Part shown: piece by piece, positions 1 to 64,000 of the stretch
How the letters are laid out: every line of letters begins with the position of its first letter
Position numbering within the stretch: the first letter of the stretch is position 1
Source: Tilletia caries
Lineage: Eukaryota; Basidiomycota; Exobasidiomycetes; Tilletiales; Tilletiaceae
NCBI GenBank assembly: GCA_032718865.1
Contig: JALUTQ010000027.1
Span: 1-64,000 of the forward strand
Reading direction: 5' to 3'
Length of the DNA stretch: 64,000 nucleotides
The notes under the pieces: model-generated
Database searches by the model: none
What the model was told of the DNA's origin: nothing
What the model saw: the letters and a program-made list of their open reading frames with translations, nothing else
Made by a program: the position numbers and the translations under genes

Positions 1-126
1 CCCTAACCCTAACCCTAACCCTAACCCTAACCCTAACCCTAACCCTAACCCTAACCCTAACCCTAACCCTAACCCTAACCCTAACCCTAACCCTAACCCT
101 AACCCTAACCCTAACCCTAACCCTAA
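1..126. repeat. Telomere repeat tract (CCCTAA)n
   Basis: Twenty-one uninterrupted CCCTAA units with no variant unit form the C-rich strand of a TTAGGG telomere, so the window starts at a physical chromosome end (left arm as drawn). TTAGGG is the common telomere unit in filamentous fungi and many basidiomycetes. The tract gives way directly to unique sequence at CTAGCCACAACG, without a degenerate transition zone. Confidence 0.98.
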
Positions 127-1389
127 CTAGCCACAACGCCACATCGTAATTTGAGGGACTCCCCCAAATTTGTTACCCTTCTTTTCTTCTGTTGGGACAA
201 GTTCACTTAGTTTTCTGGGGCGCGATGCGTCTTCGGAACATCGTAGAACCCCGTAGAAAGCGCACCTTGACAGGGATGCCCAACAGAAATCAGAGAAGTC
301 CCCGTAGGGGATCCAAAAGGTATAAAGACGACGAGTCTCGAAGAGGGCGCGTGCTGGAGTCGAGCGCATACCCTGCGGGTCTGGCTCCTGTGACGGGCCC
401 TTGCGCAGTATTCCTGGCGATGCGATGTGCTGTAAACCTTTGTCGTTCGGTCCGATGGGCCGGTTTAAGGCCATGCCCCCTACGACGCCTTGAGGAAGAC
501 GATGGATACTCGCGCGTGACGGTGTGAGTATCGAGGACGCCGACCTAGCCTGCGGGCGGCTGCCACCAGACTTTCCTGCTGCGTGGCTACCGATCTCATC
601 GGCGAAGGCCACCGTCGAGCCGCGTGCAGAAGTCTCCGTCGTGCGTGCGCGCTCTTGAGTGACGAGTGCTTGCTCGACGTACTTGGCGAGCGTGGTCGTC
701 AACGTTGGATCCTGAAGAGCGGCAGCGAGTACGGGATCGCTGAGCTCAAAGCCAGCACCAGCAAGGAAGTCAAGAGACTCGTTGACGTCGCCGGTCTCTT
801 GCCGTCGGGTGTCGGCAGCTACCGATGGCGCCTGGCCGTGGGGCGTACTGGAAAGCTGCGGGGGCGCCGAGAAGAACGACGCAGCATGATCCGGCAGATA
901 CTGTGAGGTTGTAGCTGCTGCCTGAGCGCCCTGACCTGCATAGGCCGTGGGAACGTACTGGAACCCTCGGAATGGGTTCGTGAGATCTGTCGTGAGGTCG
1001 ATCAAATCTTCTGACTGCGGAACTGCTGCTTGACCGCCAGTCGGGTACCACCGCATCGGCGAGTGGGGGCTGTCCGCGTTCTCGAACGGCGGCAAACCAC
1101 TTCTTGTTGTCCCAGAGCTGGCCGAGCCCTGCTCCGTGACCTCTCGGATAGGCGAGAGAGGGATCATCCCGGGCATGCCGCCAGATGGATCCGTCATAAT
1201 CTCCATTGCTACTACTGACACGTCGTCGTACGTGCGCGGCAAGGGAGACGGCGTCGTCGTACGCCAGACGGGTGATGAAAGCGCGTCGTCGGACAGCGCG
1301 TGATCGCAAGACGTCGTCGTACGCCAGAGGAGAAGCGCGTCGTCGAACAGCGCAGAGAAAGAGAGGGCAGAGGAATAGACAGACATCAA
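127..1389 (-). CDS. Telomere-abutting hypothetical protein
   Basis: A 420-codon open frame reads towards the telomere, and its TAG stop is the first sequence after the last CCCTAA unit. The product is low-complexity, rich in Ser, Pro, Gln and Ala, with a short acidic stretch near residue 130; no domain, signal peptide or membrane segment was recognised. The N-terminal part is encoded by two imperfect direct repeats of about 50 bp (around 1250-1360, built on GTCGTCGTACGCCAGA), so the true start may be the internal Met near residue 62. It could be a gag-like fragment or a host gene cut by chromosome breakage and healed by telomerase. No homologue is known to me, so coding status is uncertain. 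Confidence 0.3.
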   Translation of the reverse strand: MMSVYSSALSFSALFDDALLLWRTTTSCDHALSDDALSSPVWRTTTPSPLPRTYDDVSVVAMEIMTDPSGGMPGMIPLSPIREVTEQGSASSGTTRSGLPPFENADSPHSPMRWYPTGGQAAVPQSEDLIDLTTDLTNPFRGFQYVPTAYAGQGAQAAATTSQYLPDHAASFFSAPPQLSSTPHGQAPSVAADTRRQETGDVNESLDFLAGAGFELSDPVLAAALQDPTLTTTLAKYVEQALVTQERARTTETSARGSTVAFADEIGSHAAGKSGGSRPQARSASSILTPSRASIHRLPQGVVGGMALNRPIGPNDKGLQHIASPGILRKGPSQEPDPQGMRSTPARALFETRRLYTFWIPYGDFSDFCWASLSRCAFYGVLRCSEDASRPRKLSELVPTEEKKGNKFGGVPQITMWRCG

Positions 1390-1650
1390 ATCAGCGTGTG
1401 CGTGACTGACAGGGGGTGCCCGAGCCTGGAGGAATCGTCTCCGACTCGAGCCCCGAGTCGAAGCGAAACTCTCCTAGGCTGGGCTGGGTACGGGCTTACC
1501 AAATGCTCCAGGTGGAGAGGCGGGATGTCGTGTCTTGGGGATCGTGGTGCTGTTACTGAACCAAGCTCGCGTGTGGTGCGTGAGGCGATGAGAGGTCGAC
1601 GGCTACTCCGGGCTGGACGCGCGTCGACCAAGCAGTGCGTATAGTCAAAA

Positions 1651-1880
1651 AAGTGAAGGGTCGCGGACCTCAGATCGCCAGTTGACTGTAACGCGCTTGG
1701 TATTGTTCTGCTCTAGCTGGTGGGCCTCTAGATACATTCGCTCGTACAGAGGGTTCGGAAGAAGGAAAAGGTGAAGAGAATGATCATGTGCAAAAGAGTG
1801 TGGGAATTGATCATGGATCGAAAGAAAGTGAAGGAAGAAACGGAAGAAGTAACCAAGGTATCCGAAGGGTCAGATGTCAG
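1651..1880 (+). repeat. Repeat related to the intron of the DIRS gag gene
   Basis: This stretch begins GTGAAGGGTCGCGG and is a diverged copy of 17242-17471. Both share the motifs CTAGCTGGTGGG and CTCTAGATACAT in the same order. At 17242-17471 the sequence is a GT-AG intron inside a gag zinc-knuckle ORF; here no matching exons flank it. It is either a relic of another retroelement copy or a mobile intron-like repeat. Confidence 0.55.
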
Positions 1881-3357
1881 ACCCTACATCATCTCTTTTC
1901 TCCCACCCTATCACGCATCGACACTCGTGACCTGTCTCGCTCCAAACGTTTTCTTTCACTTTCTGCAGTCGCTCGACTTGCATTCTCGACGCGTTCACGT
2001 TTCTTTTCTCTTGGCGCCGGCCTATTGTCCCGTGTACATACGCGCTTCCATATACCTTGCCTCGAGTAGTGGCCCACCCACCCAGGGCGGCCCACTCTCG
2101 AGCTCGGCCCAAAATCATAGGCCCGCGCCCACCCACCTGCGGTGGGTCATTCCCAACAATCACTCGTTCACGACAAGGGACTGAGGCAACGAGAAAGACT
2201 GCGGGTGCGCAGCCGTCTTTTGTCAGATTTTCATCACGGGTTGTCTACTTTTCAGGTCGGTCATCGGTGCCAGGACGATCGCCTCGAAAGTTATCTTTCC
2301 ACAGCTCGATGTCCGTTCTAGAAAGCATTCCCGTTTGACTTCTCTGTTGATCACTCAGACTGGTGCAAAGCGATTCATCACCATGGGAACCAGTGTCCTT
2401 TCTCCCTTAAACAACCTAAGACGTTCTCGACAGTTCGTTTTACGACCGGTAACACGCACGCCAGTTCAGAACATACAGCGTGATTCATTAACGCGTTCTT
2501 CCTGACGATCTGCACAGCCGAAGTATACTTCGTACCCCTCCCCGTATTCAAGGCGGCTGCCACGACACCAAGCTCGATTGGGAAGAAAGCAACGACCGGC
2601 GTTGGAGCGAAAGGAGAATTCACGGTAAATATAGACTCATGGAGGTACAAGAACGTTTTGCGATCACGATGAATGAAATTGATCATTTCGCCGAAACTCT
2701 AGCAGTGGACAGCTGGCAATCCTTCAATCATATTCGTTTCTTGAGCGAGGGAATACATACACACGTCTCATGGTGTCTCCGTAAGTGTACGGTCGCCAAC
2801 TGAGCTTCAAGAGACACGAGCAGCCAAGCTGATGTCTCAGCACCTACTAGTAGCCTTACTCCAATCTAGCGACGCTGCTCTGTGTCAGTTTTTCTCTGAG
2901 CGCAAGCACTCCACTTCTTGCCCTATTGCCCAATTACGACGTGTCCAAGCCGCTCCTCACAGGCGAATTTGGCAAACGATGTTGTGTCGAAGGAGTATGC
3001 GAATTAATGAATGCGTAAAGGAGCTTATGATTCATGAACACGGTTAGCTGTGAGCACAGCAAGGTGATTGCCGCTCTTGACTTTTCAGTGAGCGTCCATC
3101 CTCGCTGCGTCCTACAGGCCGACATTTGTCCCAGAGGATGAACGAGAGCTTTATGCCGGATCGGATTGACATCTGACGTTCTACGTCCTTCTCAATTATA
3201 CGTTACATGCTCTCAGCTCTAGTACGTTGCGGGCACATCGCCTAAGGTGCTCGTCACCTTTCGTTTGAGATCTTCGCACGTTCAAGGGACATCGAGAAGC
3301 GTTGATCAGATTTGGATGATCAATGTATGGAGCAGTATGGGAAATGACCTCAGTTCG
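1881..3357. other. Subtelomeric stretch without a recognisable gene
   Basis: Only short, unconserved open frames occur here. Around 2066-2225 lies a diverged inverted relative of the 130-bp repeat at 12728 and 23481, recognisable by CCCGCGCCCACCCACCT and AGACTGCGGGTG. Nothing else could be supported. Confidence 0.5.
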
Positions 3358-3948
3358 TTAGACTGCATGCAGAATGTAGGAGCGAGCATGTGACGGGGAA
3401 GAGGGAGGAGCGAGACGAAGATCAGTGCGCCGAAGCTCTTCGGTAATAGCTTTAATCTCCGCAGCTGTGACTCGTGCACGATAGCGCAGTCTTGTAAGGG
3501 CCGCGCGCCAACCGTACGCTGCGCCAGGACCAGCTTCGATGTCGTTTATCACGTATAGTGCGTTGTTGTACACTTGCACCTTCGTTTCTGTTTGGGCACG
3601 TTTGAGGCAGCAAATTGCCACGGTAAGCGAGCAAGGAGCAATCGCAAGGGAAAAAAACATCTTGCCTCTTTGAAAGCTTACCAAACAGTGCTTCAAGGGT
3701 CTCCTTGCTCAGCGGCGTGAGGTCCGGAAGTACCCGTCCTGCAAAAACAAGTGATGTGGGTATGGGTTACCGCTGCGTGAATCTGAATCAAACTACTTAC
3801 TGAGGAAGTTCCCTGTGGATTGATGCAAAAGATCGTAGGGAGCGGAAGGATCTGGTGCAGAACCACCCACAACCATTGCGACGGTCATCGAGCAGAAGAA
3901 GATGATCGAAAGGAGGAAGCAGAGATGGGAGAAGCGATAAGTTTGCAT
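3358..3948 (-). CDS. Small secreted protein, family member 1
   Basis: Three exons (3948-3801, 3738-3682, 3587-3358) joined by phase-1 GT-AG introns give 144 residues. Exon 1 encodes a hydrophobic signal peptide (MQTYRFSHLCFLLSIIFFCS onward, likely cleaved after the Ala- and Gly-containing stretch). Exon 2 is exactly 57 nt, as in both paralogues. Exon 3 encodes a helical, charged domain with TKVQVYNNA, DIEAGPG and EELRRTDLRLAPPS, matching the paralogue at 5605-5804 almost motif by motif. It reads away from its two paralogues. There are no cysteines in the mature part, so it is not a typical disulphide-rich effector. Function unknown; secretion and subtelomeric clustering make an effector or cell-surface role possible, but that is inference. 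The exon model is well supported by phase and family conservation. Confidence 0.8.
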
Positions 3949-5267
3949 CGGGGTGCTTGCTAGATACGTATACGCGCGAGGCCGATGTCAAGGTGCTTTG
4001 AACGCAGGCTGCGTCAAGCAGAAGTGAACGGTAAGAAGTAAGATGTAGTAGTGGAGAATGAATGGCTTCAATGTCTTGATGGTCACCAGATGTCTGTATT
4101 TATGCCCTTCTTCTATCGTGTTTACGTTCAATGGAAAGGAAACTGGAACTTGGGTGTAAGGATGCTTGCCAGCAAAAAGCGAAGATTCGAAGTCAAAAGC
4201 ACAATATTGGTTTGCCCGTAACGTGAAGCGAAGATGTCCCGAGCGCCCTCGGCCTACGGCCTGTAGCTGTGCCTTCTGAAGATTTGGTTCATCCTTTTTA
4301 CTTTATGTCGTTAGGAAGGCACCTGATCGTGATTCGACACCCTTTACGTTACATGTAAATCAATTTGCCGCCACGGACACCACGTCAGAATGGCGGCAGC
4401 GAGAAGCGCGAAAGGCGCCACAGAGCGACATTGGAGACGTCGAAACCAATCTCGGTGCCGATGATAATTCTGGACGTTGGCGTTGGTCATAGTGGACATC
4501 CTTCATCTTGCTCGGCGGAGAGGACGTCGAACCGCTGAGCTGACTCAGCACTATCCCAACAACGATGCAGCCGGGCCTCGGGTGTACTGAGGGTTATTGC
4601 CGCGTATAAGGTAAGGTGTGTCGCATACGGACAGCGCGCACGGAGAAAGCCGAAGGGTGTTGCTGGGTGCGAACGTAATGCTGTCCGGCTTTGGAATAGG
4701 GACAAAAGAACGGCAGGGACGAGCGAGAAGGAAAAGGACGGTCAGCGTCTGTGCTCAAGCTTAGTCCGGTCCTCGTCGACCATCCATATTCACGCCTTGC
4801 TTTGCATGAAGACTTGGAAGTTTCAGGGAAAAAAACTGCGAAGAATTGGAATGGAGGTCGTGCTACAGGAGTAATCTTATTCCCACACCCGGAGCTCGGA
4901 CATCTTGAATTACATTTGTTTGGCTTTTGATCAATCGACATATCACAGCATTCTGATTGCTGAGCTCAACGCTGTGAGGAAACAAGGATCACGCGGATTT
5001 TGCCAAGGCACACTGGCCAAAACACGACCATAGAGCCGTGGGCGGTATCGAGGCTTTCAAAGAACTTTTCTCCCATCCCGTTGTTCGACAGGCTGAAGAT
5101 GATGGAGCAGGGGCAGATTAGGGTCCGTTATTTTATGCGCCTCGCTGTCAAGACGAAATTCGCCCATCCTCATTGTCGCATCTGACCACCTCTCCTGCTT
5201 CACGCAGCTCGCCTTCAGAACACTTTGACGCCAGCCTTACTCAAACTCCTCTGGACGCAACCCTCAA
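3949..5267. other. Intergenic region between divergent secreted-protein genes
   Basis: This is the shared upstream region of family members 1 and 2. Short open frames on the minus strand at 4360-4941 show no domain and no similarity to anything else in the window. No repeat was recognised. Confidence 0.5.
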
Positions 5268-5804
5268 ATGCAGATTGGGCCTTCCTTCATTACTTTCTCG
5301 TTTCTGGTGCTCCTTTGCTTCTCCATGGCCATGGCAGTGGTTGTGGGCGCCTCCGCACCAGCTTCTGCCAGGTCTTACGATCTCCAGCATCATCCTGCAG
5401 GAAGCTTACTCAGTGAGTAAGCTTGATTTCAGATACAGGTAGCAGCAAATCATACTCACAGCACGTTTGTTGTAGAGCGGGTAGACCCTTACCTCGCGAG
5501 GATGAACACCGCACAGCTTCACGCATTGCTCTGTAAGCTCAAGAAATTGATGTCGGTAGCAGTGTTGCCTACTCACTTTCTGTTGCTTCAACTTGTACAA
5601 ACAGCGACGAAGGTACAAGTGTATCACAGTGTGCTCAACATGATAGAGGGCATTGAGGCCGGCATGGGCGCACCATTCAATTTCGTGATGGAGCTCACAA
5701 GGCTACGCCGTCATGCACAGGTGGTTAATGCAGAAATCAATGCAATTTCGGACGAGCTCCGGCGCACTGAACTTCGTCTCGCTCCTCCTTCGCCCCCGTC
5801 ATAG
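5268..5804 (+). CDS. Small secreted protein, family member 2
   Basis: Three exons (5268-5412, 5476-5532, 5605-5804) with phase-1 introns give 133 residues. The signal peptide starts MQIGPSFITFSFLVLLCFSM and is followed by an Ala/Ser-rich cleavage zone. Exon 2 (57 nt) encodes KRVDPYLARMNTAQLHALL. Exon 3 encodes TKVQVYHSVLNM, GIEAGMG, AEINAISDELRRTELRLAPP and stops after PSPPS. The last exon aligns with member 1 without gaps over most of its length, while exon 1 and exon 2 differ at many positions, as expected of a fast-evolving paralogous family. The start is chosen because it opens the hydrophobic leader and corresponds in position to the ATG of the other two members. Confidence 0.82.
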
Positions 5805-6808
5805 GCTTGGTCCTACATCCGATATGTAGCCTGGAGGTTCGACGTGCAAGAATCATCTAACAGTTACCTCTGGACGCTTGACCAATACTCGTCAATGTGA
5901 TTGGATGTATCTACTTTCTTGCGCCTCTTGCTGCAAGAATCCTATATCATATATGGCATCCTTCTCCATTCTTCTGTCATCTCGGGCATATCTCTCGGGC
6001 AGGGCTCGCCAGAACGAGCCGTCGCCACTCTGAGAGCAAAAGAAAGTTCATCTGAGAGGTTGTATCCTCTGCTCTTTATGGTCGTGAGGTCGGAAGAACG
6101 AATGTCCAGGGTCTTACATCGGGCTATGTCCAAACGCAATAGCACAGGTACATGCAGCACGTCTGCTTGCGTTCTGGCCGAAACCAACGTCAGTAGTCTC
6201 AATGTATGGCGCTCCCTCTCCGGAGAGCGAGAAGAAGGCGTTGCTCTGACGACTACTATCATCTATCACGGATTATGATACTGGAATCAAGTTGATGTCA
6301 TAAACATATGCTGCCAGTCGGACGTGATGCCGGTCGCAACAAGATGTTGGAACTTCGAAGCCGCTTTCGAGGCGATATGAATCAGCCTATCTTCTGTACG
6401 CAACGCAAATGTGCCTTCCCGTGATCGTGTTCCTTCCTATTCCCCTGGACATGAACAGATGAACCATATTTCCTGAAGGTACAACCATATACGACGCTGC
6501 GGGGACGTAAAAAACATATTCGCCTCATATTGTCACTAAACCGGGTATTGTGATAGTGCGGGTACAGTTTGGCTCGTTTCAGCTGTTTAAGTCTAGGCCT
6601 TCAGACAGATATACCAGTGAAGGCACGTTCGACAAAGTAAGATTCAATATATAAACGTCCGATGACTATCAGGATCGCTGTTGAAGCCATTCCCCACTTT
6701 CTTGTCACCATCCAATTCTGCTTGACGCAGTCTATACCTTCAAAATACTTCAACATCGACCTCACCTATCCAATTCTCCACCTTTACACTGAACAATTGA
6801 TCCGTCTG
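5805..6808. other. Intergenic region between secreted-protein members 2 and 3
   Basis: No supported gene. The stretch after member 2 (GGCTTGGTCCTACATCCGATATG) resembles that after member 3 (GGCTCGCTCCTACGTGCGACATG), so the duplication unit of this family extends beyond the coding exons into 3' flanking sequence. Confidence 0.5.
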
Positions 6809-7352
6809 ATGCAGATCCATCGCCTCCCTAATCTCTCCTTCTTTCTTGCGGCCGTCCTCTGCTGCTCGATGGCTGTGGCAATGGCTGCGGTTACCCACGT
6901 ACCAGCTTCTGATCTCGAGCATCATCCCGCAGAACGTTTTGTCAGTGAGTAACTTTGATTTCTACCTACACAGCAGTAGCCCGTACTCACAGCACGTTTC
7001 GTGCAGAGCGGGTCGGTACAGACTTCAAGGTGATGACCAAAGAGGTTCTTGAAGCAATCCTTCGTAAGCTGTTAAGAGGGCAGGATACGCTTATGATCAC
7101 CGTAGTGGTTTCTTAATGTGGTATTCTGATCCTCAACTTGCACAAACAGACACCCAGAAGGAACTGCACAGCAAAATACGTCACACGCTGCAGGAGATCG
7201 AGGCTGGTAGAGGCTGGACACCTGAAGGCAGGAAAAAGGCCATCTCAAACCTACGCGCGCAGGCAGAAAAGGTAGCTGCAGAAATCGATGCCATTTCTGC
7301 AGAGCTCGATATCACTCAGCTTCGCCTAGGGATTCCTTCACTCCCGGAATAG
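6809..7352 (+). CDS. Small secreted protein, family member 3
   Basis: Three exons (6809-6944, 7007-7063, 7150-7352) with phase-1 introns give 131 residues. The leader is MQIHRLPNLSFFLAAVLCCS, ending in Ala-rich sequence. Exon 2 is again 57 nt and encodes KRVGTDFKVMTKEVLEAIL, with the same Lys-Arg-Val opening as member 2. Exon 3 ends AAEIDAISAELDITQLRLG, the same helical C-terminus as members 1 and 2 but the most diverged copy. All three keep GT-AG sites at identical positions and phases, which argues for functional genes, not relics. Function unknown. Confidence 0.8.
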
Positions 7353-8367
7353 GCTCGCTCCTACGTGCGACATGCAGTCTGAGGAGGAGACGTTCAAGAA
7401 TCTTCCAACTCTGGTCTCATCAGCAATGCTGGTGAAATAGACGTGATGAACGTTTTTCTTTTGCTTCCCGCTCCTGCTATAAGAGCGCCATGAGTCCTTC
7501 TCCTCCCTCCTTTCATCTTCTTGGACATCAGTCCCGTGCGATCGCTGGGTAGTAAAGGCCGTCGCCACCCTGAGAGTGAAAAAAGGAAGGTTTATTCGGA
7601 GAGGTTGTGTCCTCCGTTCTCCATTATTGTGAGCCGTAAGAACAAAAGGGTAAGGTCGGTGTTCCTTGCGAGACAAAAGTTGATCCAGCTTCTGGTCTAG
7701 AAGTGCAGTGGCAACAGAAAAGTTCATAGCCGTGGCTACCCGCGACGACGAGAAACCAGACTGCGTGATGATGAGGATCGCTCAGAAAGGTGTCTGCGCT
7801 GCTGTATTCGCCGCCGCCGCTGTTGCTATCGCAGCACACTTTCGTCAGCCTACGCAATTTGACACAGAGTGCTGCTCTCCTGGCTGGTCAAGGGGCAGCT
7901 GGCGTTCGACCGTGTGAGTGTGCCCGCCAACATAGCTGTTGGCCTCGAAGAGATGAATCTCGTGAGGCAAGTATCCGTTCAAGACCCACGCCGCTCTTAA
8001 TATAAGCATATCCTCACCGACAACGGTGATCTTGGTCGGAACTGAACAAAGTAGAACCAGAGTTATTCATTGGTTGGCAGTTGAGATCATTGCTCACGAC
8101 TGTCCGTGAGAGTCTGCTCTCCGTGTGCCTTTGTATCAGGGTTCAGCTACGGGGACTTCGAGTACATAATGGGTTGGCGATACTGTTCGGTGAAGCGAGA
8201 GACTATGACGCCAGCACGGGTCAAACGGGCATTACAGCTGTACAACTGCGAAGAGAGTAGAAGGGAATAATAGGAAGCAGAAAGAGAGGAATTGCACATC
8301 GGCGGCAAATTAGTCACAGCAAGCGAGTATTTGCTCTCTTCATTACGTTGCGGAGTCATTGCTAAAA
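7353..8367. other. Intergenic region with a possible leader-peptide ORF
   Basis: The plus-strand frame at 7771-7917 could encode a hydrophobic Ala-rich leader starting MMRIAQKGVCAAVFAAAAVA, and a potential GTGAGT donor lies just behind it, but no downstream exon could be joined. Treated as unsupported. No repeats were recognised before the start of duplication A at about 8368. Confidence 0.35.
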
Positions 8368-9585
8368 CGTCACATCGTAACATAGATTATCACTGAGTCC
8401 CAGTGTGCGGTGGAGACAGAGAGCGGATCTACAAGGAGAAGGAGGGCAATTGGCAGCCGAAGGAAGGTGTCGTACGATAGTGGGCCCGATGGCTTCCTAT
8501 ACCGGGGAGAACCTGTCGCAGGCATCGTATCACAAGAGGATGAGCTAGTGAGTATGATGAAGCGACCATCATCTAACACTGGTAGAGCTGAATACGACTC
8601 ACCTGACCTCTGAGGTTACGTGGCTGTAGATCTACATCCCTTCAGAGAGAAGGGCTCGACCGTCAAGTGCAATTATCGCAAGGTCCATCGCGCGGGCGAA
8701 TCTGCGTGACGATCTCTTTCCCTTTGCAGCCATCGCCGTCCAAAATATCATCGCAGGCACTCCACAGTAAGTCTCGAGGCTCCGTGCGATCTCCGCAGCT
8801 GCGACATTCCCAAGAAAACTCCGTGGTCGTGCACATATTGTAGTGGCTTGAGGAAGGTCTTGATGTGTGGCTCGTTGAGGAAGAGGTGATGGCAGTGGCG
8901 GAACGGCCGTTGAAGCGATAAGGCCTTTGGGAAGAAACGCCTTGGGTATCGAAGCAAGACGTCCAATTTCCAACCCCTTGACCTCTCATACTTAAGGCAA
9001 CCGGTCTGCAGCTGGAGAAGGCGGAAGGATGATGAGCTGGTGACATGTTCAATCGATGTGAACGTCTGACAACGTGTCAGGAGATCCCTTGCTCCCGCCT
9101 GACATAAAGAAAGGTTGAGCAAGTTACACAGCCCGCAGTTACATCTCGTCCCGCTGTAATCACCCTTTCGCATTGCTTCCCTTTGTCTGCATCGGTTTGC
9201 AAAGGTGGGTGAGTGCACCTAGACACATCAGTGACGGAGAGGTGATTGGCGCTGTAAGCACCAGCTGTGAATTCACCTTGGACAGAACGCACTTTGACAG
9301 TAGAACTCTCGTGGCAGTCTTCAAATGCATGAATGAGTGATGTGTCTTCATCTATACTTCGGGCTGAAGGTGTGATGGATGATGAGGCGATGAGGGGCGT
9401 TTTCTTCGTCTTCAGTGGGTAGACCACATAAAGGGAACGTTCTGCTGTGGAGAGGTGGGACAAAGAATGTGCAACCCCCCCTTTTTTTGGAAGTTGCAGA
9501 CCATGCTTTCCCTTCCCTTGAAGTCCAGGCTCAAAGGCTACAGACTGCAATCTTACGCTGAGGAAGAGCGACAGCCTGATTGTTA
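8368..9585. repeat. Segmental duplication A, copy 1
   Basis: Direct duplicate of 11407-12727, beginning at CACATCGTAACAT.GATTATCAC and ending near AAGAGCGACAGC / AAAAGCGACAGC. The centre (about 8850-9400) is nearly identical between copies, whereas the part encoding the C-terminal Cys-rich segment (8663-8850) is strongly diverged. Copy 2 has about 130 bp more near 12440-12560. The segment abuts duplication B on its right. Confidence 0.85.
8663..9400 (-). CDS. Cysteine-rich protein gene, copy 1 (exon structure unresolved)
   Basis: Two coding blocks are supported by comparison with the paralogue at 11701-12430. The C-terminal block (about 8850 to the stop at 8663) encodes seven conserved cysteines, with ECRSCGD, an LW-x2-C segment and a final RDGPC-x-NC. 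An upstream block (about 9370-9080) encodes DEDTSLIHAFEDCHESS, RCTHPPLQTDADKGKQC and GCVTCSTFLYV. The stretch between them is out of frame in this copy but in frame in copy 2 because of a change in an A-run length (8938 versus 11973), so it is probably intronic or one copy is damaged. About half of the C-terminal residues differ between copies while Cys positions hold. No known domain was recognised and no clear signal peptide could be attached. Confidence 0.45.
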
Positions 9586-11405
9586 GCTGACGCCGATCTG
9601 ATGGTATCTTCCACTAGGCTCCTCCTTTGTACCCTCGATTGATTGTCTAACCTCAACGCCGCAAAACTCCAAAACGTTCGGAACGAGGCCGAACTTCAGT
9701 CCATCAAGCATGAACCATCACTCAGGGCCTAAAGCTTGCTCAAAGGCCCTCCGCCTGCCCTCCGCCGCTGCTGCTGCTATTGGAGCGTTACGACGACCAC
9801 ATCGCTTTCTGCGGTTCGTCCCTTCCGTCGACGATCAGAGACACAGCAGAAGTCGTGACTCAAGAAGCCTTGCTCATCTCGCATCAGGCTCTGGCAACAG
9901 AGCGTGGCATTGACATTGACGGCGAGCTCCTCATTTTCAACTCGATTCTCGGTAACGTATACAGCGCTCGCTCTCTCTCTTCTCGCCGTACTACAGACAC
10001 TCCTCACACTCTCTACCCCTTCTCCTTTCCAGCTCAGTGAGCTTCGCCCAACACTCTTCTCTCTTCGTTCGCCGTTCCCCATCTTCAACTTCTACAAGCG
10101 CGATGGCACGCGCACATCTCAAGGTGAGCACACATGTGACCTGTGTATATTTCCTGGTTGGTATTGCTGATTCGAACTGCCGCTCTCCCCACCTATGGCT
10201 GACTGATGCTCGACAGACCTCTTCTTCACAGCAGGTCCCGCCACACGCCAAGTAGCGACACGGCACAGCGCCATCGCCATCACCATCACCGCCACCTCTC
10301 TATCTTCTCGTCTCTATGTTATCGGCCACAGGTGAGATCAACGATGGCGCAGCTGAGAGCCTGAGACTCACGAATTCCATACTTATACCCTATTTCTCTC
10401 ACTATCCCCCCATCACTTCCAGGTTGGTCATTCCGCCTAGTCCCTCTCAGGTACTGCTTCACAGTTTCACACACATCTCATTCGCTTCAGCGATTCGCGG
10501 TTGCTGACTTTGCTATAGCCCGCTCTCACCTTTGCTGATCGATCACCGTTCTATGCAGCCGACCTCATCTTGCCTGTGCGACTACACGTCCGACGGCGAC
10601 CTACGTATTGCTCGCTCGTTGCAGAATTTGCGTACTTAAACAAAATAGAACGTTACTTATGATCTCTCAAAAACCCTGTATCATACAAACGTGTTGATAC
10701 AGGCGCGGGTTGGATGAAAAAACGTTGCAATATCCCTCACTAACTCCCGAGGATGCTCTAGACCATTGGGGGTCGATCCCAGGAAGTACTGGACTTCCTG
10801 CATCCAGGTCGGGCACCCCGCTGCACCTAATACCATCTTTAGGAGGTGGGACTCGGGACGCCTACGTTTAGACACCTGTTAAGCGTTGCTACCGTCCGGG
10901 GTCGTTAACCTGTCCCATCTGGGTGCATCGATCACTCTTGCACCTGTGCAATGATCCGGCAGACGTCGTTCGGGTAAAGAGTGCCATCGGATGGGAAGGA
11001 GCGCCTTCTTCTGTCGTCCTGAGACTCCCAGAATCCGAACAGATTGCCGGGCGTATTGCAGCTTGCAGGTGCCTGCGTGCGTATCACAGTTTCTAGACAC
11101 TCTTCAGGTTCAGGCTGGCGCTGGCAAGTCAAATCCTGGTGGTGTCATCTGTTGATGTGCACTTTAACGGAGCAGCATTCTGCATGTCATGGTGCAAGAC
11201 AAGTAAGTACCGACGTACTTTCCGCCGATCGATCTGTCGAGGAAGAGCGAGTAGGTTTCCTCTCCGTCCAAGTCGGGATGTGCAGACGAGACAACAACGG
11301 TCGAGAGGAGCTGAGTGGATAGGATGAAAAGAAGAAGATAGAGGAGAGAGAGAAAGGGTGAGTAAGAAGCGCTTTCTGTCGCTCTGGAATACAGTCGTTG
11401 CTGAA
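9571..11405. repeat. Segmental duplication B, copy 1
   Basis: Direct duplicate of 24109-25915. The outer parts differ by many substitutions and small indels, but about 10345-11250 and 24880-25780 are almost identical (only a handful of differences seen). It lies between the two copies of duplication A, giving an A-B-A order. Confidence 0.88.
9595..10253 (+). pseudogene. Decayed multi-exon gene in duplication B, copy 1
   Basis: Coding-like blocks shared with 24130-24770 include QNVRNEAELQS, the frame TIRDTAEVVTQEALL...GIDIDGELLIF (about 9835-9952), then a GTAACG donor, a CAG acceptor near 10038, SFAQHSSLFVRR, MARAHLK with a GTGAGC donor, and an acceptor near 10216. Stops and indels break the frame: TGA after CTCGAT near 9640, and a one-base difference from copy 2 at CTTTCTGCGG. 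Splice signals survive, so an ancestral intron-containing gene is likely. The product was not recognised. Confidence 0.35.
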
Positions 11406-11421
11406 AGTCACATCGTAACAT
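10681..11421 (-). CDS. Possible small secreted protein in duplication B (exons unresolved)
   Basis: Three open blocks are retained in both copies of duplication B: a leader-like block (11421-11164) with a hydrophobic core and GEETYSLFLDRSIGGK, a block with four cysteines (11132-10932: TCQRQPEPEECLETV, SCNTPGNLFGF, YPNDVCRII), and a short block near 10875-10681 containing GAAGCPTWMQEVQYFLGS. A GTACGT site after GGCGGAAA and several CAG acceptors exist, but I could not find one phase-consistent splice chain. Because the copies are nearly identical here, their agreement is weak evidence of coding. Confidence 0.3.
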
Positions 11422-12727
11422 TGATTATCACTGAGTCCCAGTGTGCGGTGGAGAGAAAGAGCGGGTCTACAAGCAGAAGGAGGGCAATTGGCCAGCCGAA
11501 GGAAGGTGGCGTATAGCAGTGTGCCGAAAGCTTTCTATGCCGGCGAGAACCTGTCGCAGGCGACGTATCACAAGAAGATGAGTTTGTGAGAATGAAGAAG
11601 CGACCATCATCTAATACCGGTAGAGCTGAATGCGACTCGCCTGAACTCTGAAATTACGTAGCTGAAGATGTACGTCTCTTGCGAGAGAAGGGCTCGACCG
11701 TCAACTGCAATTACTGCAAGGCCCATCGCGCAGGACGATGTCTATGATGATCTCGGAATCTCTGCAGGCATTGCCGCCGATAACGTCTTGGCAGTTAATC
11801 CACAGTATGCATCGAGGATCCGTGCAATCTCCGCAGCTGCGACATTCGTAAGAAACTTCCTCTGACTTGCACATGTCGTAGTACCTTGAGGAAGGTCTTG
11901 ATGTGTGGCTCGTTGAGGAAGAGGTGATGGCAGCGGTGGAACGGTCGTTGAAGTGATAAGGTCTTTGGGAAGAAAAAAAACGCCTTGGGTATCGAAGCAA
12001 GACGTCCAATTTCCAACCCCTTGACCTCTCATACTTAAGGCAACCGGTCTGCAGCTGGAGAAGGCGGAAGGATGATGAGCTGGTGACATGTTCAATCGAT
12101 GTGAACGTCTGACAACGTGTCAGGAGATCCCTTGCTCCCGCCTGACATAAAGAAAGGTTGAGCAAGTTACACAGCCCGCAGTTACATCTCGTCCCGCTGT
12201 AATCACCCTTTCGCATTGCTTCCCTTTGTCTGCATCGGTTTGCAAAGGTGGGTGAGTGCACCTAGACACATCAGTGACGGAGAGGTGATTGGCGCTGTAA
12301 GCACCAGCTGTGAATTCACCTTGGACAGAACGCACTTTGACAGTAGAACTCTCGTGGCAGTCTTCAAATGCATGAATGAATGATGTATCTTCATCTATAC
12401 TTCGGGCTGAAGGTGTGAAGGATGATGAGGCGATGAGGGACGGTTTGTATCCTCACGGAAACATGTCTTGGTTCTTTGTTCCTCGTGAAGGAGGCAAAGG
12501 GAGAAGGAACACTGTGGGGCGTGCGAGAGGAACGAATAAAAGAGGGAAGAATGGATAAGCGTTGTCTTCAGTGGGTAGACCACATAAAGGGAACGTTCTG
12601 CTGTCGAAGGGTGGGACAAAGAACGTTCAGTTCCTTTTCTTGGAAGCTGTAGAGCATGCTTTCCCTTCCCTCGGAGTCCAGGATCAAAAGCTACAGATCA
12701 AATCCTTCCGCCGACGAAAAGCGACAG
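11407..12727. repeat. Segmental duplication A, copy 2
   Basis: Second copy of 8368-9585, directly right of duplication B copy 1. It ends where the 130-bp repeat begins. It carries an additional segment of roughly 130 bp near 12440-12560 and an eight-base A-run at 11973-11980 where copy 1 has three. Confidence 0.85.
11701..12430 (-). CDS. Cysteine-rich protein gene, copy 2 (exon structure unresolved)
   Basis: Paralogue of 8663-9400. The C-terminal block (about 11890 to the stop at 11701) keeps all seven cysteines of copy 1 and adds two, within ECRSCGDCTDPRC; it ends RDGPCSNCS. The upstream block (about 12400-12120) is nearly identical to copy 1. In this copy one continuous frame of 186 codons runs from 12261 to the stop, but it relies on the A-run at 11973-11980 and is not conserved, so I do not take it as the protein. 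Function unknown; subtelomeric position, cysteine content and a variable C-terminus are effector-like traits, by inference only. Confidence 0.45.
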
Positions 12728-12857
12728 CTGCACACCCGCAGTCTCCCAGGTGGCTTCAGTCTGATAGCAACCATGAAGGAACATGGGAAAGACCCACCCC
12801 AGGTGGGTGGGCGCGGGCTCGATTACGTTCGTGCCGAGTGCGATCGTGGGTCGCCCT
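12728..12857 (+). repeat. 130-bp dispersed repeat, copy truncated by DIRS sequence
   Basis: Matches 23481-23610 over all 130 bases by eye. It contains a palindromic core, CCACCCCAGGTGGGTGG. At 12858 it stops abruptly where sequence belonging to the 3' side of a DIRS element begins, so the retroelement or a rearrangement broke this copy. A diverged inverted relative lies at 2066-2225. Confidence 0.85.
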
Positions 12858-12874
12858 CCCGAGCACCAAGATGG

Positions 12875-14293
12875 TTAGCCGGCACCGTCGGCGCGCGGAC
12901 CCACGTTCGACCCCCGTTCGGCGGCGGCGAGGCGGTTCAACGCCGCGTCGTCCAGGTGTAGCCGCGGTGCCATGATCTCTGCATGGTCCCGGACGTAGCG
13001 TTTCCACGCCTCACTTGACCAACGGCCGTGGACTCGCACATCGTCGAATGCATTCCCGGCGCGCAACAATTCAGTGCACCCGCCAATTCGGAAGCTATGA
13101 CCGTCGATGGCCTCAAGTTTGGCTCGGCGGGACAAGATTTGAAGGCGACTTGTGAGCGTAGCGCGCCGCATTTCCGTCACGCCACTTCCTCGCTTGAAGG
13201 CAAAGAGGCTGTGAGCGGCGTCGTCTCGAACTATGTTGAGAGCGAGATGAAGTTGAAGCCATCGCAAAGGATCGACCGTAGCCGGTCGCTTGGTGAGAAC
13301 GACGCGTTCGCCGTGAGGATTGGTCTTGGTGAACGGAAGCGAGAGCGTTGCCGTGAACGATCCACCGTAGCTGGAAGCAAAGGCCACACCGGTCCGCGAG
13401 ATGTCCTTGCGCGGATCAAACCCCTTTCGCGAGCATGTCGCTTCGCCCAACCGCAACAGGCCCCAGAACGCGACCGATGCTGCCGCAGCCGTTGCGACGT
13501 CTCCAGGACTGTCCAGCTTCACCACTTGAAGGATAGAAGACAGCCACTCGAGTGTCACCGGAGGACGAGCGGGCTTGCGGCTGCTGGAAGGGGTGTTCAG
13601 AGCTGCGTACCGTATGAGTTCGGTGCGGCGCAAATCACCTGCAGGCCACGTTTGTCGCCATATCCTATGCCACGCCCGCAACCCAGACAACCACGTGTCT
13701 ATGGTGTCGGAGGAAAATTTGCCGGCATGCTGGACGATGAAGCATTCGAGTAGTTCGGCGGGTGCGGGACAACGAAGCTGTTCTGGGGCCTCCCGTTCGT
13801 CGCACCACAAGTGCCAACGCGCCAGACCCGTGCCGTAAGACCCCAAGGTGTCTTCGCTGTACGAAGCAGCAAGGGCACTGCCGACCACCGCGATCTCCTC
13901 GGAGGACAGATGCTTTCCTGTCAGTGCCGTTATTGGCCGCCACCGGATCAGGCGCTGTGTGGCCAGCACCTCCGGTCGCAGAGACGATGAGGCAGGCTTC
14001 AACGCGTTGGGTGTGAAGCGACGCCGGTTCTCAGCCGCTGAAGGAGGAAGAGGAGTGGGGACGGAGACTGGGGGAGGTTTACTCCGCGCCGACCGCAACG
14101 CCACTATGGACGGCCGCAGAGCTTGAGAGCGGCCGGTCTGGACGGATCGCTGGACGGGGACTGACGATACATTGTCGTCATCTTCCTGACGACCGCGCCG
14201 TCGACTGTGGGCCACAGAGCTCGGAGGCCACGTGTTCTGGGAGGACGATGGAGGGAAGAAGTGGCTGTTGGATAACTCCACGACTGGGCTCAT
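12875..14293 (-). CDS. Tyrosine recombinase of DIRS element (minus copy)
   Basis: About 472 residues from the ATG at 14293, which overlaps the end of the RT/RNase H frame. Phage-integrase-like fold: a SAM-like N-terminal part (YSEDTLGSYGTGLARWHLWC), then catalytic Arg in LLRLGEAT, the His-x-x-Arg box HSFRIGG, and the distal GRWSSEAWKRYVR with the nucleophile Tyr. All expected catalytic residues are present and there is no stop. The same frame stays open upstream to 16000 (1041 codons), but that upstream part is antiphase to the RT domain and compositionally odd (Ser/Arg/Pro). The enzyme would circularise and integrate the cDNA of the element. Domain assignment is firm; the start is an inference. 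Confidence 0.88.
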   Translation of the reverse strand: MSPVVELSNSHFFPPSSSQNTWPPSSVAHSRRRGRQEDDDNVSSVPVQRSVQTGRSQALRPSIVALRSARSKPPPVSVPTPLPPSAAENRRRFTPNALKPASSSLRPEVLATQRLIRWRPITALTGKHLSSEEIAVVGSALAASYSEDTLGSYGTGLARWHLWCDEREAPEQLRCPAPAELLECFIVQHAGKFSSDTIDTWLSGLRAWHRIWRQTWPAGDLRRTELIRYAALNTPSSSRKPARPPVTLEWLSSILQVVKLDSPGDVATAAAASVAFWGLLRLGEATCSRKGFDPRKDISRTGVAFASSYGGSFTATLSLPFTKTNPHGERVVLTKRPATVDPLRWLQLHLALNIVRDDAAHSLFAFKRGSGVTEMRRATLTSRLQILSRRAKLEAIDGHSFRIGGCTELLRAGNAFDDVRVHGRWSSEAWKRYVRDHAEIMAPRLHLDDAALNRLAAAERGSNVGPRADGAG

Positions 14294-15840
14294 CCGCAGG
14301 GTTGTCAGCGGATGTGACCCGCTTTGTGTGAACGAGAATGTCATGCTTGACCTGGAGAGCGTGAATGCGCTCGATGACGGTCGTTGCGGCCGCGTTCCGC
14401 ATTCGCCCGCGCGGTACTCCGAATTGAACTCCGGTGTTGTCGGTGTAGACGATAAGGGCTGCGGATCTGATGCCCGTAGAGAGGACATGGAGGAGACCGA
14501 TCTCGATTGCCAGGGCCTCGGCAAACTGTATATCTCGTCCTTCTCCACGTGATCGCCAGTCTGGACGCAAGCGATACGAGGCACTCTGCCCGTTCCACCA
14601 GACACCAACGCCCCAGTCTGACGATGCGTCGACAAAGAGGTTGATGTCCCTGGGGGTGTATTGTTTGATGGACCGCCAGATCTCACCGCTGCCGCCGAGG
14701 TTGGTCCTCCACCACCGGATGTCCTCTTCCAGGGCGGAACCCCCATGACGCTCCGAGCGCGGGTGTGCTCCGCTTTTAACGGCCACGTTGACGAAGCCAA
14801 TGAGTCGCGTAAGGTGGCGAGGAGCGTCGACGACGACTGGGGAAGTGTGGAGGAGTCGGCCAAGGAGACGCTGCGCGTCTTCCAGTCGGTGGGTAGGCCG
14901 AGAGAGCCAGAGGTCGACGTCTGCGAGGTAGGTGCGGACCTTGGAAGCCGGCAGACCCGCTTGGCGGGCCGAGATGTTGAATGTGTATCCTGCGTATGAG
15001 AATATTGAAGACCACTGCGTTGGCTTGTGGAGGGGAAGACCGAGCTCTTCGGCCAAGGTCTTGATCTCCTCGTCGCCGTAATGCCAGCCATCGGTACGGC
15101 TAGATCCCGTCGCCTGTCGGAGCGCGTACTCGTAGGACTCGTCGTGCCTCCCTCCTGATGAATCGACCCACCACTTTGCTCCGCGGCGAAAGAAGGCTTG
15201 TGTGTCGACGAGCTCGTGAAGGTCCGCACGCTGAGCGTTGACCTCCGCGATGCGACCCTCGCGGACCCGGAAGAAGAGGATGTCGTCCACCCAGCGCCCC
15301 AAAGGCCCGAATCCTCGTGCGCGGAAGATGTCGAGGGCGGCTTCACCAACCCTTCCGAAGACCCCCGTCCCTGGACCGATGCCAAAGGAGACCCTTGTGT
15401 CGACGAAGAAACCTTCTTCGGTCCGAAGAACCATGGCCGGCCACTGAGAGGAGTGTACTGGAAGTAGCCGGTACGCGGAGTTGACATCTCGAGTGCAAGC
15501 TTCAGAGTCGGCAGGCAGAGCGAGGATGTTGGCGACCACTTGACGGAAGGTGGACCATGTGGTGGCCCAGGGCCGCGGTATGAGTTCGTTGGTCGACTGA
15601 GAAGTGCCAACGTTTGCAGAAAAGTTTTGAATGAGCTTGTATTTGTTTGGGGGTTTGGGAATGAGAGTGAGGGGCATAGACTGAAAGGAATTGTGTAAGA
15701 CAGCTTCGACATCCGCTGCGTGCTGGAAGGGTCCAATGTAGGCTCCTCGTTTTCGTTCTTTGAGAACGATCTCGCTGAGCGCCTGTCGATAGGTAATCGC
15801 CGACGGGGCGTTGTTGGCAACAACCGTTCGGATTTTAGGG
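14178..15840 (-). CDS. Reverse transcriptase/RNase H of DIRS element (minus copy), 5'-truncated
   Basis: The 499-codon frame from ATG 15677 extends upstream in frame to about 15840 (ITYRQALSEIVLKERKRGAY). RT finger and palm segments are visible: LTLIPKPPNKYKLIQNFS, TRDVNSAYRLLPV with the first catalytic Asp, and WVDDILFF with the Asp pair. RNase H follows with LFVDASSDWGVGVWW, YTDNTGVQF and SADNPADEPSRG. The catalytic core looks intact, but the N-terminus is lost at the junction with the second element. RT/RNase H of this type without a protease or DDE integrase is characteristic of DIRS elements. Confidence 0.88.
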
Positions 15841-16110
15841 GTTTTTTAGGGGTAATAAACGAATCTCTGCTCCGGAAGGCCGAGCGCCAGTGCAACAAGC
15901 CGCCAGGATACGTCGACGACTTCACAAGAACGACATCCACACTCGTCGCCGATCTCTTGCGTGCCGAGGGCGACACCATCGGCAAGGTGGGAGCGGCCAT
16001 GGAAACGCTCCGCGACCAGAGCGTCTACGGACCGACAGTGGCTCCGCTCTCGGCTGCTGCCTCTGCCTCATCCTCAAAGTTCCAGCCCACCCAGCCCCAA
16101 GCCTCATCAT

Positions 16111-16921
16111 CCTCTGGTAAGGTTGTCCCCGGAGTAACGCGGAGGGCTCCGCCTCCGCACTTCCAAATTCCGCCGGAATTTTGACTTTTTGAGGCGAGCT
16201 CCGCCTCCGCAGACTAAGACAGAGCTGAAAAAACTCAGCTCCGCGTTCCGACGGAATTATACAAAAAGTTGAAATCCCAGCTCCGCGCTCCGCGTTTTTT
16301 TCTGTGCGTTTTTCATAATGCTCCTCCGTGCTCCGTGTATGCGGAGCTCGGAATTCCGCGGAATTCCGTCGGAGCGCAGTGGTGGTATAATTTGCTCTCA
16401 GAATGACTCTAACACAATCAGAGCTATACATTCACCATCCGACATTGTTGCGGTATTGACTCCAGTGCTATTCTGAAGCTCTCAACGGATGATGATGCCT
16501 GTTTTTATCTCCTGCGCGTGTCTCGGCGATGCCTATTTTTCTCGGAATTCCGCACATTTCCGCGGAACTTGGACGGAATTCCGGCGGAGCGCACCCAAAA
16601 TAAGGTCACGTGACCCCTATTTTCGACGATCACGTGACCTCACAGCTCCGACGGAATTCCGCGGAAATTCCGCCGGAATTTTTCGCACAATTTTGACGAC
16701 TCCGCGCTCCGTACTTTTTGACTAGTGGGCCCAGGATTGGGCTCCGCGCTCCGCGTAAATTCCGGCGGAGTCCTCCAGGCGGACTCCGTGCTTTTTTAAG
16801 GTCAAAAATCTCTCAAAAGTGAGCTCCGCGCTCCGCCTCCGGCGGAGCCCTCCGTCGGAGGAGTACGGAGTCCGCAAAACCCCAGCTCCGCGTCAACTCC
16901 GGGGACAACCTTATCCTCTGG
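16111..16921. mobile_element. 795-bp TIR element (hAT-like MITE) with 8-bp target duplication
   Basis: The element is 16119-16913, flanked by the direct repeat TCCTCTGG at 16111-16118 and 16914-16921. The ends are inverted repeats starting TAAGGTTGTCCCCGGAGT, continuing with one indel to ACGCGGAG (about 27 bp). The interior has no ORF of note and is packed with permutations of CTCCGCGCTCCG and GGAATTCCGCGG. Removing the element and one duplicate restores the gag frame. An 8-bp duplication with short TIRs fits hAT, although P-type or Merlin elements also make 8-9 bp duplications. It is related to 58251-59005. Confidence 0.88.
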
Positions 16922-17241
16922 CGGCCCTTCCGTACCGGCCCTTAAACGCCGAGAGCGCGACTGGGACGACGTGCCCTTTCAGCGGGCGCCTCCCTCCTAC
17001 TCTCCCCGGGACGGAGGCGCGATCCCTCCAAAGGGGCCCCGCGCTGGCAACGACCGGCCCGACCGTCGACCGTCGCTCTACTGTACGGCCTGCTGCCGCT
17101 GGTGCGACCACGACTTCCGAGACTGTCGACAGGCGTTCTCTCCCGACCTCGAGAATCTCGGCAAGGTGGGATGGCGTTGGAAGGGCAAGTCTGTCGCTTT
17201 CTGCGACCGATTCAACAGGTCCATCGATTGCCTGGCAGCAG

Positions 17242-17471
17242 GTGAAGGGTCGCGGGCCTCAGTCCCTGAACGTTGACAGTAACGCGCTTGACTGTATTGC
17301 TTCTAGCTGGTGGGTCTCTAGATACATGAGCTCGAACAAGGGAAAGAAGGGAGTGTGGGCAAAAATGGGAGGAAGTATGATCATGATCAACGACCAAGAA
17401 CAGAAGAGAACGATGAGAAGGAAACGAGATGTATGGGAAGAGGCAAGTCCAGATGCCAAGCCCTACAGCAG
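17242..17471 (+). other. Intron in DIRS gag ORF1, also a dispersed repeat
   Basis: GTGAAGG donor and CTACAGCAG acceptor, phase 1. Splicing joins the Cys-rich gag segment to the CCHC knuckle in frame. The segment is a diverged relative of 1651-1880, which has no such exons, so the intron sequence itself is repeated in this subtelomere. This may be a spread intron or a relic of another copy of the retroelement. Confidence 0.55.
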
Positions 17472-17555
17472 GAAACTGCAGCTGGGGCCACTACTGCTCG
17501 AAGTGCGGCGCTGACGGTCACCCAGCACTCAAGTGTCACGGCTCCATCTAGTTCT

Positions 17556-19633
17556 GAAAGCGCGTGGCACGCCTTCCGGGTAGCGCGACTCTCTCCTCTC
17601 GTTGCGCAGACGTTCGAGACCGCGCTTCGAGTACTTCCAGCTTCACATCAAGTTCGGCTAGCCCACATTGTCGAGGGATTGAAGACGGGCTTCTCGGTTG
17701 GTCCTCTGTCCCTCCCGAACAAGACAGTCATTGCTCCCAACCACTTCAAGAACGACCAGATCGAGATCGTGCGGACGTGGCGCGACAAAGCCTTGGAGGA
17801 CGGATACGCACACGGTCCATTTTGCCCAGTCCGACATAGAGAGGGAGGTGGGGCCCTTCATTTCGATCCCCCTCCTCATTGTCCACACGCCAGCAACGTC
17901 GACCAAACCAGAAAAGAACCGAGTGTGTTTTAACGCCTCGTGGCCGAGACTCGAAGATGGGAGTGCGAATGGTTTCTATTGGAGGAAGTTAAGGTGAGAG
18001 CAAGCTCCAGAGTCCAGACCCCAGCCCAGTCACGCGTTCGGCCTCAGTGCCGTCGCCCTCCAGTCTGTCCAGTCCAGTCCAGTCCAGTCGAGCGCTCGGC
18101 CTGGTGTTGTCGTGCTCCAGCCCAGTGCCCCAGTCCAGCCCAGTCCAGTCCAGCCCAGTGACCCCAGTCCAGTCTAGCCCAGTCCAGTCCAGTCCAGCGT
18201 TCGGCCTTTGGTCGTCGCCCTCCAGTCCAGTCCAGACTCCAGTCCATCTCTTTCTCCAGCCGAGACAGATCCAGTCTCCGGCGTAGCGGAGTGCCCCGTC
18301 GTTTTAGGGTGTTCGAACAGCCTAGTGCGTCTTCGTCGGCTAGAAGGAAAAGGGATGAGATTGGACAGGGACACTGGACACAGACAGGCACTGGAATCTT
18401 GCAGAGCATGAAACAGTATGATGCGGATTGACTTCGGAACGTGATGCTAACTTATAAGCCATTATGACTCCACAGACCTTGCTTTCCACGGCTACTACGA
18501 CGGCGACGGTTATGGGGTTCGATCTTTCCGACGCCTACCAGCAAGTCCCAAACCTCCCAACCCAGCGCCAGCGGTTTGTCTTCTCGGTGGAGGGTCAATT
18601 CTTCGTGTGGGTAGTGGGAATGTTCGGCATCGCGACGATGTCTGCGATCTTCGGCCAACTCTGCGACGTCTCGTGCGCGTGGTTGGAGCACCGCTTTCCC
18701 TCTGTGCGAGCGCGACACTTTGCCGACGATCACATGGTGATGCGGGACGCGCCGGTACCGACGGAGGACGAGGTGTACGAAGAGGTCAAATCTTTTGGCT
18801 GGAAGGTTCACCCAACAAAGCGCTTTGGGTGGACGCGGCAGTTTGCCTTGCTGGGGTTTGTGTGGGATCTAGATGCGGGGACGGTTGCTATAGGAGAGGA
18901 GAAGAGGGACAAGTATCTGCGGAAGCTGACGATCTTCCAGAACAAGGAGAAGGTGACATATCGGGACGTTTCAAGCATGTTGGGCACCCTCGTTCACACC
19001 TGCGCGGTCTTCGGTGAGAGGCGCTCCCACCTCAACGCACTCTACGCACTACGAGCCCGTTTCCATCGATCTAATCTCCACCACAGCCTCGAGCTTTCGA
19101 CTGCTGCAAGGCGAGAGTCAAAGGAGTGGACTGCCTTTCTTCAGCTCCCAAACCTCTCCAGGTCGTTCCACATCCCCGCCCGGTCATTTGAGCACACTCT
19201 GCGCTCCGACGCCTCCGACATGGGATGCGGCGTGGTGATTGACGGGCGGGCAAGGTTCTGGCCGCTGCCAGGATGGATCGAGCGTCCCGAAGTCGACATC
19301 GGCGTCATGGAGGCATGGGCGCTCCACCTTGCCCTTCAAGCCAGCATTGCGGAGAGAGCGAGGGATTGCGTGGTGAAGTTCGAGGTGGACAACCTTGGTG
19401 TGGTTTTTGCGGTGCGCAAAGGGAGGTCACGCAGCCGATGGACCAACCGGTGCCTTATGGGAATGTCAGAGATTGCCTCACGTCACGGAATCTCGATGGC
19501 GGTGTCGTACATCGCGTCGGCGGCGAACCCGGCCGATGCGCCTTCTCGGGGTGACTGCACGCAGTTCGCCCCACTCACCTTCGATTGGGTGGCACCCTGG
19601 CAGGAGCTCCAGGTTGTCACCTGCCAGTCATGA
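17556..19633 (+). pseudogene. DIRS reverse transcriptase/RNase H (plus copy), frameshifted
   Basis: RT starts with LPNKTVIAPNHFKND and EDGYAHGPF. One extra T in the run at 17820-17823 then shifts frame; the continuation SDIEREVGPFISIPLL and KNRVCFNASWP lies in the +1 frame. After a 482-bp intron-like segment (17994-18475) the palm domain resumes: VMGFDLSDAYQQVP, ARHFADDHMV (Asp pair), then RNase H with RSDASDMGCGVV, VDNLGVVFA and SAANPADAPSRG. The phases flanking the intron do not match, so at least one more indel is present. The product is therefore inactive. Confidence 0.82.
17994..18475 (+). repeat. Intron-like segment carrying CCAGT tandem repeats in DIRS RT
   Basis: Donor GTGAGAG, branch-like TGCTAAC at 18444-18450 and CCACAG acceptor define a 482-bp candidate intron between RT finger and palm domains. 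Its 5' half (about 18056-18245) is built of CCAGT/CCAGC pentamers in longer arrays interspersed with CGTTCGGCCT and CGTCGCCCTCCAGT. The tract lacks the uniform spacing of a CRISPR array. It probably arose by expansion inside an older intron. Confidence 0.6.
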
Positions 19634-21348
19634 GTTCGTCGGAGGTTCCTCGTCCGTCCAGTTCGGGACGAGGGACGGCCTTACCACCGAACGGAACTCC
19701 CCTGACCTCCAGTCTCCATTCCTCCAGACCCCGGATTCGTGACCGAGTCCGGGGCGCCAGCACGTATTCCCACGAGTTCACCTTACTTCCACTGCCCGTC
19801 TCTGGTATGTCGGGTGCCCAGCGTCGCGATCGTCGTCTACGATCCGGCAATCCGACCTCGAACCCGTCGTCTCCCGCTGCGTTCGAGCTCATCTCTCAGC
19901 AATCAGCGTCTGCTCTTTCCTCCCTCACTCTCCCAGCCACTCAACTCTCTCCGACCATACCCTCCTCGTCCCGCCCCACTCTGCCTCTTCCAGTCCCGTC
20001 CAGCTCCGCACCTCGCCGCTCTCGATTTCGGCAAATCCCGCCCTCATCCCGTACGACTCGGTCCCGGTCCACCCTCGCCGCAGCGTCAACGGCAGCGTCG
20101 GCAGCAGGCTCAGCAGCAGCGTGGGAGCCGGCGGCTCCCGCAGACAATCCCTCCCAGTCCTTGACCCAGATCGTCCCAGCAAGGGGCCTTCTCACAGCGG
20201 ACGTGTGGTCCACTTTGTCCGTCGACAATGTAGCCACCTCCGTCCTCACAGCCGACGCTGCACACGCGCTGAAGCCTCGAGAGGAGCTTGCGCTCCGGCT
20301 GACTCCGGCCTCACACTTGGTCCAGATGGCGCACGGGTCCACGGATCTAGCGGTTGCTCGCGCTGCGTCCCTGATTCTGTGGTCGTCCGTGAAGACAAAG
20401 ACGCGCGTAAAGTATGCGGGCCACATCATTGCGTTTCTCTGCTGGTGTGACGAGTTGGGCGTGCCTCTCCACTTCCGGTTTCCTACAGCTTCCAATATTC
20501 TCCTCCTCTACTTGCGCAAAGACATGACAAGCCTGCGAGCGTCCACCATCGAGCAGCGCACGCACGCACTTGCCTGGTGGCACAAGATTCAGCGCATGCC
20601 GTGGTCACTGGAGCGCAAGGAGCAGAAGGCGTTCCAGAAAGCCGTCAAGATCGAGTCCCTTCCCCCCCTCGAGAAGCGTCGCCCCGTCCGCCTGAACGAC
20701 ATTGTCATCATCTCACAGTCTCCCAAACCCAATGATCGCGCCCATGTGGCTATCGTCGCTGCGGCTATCTTTGCGTTCTACGCCATGTGTCGCCCGGGCG
20801 AGTTCACGGTCCGGAACGGCGCGTCACCCCATGAGGATCGTCCTAGATGGACCCACCTCATCGAGCAAGCTCCAGTATCTCCAGGTGGTCCGGCCTCGAT
20901 AATCCTCGCGCTTCCATCTGAGAAGGCGCGCGGAAACGCAGGCTTCGACCGAATTGCGTCTGAACAGCGCAATCTCCCGAATCTTTGTCCGGTGAAGGCG
21001 GTGCAACACCACCGTGCTCTCAATGCGCCGCGTGCTGACGAATCAGCAGACGCTCTGGGAGCGTTCTCGTACGTGGGAGAGAACGGGAACCGGTACGAGC
21101 TCACTGAGCGCCTCTTCTCGCGGACCATCAATGCTTGGCTTTCGGCAGCGGGGTGGGACCCGGTGACGGGACACTGCTTTCGTATTGGCGGAGCAACTCT
21201 CTTCTTTGCAGCAAATATACCCATGGAGGATATTCGGACCAGAGGAGGGTGGCAGTCCGATGCCTACCTCACGTATATCCGGGACAACTGCGTACGCCAT
21301 GCAGCATCCTTTGGCGACCTTGCGCCCGACGGCCTGTTCTACGGCTGA
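19585..21348 (+). CDS. Tyrosine recombinase of DIRS element (plus copy)
   Basis: 587-codon intact frame overlapping the end of RT/RNase H by about 49 nt. The first 200 residues are Ser/Pro-rich and unstructured. The recombinase region follows: TRVKYAGHIIAFLCWCDELG (SAM-like domain), catalytic Arg in AMCRPGEFT, His-x-x-Arg box GHCFRIGG, and GGWQSDAYLTYIRDN with the Tyr nucleophile. All catalytic residues are present although the upstream RT is broken. This recombinase is diverged from the minus-strand copy, confirming two element families. Confidence 0.88.
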   Translation: MGGTLAGAPGCHLPVMSSSEVPRPSSSGRGTALPPNGTPLTSSLHSSRPRIRDRVRGASTYSHEFTLLPLPVSGMSGAQRRDRRLRSGNPTSNPSSPAAFELISQQSASALSSLTLPATQLSPTIPSSSRPTLPLPVPSSSAPRRSRFRQIPPSSRTTRSRSTLAAASTAASAAGSAAAWEPAAPADNPSQSLTQIVPARGLLTADVWSTLSVDNVATSVLTADAAHALKPREELALRLTPASHLVQMAHGSTDLAVARAASLILWSSVKTKTRVKYAGHIIAFLCWCDELGVPLHFRFPTASNILLLYLRKDMTSLRASTIEQRTHALAWWHKIQRMPWSLERKEQKAFQKAVKIESLPPLEKRRPVRLNDIVIISQSPKPNDRAHVAIVAAAIFAFYAMCRPGEFTVRNGASPHEDRPRWTHLIEQAPVSPGGPASIILALPSEKARGNAGFDRIASEQRNLPNLCPVKAVQHHRALNAPRADESADALGAFSYVGENGNRYELTERLFSRTINAWLSAAGWDPVTGHCFRIGGATLFFAANIPMEDIRTRGGWQSDAYLTYIRDNCVRHAASFGDLAPDGLFYG

Positions 21349-22168
21349 GGACGATGTCGCCATGCGGTGTCCAGTTTCGTTCCGGTCAGATCGACTTCAA
21401 TCTCATTTTCTGCCTTTCGGTATCGACCCACAAGTTTCGTCAGTCTCCAGCCTCAATTTCTTCCGCCTCGAGCTCCACAAGTTCTCCCCAGTGCCCGCGA
21501 TCTGCACGCATTGGAGCGCCTGAGGGGGGTGCACGTCGTGACAGTCTGCTCCCGAGCGAGCTATCGCGGAGGGGTACGCTCCGGGTCAGACTGCATCGAC
21601 GTGCGAGCGGGAACGCTCTTACCCAACCCTCACTGCACACGCTGTGCATAGGCACATGTATCCAGACCAGAACCAGTCACAATCAGAAACGTTACACGTA
21701 GCCACATCACTGAGCGAGCAAGGCGCATCTATTTAGCCGCCTTTACGATGTAGTCACTCTCTGCATACCATGCTTCCGCTCCCTCCGGCAGAACTATCAA
21801 CACTCATCTCTTCTCTGTTCGGGGCGTACTTACTTCATTTCTTACGAGTGCTTTGCAATTGAGCCTCCGAGACGGTCAACAGAACAGTCCCCCTGCTTGC
21901 TACTAATGTACTCCCGGCGAACGGGGCGTTGATGAGGAACGACAAACACCCGCCGCTTTCCCTCAAGCCGTGCGCAGCCAGACTGCTTCGACATGCGGTT
22001 CTCCCTCCATCATGAGTACATAAGTACTACTGATCCAAGCCCCCCGCCCCTCTGCTCCTCACCATCAAACATTCACATCTTTTTCAGAATTCCCACCCTT
22101 TTCCTACAGCTCGAATTGCTGCTCATCTTGTTCTAATCTCTCAGACGCTACCACTTCAACTCAAGACA
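21349..22168. other. Region after the DIRS cluster, no gene recognised
   Basis: Frames at 21367-21701 are short and show no domain. The distal end of the plus-strand DIRS element should lie in the first part, but I could not identify its terminal repeat. Confidence 0.4.
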
Positions 22169-22170
22169 AT

Positions 22171-22759
22171 ATGATCCACCCTCGCTTCCTCATTTTCTGC
22201 CCCTCCTCCTCCTCCTTCGGGTCGCCACAGTTGCCAACTCTGCACCAGCGCCTACGCCTACTCCTACGTCTGAGTCAATGTGCCCCTCATGCGCCACTCT
22301 CCCTCAGGTGTCCAGTGTGAGTACAACAACCGACCTGCCTGATTTTCGAGTCATTTTCGATCTCACAACTGACATATTGCTTCGTAACATTGATTCAGCT
22401 TGGCACGCGCGACCCGCCACCACCCCAACCGGATATTTCTCCGGATTCGATGCTGAATTTCGGTGAGTCTTCAGACGTTCCACACCGGCGATATTTCAGT
22501 TATAGCTGCTATACATCTAACATTGAGCTGCCTCATCTACTGTGGTCGCGGAGAAGTGGATCGATATAACCAATGGCGCAATTTGGTAGCCGAGAGACTC
22601 CATCCAGTCGATGCTACTCCGGAACGCTTGCAGCACCTGGAGGCCATGATGCAGGTCGCTCAGGATCAAACGATGGAGGCCTTGGGAGAGATCAATCGAG
22701 AGCGAATGCAGGCGGGCTTAACCTGGCTCCGATTTGGCGAACTTATTGCACGCCTTTGA
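22171..22759 (+). pseudogene. Candidate secreted-protein gene, probably frameshifted
   Basis: ATG at 22171 opens a leader (MIHPRFLIF), but continuing the hydrophobic core (LPLLLLLRVATVANSAPAP) needs a one-base frame change near 22198. A GTGAGTAC donor follows at about 22319, a middle exon lies near 22399-22462 with a GGTGAGTC donor, and the last exon (about 22554-22759) encodes EVDRYNQWRNLVAERL and ends MEALGEINRERMQAGLTWLR before RFGELIARL. The leader / short exon / helical last exon layout resembles the family at 3.4-7.4 kb, but sequence similarity is weak. It may be a pseudogene, or the indel may be a sequencing error. Confidence 0.35.
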
Positions 22760-23480
22760 TGCTGTCCTTCCCGTGTGCAGCGTTCCTCGATGGTTTGCTT
22801 TTGATATACACAGAGCCGTATGTACGTCAAGTGTCAAGCATGCTGCGTATAATCTTTTTTTCTTCTTTCGCCTGATTATCTGGTACAGCTGAGCCAATCT
22901 GTAGAACGCCCAAAGCGATCGAGCCACTGTCGTTATTCCTGTAGCCATGATTGCTGCACCAGGCGCCGTCCTAGGGCAATGATGATGAGGAGCCCAGCCG
23001 TCCTGTGGGCGTGATACAAGTCATAAGTAAGCTGTAGGCAGAGTTCAGAGAAAGAAGAGAAAGACGGCCTGTCGAAAGAAGAAAGGAATTGAGGTCAACC
23101 ACACCTGTAGTCTCATTCCAGAAGGTAAACCATCGCTTGTAGAGCTGGCTTCGCTTGTCTGCCTCTTTCCTCCAATCATAACCTTCTTCGGTCACCATCC
23201 TAGTCCTTGAGAAAGCACATCGCTATCAGTCGGATTTTCAGGGTTTCCCATCCACCTCCCCGCATATTTCACTTTCAATTGCTGCTTCCCGCGCGAGTCG
23301 CGACCATAGAAAGCGTTAGGTCTCGCTTAGGCTTGTTCATCCCATACTCTATGCAGTTCGTGCTGCGATGCGTCTTCTCTCTCTCTCTCTCTCTCTCTCT
23401 CGTTCTCTCACATACATATTTGGACCATATGTACCTATTTTGACTTCCATCTCATAGGCCCAGTTGCAAAGCACTGGCGG
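22760..23480. other. Intergenic region with a (TC)n microsatellite
   Basis: No supported gene. A TC dinucleotide run occupies about 23375-23405. Confidence 0.5.
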
Positions 23481-23610
23481 CTGCACACCCGCAGTCTCCC
23501 AGGTGGCTTCAGTCTGATAGCAACCATGAAGGAACATGGGAAAGACCCACCCCAGGTGGGTGGGCGCGGGCTCGATTACGTTCGTGCCGAGTGCGATCGT
23601 GGGTCGCCCT
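23481..23610 (+). repeat. 130-bp dispersed repeat, second identical copy
   Basis: Base-for-base match to 12728-12857. Here the sequence continues to GGGCGGGCGGGACCACTGAG, which resembles the outer end of the diverged inverted relative at 2066 (AGTGGCCCACCCACCCAGGG), so the full unit is probably about 150 bp. Confidence 0.85.
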
Positions 23611-24108
23611 GGGCGGGCGGGACCACTGAGCAATACAGGACCGAATGGGAAACGTACTACAAGCCGGCGCCAGAAGAAAGGACAATGGAGAGAGTGGAGC
23701 ATCGAGAAAAGCGTTGAGTGAAACGCGGAGAGGAAAGAGGAAACGTTCTGAGAAACGAAACGAGATGCGAGAACGAGAAGAGGGTGCGGAGGGTGGGGAA
23801 AGAAAAGAAAGCAACGAGACTGAAGAGAAGGCAATGAACGTTCGTACACACTCGAGAGTGAGTAGGAAAGCGACGAGCGGTGAGAGTGCAAAGGGGGGGA
23901 GAAGATGGTGGTCCAGTCCTGCGAGCTTCCTGCTGCGAAGGAAGGAAATTTGCAGGGCCTCGAAATGAGAATGAGGCGGAGCGTTGCTTGATGCGTGTTG
24001 CCAGCAATCACCATCGAGTCAACTGGCTCCGATATTGCACCGCCGTCGACTCTCCCCACTGTCCGACTTGGGCGCAGCCGACGGATCGTCCGTGCGTCCG
24101 AAACCGGT

Positions 24109-25915
24109 ACAGCCTGTTTGTTTGCTGACGACGATGTGATCGGTATCGTCCACCGGGCTCATCCTTCGCACCCTCGATCGATTGTCTGACCTCAACGCCA
24201 TAAGACTCAAAAACGTTCGGAACGAGGCAAAACCTCAGTCCGCCAAGCATCAATCATCACTCCGGGCCTCAAGCTTGCTGAAAGGCCTTCCGCCCGCACT
24301 CCGCCGCTGCTACTGCTGGAGCGTTACGACGACCACATCGCTTTTGCGGTTCGTCCCTTCCGTCGACGATCAGAGACACAGCAGAAGTCGTGACTCAAGA
24401 AGCCTTGCTCGTATCGCATGGAGCTCTCGCAGCAGGGCGTCGCGTTGACCTTGACGGCGAGCTCCTCATTTCGACTCGTCCTCGGTAACGTATATAACGC
24501 TCGCTCTCTTCCTCCTCGCCGTACTGAAGACACTGCTCATACTCTCCACTCCTCTTCCTTTTTACCTCAGTGATCTTCGCCCAACAGTCTTCTCTTTTCG
24601 TTCGCCGTTTCCCTCTCCTCCTTCAACTGGAACAAGCGCGATGGCACGCGCACATATCAAGGTGAGCACAAATGTGACCTGTGCATATTTCCTGGTTGGT
24701 ATTGCTGATCCAAACTGTCCCTTCTCCCACCTATAACTGTATGATGCTGTACAGAAATCTTCTTCATAGCAGACCACCGCCACGCGCCAAGTAGCGACAC
24801 GGCACAGCGCCATCGCCATCACCGCCACCTCTCTTCTCGTTTCTAGCTTTCATGGCCGCAGGTGGTATCAACGATGGCGCAGCTGAGAGCCTGAGACTCA
24901 CGAATTCCATACTTATACCCTATTTCTCTCACTATCCCCCCATCACTTCCAGGTTGGTCATTCCGCCTAGTCCCTCTCAGGTACTGCTTCACAGTTTCAC
25001 ACACATCTCATTCGCTTCAGCGATTCGCGGTTGCTGACTTTGCTATAGCCCGCTCTCACCTTTGCTGATCGATCACCGTTCTATGCAGCCGACCTCATCT
25101 TGCCTGTGCGACTACACGTCCGACGGCGACCTACGTATTGCTCGCTCGTTGCAGAATTTGCGTACTTAAACAAAATAGAACGTTACTTATGATCTCTCAA
25201 AACCCTGTATCATACAAACGTGTTGATACAGGCGCGGGTTGGATGAAAAAACGTTGCAATATCCCTCACTAACTCCCGAGGATGCTCTAGACCATTGGGG
25301 GTCGATCCCAGGAAGTACTGGACTTCCTGCATCCAGGTCGGGCACCCCGCTGCACCTAATACCATCTTTAGGAGGTGGGACTCGGGACGCCTACGTTTAG
25401 ACACCTGTTAAGCGTTGCTACCGTCCGGGGTCGTTAACCTGTCCCATCTGGGTGCATCGATCACTCTTGCACCTGTGCAATGATCCGGCAGACGTCGTTC
25501 GGGTAAAGAGTGCCATCGGATGGGAAGGAGCGCCTTCTTCTGTCGTCCTGAGACTCACAGAATCCGAACAGATTGCCGAGCGTATTGCAGCTTGCAGGTG
25601 CCTGCGTGCGTATCACAGTTTCTAGACACTCTTCAGGTTCAGGCTGGCGCTGGCAAGTCAAATCCTGGTGGTGTCATCTGTTGATGTGCACTTTAACGGA
25701 GCAGCATTCTGCATGTCATGGTGCAAGACAAGTAAGTACCGACGTACTTTCCGCCGATCGATCTGTCGAGGAAGAGCGAATAAGTTTCCTCTCCGTCGAA
25801 GTCGAGATGCGCAGGGGAGCTAACGACGGTCGACAGGTTCTGAGTAGAGAGGATAGAAAGAAAGAGATAGAAGAGGGTGAGCAAGAAGCGCTTTCCGTTG
25901 CTGTGGAATACAGTT
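24109..25915. repeat. Segmental duplication B, copy 2
   Basis: Second copy of 9571-11405 in the same orientation, 13 kb away, separated by duplication A copy 2 and the DIRS cluster. It contains the same decayed plus-strand gene (about 24130-24770) and the same minus-strand open blocks (25884-25210). It abuts the first core gene of the chromosome arm (stop at 26115), so it marks the inner edge of the repeated subtelomere. Confidence 0.88.
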
Positions 25916-26114
25916 CGTCAGCATGGTTTTCTTTGACCCAGCGGCTCCATCCCTCGTACGCATCGCATTTGCACACAAGCAAACAGCCAGCTGCCCGGCG
26001 CTTCGGAACGGGAAATGGGTAAGGTCCTGTAAATTGGGAAAAAGGTCGCCCAGAAAGGTAAGTGCAACAGTTTGCAAAAACAAAAACAAAAACAAAAAAG
26101 AACAGAAGAATGGT

Positions 26115-28095
26115 TCAGAAGTTGAATCCGCCCCGAGGTCGGCCCCGACCACCAAAGCCACCTCGCCCACCTCCCCCTCCTCCTCCGAAATGCTGATGAT
26201 GGGAATGGAATCCCCCACCACCCATCCCGCCCATCCCGCCCCCAAAGCCCCCAGCCTGCCCAAACAGATCCGCCAGATTAATCTCAACCCCCCCTCCGGC
26301 CCCACCCCCAAACGGATCCTCCATCCCGCCGGGCCCATCGAGGTCAACTCCCGCATCGTAGCGCTCGCGCTTGGTGGAGTCCGACAGGATGGAGAACGCT
26401 TCGTTGCAGAGTTTGAACTTCTCTTCGTCGCCTCCCTTGTCGGGGTGGTGGACGAGGCTCTGTTTCCGGTAGGCTTTCTTGATCTCGGTGTCTGTGGCTG
26501 TCTGCTCGACCTCGAGGATGGCGTAGTAGCTGCGGAGGAGTGGGGGAGAGTGAGATAGGGTGATGAGGCTGATCAGCGGATCGTACAACAGGGCAAGAAG
26601 GAGAGAAAATTGAAATCAACGTACTCTTTCCGCAGACTCATCTTCTGCGCGCGCTCCGCATTGCGCTTCTCCTCCACGAGCGTCTGTCGTTCCCTCGTTC
26701 CATGCTCAGCCTCCTCAATAGCCGCCTCGAGGTCCCTAATACCTTCCTCGTACTGCTTACTGGCAATGTACGCGCGCGCACGGACGCGTCTGGCCTTGAC
26801 GAAGCCGGTGTCCATGTCGAGTGCACTCGACGCCTCGGTGATGGCGGCGTCGTACTTCGTTTGCTTTGAGTATACCGTCGCTCGGTTGTTGTGTACGGTG
26901 GCGAGGAAGGAGGAGGGGCGGACGCTTTCGTCCTCCTTGGCGAGTTCGATCGTTTCGGTATATCTGGAGAGTGGAAAGAATGTGTTCAGACGCGAACCCC
27001 GGGAAGTTCAGCAAGCAGTGAAGGAGGGTGGGAGTTGGGATCACTGACCTTTCGATGGCCTCGTCGAGATTGCCCGCCTTGAAGGCAGTGTTTCCGGCCT
27101 CCTTGGTACTCTCGAGCTTCTTACATCTCTTGAAGAGGGAGCGGGCCGGGGTGCAGTCGGGATCTAACCGGAGAGCCTCTTGGGCGTACTTGGTGGCCTG
27201 TGCGAGGTTTCCCATGGCATACTGTACGCTGGCGTACAGATGGTTGCAGTCCGAGTTGGAGGGTTCGGAGCGGAGGAGGTCGACGGCGGAGTGTTGGGCC
27301 TGTGAGAGCTTCTCGAGTGAGGATGCGGAGACGGATGCCTGGGAGAGAAGGATCTTGGTGCGCGCGATCTTCCAGGAGAGTGGCGGCACCTCCACCGCCT
27401 GGAGGGTCTTGTTGAGTGCGATGGAAGCGAAGGTGTACGATTTGGAGTCGCGGTAGGACTCGAATTGGCGGAAGTGGGTCTTGGTGTCGTTGACCTGTGC
27501 GAGGAGGGACTTTGCCTGCTGGTTGTCGGGCTCGAGGGCTGGGGCGGGGGAGTCTGCTACGCCGACGATGCGCTCGAGACTGCGCTCGGCGTCGTCGAGA
27601 CTGCCGAGGGCGAACTGGCAGCGTGCGAGTCTGAGCAAGATCTTTGCGTTGGGTCCGTTTGGAGAGAGATTTGCGGCGAGCTGGCAGTCGTTCAAGGCGG
27701 AAGGGAAGCGCTTGAGGCCCATGCTGGCTGCTGCTCTGTTGGTGTAGTATGTTGGTTCGGTGGGAGCTGCCTCTGTAGACGCGAGGAGATTGGTTCCTGT
27801 CAGCAAGCGTCTTTCTCTGTTTCTGGACATGGGTTGACTCACTGATGGCGTCTGAGTATGCCTCGATGGCGTCCTCATACTTTGCTGCCTTGAAGGCATC
27901 GTTCCCGCGCCCCTTTGCGTTCTCGGCCGCTTCGACAGCATCGGCTGCTGGCCTGGGACAATCAGAAAGTGAGAAGGACTGTGAGCTCGGTAACGCAGAG
28001 CAGGGCCGGGACAAGCCCGGGGACGGGACCCACCTCCAGTCCGGGGCGAGACCGAGAGAGCGGAGAGCGCTGACACGGGCCTGCTGGACATCCAT
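26115..28095 (-). CDS. DnaJ/TPR co-chaperone (DNAJC7-like)
   Basis: Five exons (28095-28034, 27952-27843, 27772-27049, 26963-26625, 26529-26115), all phase-consistent, give 549 residues. The first three quarters are tetratricopeptide repeats ([64 protein letters not shown]). The J domain follows at about residue 413 ([20 protein letters not shown]) with the HPD motif in [13 protein letters not shown]. The C-terminus is Gly/Phe-rich ([20 protein letters not shown]). This is the DNAJC7/TPR2 architecture: TPR domains bind the EEVD tails of Hsp70 and Hsp90, and the HPD loop stimulates Hsp70 ATPase in the cytosol. Shares a 244-bp divergent spacer with the mS45 gene. Confidence 0.92.
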
Positions 28096-28339
28096 CGTGC
28101 TGATTATGTATTTGCGAGTGTATGAGGCGGAATGGGAAGTCCAGCCTCAAGTGAGCAGTGATTTACGCGAGTGTGAGTGAGTGAGAAGAACAGAGGCGGA
28201 GTCACGTGACAGCTGACAGCTGACAGCTGACAGCTGAGAAGTCGCGTGGCTTCCAGCTGGGCGAAGGAAGAAAGCAAGACGAAGAAGTGAGTGCGAGCAG
28301 TGGACGACATCGATCACCTCACTCAGGCCACACACAGAC
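28096..28339. promoter_or_regulatory. Divergent spacer with CTGACAG tandem repeat
   Basis: 244 bp separate the two start codons, so the promoters must overlap. The spacer contains about four tandem GCTGACA heptamers at 28208-28238. Whether the repeat is regulatory is unknown. Confidence 0.45.
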
Positions 28340-29900
28340 ATGTTCGGACTCGCAAGGACAACAACAACAACAACAACAACAGCAGCACGCGTGGCAGCAG
28401 CGACGCGTGTCTCCCTGGGCATAGACCCGTCCTCGTCCTCATCATCGTCCTCGTCGTCAGGAGCGGCCTTCGTGCGCACCTTCGCCTCTTCATCCCGCTC
28501 TCCCCAAGCTGCCCCCGTCGGATCATCATCCGCAGATCCAAACTCATCATCATCATCATCAACACAGCAACAACAGTCAAGCTCCTCATCGTCCTCCTCC
28601 TCCCCACGAGATCGAATGAGAAGATTCGGGCAGGGCAGTGCCTCATCAGCACCACGTGATCCAAGCGGTGGATCCGGTGCCAGTGGCTTTCGCGGTCGTA
28701 CCAGTGCCGGTCCCAGCGGGCCAGGCGGACAACGCGACAATCGCCGACGCAGTGGCCAACAAGGCGGCGCCGCCCGACCCGGCCGTTCCCGCCGCGGCCC
28801 CACCTCCATCCTCCCCTTCGAGCAATGGATCAAGGGGCCCATAGCAGCCCGGTACAAGGAGACTCCCACGACCCGAGGTCCGCACTGGATCGGCGATACT
28901 CCTTTCCCGCTGAATACTTCGTTCCAGCCGCCGGCTCCTATCCATGCTAAGGTCAAGGATGAACTTTGGAGATTGCACGCGGCGGATCCGGCCGAACATA
29001 CTGTTCGTGCGCTGTCTTCACAATTCAGTATCGGCATCCCGCGCGTGGAAGCCATCCTCCGTCTCAAGGCACTCGAGCTGGAGTTCCGACAGAAGGTGAG
29101 TTTTTCACCTTGGTCTTGGCTGGCGTCCGATGAGAAGCACTGCAGGACACCCTCGCTGCTTAGGACGAACCAACAAATCGATTAGTCTTGAGGACGAAGA
29201 AAAAAACTTCTTGTTTTTTTTTTTACGTGGCTACACCATAACCTAGATAGTATCTGAAGCATCAGCAAAAAAAGGGGGTGATGTCCTGCTTCTCCATCCC
29301 GTCGTCCAGCCAAGCCTTTTCCTTCCTTGTATTTCTGGCACACAGCTGACCAAGCAACTATGTACACAGGGACACCCACTCCAGACCGAGTTCCAATCCA
29401 ACATGGACCGTCTCCTCGGCTCCGAACTCCGCCCGAACCTGAACCCAGAACAGTCACCCGTCCCCGAACGCGCACACCACTCGCCCCGCGGCCAGATCTT
29501 CGAAGAAAAGCCCGAGTCCGCCTCCGACAAGGGGTACGGCAGTATCCTCGCGCCCGCCCTCGCGGCCGTCGAGGCGGAGCAGGAAGCGGCTGTGCGGGCA
29601 TTGCCGAATCGAGGGGTTGATCACGATGCAATCTCGCCGCCTCGGACCATTGGCTCCTCCTCCAAGTCATCAACAAGCTCCTCAGCCCTGAAGCAACGCG
29701 CCGTGCTAACCGTCGTGAACGTCGCCGGACGCTCGTACGAGGGCGACGGCCGCATCGCGCGGAACCAGAAACGCGCGGTGAAGAGGAGTAAAGTGAAGGC
29801 GAAGCAGCGCGAGAGCAGGGCTGTCAGTGCGGCGGCGAGGGAGGTGGCTGCGCAGCAGAAGAGTGCCGCGAGGAGGGCGGCGAGGGCGGCATCAGCATAG
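28340..29900 (+). CDS. Mitochondrial small-subunit ribosomal protein mS45 (Bot1/Mrps35 family)
   Basis: Two exons (28340-29095, 29370-29900; phase-0 intron) give 428 residues. The N-terminus is a Thr/Ala/Arg-rich, acid-poor leader typical of mitochondrial presequences, followed by a long Ser-rich linker. The core (about residues 155-255) carries the family signature: LPFEQWIKGPIAARY, a FPLN-containing segment, and the helical EHTVRALSSQFSIGIPRVEAIL with RLKALE. The basic C-terminus (RRAARAASA) and KRAVKRSKVKAKQRE suit rRNA contact. Family known as eukaryotic mitochondrial regulator protein / Bot1p, a mitoribosome subunit. The poly-Ser tract at residues 31-44 is encoded by TCN repeats and may vary in length. 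Confidence 0.82.
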
Positions 29901-30057
29901 GATCCTGGACTGGCAACATTTTGAAGCTGCAATTAATATCCCGCACCCATATTCAAATCTGTTCTTCTCTCCCATCCATGCGTGCGTGTGTGTGTCCTTT
30001 ATAAGCAAGAACTGATGTGAGAGATTACAAGGGGGGCCCAAGGCATGTAAAAAGAGC

Positions 30058-33000
30058 TCAGTCGGAAATCATGCTGAGGATCTTGTCCAGATCGGAGGCC
30101 GACGACCGTTTCCGCTTCTTCTTCTCCTGTTCCTGCCCTCCAGCCTCTTCATCATCCGCCTTTTCCTTCCTCTTCTTCTTCTTCTTCTTCTCTTTTGATA
30201 CCACCTTCTCGGACCCTGAGGTACCATTCGCCTCCGACCCGTTCGTCGCCACCGGGTTCACCTCCGCATCAGGAGCAGCAGCAGCAGCAGCAGCCTCCCG
30301 CTCCTTCAGCACCACCAACCCCTCCCACTCCTCCGCCAAGCCCGCAATCCAAGCCTTCCGCCCGAGCCCACGGACAAAGTCGTCCTTCCAACTGCGCGGC
30401 TCGCGGCGGTAGAGCCCTACGTGGACGCGCTTGAGGAAGAAGTTGCCGAAGTGGGAGGAGAGGAGGGTGCGTTCGCGCCTCAGAGCCTCGGCTGCGATTT
30501 TTTCCTGGGTCACTCACAACGAATGAGAAGAGGGAGAGAGAGAGAATTGAGGGAATGGTATTGCGTAAGAGAACGCATGAGGACCAACCCCCTGTTTGTT
30601 CGCCCCCACTGATAAACTACTCACCTTGAAGAACGGATCAGCCCAGTCCCAACACCCATCCGCAACCCGACTGCCCCACTTCCCCCCCTCCCCCACAGTA
30701 ATCTCAACAAGGAGCGGCAACAGCGCCCTAAAAAGCGCCGTCCGGTGCTGGAACGAGGCCGTCGAGGAGCCAAGGGCGGTGAGGAGGACGTGCATCCCAG
30801 GCGCGGAGGAGGACAGCAGACGCAGCAGGCTCGGGCCGTTGAGGGTGTGGAGCAGGCTGTGGTAAAAACGTATTGAAAGAAAGGGGGGTCAGTACCCCCT
30901 TCCCTTCCCTGGTCCTGCGAAAAAAAAAAAAAAAAAGAGATTGGCAGGGGGGCTCACCTCTTATAAATCGCCTCGCTCGCAGGGGGCTCCATCCTCAAGA
31001 TCGCCTGCAAGATGACCGAGCCAGAAAGATGCGCAGGACTATCCCTTAATCCGCACGCCAGACTCTTCCCATCCCCATTCCCATCCCCTTCATCCCCATC
31101 CCCATCGCCCTCAGCGTCGGCGTCGGCGTCGGGAGCTGCGCCCCCGCTGCTGGTGTGGGAGCGGCTTTGTCGCGACGAAAGGATACGCTCGTACGCTTTT
31201 CGGGAACGCATGCTGATGATGCAGGGCACGACGAGGGCGATCTTGCGTTCTGCGGCGTTCTTTTCTGATTCGAGGGAGGCAGCAGCCTGTTTCTTCTGCT
31301 CCTCATCACCTTCACCTTCACCTTTACCCTCGCCGTCGCCGTCGCCGTCTCCCTCATCCTCGTCCATAGCATCCTCACTCTTCCCCTTCTTACTCTTCTT
31401 CTTCTGATCCTTATCCTTCTTCTTCTTCTTTTTCTTCACTTCCCCCTCCTCATCCCCATCCTGCTCCCCATCGGCATCCGCATCCTCACCAAAGCCAAAG
31501 CTGGCAAGGACAGCTCGGATTGCCTCGGCCTCATACCCACCCGGTTTGCCGAGATGGCCGGCCCGGAGGAGGACCTCATGGAGGACCCCGGTGCGATTGT
31601 CCGTCTTGACATGTGAAGGGCCGCCGCCGCCAGCTCCCTTGCCGCTCGTACGCTTGCCCGGAGCGGGCAAGGGAGCCATGGAGGCCTTGACGAGTTTCTT
31701 CCCGCTGCTGTGTAACTCCGCAATCGCCGAGCGCAGTTCGTCCTCCTCCCCATCGTCGTCGGAGTGAGGACCCAGCGACGACCCAAGCAACGCAACGCCC
31801 GACTGGACGATATAATTCGCCGTAGGGTGCGAGGCCAGATTCACAGTCCGTCCTGCGAAGTACGTCCGCCAGAAGAGCCGGCCTGCTGCGATCGCCGCTC
31901 GCTGTGTGGTCGACCCACGCGGGGACGTCAGGGCGCGTTGGGCGAGGAGCTCGAGGGCGCGCTGGATGAGGTGGGAGGCGATGGAGTCGCGCAGGGATGA
32001 TTCCATGTGATCCGACCTCTCCGGAACGCGGGGAAGATCCTCGTCCCTTTTCTTCTTCTTCTTCTTGTTGTCACCCTTAGAAGACACGAAGTCGGCGCAC
32101 GTAGAGGGGATGTTGTCAAGGATCAGATCGGCCAACCGGCCCACGGGCAGATCCCCGTCCTGCGGCGGTCTTTCGAGGGCGAGGGCGAGACCGAGGGTGG
32201 GGGCTGCGACGACGTTGTGGGACAGCGCGCGTACTTCGTTGATGTTCAAGGCTTCTGTGAGATCGGCGAGGAGTGCGTGCAGGAGGGGCGTGAATTCGTC
32301 TGGGACGGGTAACGAGGAGGCGTCATCGTGCTGCGTCCCATCTGGGTTCGCTGTAGACTTGCGCTTGCGATCGGAAGCAGAGACGTCCTGCTTCTGCCTG
32401 AAGGCAGTACTGCGCTTGCTTCTTGTGTTGGCGTCGGAGTCGAGGGAGTGGCCGGAGAGGATGGAGAGGAGGGTGCGGAGGATGTGTGTGCCGAACTGGT
32501 GGTGGAGTAACGTGGAGACAGCGTCCTTCTGTGCCTGCTTGAGCTCGGCGGTGAAGTCGATGATGAGCTGCTTGGCGGAGCGCAGGGTGCCCACGTCTGC
32601 ACCAGTGGCGGCGGCAATCTGGATGGAGCTGGCGTTGGAAGCGAGACTGCGCTGGAGGGCGGCAAGGATGGCCTCCAGGACGTGTGAGCCGAAGCGGTGA
32701 GTGGCGAGTGGGAAGAGGCTGCCGGTGAGTCTGTCTGCGAGGACGCGTAGCTGTGTGTTGTTGATGCTGTGTATGAGGTACTCGAGCACGAGGGAGGTGT
32801 CTGGATCTGTAGCGAGTGCGAGTTCGTGTCCGTTGAGCTCCTGGAGGGCAGCGCTGAGGAGGAGGGCGTGCTGGTCTTGTTCGTGATCGGGTGTGGAGTT
32901 TGCTGCTGCGACGAGGTCTGCGTGTGCGGTCTTGAAGTAGTTCTTGATCTCGGGGTCGACGATTCCGAAGGGGGTGGAGTCGTCGAAGTCGTCGGCGCGC

Positions 33001-33155
33001 TCTCCTTGCTCGCCTTGTTGCTGCTGCTGCTGCTGTTCGTGTTCGTGCTCGTGCTGAGAGACGACCCAGTCCGGCTGTTGCTCCTGCTGCTCGTGATCGA
33101 CCTGCTGGTTCTGCTTCTTCTTGCCGCGCTGCCGCACCTTGTTCTCGCGTGGCAT
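30058..33155 (-). CDS. NOP9: Nucleolar Pumilio-repeat protein Nop9
   Basis: Three exons (33155-30958, 30856-30625, 30504-30058) give 958 residues. N-terminus is basic and Gln-rich; then FGIVDPEIKNYFKTAHADL and Pumilio-like repeats (LLSAALQELNGHELALATDP, FGSHVLEAILAAL, HPTANYIVQSGVALL, RTGVLHEVLLRAGHLG, GSVILQAILRMEPP). A Lys/Glu/Asp-rich insertion with DGDG repeats lies around residues 590-660. The C-terminus FFLKRVHVGLYRREPRSWK resembles the conserved Nop9 tail. Nop9 binds pre-18S rRNA (ITS1 side) in the nucleolus and is needed for 40S biogenesis. At 958 residues it is longer than yeast Nop9, mainly through the acidic insertion and Gln/Glu repeats. Confidence 0.9.
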
Positions 33156-33445
33156 CTTCCTTCTCTCTCTCTCTCTCTCTCTCTGCCTCTAGCTGGTGTT
33201 CACTGTTTCCGCTGCGTCGACGTCGAGCTCGAGCTGCGAAGGTGGAAAGCCGTCTCCCAGCCAAATTTTTTGTGGGAGGGCCCGATCTCAAGGCTGCTGG
33301 CTGCTTATGTAATGCAGTCATCCGCTCGGCCGAGAGAATCACAACGATGACGTTCGGTGCGGCGCGCTCCATCCTGAAGACGTCCATCATCAGCCATCTC
33401 TTCATCGTTCATCCCATCCATACTCACACTCACAGCATCACCACC

Positions 33446-34129
33446 ATGTCATACGCCGACGTCGCCAAGAACAACGCGCCGGCCCCCACAAGCGCAGACC
33501 CGGCCTTCCTCGACGGCGCATACAACCAGCCCCCGACCGACGGACACGGCGCATCCGACATCCCCTCCACAGCCCTCCCCGACGTCGACTCACACAAGAT
33601 CAACGTCGTCCCCGCAGGCACGGACCTCAACGCCCTCCACACCCAGTCCGAGCAGACCAGCCACGAAACCGAGCAGCGCGTCAGCGAGCTCGAGCAGAAC
33701 GCACGGGAGGAGGCCGAGCGCGTCAAAGAGAAGGCTAAAAATTTGAAGGAGGACGCTAAGCACGGTCTTCACAAGGCAGAGAAGAAGTCAGTCCTCATAA
33801 CCCCCCATCCCTCCCTCTTTCCCTCTCTCTTCATATTCACACTCCACTTTCACCACAGAGTCTCCAAGGCAGCCAACGACGCCTCGTCCCAAGCCAAGAA
33901 ATCATGGGCACAATTCTCCTCCGACCCCAAAGCATGGGCATCCTCCCTCGGCGCCCTCAACATCGTCGTCCTCGGCGGCTTGGGGGTCTACGCCTACACC
34001 CAGCGCGACGCCATCCGCGCGTGGGACCGTCGCGTCCTTGTCGCTGTCGTTGGCGGGGTCGGCGCTGTGCTGGGCCTGCAGGCGTATGCCGGTACGGAGA
34101 AGGCGCGCGAGCAGACTGGCAGGAAGTAG
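33446..34129 (+). CDS. OM14-like mitochondrial outer-membrane protein
   Basis: Two exons (33446-33786, 33859-34129; phase-2 intron) give 203 residues. MSYADVAKN start, a hydrophilic middle with a predicted coiled coil (SEQTSHETEQRVSELEQNAR, VKEKAKNLKEDAKH), then two hydrophobic segments near the C-terminus (ALNIVVLGGLGVYAYTQ and VLVAVVGGVGAVLGLQAYAG). This hairpin-type C-terminus and SYADVAK opening are typical of fungal OM14-like proteins; in yeast OM14 serves as an outer-membrane docking site for cytosolic ribosomes. Family assignment is from pattern, not alignment. Divergent from NOP9 with a 290-bp spacer that contains a TC microsatellite. Confidence 0.7.
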   Translation: MSYADVAKNNAPAPTSADPAFLDGAYNQPPTDGHGASDIPSTALPDVDSHKINVVPAGTDLNALHTQSEQTSHETEQRVSELEQNAREEAERVKEKAKNLKEDAKHGLHKAEKKSVLITPHPSLFPSLFIFTLHFHHRVSKAANDASSQAKKSWAQFSSDPKAWASSLGALNIVVLGGLGVYAYTQRDAIRAWDRRVLVAVVGGVGAVLGLQAYAGTEKAREQTGRK

Positions 34130-34320
34130 AAACACAATTCAATCTCTCTGGGCAGGAACTACGCAAGGGCCTCAGAAACAAACAAACAAAAACAAGCATA
34201 CCACCATTCATCCCTCTCTCTCTCTCTCTCTCTGTTGACGACTTCTGAAAGGCTCGGGAAATGTACAATTTGTTGTTTTCGATTTCCTCATACAACCATC
34301 TTCGCGTACCCTCTTGATGA

Positions 34321-36018
34321 CTACCGAGTGTTCATCTGCAAGGTTCGAAAGTATCAGTACCGAGTTGATGCACACAGAAGCAGTAGTAGTAGATGCAACT
34401 CACCATCTGCCGATTCAACACCCTCAACCCCAACCCACTCAAAGCCTGACCAACCTCCTTCAACCCGCCCGCAGCACCCTCCACCGCCTTCCTAACAACC
34501 CCCTCGGCCCCCCTCCCATTCACAAGCCGGCCCAACTCCTCCCTCACATTACTAGCAATCAACAGCACATTCCCCAGCCGCACGCACTGCGACGACAGGT
34601 GGCTGCAGTCGTTCGCGAATTGCAGCGCCAGGCTGGCGTCCGTGAAGAGCGCGACGGGGTGCAGGGTTGGCATCAGTGCTAGGTGTAGGCTGAAGATGTC
34701 GGGTAGCGAACGGAGCAGGGCGGCGATGGCTCGGAGACGGGCTTCCCGGATGTCCCCTTCCTCATCATCGTTTGTGGATAGCGACCCCCCGGCCATCTCG
34801 CGGGAGAGTCGCTTGGCTCGCATCCGAGCTTGCGTCAGGGTCTCCTCGGCGAGAGTAACGAGGTCGAGGGAGCGCTGGCTGATCGTGCATGTTGGCTGTT
34901 GCTGCTGCTGCTGTTGCGGTCGCAGATGTGCGTTCTTTTTCGACGGCAACTGCATCCCGCGTCCGCCCACCAGCGGACTCGTAGGAGCCAATCGACTACG
35001 ATCGTCCCCGTCGTCAGACGAACCAGCAACCGCGGAAACGTCAAGCACGCTCACAGCCTTCCAGCCTTCTGTCGCCTGGAGCAGACTCCGCGCTTTCCTC
35101 CTAACCTCATCAGCAGGCGAGAGGGGGCTCTTCGAACTCGGCCCTCCTCCTCCGTGCTCAGTAGGACGGCCCTTCTGAGCCCGTCGTCGGAGTACGGCGT
35201 CCTTCTTCCGGAGGGCCTCCTCCAACCGAGGGCCCAAGAGCCGCACGGCGGGCAGATCAGCCTCGTTCCCTTCCTTCTGCCACGACTTGAGCGTCGTAGA
35301 TGGCAGAGCGGGTACCGAGCGAGTCAACCACCCGAACTCCTTCCCCTGCGTCATCTCCGCCTCTCCAATCCCAATTCCAATCTCAGCGCACGCGCGTTGG
35401 GCCTGTTCCGCGAGGTGTGCGAGTTTCGCATCGCTTGTAGATGAGGAGGAGAGGGCGGACTCGAGTTGCTCGAGCGAGGAGACGGCGGAGTGGAGGGACC
35501 GCAGGGTGGACAGGGTGTACGCTTCGAAGAGGGCTTGTTCGTTCGCGCGGCTGTACGCAGCCAGTGCAGCCGGCAGCGGCGAGTCGTCCGGTATCTACGC
35601 ACCTCACAAAATTTCAAAGAAGGTCGGCGCCATACATTCAGATCCTCATGAGCGCCTAGAGAATGATCGTACGCACCCTGTCCTGGATCTGCGGCTGTGT
35701 CTCCGTTTCGAAGTGGTCGACCTGTGCGCTCAAGGCGCTGAGGTCGCGATGAAGCCGCACGCTCTCCGTGCCCGCTTTGACAAGGAGGTCCGCATGCTTG
35801 GTAAGGGTGTGGCGGATCTGTGCATGGACCGCGTCGAGCTGTGCGTCGAGGAGGGTGACGCGGGCTGAGGCGGGGAGGGAGGGTGTTGTTGTTGTTGGGG
35901 AGGGGGATGAGGTGGAAGATGCGGGTGCGTCGAGGTCTGCGTGGATGGAGGTGAGGAAGGTGCGGAGGTCGAGCTGGCCCTCGTGCGACGCAGGCGGCCG
36001 CTTCGGTGAGTCTGCCAT
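34321..36018 (-). CDS. ZW10/Dsl1-like tethering or kinetochore protein
   Basis: Three exons (36018-35677, 35594-34404, 34335-34321) give 515 residues; the last exon supplies only four codons (Met-Asn-Thr-Arg) and is the least certain. The protein is helical: an N-terminal coiled coil (ARVTLLDAQLDAVHAQIRHT, LHRDLSALSAQVDHFE), a central acidic, poly-Gln linker, and a C-terminal block with SQRSLDLVTLAEETLTQA and LALQFANDCSHLSSQCVRLG. The latter matches the NDC/NNC-x-YI-x-H motif of ZW10. ZW10 acts in the NRZ/Dsl1 Golgi-ER tethering complex and at kinetochores. The protein is shorter than usual ZW10 (about 750), lacking the end. COG7 is an alternative. Confidence 0.5.
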
Positions 36019-36054
36019 GCTGGGAGGGATGCTGAGGTGGAAGCTCCTCGTGGT

Positions 36055-36310
36055 TATGGAGCGCCGAAGTGATCACCTTTTTGATTTGATTTCTGATCTT
36101 GATTCTTGACCACCACACCCACCACACCCACCACCACATCACCTCGCGCGCACATCAAGTTCTCTGCAAGGGTATGTATTACGGTTGCTCTAGGAAACTC
36201 TTCTCCCGGTCTGCTGACATCTCCTTCTCTTCTCTTCTCTTCTCTTCTCTGCTCATCAGTCTGCCACAGTGCCACCGACGACTGTCCTTGGCCTGCTGCT
36301 TGTCCCCGTC
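36055..36310 (+). repeat. Left terminal inverted repeat
   Basis: Mirrors 41477-41732. It contains (TTCTC)n, five units here versus four at the right end, and ends at GGCCTGCTGCTTGTCCCCG, after which the 15-bp subterminal array runs to about 36480. The near identity of the two TIRs suggests recent activity or gene conversion. Confidence 0.9.
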
Positions 36311-36842
36311 GCTCGCCCACCGTCGCTCGTCCCCGCCGTCGCTCGTCCCCGCCGTCGCTCGTCCCCGCCGTCGCTCGTCCCCGCCGTCGCTCGCCCCGCC
36401 GTCGCTCGTCCCGCCGACGCTCGTGCTGCTCGTTGCTCGCCCGGCCGTCGATCGGCCCGCCGTCGCTCGTGCCGCTGCTCGTCCGCCTCGTGCGGCTCTC
36501 AGCCCGCCCTCCGTCCGGACTCGCCCGTCGGCCTCTCGGCTCTCGTCCGCGGTCCGGCTGCTCGTGCGATCCGCCCGTCGCGTCCGTTTGACGCGGCTGT
36601 CGCGTTGCTGTCTTCTTTCTCTGCGGCTGCTCTGGGGGTTTCTGTATTGCGTGAGTATTTATGGCAGCGCGTTCATTCATGAGTGTTTGCTGAATATGAT
36701 TATGTTTCTGTTGATTGATCCGGCTCAGGGCTCTTCACTGTGTGGTTCTGCTCTCCTTCTCGTCTTTCTGGGCAAGCAAGGATCGTCGAAAACGTCGGCC
36801 CTGCTCGCGTGCGCGTCTGGTCAGACTCTTCACACCCTAGCC

Positions 36843-38706
36843 ATGGAAGACGCTGGTTCATCTACACCTCCTGCGCCTCCTCATGTCTCCGCTGCTACCG
36901 ACCCTCTACACTCCACTGAAATACGAGACTTAATCGGTCACACTGCGTCTGCTCTCGCCCCGTTTGAATCATTCATTGCCGATCCCAGCAGAGACGTTAT
37001 GATGATTCCGGCCCATCTGCTCGCCTTACAAGAGCTGATCGACGGTTGGGCTTTGTGCGTCCACCTCCTCTCATCCCCTCAATACGATCCACTCATGCGA
37101 AAAATGCTTTTTGCCCGAGAAGAGCTAGATACGTTGGAGCGGACTATGCCCGAGACGCGGCAGCAGGCATTGTGGGAGCGTACTGCGCGAGGGCAGCTTC
37201 GACTCAACGTCAACACCGACACCCTCTGCGAGCTCGTGGAGCTTCAGTTCACCGACGCAACAATCTCGATAATGTTGGGCGTCTCTGCGATAACTGTGAG
37301 GAGACGGCGGCGCGAACTGGGGCTCGTACGTAGGGGAGACACAATGGTTTCCGACGAGGACTTGATAGCTGTGAGTATGATTCAACCTAGAGACCAGCTA
37401 GTCTTCCATGTTTGCTGACAAACCTTTATGCTCCTGCCTGTCCATCTCGATTCTGCTCGCCTCATCCTCATTTCCTCACCTCTGCTCTGTGCTACTCTAG
37501 GCCATCGAATCTACATATGGGATGGGCATGAGTGTTGGAGAGAGGGGAATGCGCGGTGCGTTACGCGCAGTTGGAGTCAGTGTCAGTCGCGCACGTTTGC
37601 GGCTGGCATTGCAAGCAAACAATCCTCATCGTGTGCAGGCACTCTGGGCGAAAACGACCAAGCGGCGGGATTACTACGTCCCGTTCGTTAACAGTCTCTG
37701 GCACATCGATGGGCATCATAAGCTCATCAAATACAAGATCGTCATACATGGGGGGGTGGATGGGAAGAGTCGGGTGGTCACGTTCATGCGCGCCAACTCA
37801 AACAACCGCGCCGACACCGTCGCCGACTGCTTCCTCGAAGCCACGGAGAGGTGGGGATGGCCGAGTAGGGTCAGGGCTGATCACGGAGGGGAGAATCTGG
37901 AGGTCATGAGGTTGATGGAGGAAGCTCGAGGTGAGATGATGAGGTTTCATGCTGCACTTAACGCGTAGTATGAAGCCAAACTGACGTCGTTCTTATCCAT
38001 TCATCAGGACACAATCGCGGTTCGTTCATTCAGGGTCCTTCGACCCGTAATCAGCGCATCGAGAGGATGTGGGTCGATGTCCAACGATGGACCACGGCCA
38101 AATACAAAGCCCTGTTTCAGGCCATGGAAGAGAGCGAACTTCTCGACGTGAACTGCTCCATTCACTTGTGGTGTCTTCATCTCGTATTTTTGCCGCAACT
38201 CAACAAGGCACTTGATCACTTTCAAGACGTGTGGAACATGCATCCTGTGCGGACAGCGGGCTCCAACTGGAGTCCTCAGCAAATGCACACGGCAGGTCAG
38301 TGAGAAGAGTGGTGTTGGGATTGCAACATACTGAATCATTTTGTGACTTCCAGGTGTTCTGGAAGCCGAGCGCAAGGGTTTCGACCTCCGGACTCGACCT
38401 GCTGTGCTGGAAGAGGAGGAAGCTGCCGAGGATATCAGACAGCACGCTCTGAGAAATTTTGCGGAGTACGGAGACGATGTGGCACGAGAAGGGAGGGAAC
38501 GGCGAGAGAATGATCCTCATGTCGTGCTGGATCCGGTAGAGCGGGATTTGCCGGCGCTGCTACTGGATCCTGCCGTGCGAGAATGGGTCGAGGCGGAAGT
38601 GCCACTGCAGTGGCCTCCTGGTGAAGACATGGGGTTGGGAAGGTACACCAAGGTTTTTGGAGGTTGTTTCCGAATTGCTAGAGGCAGCGGAGGGGCAGGA
38701 AGGTGA
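36843..38706 (+). CDS. Transposon integrase/transposase, rve (DDE) type
   Basis: Four exons (36843-37370, 37501-37930, 38008-38295, 38354-38706), all phase-consistent, give an intact 532-residue protein. A helix-turn-helix is likely at about residues 128-160 (LCELVELQFTDATISIMLGV, SAITVRRRRRELGL). The catalytic core carries D246 (LWHIDGHHKLIKYKIVIHGG), D303 (VRADHGGEN) and E338 (RNQRIERMWVDV), a D-34-E spacing like retroviral-type integrases. NNRADTVADCF and GPSTRNQRIERMW are shared with solitary integrase-core proteins of fungi and animals. The C-terminal part is acidic (VLEEEEAAEDIRQHA). It would cut and join the TIR ends. The frame is open farther upstream into the TIR, but that part encodes repeat sequence, so the ATG before EDAGSSTPP is preferred. 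Confidence 0.88.
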
Positions 38707-38774
38707 AGGTTCAGTGGAACACTCCCACGCGTAGCGTAGAGGCTGAAGTCAACGGGAAGAGAATACCTACCGCA

Positions 38775-41148
38775 TCAATGACGCCGAACAGCCTTCCTAC
38801 CCAGTGTCACACACGCTCCGCACGTCCACAGACAGCCATCTCTGGGACGGTTCTCGTACTGCTTGAGAAGATCCTTTCGGCCGTTCTTGGGCCTGAACAC
38901 CAAGCAGGCCTTGTGATACTAGTTGATGTGGAACAATTGAACTTTCAGTGCAAGAATTACGCGCTGCGCGCAACTCTGGAGCCTGGAGGAGAAGGAAGGA
39001 CTGACCCACTGCTGACACTCGGGAACATCGCACTGAACCCACTGCAAAGGAGAGCAGTAATCCAGAATGTCAACATATGAGTAATCAATCGATCTGCGTG
39101 AATCGTGATGAAGAGAAGAGAACCTCACATCATCAACTGGATCTCCCTCTCCCTCCTCCGCCTCGCTGAAAAGCTCTGGCGCTTGACGGCTGCAGCGCAC
39201 TGGACAAATCTCCAGCATGCCCAGCTTTGAGCTTCCGGCGGTGAAGTTAGGCTGGGCGCGGCGCGCATGTTCTGCCTTCCCCCCTTCCTCACTGCCTCGA
39301 GCCTTTCGCTTCCGTATCTCCGGGCGCGCTCGAGAGGGGATGGAGAGAGGAGGGGTTGAAGTATCCTTCAAATGTAGAGTGTACAGTATCAGTAAAGCAG
39401 AACGAAATGACACGCCACTTTCCTCTCACCTTCCCCATTCGACCCACATCAGAGTCACTCTCGCCGCTCGAAATAGAGATCTGTAGAGAGTGCAGTTTGA
39501 ATCAGCTTTGAGCTTAGGCTGGAACCGTAAAAAGGGAGAAGGAAGTAGCTCACTGCGTCGTCAATAGTATTGTTCATCTCTCCCGACAATCCTGGCTCCT
39601 GCTTCACACTACCTGGTTCGTGTTTGACTTTGTAGTCAGACCGGACACAGGTGTGCTGTGCGAGGACGTGGGGCGGCATACGAACGCGACAATGTTCGCA
39701 CTGGTTCTTGCCTGTCTCTTTGCCTGGCCGAGAACCTGAAGCTGCTGCAGATCCCCCTCCCTCCCATCGCGACCTGTCGAACATGACCTCGAGAGGCGGG
39801 AGGTACGAAGAGGGATGAGCAGCAGGGGGGGTTCATCACGGTTCCCCACCACGTAGGCCTGCTTGCCTGAGTAGATGGCGGCGAGGTCGGCTCCGGTGGG
39901 GAACAGAGGGGCTCCATCTTTGTCCCGTTCTTGCCACAGTCGCAGAGCCGGGGGGGAAGCACTGCACCACCTGATAAATGAGGTAGAGAAGGGTGAATCA
40001 GCAATCCTGACCGACAGCAGCTGAAAGCGTGTTAGTGCAGCTGCTACGTACGTGAAACCCAATGTCTCGATGTCTTTGGCAAACCTCGGGAAAGAGCGAC
40101 GCACAAAATTCCACACGTCATCTGCACTCGAATCAGCAGTCAGATTGGGACTAGTAGCCACGCAGTCCCACCGACCCAGCACCATGTGCAAGTTGGGCGT
40201 GGCGACACGCTGACTGATGGCGCCCGACCAAGGCACGTAGTAGATCTGTGCGTTCGTCGAGCCATAGAACGTAGGTAACATCAGCATAGCTGGTCCCAAA
40301 CAGTGTGTAAAGTGCTGGGGAGGGGAAGAGAATTGGAGAGGTCTTACGAACGCTGTCATTCTTGAGCTTGATCCGATTGAAAGAACCCTGGCGCTGATTG
40401 GTAGCTGAGGCGAACCCCAGCGACGACGCCGCGGAAGACAGGGACGAAGCAGAACGACCACTCGCCCCAATGTTCCGCAGCAGCTGCGCGGCGCGGAAGC
40501 CTGAATTCGTGCTCGCGCGCAGCTGGCTCGGAGCGGAGGAAGACGAGCCGGCAGAGGAAGAGATGGTGGTGAGCCCAGGTCGAGGTCGTAGCGCTGCATG
40601 AGATGAAGAGAGTTTGGGGTTCAGTAGCCTGCCTGTCAATCCATATAGTAGATTGACTATGATATACATACCCTCAACGTGATCTCCTTCCCCCAGTAAC
40701 GTGAGGAGGAACACGAGACGGAAGAGCAGACAAGGGAGAGGGCTGCCCAGTCTGCAGCTGGCGGAGCGACATCAACTCCTGCCGCAGCCCAGTGACCTCC
40801 TGCCGCAGCCCACGAGCATCTTCCGCGGACTGCTTCAAGTATTCGAGCTGGCTTCTGGAGACTGACTGCAACAAACGTACAGTTAAATTTGAAAGGGTCA
40901 GTGCCATAACCCACAGCGAGCACGACGCCGGAGACGCGTTGCTGCTGTGCACTCACCACTCGCGGGCTGATTGATGTAGTGCCGTGCACATGATGCGAAG
41001 GGGCTGTGTGTAGGGAAAGAGGGTTATGAGAAATGAAGGGAGGAGGACAAAATTATTGTTCAGCATTAAGAGCAAGTACGACGGGTTGCCGCCCACCGGT
41101 CACGCCTCTGGTGCCATACTCACAAGGGGATCGTGAGTTCCCCTCCAT
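38775..41148 (-). CDS. Transposon accessory protein with C2HC and CW-type zinc fingers and SUMO-like motifs
   Basis: About ten exons; well-supported ones are 41148-41124, 41003-40957, 40865 to about 40690, 40596-40348, 40289-40053, 39970-39554, 39480-39430, 39365-39129, 39041-39006 and 38909-38775. Order of parts: coiled coil (SQLEYLKQSAEDARGLRQEV), Ser/Ala-rich linker, a conserved-looking core (IYYVPWSGAISQRVATPNLH, SFPRFAKDIETLGFTW), CEHCRVRMPPHVLAQHTC (C2HC finger), two VKxEPG sites, IDDAISISSGESDSD (SUMO-interaction-like), basic stretch, and a C-terminal CW-like finger (WVQCDVPECQQW ... CLWTCGAC). A seven-C run near 39826 puts the frame off by one; one more C would restore it. The junction near 40690 is unresolved. 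It converges with the integrase; a targeting or cofactor role is inferred. Confidence 0.65.
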
Positions 41149-41476
41149 GGTGATGGTAAAGCAGGCGCGACCGAGAAGAGAAACCAGCCCAACGCAGGCC
41201 GATGCAATTAACAGATAGACTGCTAAATGAGAAAAGTGATGGGAAAAGGAGTTGGGAATCAGCGACCATACGTCCAGTGGTAGCGTGCAGACGAATGACA
41301 CTGTTACTCACGCGTGAAAGAACGAGAGGCAGCGTCAGACAAACGAACGAACGAGCGCGGGCGAGCGAGCGACGGCGGGGGCGAGCGCAGGCGGACGACG
41401 AGCGAGCGACGGGCGAGCGCAGGCAGACGACGAGCGCAGGCGGGGACGAGCGGGCGGACGACGAGCGGGCGGACGA

Positions 41477-41732
41477 CGAGCGACGGGGACGAGCAGCAGG
41501 CCAAGGACAGTCGTCGGTGGCACTGTGGCAGACTGATGAGCAGAGAAGAGAAGAGAAGAGAAGGAGATGTCAGCAGACCGGGAGAAGAGTTTCCTAGAGC
41601 AACCGTAATACATACCCTTGCAGAGAACTTGATGTGCGCGCGAGGTGATGTGGTGGTGGGTGTGGTGGGTGTGGTGGCCAAGAATCAAGATCAGAAATCA
41701 AATCAAAAAGGTGATCACTTCGGCGCTCCATA
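41477..41732 (-). repeat. Right terminal inverted repeat
   Basis: Reverse complement of 36055-36310, with a G/A difference at GGCCACCACACC and one fewer TTCTC unit. The adjacent subterminal array (about 41340-41476) uses GACGAGCG-type units in a different arrangement from the left side. Confidence 0.9.
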
Positions 41733-41827
41733 CGTGGTCGAGCGCATCCTTCTCCTTCTCGTTCTGATGAGCTCGTCCTTCTTCTCGACCACATCCTCCA
41801 GCTCAGCTACACACACTGACAGAGAAG

Positions 41828-44276
41828 ATGACAGACGACAGCAGCGCACTCAAGCGCACAAACGGAGACCTTGACGACGAAGCCATCCGCACCGCCCCCA
41901 CCACCACCCACGACGAGCCCGACCCCAAGCCCGCAGCCAAGCGCGTCAAGCTCGACGGCCGCGGCAACGTCCTCCCGCACAACTACCGCCAGAACCACAA
42001 CAAGGGCGCCAACTTCAACGCAGACCGCGCAGACTTTGCCGTCGAAGGCAGGGACGACGCAGGCAAGCGCCTCCCCAAGCGCAAGGTGGCTGTCTTCTTT
42101 GGCTATTGCGGCATTGGCTATAATGGGCTGCAGATGTGAGTTCTCGCTCTCTGCTTGGGTTGAAAGGTGGGATCCTTTCTTACTGCTGACAGTCGGCCGC
42201 GTCCCTTGATCTAGTAATCCGGGCGTGAAGACGATCGAGGGTGATATCTTTGACGCCTTCTGCAAGGTCGGCGCTGTCAGCAAGGACAACGCTGTCAACC
42301 CAGCAAAGGTACGTGCTGGCTCTCTCGTGTACACAAATGTGTTTGCCGTAAAAACCTCTTTTGCGCTGACTGGGTGCTCTACTTGTGGCCCCCATCCCAG
42401 GTCGCCCTCCAACGCTCCGCCCGTACCGACCGAGGTGTCCATGCGGCCGGGAACGTACTCACGCTCAAGCTCATCCTCAACGCGCCAGGCGTACCCGAGA
42501 TCCTCGCCGCCGCGGCCGCTTCTTCCTCCTCCTCCACCGCAGCTCCCAGCGTGCAAGCAGAAGGCGCCACATCGACAGCCACATCAGCAACAGCAACAGG
42601 AGGCGAAGTAGAGAAGAAAGACCCCCTCCCCACCCCCACCCCCACAAACGCAGCCGACTCCCTCGTCCAAGCCGTGAACGCAATCCTACCACCCATCATC
42701 CGTCTCTGGGGCATCACCCGCGTCCAAGGAAAGTTCAATGCACGCACCTCCTGCGACAGCCGGCAGTACGAGTACCTCCTGCCCACCTACGTCTTCCTCC
42801 CACCCAAGCCGGGGACGTACATGTACGGCACCCTCAGCCGGCTGCGCGAGCTCTCCCTCGCAGCCGGTGCGGACCCAACGGAACCCGCGGGACGGGGACT
42901 GCCGAGCTGGAACGATGTGTTGGAGCATCCCTTCTGGGCTGCGCAGGGTGTGGAGAAGCAGTTTGGGGATGATATGGTCGAGAAGAAGAAGTGGCGGATC
43001 CCGGGGGCCCAGTTGGAGAGGACGCGGACGATTTTCCAGCAGTATGCGGGCAGTCATAATTTCCATAACTTCACTGTGGGCAAGGAGTTTCGGGATCGGA
43101 GCGCGATGCGGTTCATGAAGGAGTTGACGGTGAGTTCTTTCCTTTTTTTTTTTGCTTTTTTTTTTTTTTGAGAAGGGAAGTCAGTGCTGATTTTCCCCTT
43201 GATGCTTGGTTTGGGTTGAAGATCTCTGATCCCAAGCTGATCAATGGGACAGAATGGGTCTCCATCAAGTTCCACGGACAGTCCTTCATGCTCCACCAGA
43301 TCGTACGTTACCCCCCTCACACACCCCCTTCGCTCCCCACGACACTATACTCACCTCAAGCGCAATACCATTCCCACAGCGCAAGATGATCGGCCTCCTC
43401 GTCCTCATCGCCCGCACGCCCACCCCGGCCTCGCTGATCGCAGAGACCTACGGCCCAGCGCGGATCCACGTCCCCAAAGCGCCCGGCCTCGGCCTCCTAC
43501 TCGAACAACCCCTGTTCGGGAGCTACAACGCCAAGGTTGTGCAGGCGAACAACCGGGTGGCTGCCGTTGCGCGGAACAAGGGGAAGGCTGCTAAGCCGAA
43601 GGCGAAGAAGAGCGGTGGGCGGGATGAGGAGGATGGGGATGAGGATGAGGATGGGGAGGAGGGGGATCAGATGAGGGAGGCTGTTCATTTTGATAAGTTT
43701 ACGAAGGAGATGGAGGCTTTTAAGCAGACGTATGTGTATGATCGGATCATGAATGTGGAGGAGGAGACCTGCGAGTGAGTCTTCTTTCTTTCTGCTTCTC
43801 ATTCCTGCGGTTGCAGATCGGACACAGCTTACCTTTCAATTTTTTTCTGGGACCAGGTTCGGCAAGTGGTTGAACTACCTCGACGTCTTCACCGGCTCCG
43901 ACTTGTGAGTACACGACGGCGCGCGAATTGACAACCCCCCCTTAATTTTCGCCTTCTCACCTTTACTACACCTCTGAACCTTCCGTTTCGTTTTGCTCTT
44001 TCCTTTTTTGTTTTTCACAGCGACTTCCTCAACCCGAAAGGTTCAATCCCCACACACTGTATCCTCAAAGTAGGCGAACTGCGACGCCCGCCCGGCGGTC
44101 AACTGAAGGGGATCGTGGGCGACAAAGCTGCTGCTGGTGCTGCTGCTGCCGGGGGAGACGCTGCTGGCGAGGGTGGGCACGGAGCGCAGAACGGTGGTGG
44201 CTCGAATGAAGACGCGGCGGGGGAGAGCGACGATGAGGAGATGACGGGGGTGAATGCTGCCGAGCTGGAGGGATGA
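41828..44276 (+). CDS. PUS1: tRNA pseudouridine synthase Pus1 (TruA family)
   Basis: Seven exons (41828-42135, 42215-42308, 42401-43129, 43222-43302, 43380-43774, 43857-43904, 44021-44276) join in phase to 636 residues. A basic N-terminal tail (PAAKRVKLDG) could be a nuclear signal. TruA landmarks: VAVFFGYCGIGYNGLQINPG, TIEGDIFDAF, the catalytic loop SARTDRGVHAAGNVL with its Asp, GKFNARTSCDSRQYEYLLPT, GSHNFHNFTVGKEF, and GQSFMLHQIRKMIGLLV. Pus1 makes pseudouridine in tRNA anticodon regions and U2 snRNA. Low-complexity insertions (poly-Ser/Ala after NAPGVPEIL, and an Asp/Glu-rich stretch in exon 5) lengthen it. Its start codon is now 95 bp from a 5.68-kb transposon. Confidence 0.93.
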
Positions 44277-44511
44277 TTTGATTCCCTTCCTCCATTCCAG
44301 TGTTGACCCACCCCTCCCCCAATCGTTCCTGCTGAGTTTGTGACTTAGCTCACAGCACAACCAATGAATCCAAAAGAATGTTGCAAGTCTGCGTTTAGAT
44401 GATACTCCATGGCATGACATTTGATTGCATTGCATTGCATTACATGAATACGAGAATGGTATACAGATTACTTGTTCAATCCGGGTCCCCCTTGTCCTTG
44501 GTTTACTTTTT

Positions 44512-45768
44512 TTACAACTTCTCAGGCTCGCCCTCGAGGACTTCGCCTTCGACGATCCTGCGGGTGTAGTTGTCGTAGAGGGCGAACATCTGAAGAAAGA
44601 CGCGTCAGTCAGTATTTCATTAGGGGCAGTGGAGAAAGAGAGTGAGGGGAAAGAGACTCACCCTGGTAGCCCACTCCTCGACGCCCCGAAGAGGGACGTC
44701 CCCAGGCCAGTGCCCCTCCTTAGCTACGTCCCCCCTAAGCGCATACTCCCCACCCTTATACACCCCCAACCACTCCCGCGCCTTGAACGAGGACTCGGAC
44801 CAGATCGCATGGTTCAGCGGCAGGTCCGCCGTGTATGTCAGCAGGAACCAGCCGAAGACGGTGAAGTCGAGCAGGCCGGGTTTGGTTGGGGAGGAGAGGA
44901 ATTGTTGTTGTTGTTGTGCGGGTGGGGTGAGGAGGAGGTCGGTGGTGTCTTGGTGGGGGGAGAGACCTTCGATGCGTGGGGTGGAGGGTGGGGAGAGGAT
45001 GGAGAACACGCCGGCTACGTGGATACGTGCGCTCGCGAGGAGGGTGGCTGTGGGAAAACCAAGCCGTTCAGTTTTCCGTAACGGACCTCGAAAACTTGGG
45101 GAACGGAGGAAAGCTCACCTCGGTCCATAGACATGAAGAGATTATACGCATTCGGCATCCCAAGCTTAGCATCGCTCCTCATCCACCCCCTCTGCTCCTC
45201 ATCAAACAGCTCGGTACACTGCTCATAAACAAGCTGAACATGCCTCTGCGCAATCGTAGCCCGGAGCTGCGTAGCCTGATTGGCCGCAATGCTATGAGCC
45301 AACGCGTTCTCCTTCAACTGGGACGCTTGCAGCTCCGGGAGGTAGGGGGAGGGGGTTTCGGGGAAGTGGAAGTCGAGGTAGTGGGCGATGGTGACGGTGT
45401 CGCCGACGAGGCGGCCGTTGTGCTCGATCATGGGGATGAGCGGACGGTCGTTGGGGCCGAGGGTGGAGCCGAAGCGTTCGCGGAAGGAGCCGGGGCCTTC
45501 TGCTCTGAGTTCGGTGGTGGTGATCGGCTTGACGACGAAGGGGATGCCCTTGCTGTTTGGATCCAATAAGAGAGAGGAGTTTGAGATATGTATATACGTC
45601 CTTGAGAGCTATACTTAATGGGGACAGAATGCAGACTCACGACTTGAGGATGAGACGGGTGATCCATGGGTTGGGGAGGAGCGCGTATGGTCGCTGCGGC
45701 TGATGGACATTGGGCAGGATGTCGTACAGAACCAGCAGGACGGTCGAGTTTGGGGATGCGGACGACAT
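44512..45768 (-). CDS. Glutathione S-transferase-like protein
   Basis: Four exons (45768-45641, 45552-45119, 45047-44662, 44589-44512) give 341 residues. The N-terminal thioredoxin-like part has VLYDILPN... and PNPWITRLILKSKGIPFVVK, a glutathione-binding-like cis-Pro segment in NDRPLIPMIEHNGRLVGDTV (SxAI equivalent is DTVT), and HYLDFHFPE. The C-terminal helical domain includes PTKPGLLDFTVFGWFLLTYT (GST C-terminal D helix region). This resembles fungal GSTs with the beta-etherase/URE2p-like layout. No obvious Ser/Cys catalytic motif could be assigned, so substrate is unknown. Convergent with PUS1 (235 bp between stops). Confidence 0.75.
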
Positions 45769-46248
45769 CTTCTCAGAGGAGAGAGCAGGAGCAGGAGTAG
45801 GAGGATATGGCAGAGACGGAGACGGACGCGGTTCAGGCTCCAGCACCTCCCCTTTTATATGCACACGATCACATATGACACTGCGTGACTCGAGCCCTGC
45901 CTGCTGCCTGCTGCCCAGCATGTCCATAAGCGGGTCACGACTTAGTATTCATTAGTGAACTCGTCCGCCGTCATCGTGGGGACTGGGGAGACACTTGCGG
46001 GGATTGGAACATCTCATGCATGTGGAGAGAAGCCGGGAATGCAGATGAGACGCGCTAAGATTAGATTAGATTAGATTGTGCTCTCAGAGGAAGTGCCAGC
46101 CCCGACTCCCGAGTTCGACCAGACCCCGACCTCATTTCCGTTTGTTCATTTTACTCACGTACTTACATACCTGCTGGCCGACGTTGAGGTCGACGTTGAG
46201 GCTGACCTTGTTCGTGCTGTAGTGTATACTGTACATACATAGAGAAGG
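45769..46248. other. Spacer between GST-like and F-box genes
   Basis: 480 bp with a short GATTA-type tandem run at 46057-46076 (AGATTAGATTAGATTAGATT). No ORF of interest. Confidence 0.5.
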
Positions 46249-48060
46249 ATGAGCCCGCCCCCATCCGTGTACCGCTTCCTGAACGTGGCCGAGCTGGTCG
46301 AGTACCTGCTGGCCTATCTAAGCCGGGAGCGAGTCGACCTGCTCGCCCTGTCCGCCGTCTCCAAGGCATTCCGCATCTACGCCCTCCGCGTCTGGGCCAA
46401 GTACCTCGACATCCCCACCTCCGCCGTCGGCCGCAGACTCAAGCTCTTCAAGGCGAACCCGAGACTGCTCGGCCAGGTCCGCTTCGTCCGCATTAGGAAC
46501 GATGTCCTTGAGCACGAGTATCACCAGATCTCGCCCTCCCCGCGCCTGCCGATCACCAATTGGGACGCGCTGGGTTCGCTCCTCGCCCTGCTGCACAAAA
46601 ACCAGCTGCCCAACTCCTTCCCGCCCGCCATTGACATTACACTGGGCCACACCGACATCTACCCACTCGTCACCGCCTTCCGCACCTGTCCGGGCCTTAA
46701 GGAGCGCATCGTCGCCATTCGGATCATCCCCGTCCTCCCACCGGCCCAAGACCCATACCGCTTCATGGGAGACCCAGAGGCGGAGGACATGGAGATGGAG
46801 TCCCAGCATGGAGACTGGAATTGTCACTGGTACGCCCTCTACCAGTTCATCTTCGAGGTCCAGCGGGCAGCCAGTAAGCGCGCAGGGCCCGGCTTGCGCA
46901 CCTTCCACTACGGACACAACGGCGTCATGGAGGAAGACATGGAGGCCCTCATACACATGATCCCACCGGACTTCTGGCGGTTCTTCAACGACTCCACCGC
47001 GTCCACCCTCCGAGACTTCGCAGTCCGACTCGGTGTCGCCGATCGTAATTACTTGATCCTCCCGGCCCTCAAGTTCGCTCGACTCGAGAAATTCTTCATC
47101 GCGGGGACCGCGTTTGGCGAACCGGACGAGCTCGACGACTTCCTCGATCGACACAGCGCCCATCTCCAGGAACTCAGTCTGGACATTGACGACATCCACG
47201 AACCGCTCAGTTTCAAACAGACGTTCCCGCGCTTGCGCTGGTTGCAGGTATGGGCTCCCTTCCCTCCACTCGAGCGACGGATCGAGTTCAACAGACGACA
47301 TCCCCACATTCGAGGCACACAAGACTCCAGCCTCATCACCCAACTCACCTCGTCCAACTCCGCAAGGGACGTCTACCCGAATCTGCGCCAGCTCACGTCC
47401 ACCTACACCGAGCCCTTCGAGCGTTTCGCCAAAGCCGGCGGCCGACTCTCCCACGTCCGTCTCAAAACAGGCTTCCCGCCCGAACCGCTAAACCTGAGCA
47501 CCCTCCACACAAACTCCTGGCTCTCCCGCCACCCGGACGCAGCAAGAGCACTCACCTGTCTCGAGATCGAGCTCGGCTTCGTAGACATGAACAAGATCCG
47601 AGTCTTCTTCGCCTCGGCATTCGGCTCCGCCTTCCTGCCCAACCTGGCCGAACTCTCGGTGGTCTGGGCAAAACATACGCCGCGCGGAGCCCTCGAGGCT
47701 AGTGCGGAGCAGAAGATTGGACCCCTGGTTAGTGGATGTATCAAGGCGGCCTCCTTACGCGTCCTGCGCTTCAGCGATCGCAGTAAAGCCTTCCCGCAGC
47801 ACGAGATCCTAATCGAGCACGTCTTCCCGCCGTCACTCGAGCATCTCGTCTGGCTCGAACCGCCGAGACACAAACCGCAGTACTTCCGCTTCTTGCCGTC
47901 GCCGCCTTCCAGTAGTTCTTCCACGCCCGCGCTGGGGAAGCGCGGTAGGTTGCAGTGCATTCCTGCCATCTTCCGGGTTGACATCTCCCCCGAGGGCGTC
48001 TGGGAGAAGGCCTTCGATTCCGGTCGGGCGACCACCCTCCTCGATCACGTCTCCTCCTGA
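46249..48060 (+). CDS. F-box protein, paralogue 1
   Basis: Intronless frame of 603 residues. An F-box-like segment opens the protein (RFLNVAELVEYLLAYLSRER, VDLLALSAVSKAFRIYALRV), normally the SKP1-binding part of an SCF ubiquitin ligase. The rest has irregular leucine-rich character (LQELSLDIDDIHEPLSFKQT, FPNLRQL-type segments, FLPNLAELSVVWAK) and ends PEGVWEKAFD before the stop. It is a diverged paralogue of the gene at 48464-50413, sharing RVDLL-LxxVSxxFR, IDITxG, EPLSF-QxFP, and SWL-R-PDAA-A-TCLE. Target proteins cannot be predicted. Confidence 0.78.
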   Translation: MSPPPSVYRFLNVAELVEYLLAYLSRERVDLLALSAVSKAFRIYALRVWAKYLDIPTSAVGRRLKLFKANPRLLGQVRFVRIRNDVLEHEYHQISPSPRLPITNWDALGSLLALLHKNQLPNSFPPAIDITLGHTDIYPLVTAFRTCPGLKERIVAIRIIPVLPPAQDPYRFMGDPEAEDMEMESQHGDWNCHWYALYQFIFEVQRAASKRAGPGLRTFHYGHNGVMEEDMEALIHMIPPDFWRFFNDSTASTLRDFAVRLGVADRNYLILPALKFARLEKFFIAGTAFGEPDELDDFLDRHSAHLQELSLDIDDIHEPLSFKQTFPRLRWLQVWAPFPPLERRIEFNRRHPHIRGTQDSSLITQLTSSNSARDVYPNLRQLTSTYTEPFERFAKAGGRLSHVRLKTGFPPEPLNLSTLHTNSWLSRHPDAARALTCLEIELGFVDMNKIRVFFASAFGSAFLPNLAELSVVWAKHTPRGALEASAEQKIGPLVSGCIKAASLRVLRFSDRSKAFPQHEILIEHVFPPSLEHLVWLEPPRHKPQYFRFLPSPPSSSSSTPALGKRGRLQCIPAIFRVDISPEGVWEKAFDSGRATTLLDHVSS

Positions 48061-48463
48061 GCGCATCTCCTCAATACCATTCCAGAAATCGAACCGTTCA
48101 CGAGGGACCACCGTGCCTAGAAAGTGCATTTTGCAAGGGAAGAAAGATGCTTGAATGTGTATATGGACGCAGATGAGTTATGGACGAGATAAGAGGTACA
48201 AATGGGCAGAAGGGGAAGAAGTAAAATTGGATCATGACCCCCTGGGGCCTATGAACTGTGGGAGCCTTGTGATTACGTGTGCGCTGCGCGTGAGTTGCGT
48301 TGGTCGTACAGCCTTGATGCTTGATTTGCTTTGGTGGGAAATGCGGATGAAGAAGGTGGGTGGGGAAAAAAAAATGTACGCGCCGTAAACCTCCGGAGTG
48401 AAGGGAAAGTCGGAGGGGCCGCAGAAGAAATCGAAGGAAAGGTGGGCCCGGCCCCGATTCACC
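48061..48463. other. Spacer between convergent F-box genes
   Basis: 403 bp between two stop codons, with an A-run near 48366-48374. No gene seen. Confidence 0.5.
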
Positions 48464-50413
48464 TCAGGACAGCGACATGACCGGGCCTTCGAGCGGCACA
48501 TGATCATAGATGACCTTCCGCCTCTCCACGTCAAACGGCCGGTCCCAGACGCCCTCCCTCATAATGCGTGTCCGAAACATCGACGAAATCCGCTGCAAGC
48601 GCCCTCGCTTGCCTTCGTCCGGCTGCTGTGCCGTCGTGTCCTGTTTTTCAGAAGACGGCACGAATCGGTAGTAGTGCGTCTCGCTCAGGCCGGGGATGAA
48701 CCAGCTGAAGTACTCGAGCGAAGACGGGAAGCGCGCATGGGGAATGTTGGCCAGGAGGTCGCCCGTGTCTTGGAAGGGCACGGCGCGGGAGTCGGACAGG
48801 TGTAAGACGCGTAAGTTCGTAGCCGGGCAAAGATCGGCGAAGATACGGACGAGCTGGCGTTCAGGCAGCGGATCGCCAAAGACGCGTACTTCCGAAGAGT
48901 CGAAGATGGACGTCTCGCCGCTATTGGCGTACCCGATGCTAAGTTCGGTCAAATTCGGCAGGAAATCAGAAGAAAAGGCCGAGCGGAAGTGAGGCTGCAG
49001 ATCTTCAGCGAGCGTGTCCCGTCTGTAGAAGAGCTCGAGACACGTGATGGCCTTCGCGGCATCGGGATTACGCGCGAGCCAGGAGTGTGTCGCGAGTTCC
49101 TCGAGGTTGAGGGCGGTACGCAAATGGGAGAGTCGACCGCCCTGGAGCGCGTGTTCCTCGAAGGCCATATCGATGGAGCCTAGTACACGAAGATTTGGGT
49201 AGATGCCGCGCGGGAAGCTGGGCACGTCGGAGGATATGACGCGGTGGGCCGTTCCTTTGAGTTGCGGGTGCCGCTGGGCGAAGTTGATCCGGACCTCGAG
49301 CTGGGTCGAGCGGGAGACGTACTCCTCGGACCAGATCTGGCAGTACTTCAGCTTGGGGAAGTCCTGCCGGAAGCTGAGCGGTTCGGCCGGATCACCAATA
49401 TTGAGGTGCAGATCTTCGAGCGTGGATTGATTCTGGTCGAGGAAATCTTCCAGGGAGTCGATCGTACCCGATGCACTTCTCTTGAGGACAAAGTTGGAGA
49501 GATGACTGTGGGCGAGTAGGGGGAAGATGTCCTCTGGGAGATCTGATCGGGCAAGCGTGAGGGAGAGGTCGCGCAGCGATGAGGTTGTGGCTGCGGAGAA
49601 TTCTTCCCAGAACTCGAGTGGCACCGCGGGCGGGGACCAGTCATAATCTTCAGCCTCCAAATCGGTGTGTCCGAAGTGAAAGACGCGCAGCCCCAGTGCA
49701 CTACCGCTCGGATTGCTGCTATCTCCATCGTGGCTCTGTTGCGAGGGCGAGCGTGATTGGGCATAGATGCGCTGGATAAAGCGAGCAAGCGAAGTCCAGT
49801 TCTCCTGCCATGACTCCTCGTACTCCTGCTGCTCCTGGTCGGCCATCACGTCGGTGTTTACGTCCGGCAGGATACGGAGCGCGACGATGCGTTGGTGCAG
49901 ACGCGGGAAGGGCCTCAGCGCGTTCTCAAGAGCGCCGACCTGGGTGATACCGACGGTGATATCGATAGCCGGCGGCCGATGGAGGGAGGACGACTGCGCA
50001 GCGATCATAGCGAGCAACAGCGTCATCTCGTTCCAGTGCGGCTTGGACCTGCTCGCAGCGCGTCGGGAGGGTGTGTGCGGATTGAAGCCGAACTCGTGCT
50101 GGCGCTCGGTGATGTCGTTGCGGATGCGCAGGAAGCGGATGTGCGGGAGCAGGGCGGGCTGGGCTATGAAGAAGTTGAGCTTGCTGTCTGCTGTGGAGAG
50201 CGCGAGGTCGAGATACCTGGCCCAGTGCGGGAGAGCGATTGCGCGGAAGGATCTAGAGACGGAGGCCAGCGTGAGGAGGTCGACTCGCTCTGTGCTGCAG
50301 CAGGCGCACAGGATGTTCACCAGCTCGGGCAGGTTGAAGAAGCGCTGAGTCGCGGTCATGTCCCGACCCGCGACGCGACGCGCGTTGCTGTTGTTGTTGT
50401 TGTTGTTGCTCAT
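48464..50413 (-). CDS. F-box protein, paralogue 2
   Basis: Intronless frame of 649 residues. After an Asn-rich start (encoded by a GTT repeat, possibly length-variable) the F-box-like part reads RFFNLPELVNILCACCSTER and VDLLTLASVSRSFRAIALPH, followed by a leucine-rich remainder (STLEDLHLNIGDPAEPLSFR, FLPNLTELSIGYANSG, SSLEYFSWFIPG) and EGVWDRPFDVERRKVIYDHV near the end. Architecture and several blocks match paralogue 1, which lies tail to tail with it, so an inverted duplication produced the pair. Likely an SCF substrate receptor, by family knowledge. Confidence 0.78.
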   Translation of the reverse strand: MSNNNNNNSNARRVAGRDMTATQRFFNLPELVNILCACCSTERVDLLTLASVSRSFRAIALPHWARYLDLALSTADSKLNFFIAQPALLPHIRFLRIRNDITERQHEFGFNPHTPSRRAASRSKPHWNEMTLLLAMIAAQSSSLHRPPAIDITVGITQVGALENALRPFPRLHQRIVALRILPDVNTDVMADQEQQEYEESWQENWTSLARFIQRIYAQSRSPSQQSHDGDSSNPSGSALGLRVFHFGHTDLEAEDYDWSPPAVPLEFWEEFSAATTSSLRDLSLTLARSDLPEDIFPLLAHSHLSNFVLKRSASGTIDSLEDFLDQNQSTLEDLHLNIGDPAEPLSFRQDFPKLKYCQIWSEEYVSRSTQLEVRINFAQRHPQLKGTAHRVISSDVPSFPRGIYPNLRVLGSIDMAFEEHALQGGRLSHLRTALNLEELATHSWLARNPDAAKAITCLELFYRRDTLAEDLQPHFRSAFSSDFLPNLTELSIGYANSGETSIFDSSEVRVFGDPLPERQLVRIFADLCPATNLRVLHLSDSRAVPFQDTGDLLANIPHARFPSSLEYFSWFIPGLSETHYYRFVPSSEKQDTTAQQPDEGKRGRLQRISSMFRTRIMREGVWDRPFDVERRKVIYDHVPLEGPVMSLS

Positions 50414-50682
50414 CGTGTGATGCTGCCTCCGACTGAGCAGTGAGTAGTGAGGCGTGAGGTGGTGGGTCGCTCCCAGGCACCAGTCAAGGTGAGCGGGTCG
50501 CGGTCGGAGCTGGAGCTCGGACCTCGGTGACTTGATAAAGGAGAGACAGGGCAGCCTTGTTTAGAGCTCTCGCACCGGATAATCGGAGTTTCGATGCAGA
50601 CAGATCGCCGAGAAGGAGCATACACACGACAAGAGGAGGAGGAGGAGGATGTTGATTCCGATGGAGGTGCAAGGGGAACTGC

Positions 50683-53600
50683 TCACAGCCGCGCCGCTCG
50701 AGCTCCCATCGCGCTCTGCCACGTCGGCACCCGCCCCGGCACACTCCTCAATCCAGCAAGCAGCCACTTCCGCGTATCCGCCGGGTCAATCACAGTGTCG
50801 ACCTCCAACTTGGACGCCATGCTCTCCGCCCGCCCACGCTCGTACATCTCAGCCACGATCCCATCGAACATCTCCTTCCGCTCTTGCTCGTCTTTCACCA
50901 GCGCCAGCTGTTTCCGCATCCCGAGCGCGACCGCTCCTTCGATGTTCATCCCTGCCATTTCCGCCGTCGGCCAGGCTGCACTGAAGAACGGTGTCACGGA
51001 GGATCCGCCTAGGATGGCCTCTGCTGCCAGCCCGTACCCTTTCCGCACAACGATTCCGAAGATACGTCCGCCGCCGTCCGGTCCTTCGCGATACGCAGCG
51101 TACGCTCCGAATAGATCCGCAAAGACTCGAAGACCGCCACGGACTTCTTCTTCCGGTCCGATCGCGAAGCCGGGTGTGTCGCAGAGGACGAGAACGTGAG
51201 CTGCCCGGGTGCGTTGAAGCATCTGGAGGAAGCGAATCGTCTTTTGGGCGGCGGGAACATCGATTGCACCACCCATGCTCGTGGAAACATCGGACGCGAT
51301 GACAGCCACAGGTTGACCCTGCACGTCAAGAGCGATCTATCAGTTGTGTCCTCCAACCGCAATTCAACTACTTCAGGAAGGGAAGGTACACACCTCGACA
51401 TGAATAAATCCCGTGATCAGGCTCGTCCTCCACCTCGCACCAAGCTCGGTGAACGAGCCGTCATCGGCAAGAGTATGGATGATCCTCCGCACGTCATAGG
51501 TCCGCGTCCGACTCTCCGGCAAGATGTGGCGCAGCAACCGTTGATCAGCGGTGCATCGTGGCTGAGACGGCGCCGATGGAAGCGGGAGCGCTCCTTGGAA
51601 GTAAAGAAGAACGCGCTTGACCATATCCGCCGCCTCACGTTCGTTCTGGACAAGGATATCACTGCAAATGTGTTTCGAAAGATCAGTCAGTATGGCTATC
51701 CAGTCCGTGCGGAAGCACGCAGCAAAGAAACTCACATATGTCCCCTCTCAGCATGCATCTCCGCCGGTCCCACCAACTTCGCAGCGACCTTGCCCAACCC
51801 ACCACCTTCAATCATCGCCGGCCCACCCATCCCAATCGAGCTGCCTCCCGTCGCAATGATCACATCGCACGTTCCCAACAGCGCCGTGTTGCCTGCGAAA
51901 ACGTACTGGTGCCCGACACCGATGGTCGGGTAGCCCCAGACCTTGATCGTCGAGAGCAGTGTGAAGGAGGGTGTGTCCAGGCTGGCGTTCTTGACGTTCA
52001 TCAGGTCAATGTCGTTCGGTCGACCTCCACCTCCTTCGGCATAGAGAATAAGGGGCTGAACAATCAAATGGGCGAGAATACGTGAGAAGTTCGGACATGG
52101 TGGTAGCAGCTTGTAGCTTTGGAAGTGGTTAGACTCACCGCTGGATTCTGTAGTACCAGATTGAAGATGCGGTCGAGCTTCAAGTGATGAAACCAGCCCT
52201 GTGTGCCGGCTTGAGTAAGGTACTGCGGGATTAGAGCTTGGGAGGTCAGTCGATTCGTGTGCAACCGCGAGTCGGAGCTCAGTGGATTATAAACAGGACG
52301 AATGTCTCCAACTCACATCTCCAATGCAGAGCGCCACCCGTGCGGGTGAGGGAAACCGCTGAGGCGCACCCTCTGCATTGAGTTTATGCTCATTAACAGT
52401 TGCAAATCCAATTCTGCAACAAAGATCCAATAGCCTGGCCTAAGCAGTCGATCGCCCTTCACATGCGGGGACTGATGCAGAGAGCTACTCACAATACACC
52501 ATCACCTGGCGTAGCAGCCTTCAACTGATCCAGATCCACTTCACTCCGTTGCGCAGCCACGACAAAGTCGCCCAACTCGACAAAACTATCCTGATCGGCC
52601 AGCAATTCGACATTCTCACGTGCCGTCAGGAACCCTTGCTGGTGTCGCTTCTCTACTGCCGCTTTTCGACCCGCGTTGTTGGTGGTGAGCGCCTTGGCAG
52701 CCTGTAAGCGGGTCACTTCTGGTCGCTCGGCTTCTAAGTCGACCACCTTGCTAGCACCTTCATCCCGCTCAGCCTTCATGGACTTGGCCTCCTCTTCGTC
52801 CGCGTCCCCGGAAGGAGTAGGATTCAGGTGGAAAATCACCCGTCCCCGCTCGAGTGAGTCGCCCGATTGGACAAGGACAGCCTCGAGCGTACCTGAGCGA
52901 GGGGCGCGGATGACATTCTCCATCTTCATCGCGGAGAGGACGGCGAGTTGCTGGCCCTTCTGAACGGAGTCTCCTTTTTTGACGTCGATCGATACGACTG
53001 TGGACACCAGAGGGGCTAAGATGGCTTCGAGGCCCGCTGGGAGGGAAGGAGATTCGGCCGAAGGAGTTGTAGGGGGTGAGGGTAAGGACGAGGACAAGTT
53101 TGCGGGAGGAAGCGACGGGGAAGGGACAGATGCTCTTTGTCCTCTTTTGGGCGGCTGAGGGAGAGGGACAGAGGCGAGGATGGCCGCGAGGTTGAGATCG
53201 ACGTATCGCGTGTGGATTTCATTCTCCCGGACGTCCTTTTGATCCAAAAGCGCTAGTAAAAACTCCCGATTGGTCACGATGCCCTCAATCCCAAACGACT
53301 CCAGCGCCACGCGCGCCGAATGCAATGTGGCCACCCAATCGGCTGGACCCGTGACGATGAGCTTAGCAAGGAGGGAATCGAAAGCGGGTTGGGAAGTGTA
53401 CGTGATCCCTCCTGGACGGGGTGCATGTGCGGCGGTGTCGACGCGGATGTTCCGACCAGTCGGTGGACTGAACAGCGACGAGAGAGATCCGGAGGAAGGG
53501 ACGACCTCGCCCGATGGAAGGATCTGCTCGGCATTGATCCGGAGCTGAACGGCAAAGTGGGACGGGAAGGGCAGCGGCGGTGCTGTAGGCCCGAGATGCA

Positions 53601-54775
53601 GGTCGGCAAGGGAGGCCCCCAGTAGAGCGATTCGGAGCTGGAGCGCAACGAGGTCGAGACCAGTCACTTGTTCGGTGACGGTGTGTTCAACTTGCAGTCT
53701 CGGGTTGGCTTCCATGAAGAAGAACTCGTCTGTGTCCGGGAGGACGAGGAACTCGAAGGTGCCCAGGTTCTTGTAGCGGACGTTTCCTGCGAGACGGAGA
53801 GCTGCTTCGAGAATATGGTTGCGGAGGTCTGATGTAGGTCGTAGGGTGGGTGAGGGTGCCCACTCGACCAGTTTCTGATGTCTGCGCTGGAGAGTGCATT
53901 CCCGCTCCCAGAGATGTGCAACGGCCCCAGATCCATCGCCTACGACTTGGACCTCGATATGCCGAGCATTTTCAACAAGAAGCTCGGCAAAGAGCGCGCC
54001 ATCCCCAAACGCGGCACTGGCTTCTCGAGCGCAAGACTCAAATACGTGCTGGACTTCCTGAGCATTTTGAGTTTCGACGTCGATAACGCGCATACCGCGT
54101 TCGCCGCCCCCGGCGACGGCTTTGAGAATAATCTTGGACCGATTGGGCAAATCCCTCGCGAAGCGCTCGAGCTCTTCCAGAACGAGTGGAGAATCCTGAG
54201 AGTTGGCTGTCGCGGGGACAACGGGAATGCCGAGTTTGGACGCTAGCTGTCGTGCGGCGAGCTTATTGCCCAATGTGCGCAAGTGGGCAGGGTCAGGCCC
54301 AACCCAGATGAGACCAGCATCGAGCACGGCCTGTGCGAATTCCGCTGATTCGGAGAGGAAACCGTAGCCTGGGATTACCGCGTGAGCGTTTGCTGATTTG
54401 GCAGCTGCAATAAGGGAGGGAATGTCGAGGAAAGCACGCGGACCTTGATGGGGTAGGGGAATTCGCTGGGATGCGGGTACGGCGAGGACAGGAGCGGAGT
54501 GTGCTTCGGCCGGGGTGTGAGGGACGAGGGGAATGATCCGGTGATGAGGGAAGGTCGTCGATGCGACTGTGTTGAGGATGCGCAATGCGATCTCGCCTCG
54601 GTTTGCGATGAAGAGGCGGACTTCCTTTGGTTCTGTTCAAATTGCGCACGGATCAGCTGGGGCAGGCACACGAGTCAGTTGATACTCTTCGATACGCACC
54701 TTTTGGCAAGAGCTGCGCTGCAATTGACCCTGGCAGTGCTGCTATGCGGAAAATTCCCACGTCAGGGAGAGCCAT
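50683..54775 (-). CDS. Single-chain biotin-dependent acyl-CoA carboxylase (BC-BCCP-CT)
   Basis: Seven exons (54775-54700, 54632-52493, 52413-52317, 52222-52139, 52055-51736, 51661-51394, 51318-50683) join in phase to 1206 residues. Biotin carboxylase: RLFIANRGEIALRIL, IPGYGFLSESAEFA, ILKAVAGGGERGM (ATP loop), RECTLQRRHQKLVEWAP, FFMEANPRLQVEHTVTE. Carrier domain: SAMKMEN, biotinyl-Lys near residue 595. Carboxyltransferase: YAEGGGGRPND, ATGGSSIGMGGPAM, VLCDTPGFAIGPEEE, GIVVRKGYGLAAEAILGG. It resembles single-chain long-chain acyl-CoA carboxylases, not eukaryotic ACC1 or two-subunit propionyl/methylcrotonyl enzymes. No mitochondrial presequence is evident. It would carboxylate an acyl-CoA using ATP and bicarbonate; the substrate is not predictable. 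One ATP-loop Gly is Glu (GGGE-RG). A gag retroelement lies 53 bp upstream. Confidence 0.9.
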
Positions 54776-54833
54776 CTTGTTCAACCTTGAAGTGTGTGCC
54801 AGAAGGACAGATGCAAGATGCTCCCTGGTGAAC

Positions 54834-55253
54834 TGTCATGAATGACCTTCCGGTGTTCTCGTTCCGACAACTTCTCGAATTCTCTCGAAGCCTCCTTTCT
54901 CATTTCACTCCGCTGCTCATCCTCGACCTCGTCGACCTCGACTCTCGCATCGCCAGCACAGCCACTCATAGCATCCGAGCTTTCCATGTCATCCTCCGGC
55001 TTCCAGCACTTTCCATCGGTTCGATTTCCTCATTCCTTGATCCCTGCCTCGAAGCTACATAAACCCCTGCTTTCTCCTGCTCTCTCTGGCTGTTCTCCCC
55101 ATCCGGTCTTGTGTCTTATCGAGCCCTCCTTTGCACTACAATCACACACCCTTCTATCTGTTTTCCACCTTGCCTTGTGGCTCGAGCGTTAGCTCCCGGC
55201 CTTCAGCCTCCACTTTTCCTTGATTCCCAGCCTTCTAGCATCCAGTTCTTACA
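54834..55253 (+). repeat. LTR 1
   Basis: 420 bp, TG...CA ends. Differs from LTR2 by one C in the run of GCTCCCGG versus GCTCCCCGG. Confidence 0.92.
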
Positions 55254-55331
55254 GTAGACCGGATCGCCAACCACTGGCCCCGAGCTACCGCACCCAGCCC
55301 TAGTCGCCACCGAATCCTTGTCCGCCTCGCC

Positions 55332-56423
55332 ATGTCCCAAGACTCGCCCAGTCCCTCCTACGACGCTCTCGTCGCAGAGATTGCCGAGCTCCGCCGCCTC
55401 CTTGTCCAGCAATCCGCGTTGGTCGCCACCGAGCCCAACTTCAAGGTCAAGGTTGCCGATCCTCCTACCTTCGATGGTACTCGCAAGAAGGACGCCAACA
55501 CATTCCTCGCCCACGTCAAGCTCAACTTCTCCGCGAACCCCTCTTCCTTCCCCACCGACACGAGTAAGATCGTCTACGCCGCTTCGTGGCTCCGCGGAAA
55601 GGCATTCGAGTGGTTTGAGCCCATGCTCCGCTCCGGTGACGCCAGCAATCTCTCTTGGTCCCAGTTCGAGCACGTCTTCCTCCACTCCCACGGAGATCCC
55701 GACCACAAGCGCCGCATCACCCGAGAACTCCTCAGCCTCACCCAGACCGATTCCGCCGCCTCCTACGCCACCCGGTTCTTCCAGCTTTCCTCCCAGCTCG
55801 GCTGGAACGACGAGGCCCTCCGGGCCCAGTTCTACGAAGGCCTCGCTGACGACGTCAAGGACGCCCTGGCCTATTCCGAGAAGACGATCACGGACGTTCA
55901 AGACCTCGCCAACCATGCCGTCAAGCTCGACAACCGCCTCTCCGAGCGGCCCGGTCGTTTCATCAGGCAACCCGATCGATCCCAGCCCCTTGACCAGCCC
56001 GAGACCCTCCCCAGCACCCCCGGCTCTCCGGAACTTCACCCAGTCTTGTTCGGTCCTGCTCCGTCCAGTCCTGGTCCCTCCGGCTTTGTCTCCTCCGGAC
56101 CTGCTTCCCCTGGCCCCGCTCCTCCCGGTCCTACGCCCATGGACCTCGACGCCACTGCTCCTCGCCACCAGCCTCTCACTGACGCTGAGAAGCGACGCCG
56201 CAGAGAACTCGGTCTCTGCATGTACTGCGGCGGCCCTGGTCACATTGCCCGGTCCTGTCCCGAGAAGCGCAACCATGGAGCCCGCCCTGCCGCCCACACA
56301 GCCGCCGCCGTCTCCTTCCGCCTCGGTGGGCCTGGCTCGTCGTCTAGCACCGGCTCTCCGTCCCTTGCCACCGTCGTTTCGCATCCCAAGACCACCCAGG
56401 CAGAACCTCATTCCTCCGCATGA
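55332..56423 (+). CDS. LTR retrotransposon gag polyprotein (intact copy)
   Basis: 363 residues. Capsid-like region: ADPPTFDGTRKKDANTFLAH, AASWLRGKAFEWFEPML and SLTQTDSAASYATRFFQLSS, typical of Ty3/gypsy-type retrotransposon gag. A Pro/Ser/Gly-rich linker (PGPSGFVSSGPASPGPAPPG) leads to RRRRELGLCMYCGGPGHIARSC, a CCHC zinc knuckle (C-x2-C-x4-H-x4-C) that packages RNA. The reading frame closes normally after EPHSSA; no pol frame follows in the remaining 900 bp, which instead contain spaced CACCGAGTCC-type repeats (56910-57060). Confidence 0.92.
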   Translation: MSQDSPSPSYDALVAEIAELRRLLVQQSALVATEPNFKVKVADPPTFDGTRKKDANTFLAHVKLNFSANPSSFPTDTSKIVYAASWLRGKAFEWFEPMLRSGDASNLSWSQFEHVFLHSHGDPDHKRRITRELLSLTQTDSAASYATRFFQLSSQLGWNDEALRAQFYEGLADDVKDALAYSEKTITDVQDLANHAVKLDNRLSERPGRFIRQPDRSQPLDQPETLPSTPGSPELHPVLFGPAPSSPGPSGFVSSGPASPGPAPPGPTPMDLDATAPRHQPLTDAEKRRRRELGLCMYCGGPGHIARSCPEKRNHGARPAAHTAAAVSFRLGGPGSSSSTGSPSLATVVSHPKTTQAEPHSSA

Positions 56424-57319
56424 GGCTTGTCTCAAACCTTCGGCCATGTTCGCATCAAGTTGCAATACCGTTGCGATCCATCCAGTTACGGGCATCGGTT
56501 CATTTCCTTTGTGAGCCCACCATCATGCCCTCAACCCCACATTTTTCACTTCCATCTTTTTCACTCTCACCACCACCTTGTTCCGCGACTCAAAATTTCC
56601 GGTCACTACCTTGCACCACCACTCCGAGCCTTGACTGCCTCGCTCGAGGCACCTCCCAGTCCCAGCACCTTCCCCGTCGAGCATTCAACTCTGCGCGCGC
56701 GCCCATCAGCAATGGCTAGCCGCAAGAGTTCCCAGATTCCGCCTTCCCCGCCAGCGCAGCTGCTCCGTGACGTTCCCCGGCTCCTTTGTCTTTTTCCGCC
56801 GGTCTTGCGCGCGGCCTTGAGCCCACCAGCGGCTCAGCACTGCCCTGTCGCGAGGGCGCGACCGCAAAGAGGGGGCGAGTGCTAAGGCACACGTCGCGAA
56901 CCTCTTTTTCCCAGTCACCGAGTCCGAGTCCGGCCAGCCATCAAGTTTCCCACTTCCCAGTCATCAAGTCCGGCCCGTCATCAAGATTTTTCCTGCCACC
57001 GAGTTTCCCAGTCACCGAGTCCCCAGCCACCGAGTCCGGTTCTTCACCAGCAAGTCCGGCTCTAGCGAACTCTTCCCAGCGATTTCGGTCCCAGACTCCC
57101 AGTACTCTCGACCCCAGACTCCCAGGATTCCCAGTCCCCGCTTCAGCCAACCCTGAACCCGGTCACCCAGTCACCTCAGCCATCTCGGTCTCAGCATCTT
57201 GGTCTCGGTCACGGTCACGCGTACACCCTGTCCTCGCCACCACGACTCGCGCCTCCGACTGCCGACAGACAGCAGCCCCACTACCAGCTTCGGAGACCTC
57301 AGCTTAAAGAGGGAGCGAC

Positions 57320-57740
57320 TGTCATGAATGACCTTCCGGTGTTCTCGTTCCGACAACTTCTCGAATTCTCTCGAAGCCTCCTTTCTCATTTCACTCCGCT
57401 GCTCATCCTCGACCTCGTCGACCTCGACTCTCGCATCGCCAGCACAGCCACTCATAGCATCCGAGCTTTCCATGTCATCCTCCGGCTTCCAGCACTTTCC
57501 ATCGGTTCGATTTCCTCATTCCTTGATCCCTGCCTCGAAGCTACATAAACCCCTGCTTTCTCCTGCTCTCTCTGGCTGTTCTCCCCATCCGGTCTTGTGT
57601 CTTATCGAGCCCTCCTTTGCACTACAATCACACACCCTTCTATCTGTTTTCCACCTTGCCTTGTGGCTCGAGCGTTAGCTCCCCGGCCTTCAGCCTCCAC
57701 TTTTCCTTGATTCCCAGCCTTCTAGCATCCAGTTCTTACA
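57320..57740 (+). repeat. LTR 2 (shared by both internal regions)
   Basis: 421 bp. It serves as 3' LTR of the first unit and 5' LTR of the second, the expected outcome of recombination between LTRs of two copies. Confidence 0.92.
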
Positions 57741-57818
57741 GTAGACCGGATCGCCAACCACTGGCCCCGAGCTACCGCACCCAGCCCTAGTCGCCACCGA
57801 ATCCTTGTCCGCCTCGCC

Positions 57819-59673
57819 ATGTCCCAAGACTCGCCCAGTCCCTCCTACGACGCTCTCGTCGCAGAGATTGCCGAGCTCCGCCGCCTCCTTGTCCAGCAAT
57901 CCGCGTTGGTCGCCACCGAGCCCAACTTCAAGGTCAAGGTTGCCGATCCTCCTACCTTCGATGGTACTCGCAAGAAGGACGCCAACACATTCCTCGCCCA
58001 CGTCAAGCTCAACTTCTCCGCGAACCCCTCTTCCTTCCCCACCGACACGAGTAAGATCGTCTACGCCGCTTCGTGGCTCCGCGGAAAGGCATTCGAGTGG
58101 TTTGAGCCCATGCTCCGCTCCGGTGACGCCAGCAATCTCTCTTGGTCCCAGTTCGAGCACGTCTTCCTCCACTCCCACGGAGATCCCGACCACAAGCGCC
58201 GCATCACCCGAGAACTCCTCAGCCTCACCCAGACCGATTCCGCCGCCTCCTAAGGATGGGCGCGGAGTAAGCCCCGGAGTGGGTTTCCCGGAGTTCCCCG
58301 ACTAGTCGGGGCCTCACTCCGGGGGAGTACGGAGTACGGAGTGCATTTTCGAGGATTTACTCCCGCTGATTGAATTCTGCAGGAGTACGGAGCGCAAGCC
58401 TGTCATGTCCCCGGAGTACGGAGTACGGCAAGGCCTGGAGCTAATTTTTCCCCGGAGTACGGAGTGACTAGCTCGAATGCCAGACGGAGTGCGGAGTTTC
58501 CCCGAAACTCCGGGGCGCTCCGGGGCCGTGCCTTTTTCAAAATCGGGTCGCAATTCTGAAAATTTCAGTCAGAAATGGTCATATTTTGCTCTGATTTTCA
58601 AAAACATTGGCAAAATTATTTTTCAGATTTCTCATTTGGGGTTCATATTGGGTGTTGGTGAGCTATACGACCGTCAACGATGATTCTGTCGAACAAACAC
58701 GTGGATGGAAGGGCGGCAATCAATGTAAGGGTCCCGATTTCTCAAGTTTTGTAGGACCTCTGCGAACGTTCCCCGGAGTACGGAGTTTCGGGGGAGTAGT
58801 CGCGCTCCGTCACCCCGGAGTGCGGAGTGGACTTTGAAATTTATTGAAATTTAGCCGGAGTACGGAGCTGGCGCAATGAGATGGGGAGATTTTGTGCGGA
58901 GCGCGGAGTGGAGTTGGGGCGACTGCCTAAAAATGAGCGGAGTACGGAGCGCGAAAATGCATCTCAAAATCAGCCGGAGTCAGCCGGAGTAGGGGCCCAT
59001 CCTTACCGCCTCCTACGCCACCCGGTTCTTCCAGCTTTCCTCCCAGCTCGGCTGGAACGACGAGGCCCTCCGGGCCCAGTTCTACGAAGGCCTCGCTGAC
59101 GACGTCAAGGACGCCCTGGCCTATTCCGAGAAGACGATCACGGACGTTCAAGACCTCGCCAACCATGCCGTCAAGCTCGACAACCGCCTCTCCGAGCGGC
59201 CCGGTCGTTTCATCAGGCAACCCGATCGATCCCAGCCCCTTGACCAGCCCGAGACCCTCCCCAGCACCCCCGGCTCTCCGGAACTTCACCCAGTCTTGTT
59301 CGGTCCTGCTCCGTCCAGTCCTGGTCCCTCCGGCTTTGTCTCCTCCGGACCTGCTTCCCCTGGCCCCGCTCCTCCCGGTCCTACGCCCATAGACCTCGAC
59401 GCCACTGCTCCTCGCCACCAGCCTCTCACTGACGCTGAGAAGCGACGCCGCAGAGAACTCGGTCTCTGCATGTACTGCGGCGGCCCTGGTCACATTGCCC
59501 GGTCCTGTCCCGAGAAGCGCAACCATGGAGCCCGCCCTGCCGCCCACACAGCCGCCGCCGTCTCCTTCCGCCTCGGTGGGCCTGGCTCGTCGTCTAGCAC
59601 CGGCTCTCCGTCCCTTGCCACCGTCGTTTCGCATCCCAAGACCACCCAGGCAGAACCTCATTCCTCCGCATGA
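57819..59673 (+). pseudogene. Second gag copy, split by a TIR element
   Basis: Near-identical to 55332-56423. The frame runs from 57819 to 58250, is broken by the inserted element, and resumes at 59014 to TGA 59671-59673, including the CCHC knuckle. Apart from the insertion only occasional substitutions were seen, such as ATAGACCTC for ATGGACCTC in the linker. As it stands it would encode a capsid fragment of 144 residues. Confidence 0.92.
58243..59013. mobile_element. 755-bp TIR element (hAT-like MITE), copy 2
   Basis: The element is 58251-59005, flanked by CCGCCTCC at 58243-58250 and 59006-59013. Perfect 11-bp terminal inverted repeats TAAGGATGGGC. The first gag copy at 55755-55765 has the undisturbed CCGCCTCC once, so the empty site is in the same window. 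The interior is filled with CGGAGTACGGAGT-type direct and inverted repeats and has no coding capacity. Shared TAAGG ends, 8-bp duplication, size and GGAGT-rich interior link it to 16119-16913. Confidence 0.93.
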
Positions 59674-60571
59674 GGCTTGTCTCAAACCTTCGGCCATGTT
59701 CGCATCAAGTTGCAATACCGTTGCGATCCATCCAGTTACGGGCATCGGTTCATTTCCTTTGTGAGCCCACCATCATGCCCTCAACCCCACATTTTTCACT
59801 TCCATCTTTTTCACTCTCACCACCACCTTGTTCCGCGACTCAAAAATTTCCGGTCACTACCTTGCACCACCACTCCGAGCCTTGACTGCCTCGCTCGAGG
59901 CACCTCCCAGTCCCAGCACCTTCCCCGTCGAGCATTCAACTCTGCGCGCGCGCCCATCAGCAATGGCTAGCCGCAAGAGTTCCCAGATTCCGCCTTCCCC
60001 GCCAGCGCAGCTGCTCCGTGACGTTCCCCGGCTCCTTTGTCTTTTCCGCCGGTCTTGCGCGCGGCCTTGAGCCCACCAGCGGCTCAGCACTGCCCTGTCG
60101 CGAGGGCGCGACCGCAAAGAGGGGGGGCGAGTGCTAAGGCACACGTCGCGAACCTCTTTTTCCCAGTCACCGAGTCCGAGTCCGGCCAGCCATCAAGTTT
60201 CCCACTTCCCAGTCATCAAGTCCGGCCCGTCATCAAGATTTTTCCTGCCACCGAGTTTCCCAGTCACCGAGTCCCCAGCCACCGAGTCCGGTTCTTCACC
60301 AGCAAGTCCGGCTCTAGCGAACTCTTCCCAGCGATTTCGGTCCCAGACTCCCAGTACTCTCGACCCCAGACTCCCAGGATTCCCAGTCCCCGCTTCAGCC
60401 AACCCTGAACCCGGTCACCCAGTCACCTCAGCCATCTCGGTCTCAGCATCTTGGTCTCGGTCACGGTCACGCGTACACCCTGTCCTCGCCACCACGACTC
60501 GCGCCTCCGACTGCCGACAGACAGCAGCCCCACTACCAGCTTCGGAGACCTCAGCTTAAAGAGGGAGCGAC

Positions 60572-60992
60572 TGTCATGAATGACCTTCCGGTGTTCTCGT
60601 TCCGACAACTTCTCGAATTCTCTCGAAGCCTCCTTTCTCATTTCACTCCGCTGCTCATCCTCGACCTCGTCGACCTCGACTCTCGCATCGCCAGCACAGC
60701 CACTCATAGCATCCGAGCTTTCCATGTCATCCTCCGGCTTCCAGCACTTTCCATCGGTTCGATTTCCTCATTCCTTGATCCCCTGCCTCGAAGCTACATA
60801 AACCCCTGCTTTCTCCTGCTCTCTCTGGCTGTTCTCCCCATCCGGTCTTGTGTCTTATCGAGCCCTCCTTTGCACTACAATCACACACCCTTCTATCTGT
60901 TTTCCACCTTGCCTTGTGGCTCGAGCGTTAGCTCCCGGCCTTCAGCCTCCACTTTTCCTTGATTCCCAGCCTTCTAGCATCCAGTTCTTACA
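60572..60992 (+). repeat. LTR 3
   Basis: 421 bp; differs from LTR1 by an extra C in GATCCCCTGCC. Followed at once by the right TGAAC duplicate. Confidence 0.92.
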
Positions 60993-60997
60993 TGAAC

Positions 60998-61607
60998 CGT
61001 GCAACGGTGACTGGTCGAGTGAGTGGCAAGCTTGGTCTAGATAGCCGGTACCTGATGTAAAATTTCAGCTCGTTCTTTTCTGCTCCAAGTTTTTAGGTTT
61101 CAGAAGTGGTGCTGCCGTGACTGGGCCAGTGCCTGTGTGGCCCTGATCAGCAAAAGTATAGTGCAATTACCAAGGGCGTATTTTTGCGCCACTCGCTGGT
61201 GATCCGATCTTCCGCCGGGTCGGCTCAGCGAGACTACATACACCCGATTTTGGGGTGGACAGCGTGCGTGGGCGTGTTGCTGGACGTGCTGAGCGCGGAG
61301 CGGAATGCGAATGCGAGGCTGAGATCGAGATGCTGAGAGCGCGGCAGTCGGACATGCCACGCGTCCGGCGGTCGCCATCTCGCCAAGCAATGAGGCAGAA
61401 TAACGGCCGCGCGTGTTGTATCGATCGTTATTCGTTCCCAAGTGTCTCAATCGCAAATGGCAATTATTGGCAGTAGTACAAAGCGAAGGTCCGCGATGTG
61501 TGATGGGTCCCTATTTCTTCGACCCTTCCACCATCGTCCCAACCTCACCTTCCGCTTTCCCAGTGTCCCCTCGCTCCGTTCCCCCTTTTTGCTCCTTCTG
61601 GCCAGAT
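60998..61607. other. Upstream region of the secreted hydrolase-like gene
   Basis: About 610 bp. The reading frame of the downstream gene is open back to 61413 but encodes no plausible leader there. CT-rich promoter-like sequence lies at 61515-61600. Confidence 0.45.
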
Positions 61608-62858
61608 ATGCAGATTAAATCCATCATTGCCTCCCTGGCGTTGGTGGCCTCCGTCTGCGCAGACCACCACTTCTTGCGGTCCAATTCACCCGCTCACGCT
61701 CATTCACACAATCATTCTGCTCTCGCCGGTCGAGACGCTTACAACCTACTGGAAGGCGACAACAACCAGGATGGCGGCCCCAAACACGGTGCACTCCGTG
61801 TTCCATCAGGCTCCCGACTGCGCAACTTCACCGTCGGGGACCGGGGCGAAGAACTTATTACCTACTGGTCCAACTCCCTCTCTGACTCTCAGGCCGAGCA
61901 GGCCATCGTCATGTTCCACGGCAAGGAGAGGAACGGAGATGGATACTGGACGATTGCAAACCAGGTCCTGCGTTCGGCAGTCAACGACGGCTTTCCCGGT
62001 GCGAACAAGAACACGCTCGTCATCGCCCCTCAGTTCATGAGTAAAATCCGGAACTCGGGACAATACGCCTCCAACCAGATCGCGTTCGACGACGTCAACC
62101 CTTGGCAAGTTGGCGAGCGGGCAACGTTTCCCAAAGGAACCTCTGTCACCTCCTTCTCCGCCATCGACAACCTCCTCGACAGACTCGCCGACAAGAGCAA
62201 ATTCCCCAAACTCCAACGCATCGTCATCGTCGGCCACGGAGGTGGCGGTCAGCTCGTCACGCGATACGCTGTCTTGGGCTCCATTCCATCCCCCTCCAAA
62301 GTAGCCGTCCGACTCGTCGTCGGCGACCCCTCCTCGAACCTCTACTTCACCGACGACCGTCCGCTCCGCTCGTCGTTCGATGCCCAGGGTGCCACAAAGG
62401 GCTCATGCCCGCTTTACAACACCTACCGCTACGGCTTCACCGATCTCACCAAGTACAACCCTACCGCAGGATCCCTCTCGCCCTCGGCCTACTTCAGCCG
62501 CTTCGCCAAGCGTGACGTCGTCTTCATCGTCGGCAACAACGACAAAGACCCCAGCGGAGACCAGACTTGCATGGCCCACCTTCTCGGCGGCTCAGCGCGT
62601 TGCGATAGGACGTTCATGTACTGGCGATACATCAACCAGCTTGCGGGAACGACGGCCAGTGCGAAGTTGTCGGGTTTCCCTGGCAAGTTCTCGTCACAAC
62701 TTCCCGACTGGTCCAACCAGACCGGCGGGCAGCTCAAGGCTCAGCTTACCATCGTGCCCAACGCGCAGCATGACCCTTCTGCTGTCTTCCAGAACCAGCT
62801 CGGACGCGCCGTCCTCTTCACCGTCGGCAAGGTTCCGCGCGGAGGATCACCACAGTAG
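61608..62858 (+). CDS. Secreted alpha/beta-hydrolase-fold protein lacking the nucleophile Ser
   Basis: Intronless, 416 residues. The ATG at 61608 opens a classical signal peptide (MQIKSIIASLALVASVCA, cleavage near residue 18). A His-rich segment follows (PAHAHSHNHS). The hydrolase fold is suggested by AIVMFHGKERNGDGYW (oxyanion-type strand), LVIAPQF, and the elbow IVIVGHGGGGQLVTRYAVLG after strand beta-5. At the elbow the usual G-x-S-x-G is G209-H-G211-G-G, so the catalytic Ser position holds Gly. FIVGNNDKDPSGDQTC and the late VPNAQHDPSAVF could supply Asp and His. Either a non-catalytic member or an enzyme with different chemistry. Known fungal relatives are uncharacterised secreted hydrolases. 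Confidence 0.8.
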   Translation: MQIKSIIASLALVASVCADHHFLRSNSPAHAHSHNHSALAGRDAYNLLEGDNNQDGGPKHGALRVPSGSRLRNFTVGDRGEELITYWSNSLSDSQAEQAIVMFHGKERNGDGYWTIANQVLRSAVNDGFPGANKNTLVIAPQFMSKIRNSGQYASNQIAFDDVNPWQVGERATFPKGTSVTSFSAIDNLLDRLADKSKFPKLQRIVIVGHGGGGQLVTRYAVLGSIPSPSKVAVRLVVGDPSSNLYFTDDRPLRSSFDAQGATKGSCPLYNTYRYGFTDLTKYNPTAGSLSPSAYFSRFAKRDVVFIVGNNDKDPSGDQTCMAHLLGGSARCDRTFMYWRYINQLAGTTASAKLSGFPGKFSSQLPDWSNQTGGQLKAQLTIVPNAQHDPSAVFQNQLGRAVLFTVGKVPRGGSPQ

Positions 62859-63708
62859 ACATTCTTAAGTCTCTCTCGACCCCGAGATCCCTCTCTCTCA
62901 CGACGACCGCATAATGCTTCAGCCTTCTCCTCCAGCTTCATCTCAAACATTTCGTTGTTCATTTTTACAATCCGCTTTACAATCCGCTTATGCTGCTGCA
63001 TACGACGTACCATCAAAGCATCTGCTGACCTTCCGCTGGAGCCGAAAGTACGTCCCCGTCTCCCTTCTCCTCTCCCTCATTTCTGTCTGTGGAAAGGAAA
63101 AGGAGGCAGGAAGGAGCAACGGGCGCAGGCAGGGGGCGGACAAACGGCAGGGCCTCGTGCATTTTCTGCTGCATCTAATTTGCAATTGTGCATATGTGTT
63201 CCTACTCCTGGATCCTGGAGTCTGGACAGCTGCATAGCTGCAGCTCTTCCTCTTGGCATGTTCCTCCTTCCTCTGTTGCTGTTCCTCCTCTCCTTGCGAT
63301 CACTGACGTGCGGTTGTTGCCTTCTCCCCAAGCAGCATGCAAAGCCTCCGCCTGTCACTCGCGGAATGTATGGACCAGGCGCTGCAATAACCTGCAGGCC
63401 AGAACCAGACTGCAGACACCCGGACACCTCTGCTTCATGCTGCCCACCGGTGATGTCTTATCAAGATATCAGGACGCTGTTGGTGATCTCTTTCTGGGAT
63501 TGCGCAGCGCGTGTCGGGACCATGGGCGCCACATGTAACATCTCACCCAGTCGTCGTACGCGCTGATGCTCCCCTTGCTGACCCTGCTCACGAATGTCAT
63601 AAAAGCTCACGTCTTGTTCAGCTTCCCAGATCCCTCTTTTTTCACACCTTCCTCTCACCCTTCTTCGCTATCCTAGTCCTCCTCACTACTTCTGCGCAGA
63701 TATCACAA
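62859..63708. other. Spacer between hydrolase-like and amine oxidase genes
   Basis: 850 bp without a supported gene; short frames only. Direct doublets such as TTTACAATCCGC x2 at 62964-62988 are minor. Confidence 0.45.
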
Positions 63709-64000
63709 ATGCACCTCCTCAAACACTTCGTCTTCCTTGCCGTCTCCGGGGCCGTAGCCATCGCAGTAGTCCAGTCGGCAACGCTCGACACCATCATCAT
63801 CGGCGGCGGCTTCTCCGGTCTCTCCGCCGCCAAGACCCTCGCCGCTGCTGGCAAATCGTACCTCGTCATCGAGGCCCGCAACCGGACCGGCGGCCGTGTC
63901 GAGAATGCTCAGCTTCCGGGCGGAGGCTATACCGAGGTTGGCGGTGAATTTTTCGGACCCACCCAGGACCATGCTCTCAATCTCGCCAAAGAGCTTGGGG
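63709..64000 (+). CDS. Secreted flavin amine oxidase, N-terminal part
   Basis: Runs off the right edge after 97 codons. A signal peptide (MHLLKHFVFLAVSGAVAIAV) is followed directly by the FAD-binding Rossmann motif DTIIIGGGFSGLSAAKTLAA with the ribose-binding Glu in LVIEARNRTGGR, and then GGGYTEVGGEFFGPTQDHAL, typical of the amine-oxidase superfamily (monoamine or L-amino-acid oxidases). Such secreted enzymes oxidise amines or amino acids and release hydrogen peroxide. Substrate cannot be told from this fragment. Confidence 0.88.
   Translation, partial: MHLLKHFVFLAVSGAVAIAVVQSATLDTIIIGGGFSGLSAAKTLAAAGKSYLVIEARNRTGGRVENAQLPGGGYTEVGGEFFGPTQDHALNLAKELG

What the first reader, a model, noticed from the sequence alone, without database searches (positions are those of the whole stretch)
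36049..41738. Complete IS3EU-like transposon with two convergent genes
A 5,678-bp element has 6-bp duplications (CGTGGT), about 256-bp near-identical TIRs, an intact 532-residue rve integrase (D246, D303, E338) and a second multi-exon gene. Complete two-gene members of this DDE class are rarely described in fungi. The high TIR identity and intact integrase point to recent or current mobility.
Basis: partly seen in the sequence, partly recalled or inferred. Interest (0 to 1): 0.88.

Follow-up and report, generated by a model that had tools for sequence, protein, structure and literature searches.

The report
Jumping gene with PHD-finger partner gene
In a wheat-bunt fungus this is a recently mobile DNA transposon of the IS3EU type whose second gene encodes a PHD-finger protein, a type of domain that reads chromatin marks, which suggests how such an element might choose where to land.

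Summary
Window 36055-41732 is a 5,678-bp transposon with exact 6-bp duplications, terminal inverted repeats of about 260 bp, a DDE integrase gene and a convergent second gene. Recent mobility is supported. Ends, duplication length and integrase fit IS3EU.

What looks new is the second gene: coiled-coil-like stretch, a core without Pfam match, a CxxC/HxxC finger and a PHD finger (scores just under Pfam's cut-offs). Relatives 36-51% identical lie convergently beside diverged integrases: 13 of 15 second-gene places are paired, and 13 of 40 integrase loci carry it. Those integrases group together in a tree (moderate support). It is not the alpha-kinase of rust IS3EU elements. The IS3EU-related Styx element of Zymoseptoria carries other zinc-finger genes, so multi-gene fungal IS3EU elements are known. 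Six of eight insertions lie within 190 bp upstream of a flanking gene's putative start codon. A RAG1/RAG2-like division of labour is inferred, not shown. The window copy's second gene is broken, so it is probably not autonomous.

The parts
36049..36054 (.). left target-site duplication CGTGGT
   Evidence: exact match to the right copy
41733..41738 (.). right target-site duplication CGTGGT
36055..36322 (+). left terminal inverted repeat, begins TATGGAGCGCCG
   Evidence: arms 36055-36249 (99%) and 36229-36322 (96%)
41470..41732 (-). right terminal inverted repeat
36172..36259 (+). candidate 5' leader intron inside the left TIR (GTATGT...ATCAG); hypothetical
   Evidence: read from sequence; no RNA data
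41533..41615 (-). mirror-image candidate leader intron inside the right TIR; hypothetical
   Evidence: read from sequence; no RNA data
36843..37370 (+). gene 1 (integrase/transposase) exon 1, N-terminal region, helical and HTH-like in the model of relative P0001
   Evidence: splice model; predicted helices
37501..37930 (+). gene 1 exon 2, rva_4 catalytic core with D246 and D303
   Evidence: Pfam PF24764 E=1.5e-35
38008..38295 (+). gene 1 exon 3, catalytic core with E338
   Evidence: Pfam PF24764 E=3.1e-31 on the enclosing open frame
38354..38706 (+). gene 1 exon 4, C-terminal region (last ~20 residues in another frame than in relatives)
   Evidence: compared with P0001
41124..41148 (-). gene 2 exon 1 (start ATG)
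   Evidence: splice model; agrees with T. controversa protein P0100
40957..41003 (-). gene 2 exon 2
40672..40865 (-). gene 2 exon 3, coiled-coil-like stretch (by eye); frame disrupted in the window copy relative to the C6 copy
40348..40593 (-). gene 2 exon 4, serine-rich stretch
40052..40289 (-). gene 2 exon 5, conserved core (QIYYVPW...)
39554..39970 (-). gene 2 exon 6, end of core and CxxC/HxLAxHxC finger; frame disrupted in the window copy relative to the C6 copy
39430..39480 (-). gene 2 exon 7, acidic stretch resembling a SUMO-interacting motif (recalled motif, not tested)
39129..39365 (-). gene 2 exon 8, start of PHD finger (one zinc ligand substituted in the window copy)
39006..39041 (-). 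gene 2 exon 9, PHD finger WVQCDVPECQQW
   Evidence: PF22908 E=2.1e-4, PF00628 E=1.1e-3 over exons 8-10 of the window copy, both under the cut-offs
38775..38918 (-). gene 2 exon 10, end of PHD finger and stop

Best explanation
This is an IS3EU-type cut-and-paste DNA transposon with a two-component apparatus. Gene 1 is an RNase-H-fold DDE transposase that binds and joins the TATGG...CCATA ends to a target with 6-bp staggered cuts. Gene 2 is a co-mobilised accessory protein. Most likely its coiled coil or core binds the transposase or the ends, and its PHD finger reads a histone tail (H3K4me3 most likely), tethering the complex to chromatin at gene starts. Shown by sequence: element ends, duplications, catalytic residues, the conserved pairing of the two genes, a PHD-type finger in several families, and a clustering of a small set of insertions near putative start codons. 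Inferred: physical interaction of the two proteins, H3K4me3 binding, targeting. The window copy is a recent insertion now probably dependent on other copies.
For: Transposon: (four full copies, 4 of 4 with exact 6-bp duplications; four short copies with the same 74-bp ends, 3 of 4 with duplications). Divergence 9 of 3824 to 34 of 4447 substituted sites between copies over 36700-41150. DDE residues invariant in 34 homologues. Predicted structure of the T. controversa homologue P0001 (pLDDT 83.7) matches IstA, TnsB and retroviral intasomes. In Styx, an IS3EU-related element, transposition appears non-replicative and degenerate copies are moved by intact ones (PMC10853768, passages). Gene 2 belongs to the element: 13 of 15 gene-2 places in the genome (14, one more) have a convergent integrase 90 bp to 9.0 kb away. 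A second, diverged family, f963, with 61-bp perfect TIRs and duplication GAGACT, has the same two genes. Integrases with gene 2 form one group in a 34-row tree (10 rows, 1 change, support 86/78, 0 of 500 shuffles as low). PHD; solved-structure matches to ALFIN-LIKE 1, DIDO1 and Partner of snf PHD fingers (E 0.005-0.03). Targeting: 6 of 8 insertions lie 36-188 bp upstream of a putative start codon of a flanking gene. Four of those six sites have a flanking gene with a Pfam match over cut-off, one (the window) matches just below cut-off; the m23 gene rests on a long open frame and a recalled transporter likeness.
Against: PHD matches stay under Pfam's gathering score (21-22 against 24 bits). The gene-2 structure model failed (mean pLDDT 37), so the core fold is unknown. 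27 of 40 integrase loci show no gene 2, so it is not needed by the superfamily as a whole. Two gene-2 places (C21:613318 and a short N-terminal match at C40:1545134) have no integrase within 15 kb. The f554 family has transposed (TIRs and duplication GGTTTC) without a detectable gene 2. The tree rests on 88 columns and its key branch is not strongly supported. Insertions near gene starts could reflect open chromatin or selection rather than PHD binding. The site test has only eight insertions, gene starts placed by eye, and a distance threshold chosen afterwards; one site (m32) also lies 215 bp from a phosphoribosyltransferase exon whose earlier exons were not found, so it may interrupt that gene. 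No expression data.
Confidence: 0.55

Rival explanations
1. Gene 2 is a transcriptional or anti-silencing factor: its PHD and finger act on the element's own chromatin or on host silencing, much as TET/JBP genes carried by other fungal transposons are thought to, and it has no part in target choice.
For: Fungal IS3EU elements carry TET/JBP dioxygenase genes thought to aid escape from silencing (PMC12730594, abstract and passages). Both TIRs hold the same candidate leader and intron, so both genes may share one promoter (read).
Against: Six of eight insertions lie close upstream of putative start codons, which this reading does not predict.
Confidence: 0.2
2. Gene 2 is a DNA-binding cofactor of transposition, comparable to the Myb-like second protein of Nuwa/Harbinger elements or to the GATA- and CCHC-motif proteins of Styx, with the CxxC/HxLAxHxC finger binding the terminal repeats; the PHD is incidental.
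For: The finger and core are the best conserved parts across families (invariant columns). The IS3EU-related Styx element encodes two proteins with putative DNA-binding zinc-finger motifs (PMC10853768, passages); whether they are related to gene 2 was not tested.
Against: Families without gene 2 in the same genome also transposed with similar TATGGAACGCCG ends. PHD ligand spacing persists in families about 30-40% identical.
Confidence: 0.2
3. Gene 2 is a passenger captured by chance.
For: It is missing from 27 of 40 integrase loci.
Against: Its domain order and convergent position are kept in several families whose gene-2 proteins are only about 31-51% identical, which argues for selection over a long time.
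Confidence: 0.05

Closest known systems
IS3EU superfamily (Repbase; with GingerRoot), fungal members of Pucciniales and Tuber
   Same: 6-bp duplications, TAYGG..CCRTA ends, rve-like DDE transposase without an HHCC domain, a second gene in opposite orientation (PMC10045372 and PMC12730594, passages)
   Different: Second gene is a PHD-finger protein, not an alpha-kinase; no TET/JBP gene found in the genome by six-frame HMM (the control genomes also gave nothing, so absence is not proven)
Styx element of Zymoseptoria
   Same: multi-gene fungal element said to derive from a two-protein IS3EU element; TIRs; 6-bp duplication (CATAAG given for one new insertion); accessory proteins with zinc-finger motifs; degenerate copies mobilised in trans (PMC10853768, passages)
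   Different: 7.9 kb with four genes; accessory domains reported as GATA, CCHC and DUF3577, no PHD mentioned in the passages seen; sequence not compared here
RAG1/RAG2 and RAG-like transposons (Transib lineage)
   Same: DDE transposase plus a second protein with a PHD finger in one mobile element; the RAG2 PHD binds H3K4me3 (PMC4411706 and PMC11844651, passages)
   Different: Integrase-type transposase, not Transib/RAG1; 6-bp not 5-bp duplications; no Kelch propeller found in gene 2. No homology claimed
Nuwa lineage of Harbinger elements (transposase plus Myb/SANT protein)
   Same: two-gene element with a DNA-binding second protein (PMC12730594, passage)
   Different: other transposase superfamily, 3-bp duplications, no PHD
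Retroviral integrases and chromodomain Gypsy elements (chromodomain tethering recalled, not looked up)
   Same: RNase-H integrase fold; chromatin reader as a possible tether

Membership tests
IS3EU | 6-bp target-site duplications | tested here: met
   7 of 8 copies with these ends have exact 6-bp duplications (m36 does not); also f963 and f554
IS3EU | TA..TA termini, fungal form TAYGG..CCRTA | tested here: met
   definitions from PMC10045372 and PMC12730594
IS3EU | rve-like DDE transposase without N-terminal HHCC | tested here: met
   no CxxC pair in the first 245 residues (read by eye)
IS3EU | transposase placed in the IS3EU/GingerRoot clade by phylogeny | not tested
Pucciniales-type TET+ IS3EU | alpha-kinase second gene | tested here: not met
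   no PF02816 match in gene 2; none in the genome (controls also rang nowhere)
Styx-type IS3EU derivative | accessory proteins with GATA and CCHC motifs and DUF3577 | not tested
   Styx sequences were not at hand; no such Pfam match in gene 2
PHD finger (gene 2 C-terminus) | C4HC3 ligands with CD..C..WYH..C spacing | tested here: met
   complete in T. laevis relative P0104; matching spacing in the C6 and f963 families, the last CxxC being lost in C6 by a deletion and not read for f963
PHD finger (gene 2 C-terminus) | score over Pfam gathering threshold | tested here: not met
   best 21.1 of 24 bits (PF00628) and 21.9 of 23.9 (PF22908), E 3e-4 and 2e-4
RAG1/RAG2-like element | Transib-type transposase and Kelch-PHD RAG2 | tested here: not met
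   transposase is rva_4; no Kelch match in gene 2

The most novel reading that the evidence does not exclude
An independent, RAG1/RAG2-like invention: an integrase-type transposon lineage in bunt fungi split its machinery into a catalytic subunit and a PHD-finger subunit that steers insertion to H3K4me3-marked gene starts, with both genes driven by the same promoter and spliced leader lying inside the terminal repeats.
Probability: 0.35. Interest if true: 0.8.

Novelty: new variant of a known kind. Interest (0 to 1): 0.57.

Why it matters
How DNA transposons pick targets in chromatin, and why a PHD finger was joined to a transposase on the way to V(D)J recombination, are open questions with few natural comparisons. 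Here one genome holds sister lineages of the same superfamily with and without a PHD-finger partner, so its effect on target choice can be tested by counting insertions. The second gene also appears unrecognised as a transposon gene: its five database relatives are named unnamed, partial or uncharacterised Tilletia proteins, one of them 'PHD-type domain-containing'.

Tried and rejected
Alpha-kinase or TET/JBP as the second gene: no Pfam match. Structure of gene 2: the AlphaFold model on four sequences was useless (pLDDT 37), so no fold search was run on it. Long 12-kb copy on C5 as an element with extra genes: rejected, the extra DNA reads as a Copia-like LTR retrotransposon (recognised by eye from recalled motifs) nested in the copy. 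Domesticated integrase: rejected for this copy, TIRs and duplications are present. f1802 family ends: not resolved; the BLAST arms do not begin with TATGG and no duplication was seen. Comparing insertion sites with families lacking gene 2: only one-sided flanks of 187-644 bp were at hand, so no fair comparison was made. Paper searches: IS3EU (35 papers listed; four opened for passages); IS3EU with PHD finger (0 papers); alpha-kinase/transposon/IS3EU; PHD finger/transposase; GingerRoot; Tilletia; H3K4me3/RAG2. Repbase and Dfam were not available.
Full report
What is there. The element spans 36055-41732 and is flanked by exact CGTGGT duplications. Its terminal inverted repeats of about 260 bp differ by two substitutions and a 5-bp microsatellite gap. 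The 12-base end occurs only at these two places in the window (8 of 100 shuffles had two or more matches).

Source. The genome has 38.10 Mb in 40 contigs. Its contigs include lengths of 2,689,501 and 1,798,756, the largest contig and N50 reported for T. caries TC1_MSG, assembled from nanopore reads, polished with Illumina reads (46 contigs, 38.18 Mb) and annotated with 10,698 genes (PMC10684912, abstract and passages). I take that as the source. Protein hits agree on Tilletia.

Gene 1. Four exons (36843-37370, 37501-37930, 38008-38295, 38354-38706) give 532 residues with D246, D303 and E338, a DD35E spacing. The catalytic exons match Pfam rva_4. D246, D303 and E338 are invariant in 34 aligned proteins chosen from 99 hits, from Tilletia, other basidiomycetes and animals. 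The model of the T. controversa relative P0001 is good (pLDDT 83.7) and matches IstA, TnsB and retroviral intasomes in Foldseek (36 matches at E up to 0.001); TM-scores over the whole chain are low (0.11-0.28 by query length in those rows). Between W and C6, 7 of 511 compared codons differ, 5 silently. The last ~20 residues of the window copy are in another frame than in relatives.

Copies. A TIR search gave 29 matches in the own genome. Four full-length copies exist: the window, C6:221498, C5:1271004 and C5:301486. The last has a Copia-like retrotransposon nested in it and has lost about 600 bp. All four have exact 6-bp duplications. Pairwise they differ at 9 of 3824 to 34 of 4447 aligned sites over 36700-41150. 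Four short elements of 1,146-1,168 bp share the 74 terminal bases (one arm of m36 with one mismatch); m36 is 97-99% identical to the other three. Three of four have exact duplications. The family has thus moved recently, with non-autonomous relatives. In this assembly each of the four full copies has a frame-disrupting difference in at least one of its two genes, but homopolymer errors are possible.

Gene 2. Ten exons on the minus strand (41148 to 38775) were modelled from splice sites. Read in the C6 copy, the model is 99% identical to the partial T. controversa protein P0100 over 75% of its length. It reads: coiled-coil-like stretch, serine-rich stretch, conserved core (QIYYVPW...), CxxC/HxLAxHxC finger, acidic stretch, PHD finger. 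The core has no significant Pfam match. The PHD scores PF22908 E=2e-4 and PF00628 E=1e-3 in window exons 8-10, and PF00628 E=3e-4 in the T. laevis relative P0104, all just under Pfam's gathering scores; P0101 and P0102, shorter gene models, gave no PHD match or a weak one. P0104's best solved-structure matches are PHD fingers of ALFIN-LIKE 1, a PHD finger family protein and DIDO1 (E 0.005 to 0.012). That several of these bind H3K4me3 is recalled.

Gene 2 is part of the transposon lineage. Searching the genome with gene 2 gave 39 exon matches, merged by hand into 14 places; a search with P0104 (43 matches) added a fifteenth, a short N-terminal match at C40:1545134. Integrase matches (82; 120, where 86 of 127 candidates were scored) were merged by hand into 40 loci. 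13 of the 15 gene-2 places have an integrase pointing at them, 90 bp to 9.0 kb away, and 13 of 40 integrase loci have such a gene. The exceptions are C21:613318 and C40:1545134. A diverged family, f963 (C5:962496-967905, 5,410 bp, perfect 61-bp TIRs, duplication GAGACT), has the same two genes with core, finger and the PHD start; its gene 2 also seems to lose frame after the finger. In a tree of 34 rows (27 genome loci, 7 database proteins, 88 columns) the 10 gene-2 rows form one group: support 86/78, 82% of 200 bootstrap trees, 0 of 500 shuffles as low; near-identical rows inflate the last figure, and 15 of 28 inner branches are open. Three gene-2 loci without a usable fetched exon were left out. 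Protein searches found gene-2 relatives only in Tilletia (1; 5, with about 8,000 candidates scored each time), while the integrase is widespread (99 hits).

Sister elements without gene 2. The f554 family (C36:546650-555746, 9.1 kb, duplication GGTTTC) has related TATGGAACGCCG ends. Gene-2 searches found nothing there, and the seven open frames of 120 aa or more in the 6.1 kb fetched did not look like gene 2.

Insertion sites. Eight insertions with these ends were examined (four full, four short). The window copy lies in a gap of about 125 bp between two divergent genes: a ZW10-like gene (start about 36 bp from the element; Pfam E=0.0013, below cut-off) and a tRNA pseudouridine synthase-like gene (about 95 bp; E=4.7e-4, below cut-off). 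Others: Tudor-knot (MYST-like) gene 45 bp; NAD-epimerase-type gene 85 bp; potassium-transporter-like gene (recalled likeness, no Pfam match) 144 bp; aminotransferase gene 158 bp; malate synthase gene about 188 bp (first exon placed by eye; the other side of this site has a phosphoribosyltransferase exon from 215 bp whose earlier exons were not found); an unnamed Cys-rich open frame 469 bp; and m36, which lies beside a MULE transposase. So 6 of 8 are within 190 bp. With 10,698 genes in 38.18 Mb, 5.3% of positions would qualify; the chance of 6 or more of 8 is 6e-7, or 1.2e-4 if only 40% of the genome tolerates insertions. With a looser 500-bp rule the chance of 6 or more of 8 is 1.6e-4, or 0.025 under the 40% guess. 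The threshold was chosen after seeing the data and starts were placed by eye. Two f963 flanks also open into long outward frames with an ATG within roughly 130 and 550 bp, while the third flank looked at shows none (not verified).

Mechanism. The simplest reading is a two-part machine: integrase for cutting and joining, PHD protein for chromatin. It recalls RAG1/RAG2, where the RAG2 PHD binds H3K4me3 and both recruits the recombinase and restrains transposition (PMC11844651, abstract and passages), and where both genes are argued to come from one transposon (PMC4411706, passages). The same preprint says that the PHD is absent from RAG2L of ProtoRAG, so the parallel is with PHD-bearing RAG2 only. 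No homology between the two systems is claimed. Interaction, histone binding and targeting are all inferred.

Membership. IS3EU: ends, duplication length and transposase type met; placement by phylogeny not tested. The alpha-kinase partner of rust IS3EU elements (PMC12730594) is not present. Styx of Zymoseptoria shows that IS3EU-derived fungal elements can carry accessory zinc-finger genes (GATA, CCHC) (PMC10853768, passages); relation to gene 2 was not tested. No paper in the held library has both IS3EU and PHD finger; closed-access work and Repbase reports were not searched.

Noticed in passing
L015 392-1541, L014 379-1524, L016 400-1546, L017 399-1566: Short non-autonomous family (about 1.15 kb, about 104-bp inverted ends) sharing 74 terminal bases with the element; the interior gave no match to it.
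   Followed up: partly
L011-L013 (C5:301486-313537): Copia-like LTR retrotransposon nested in one full-length copy, with loss of about 600 bp of the second gene.
   Followed up: partly
L075 and L026 (C36:546650-555746): 9.1-kb IS3EU-like element with duplication GGTTTC and no recognisable second gene; TIR pairs suggest several more at 5-11 kb and a 2.0-kb non-autonomous set (C7:1645949, C25:1112420, C32:652891, C32:678530).
   Followed up: partly
L018-L022 (C32, C28, C7, C1, C36): A repeat with one end TATGGAGCGCCGAATGAATTCG and a W-like end about 1.5 kb in, beside the same CT-rich flank in the five copies seen; not independent insertions.
   Followed up: no
window 36316-36470: Minisatellite of 15-16-bp units (CCCGCCGTCGCTCGT) next to the left TIR; this region varies in length between copies.
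   Followed up: no
window 36172-36259 and 41533-41615: Both TIRs carry the same candidate intron, so both genes may start with an identical promoter and spliced leader.
   Followed up: no
G000:C21:613318-614191 and G000:C40:1545134-1545289: Second-gene relatives without an integrase within 15 kb; possible orphans or remnants.
   Followed up: no
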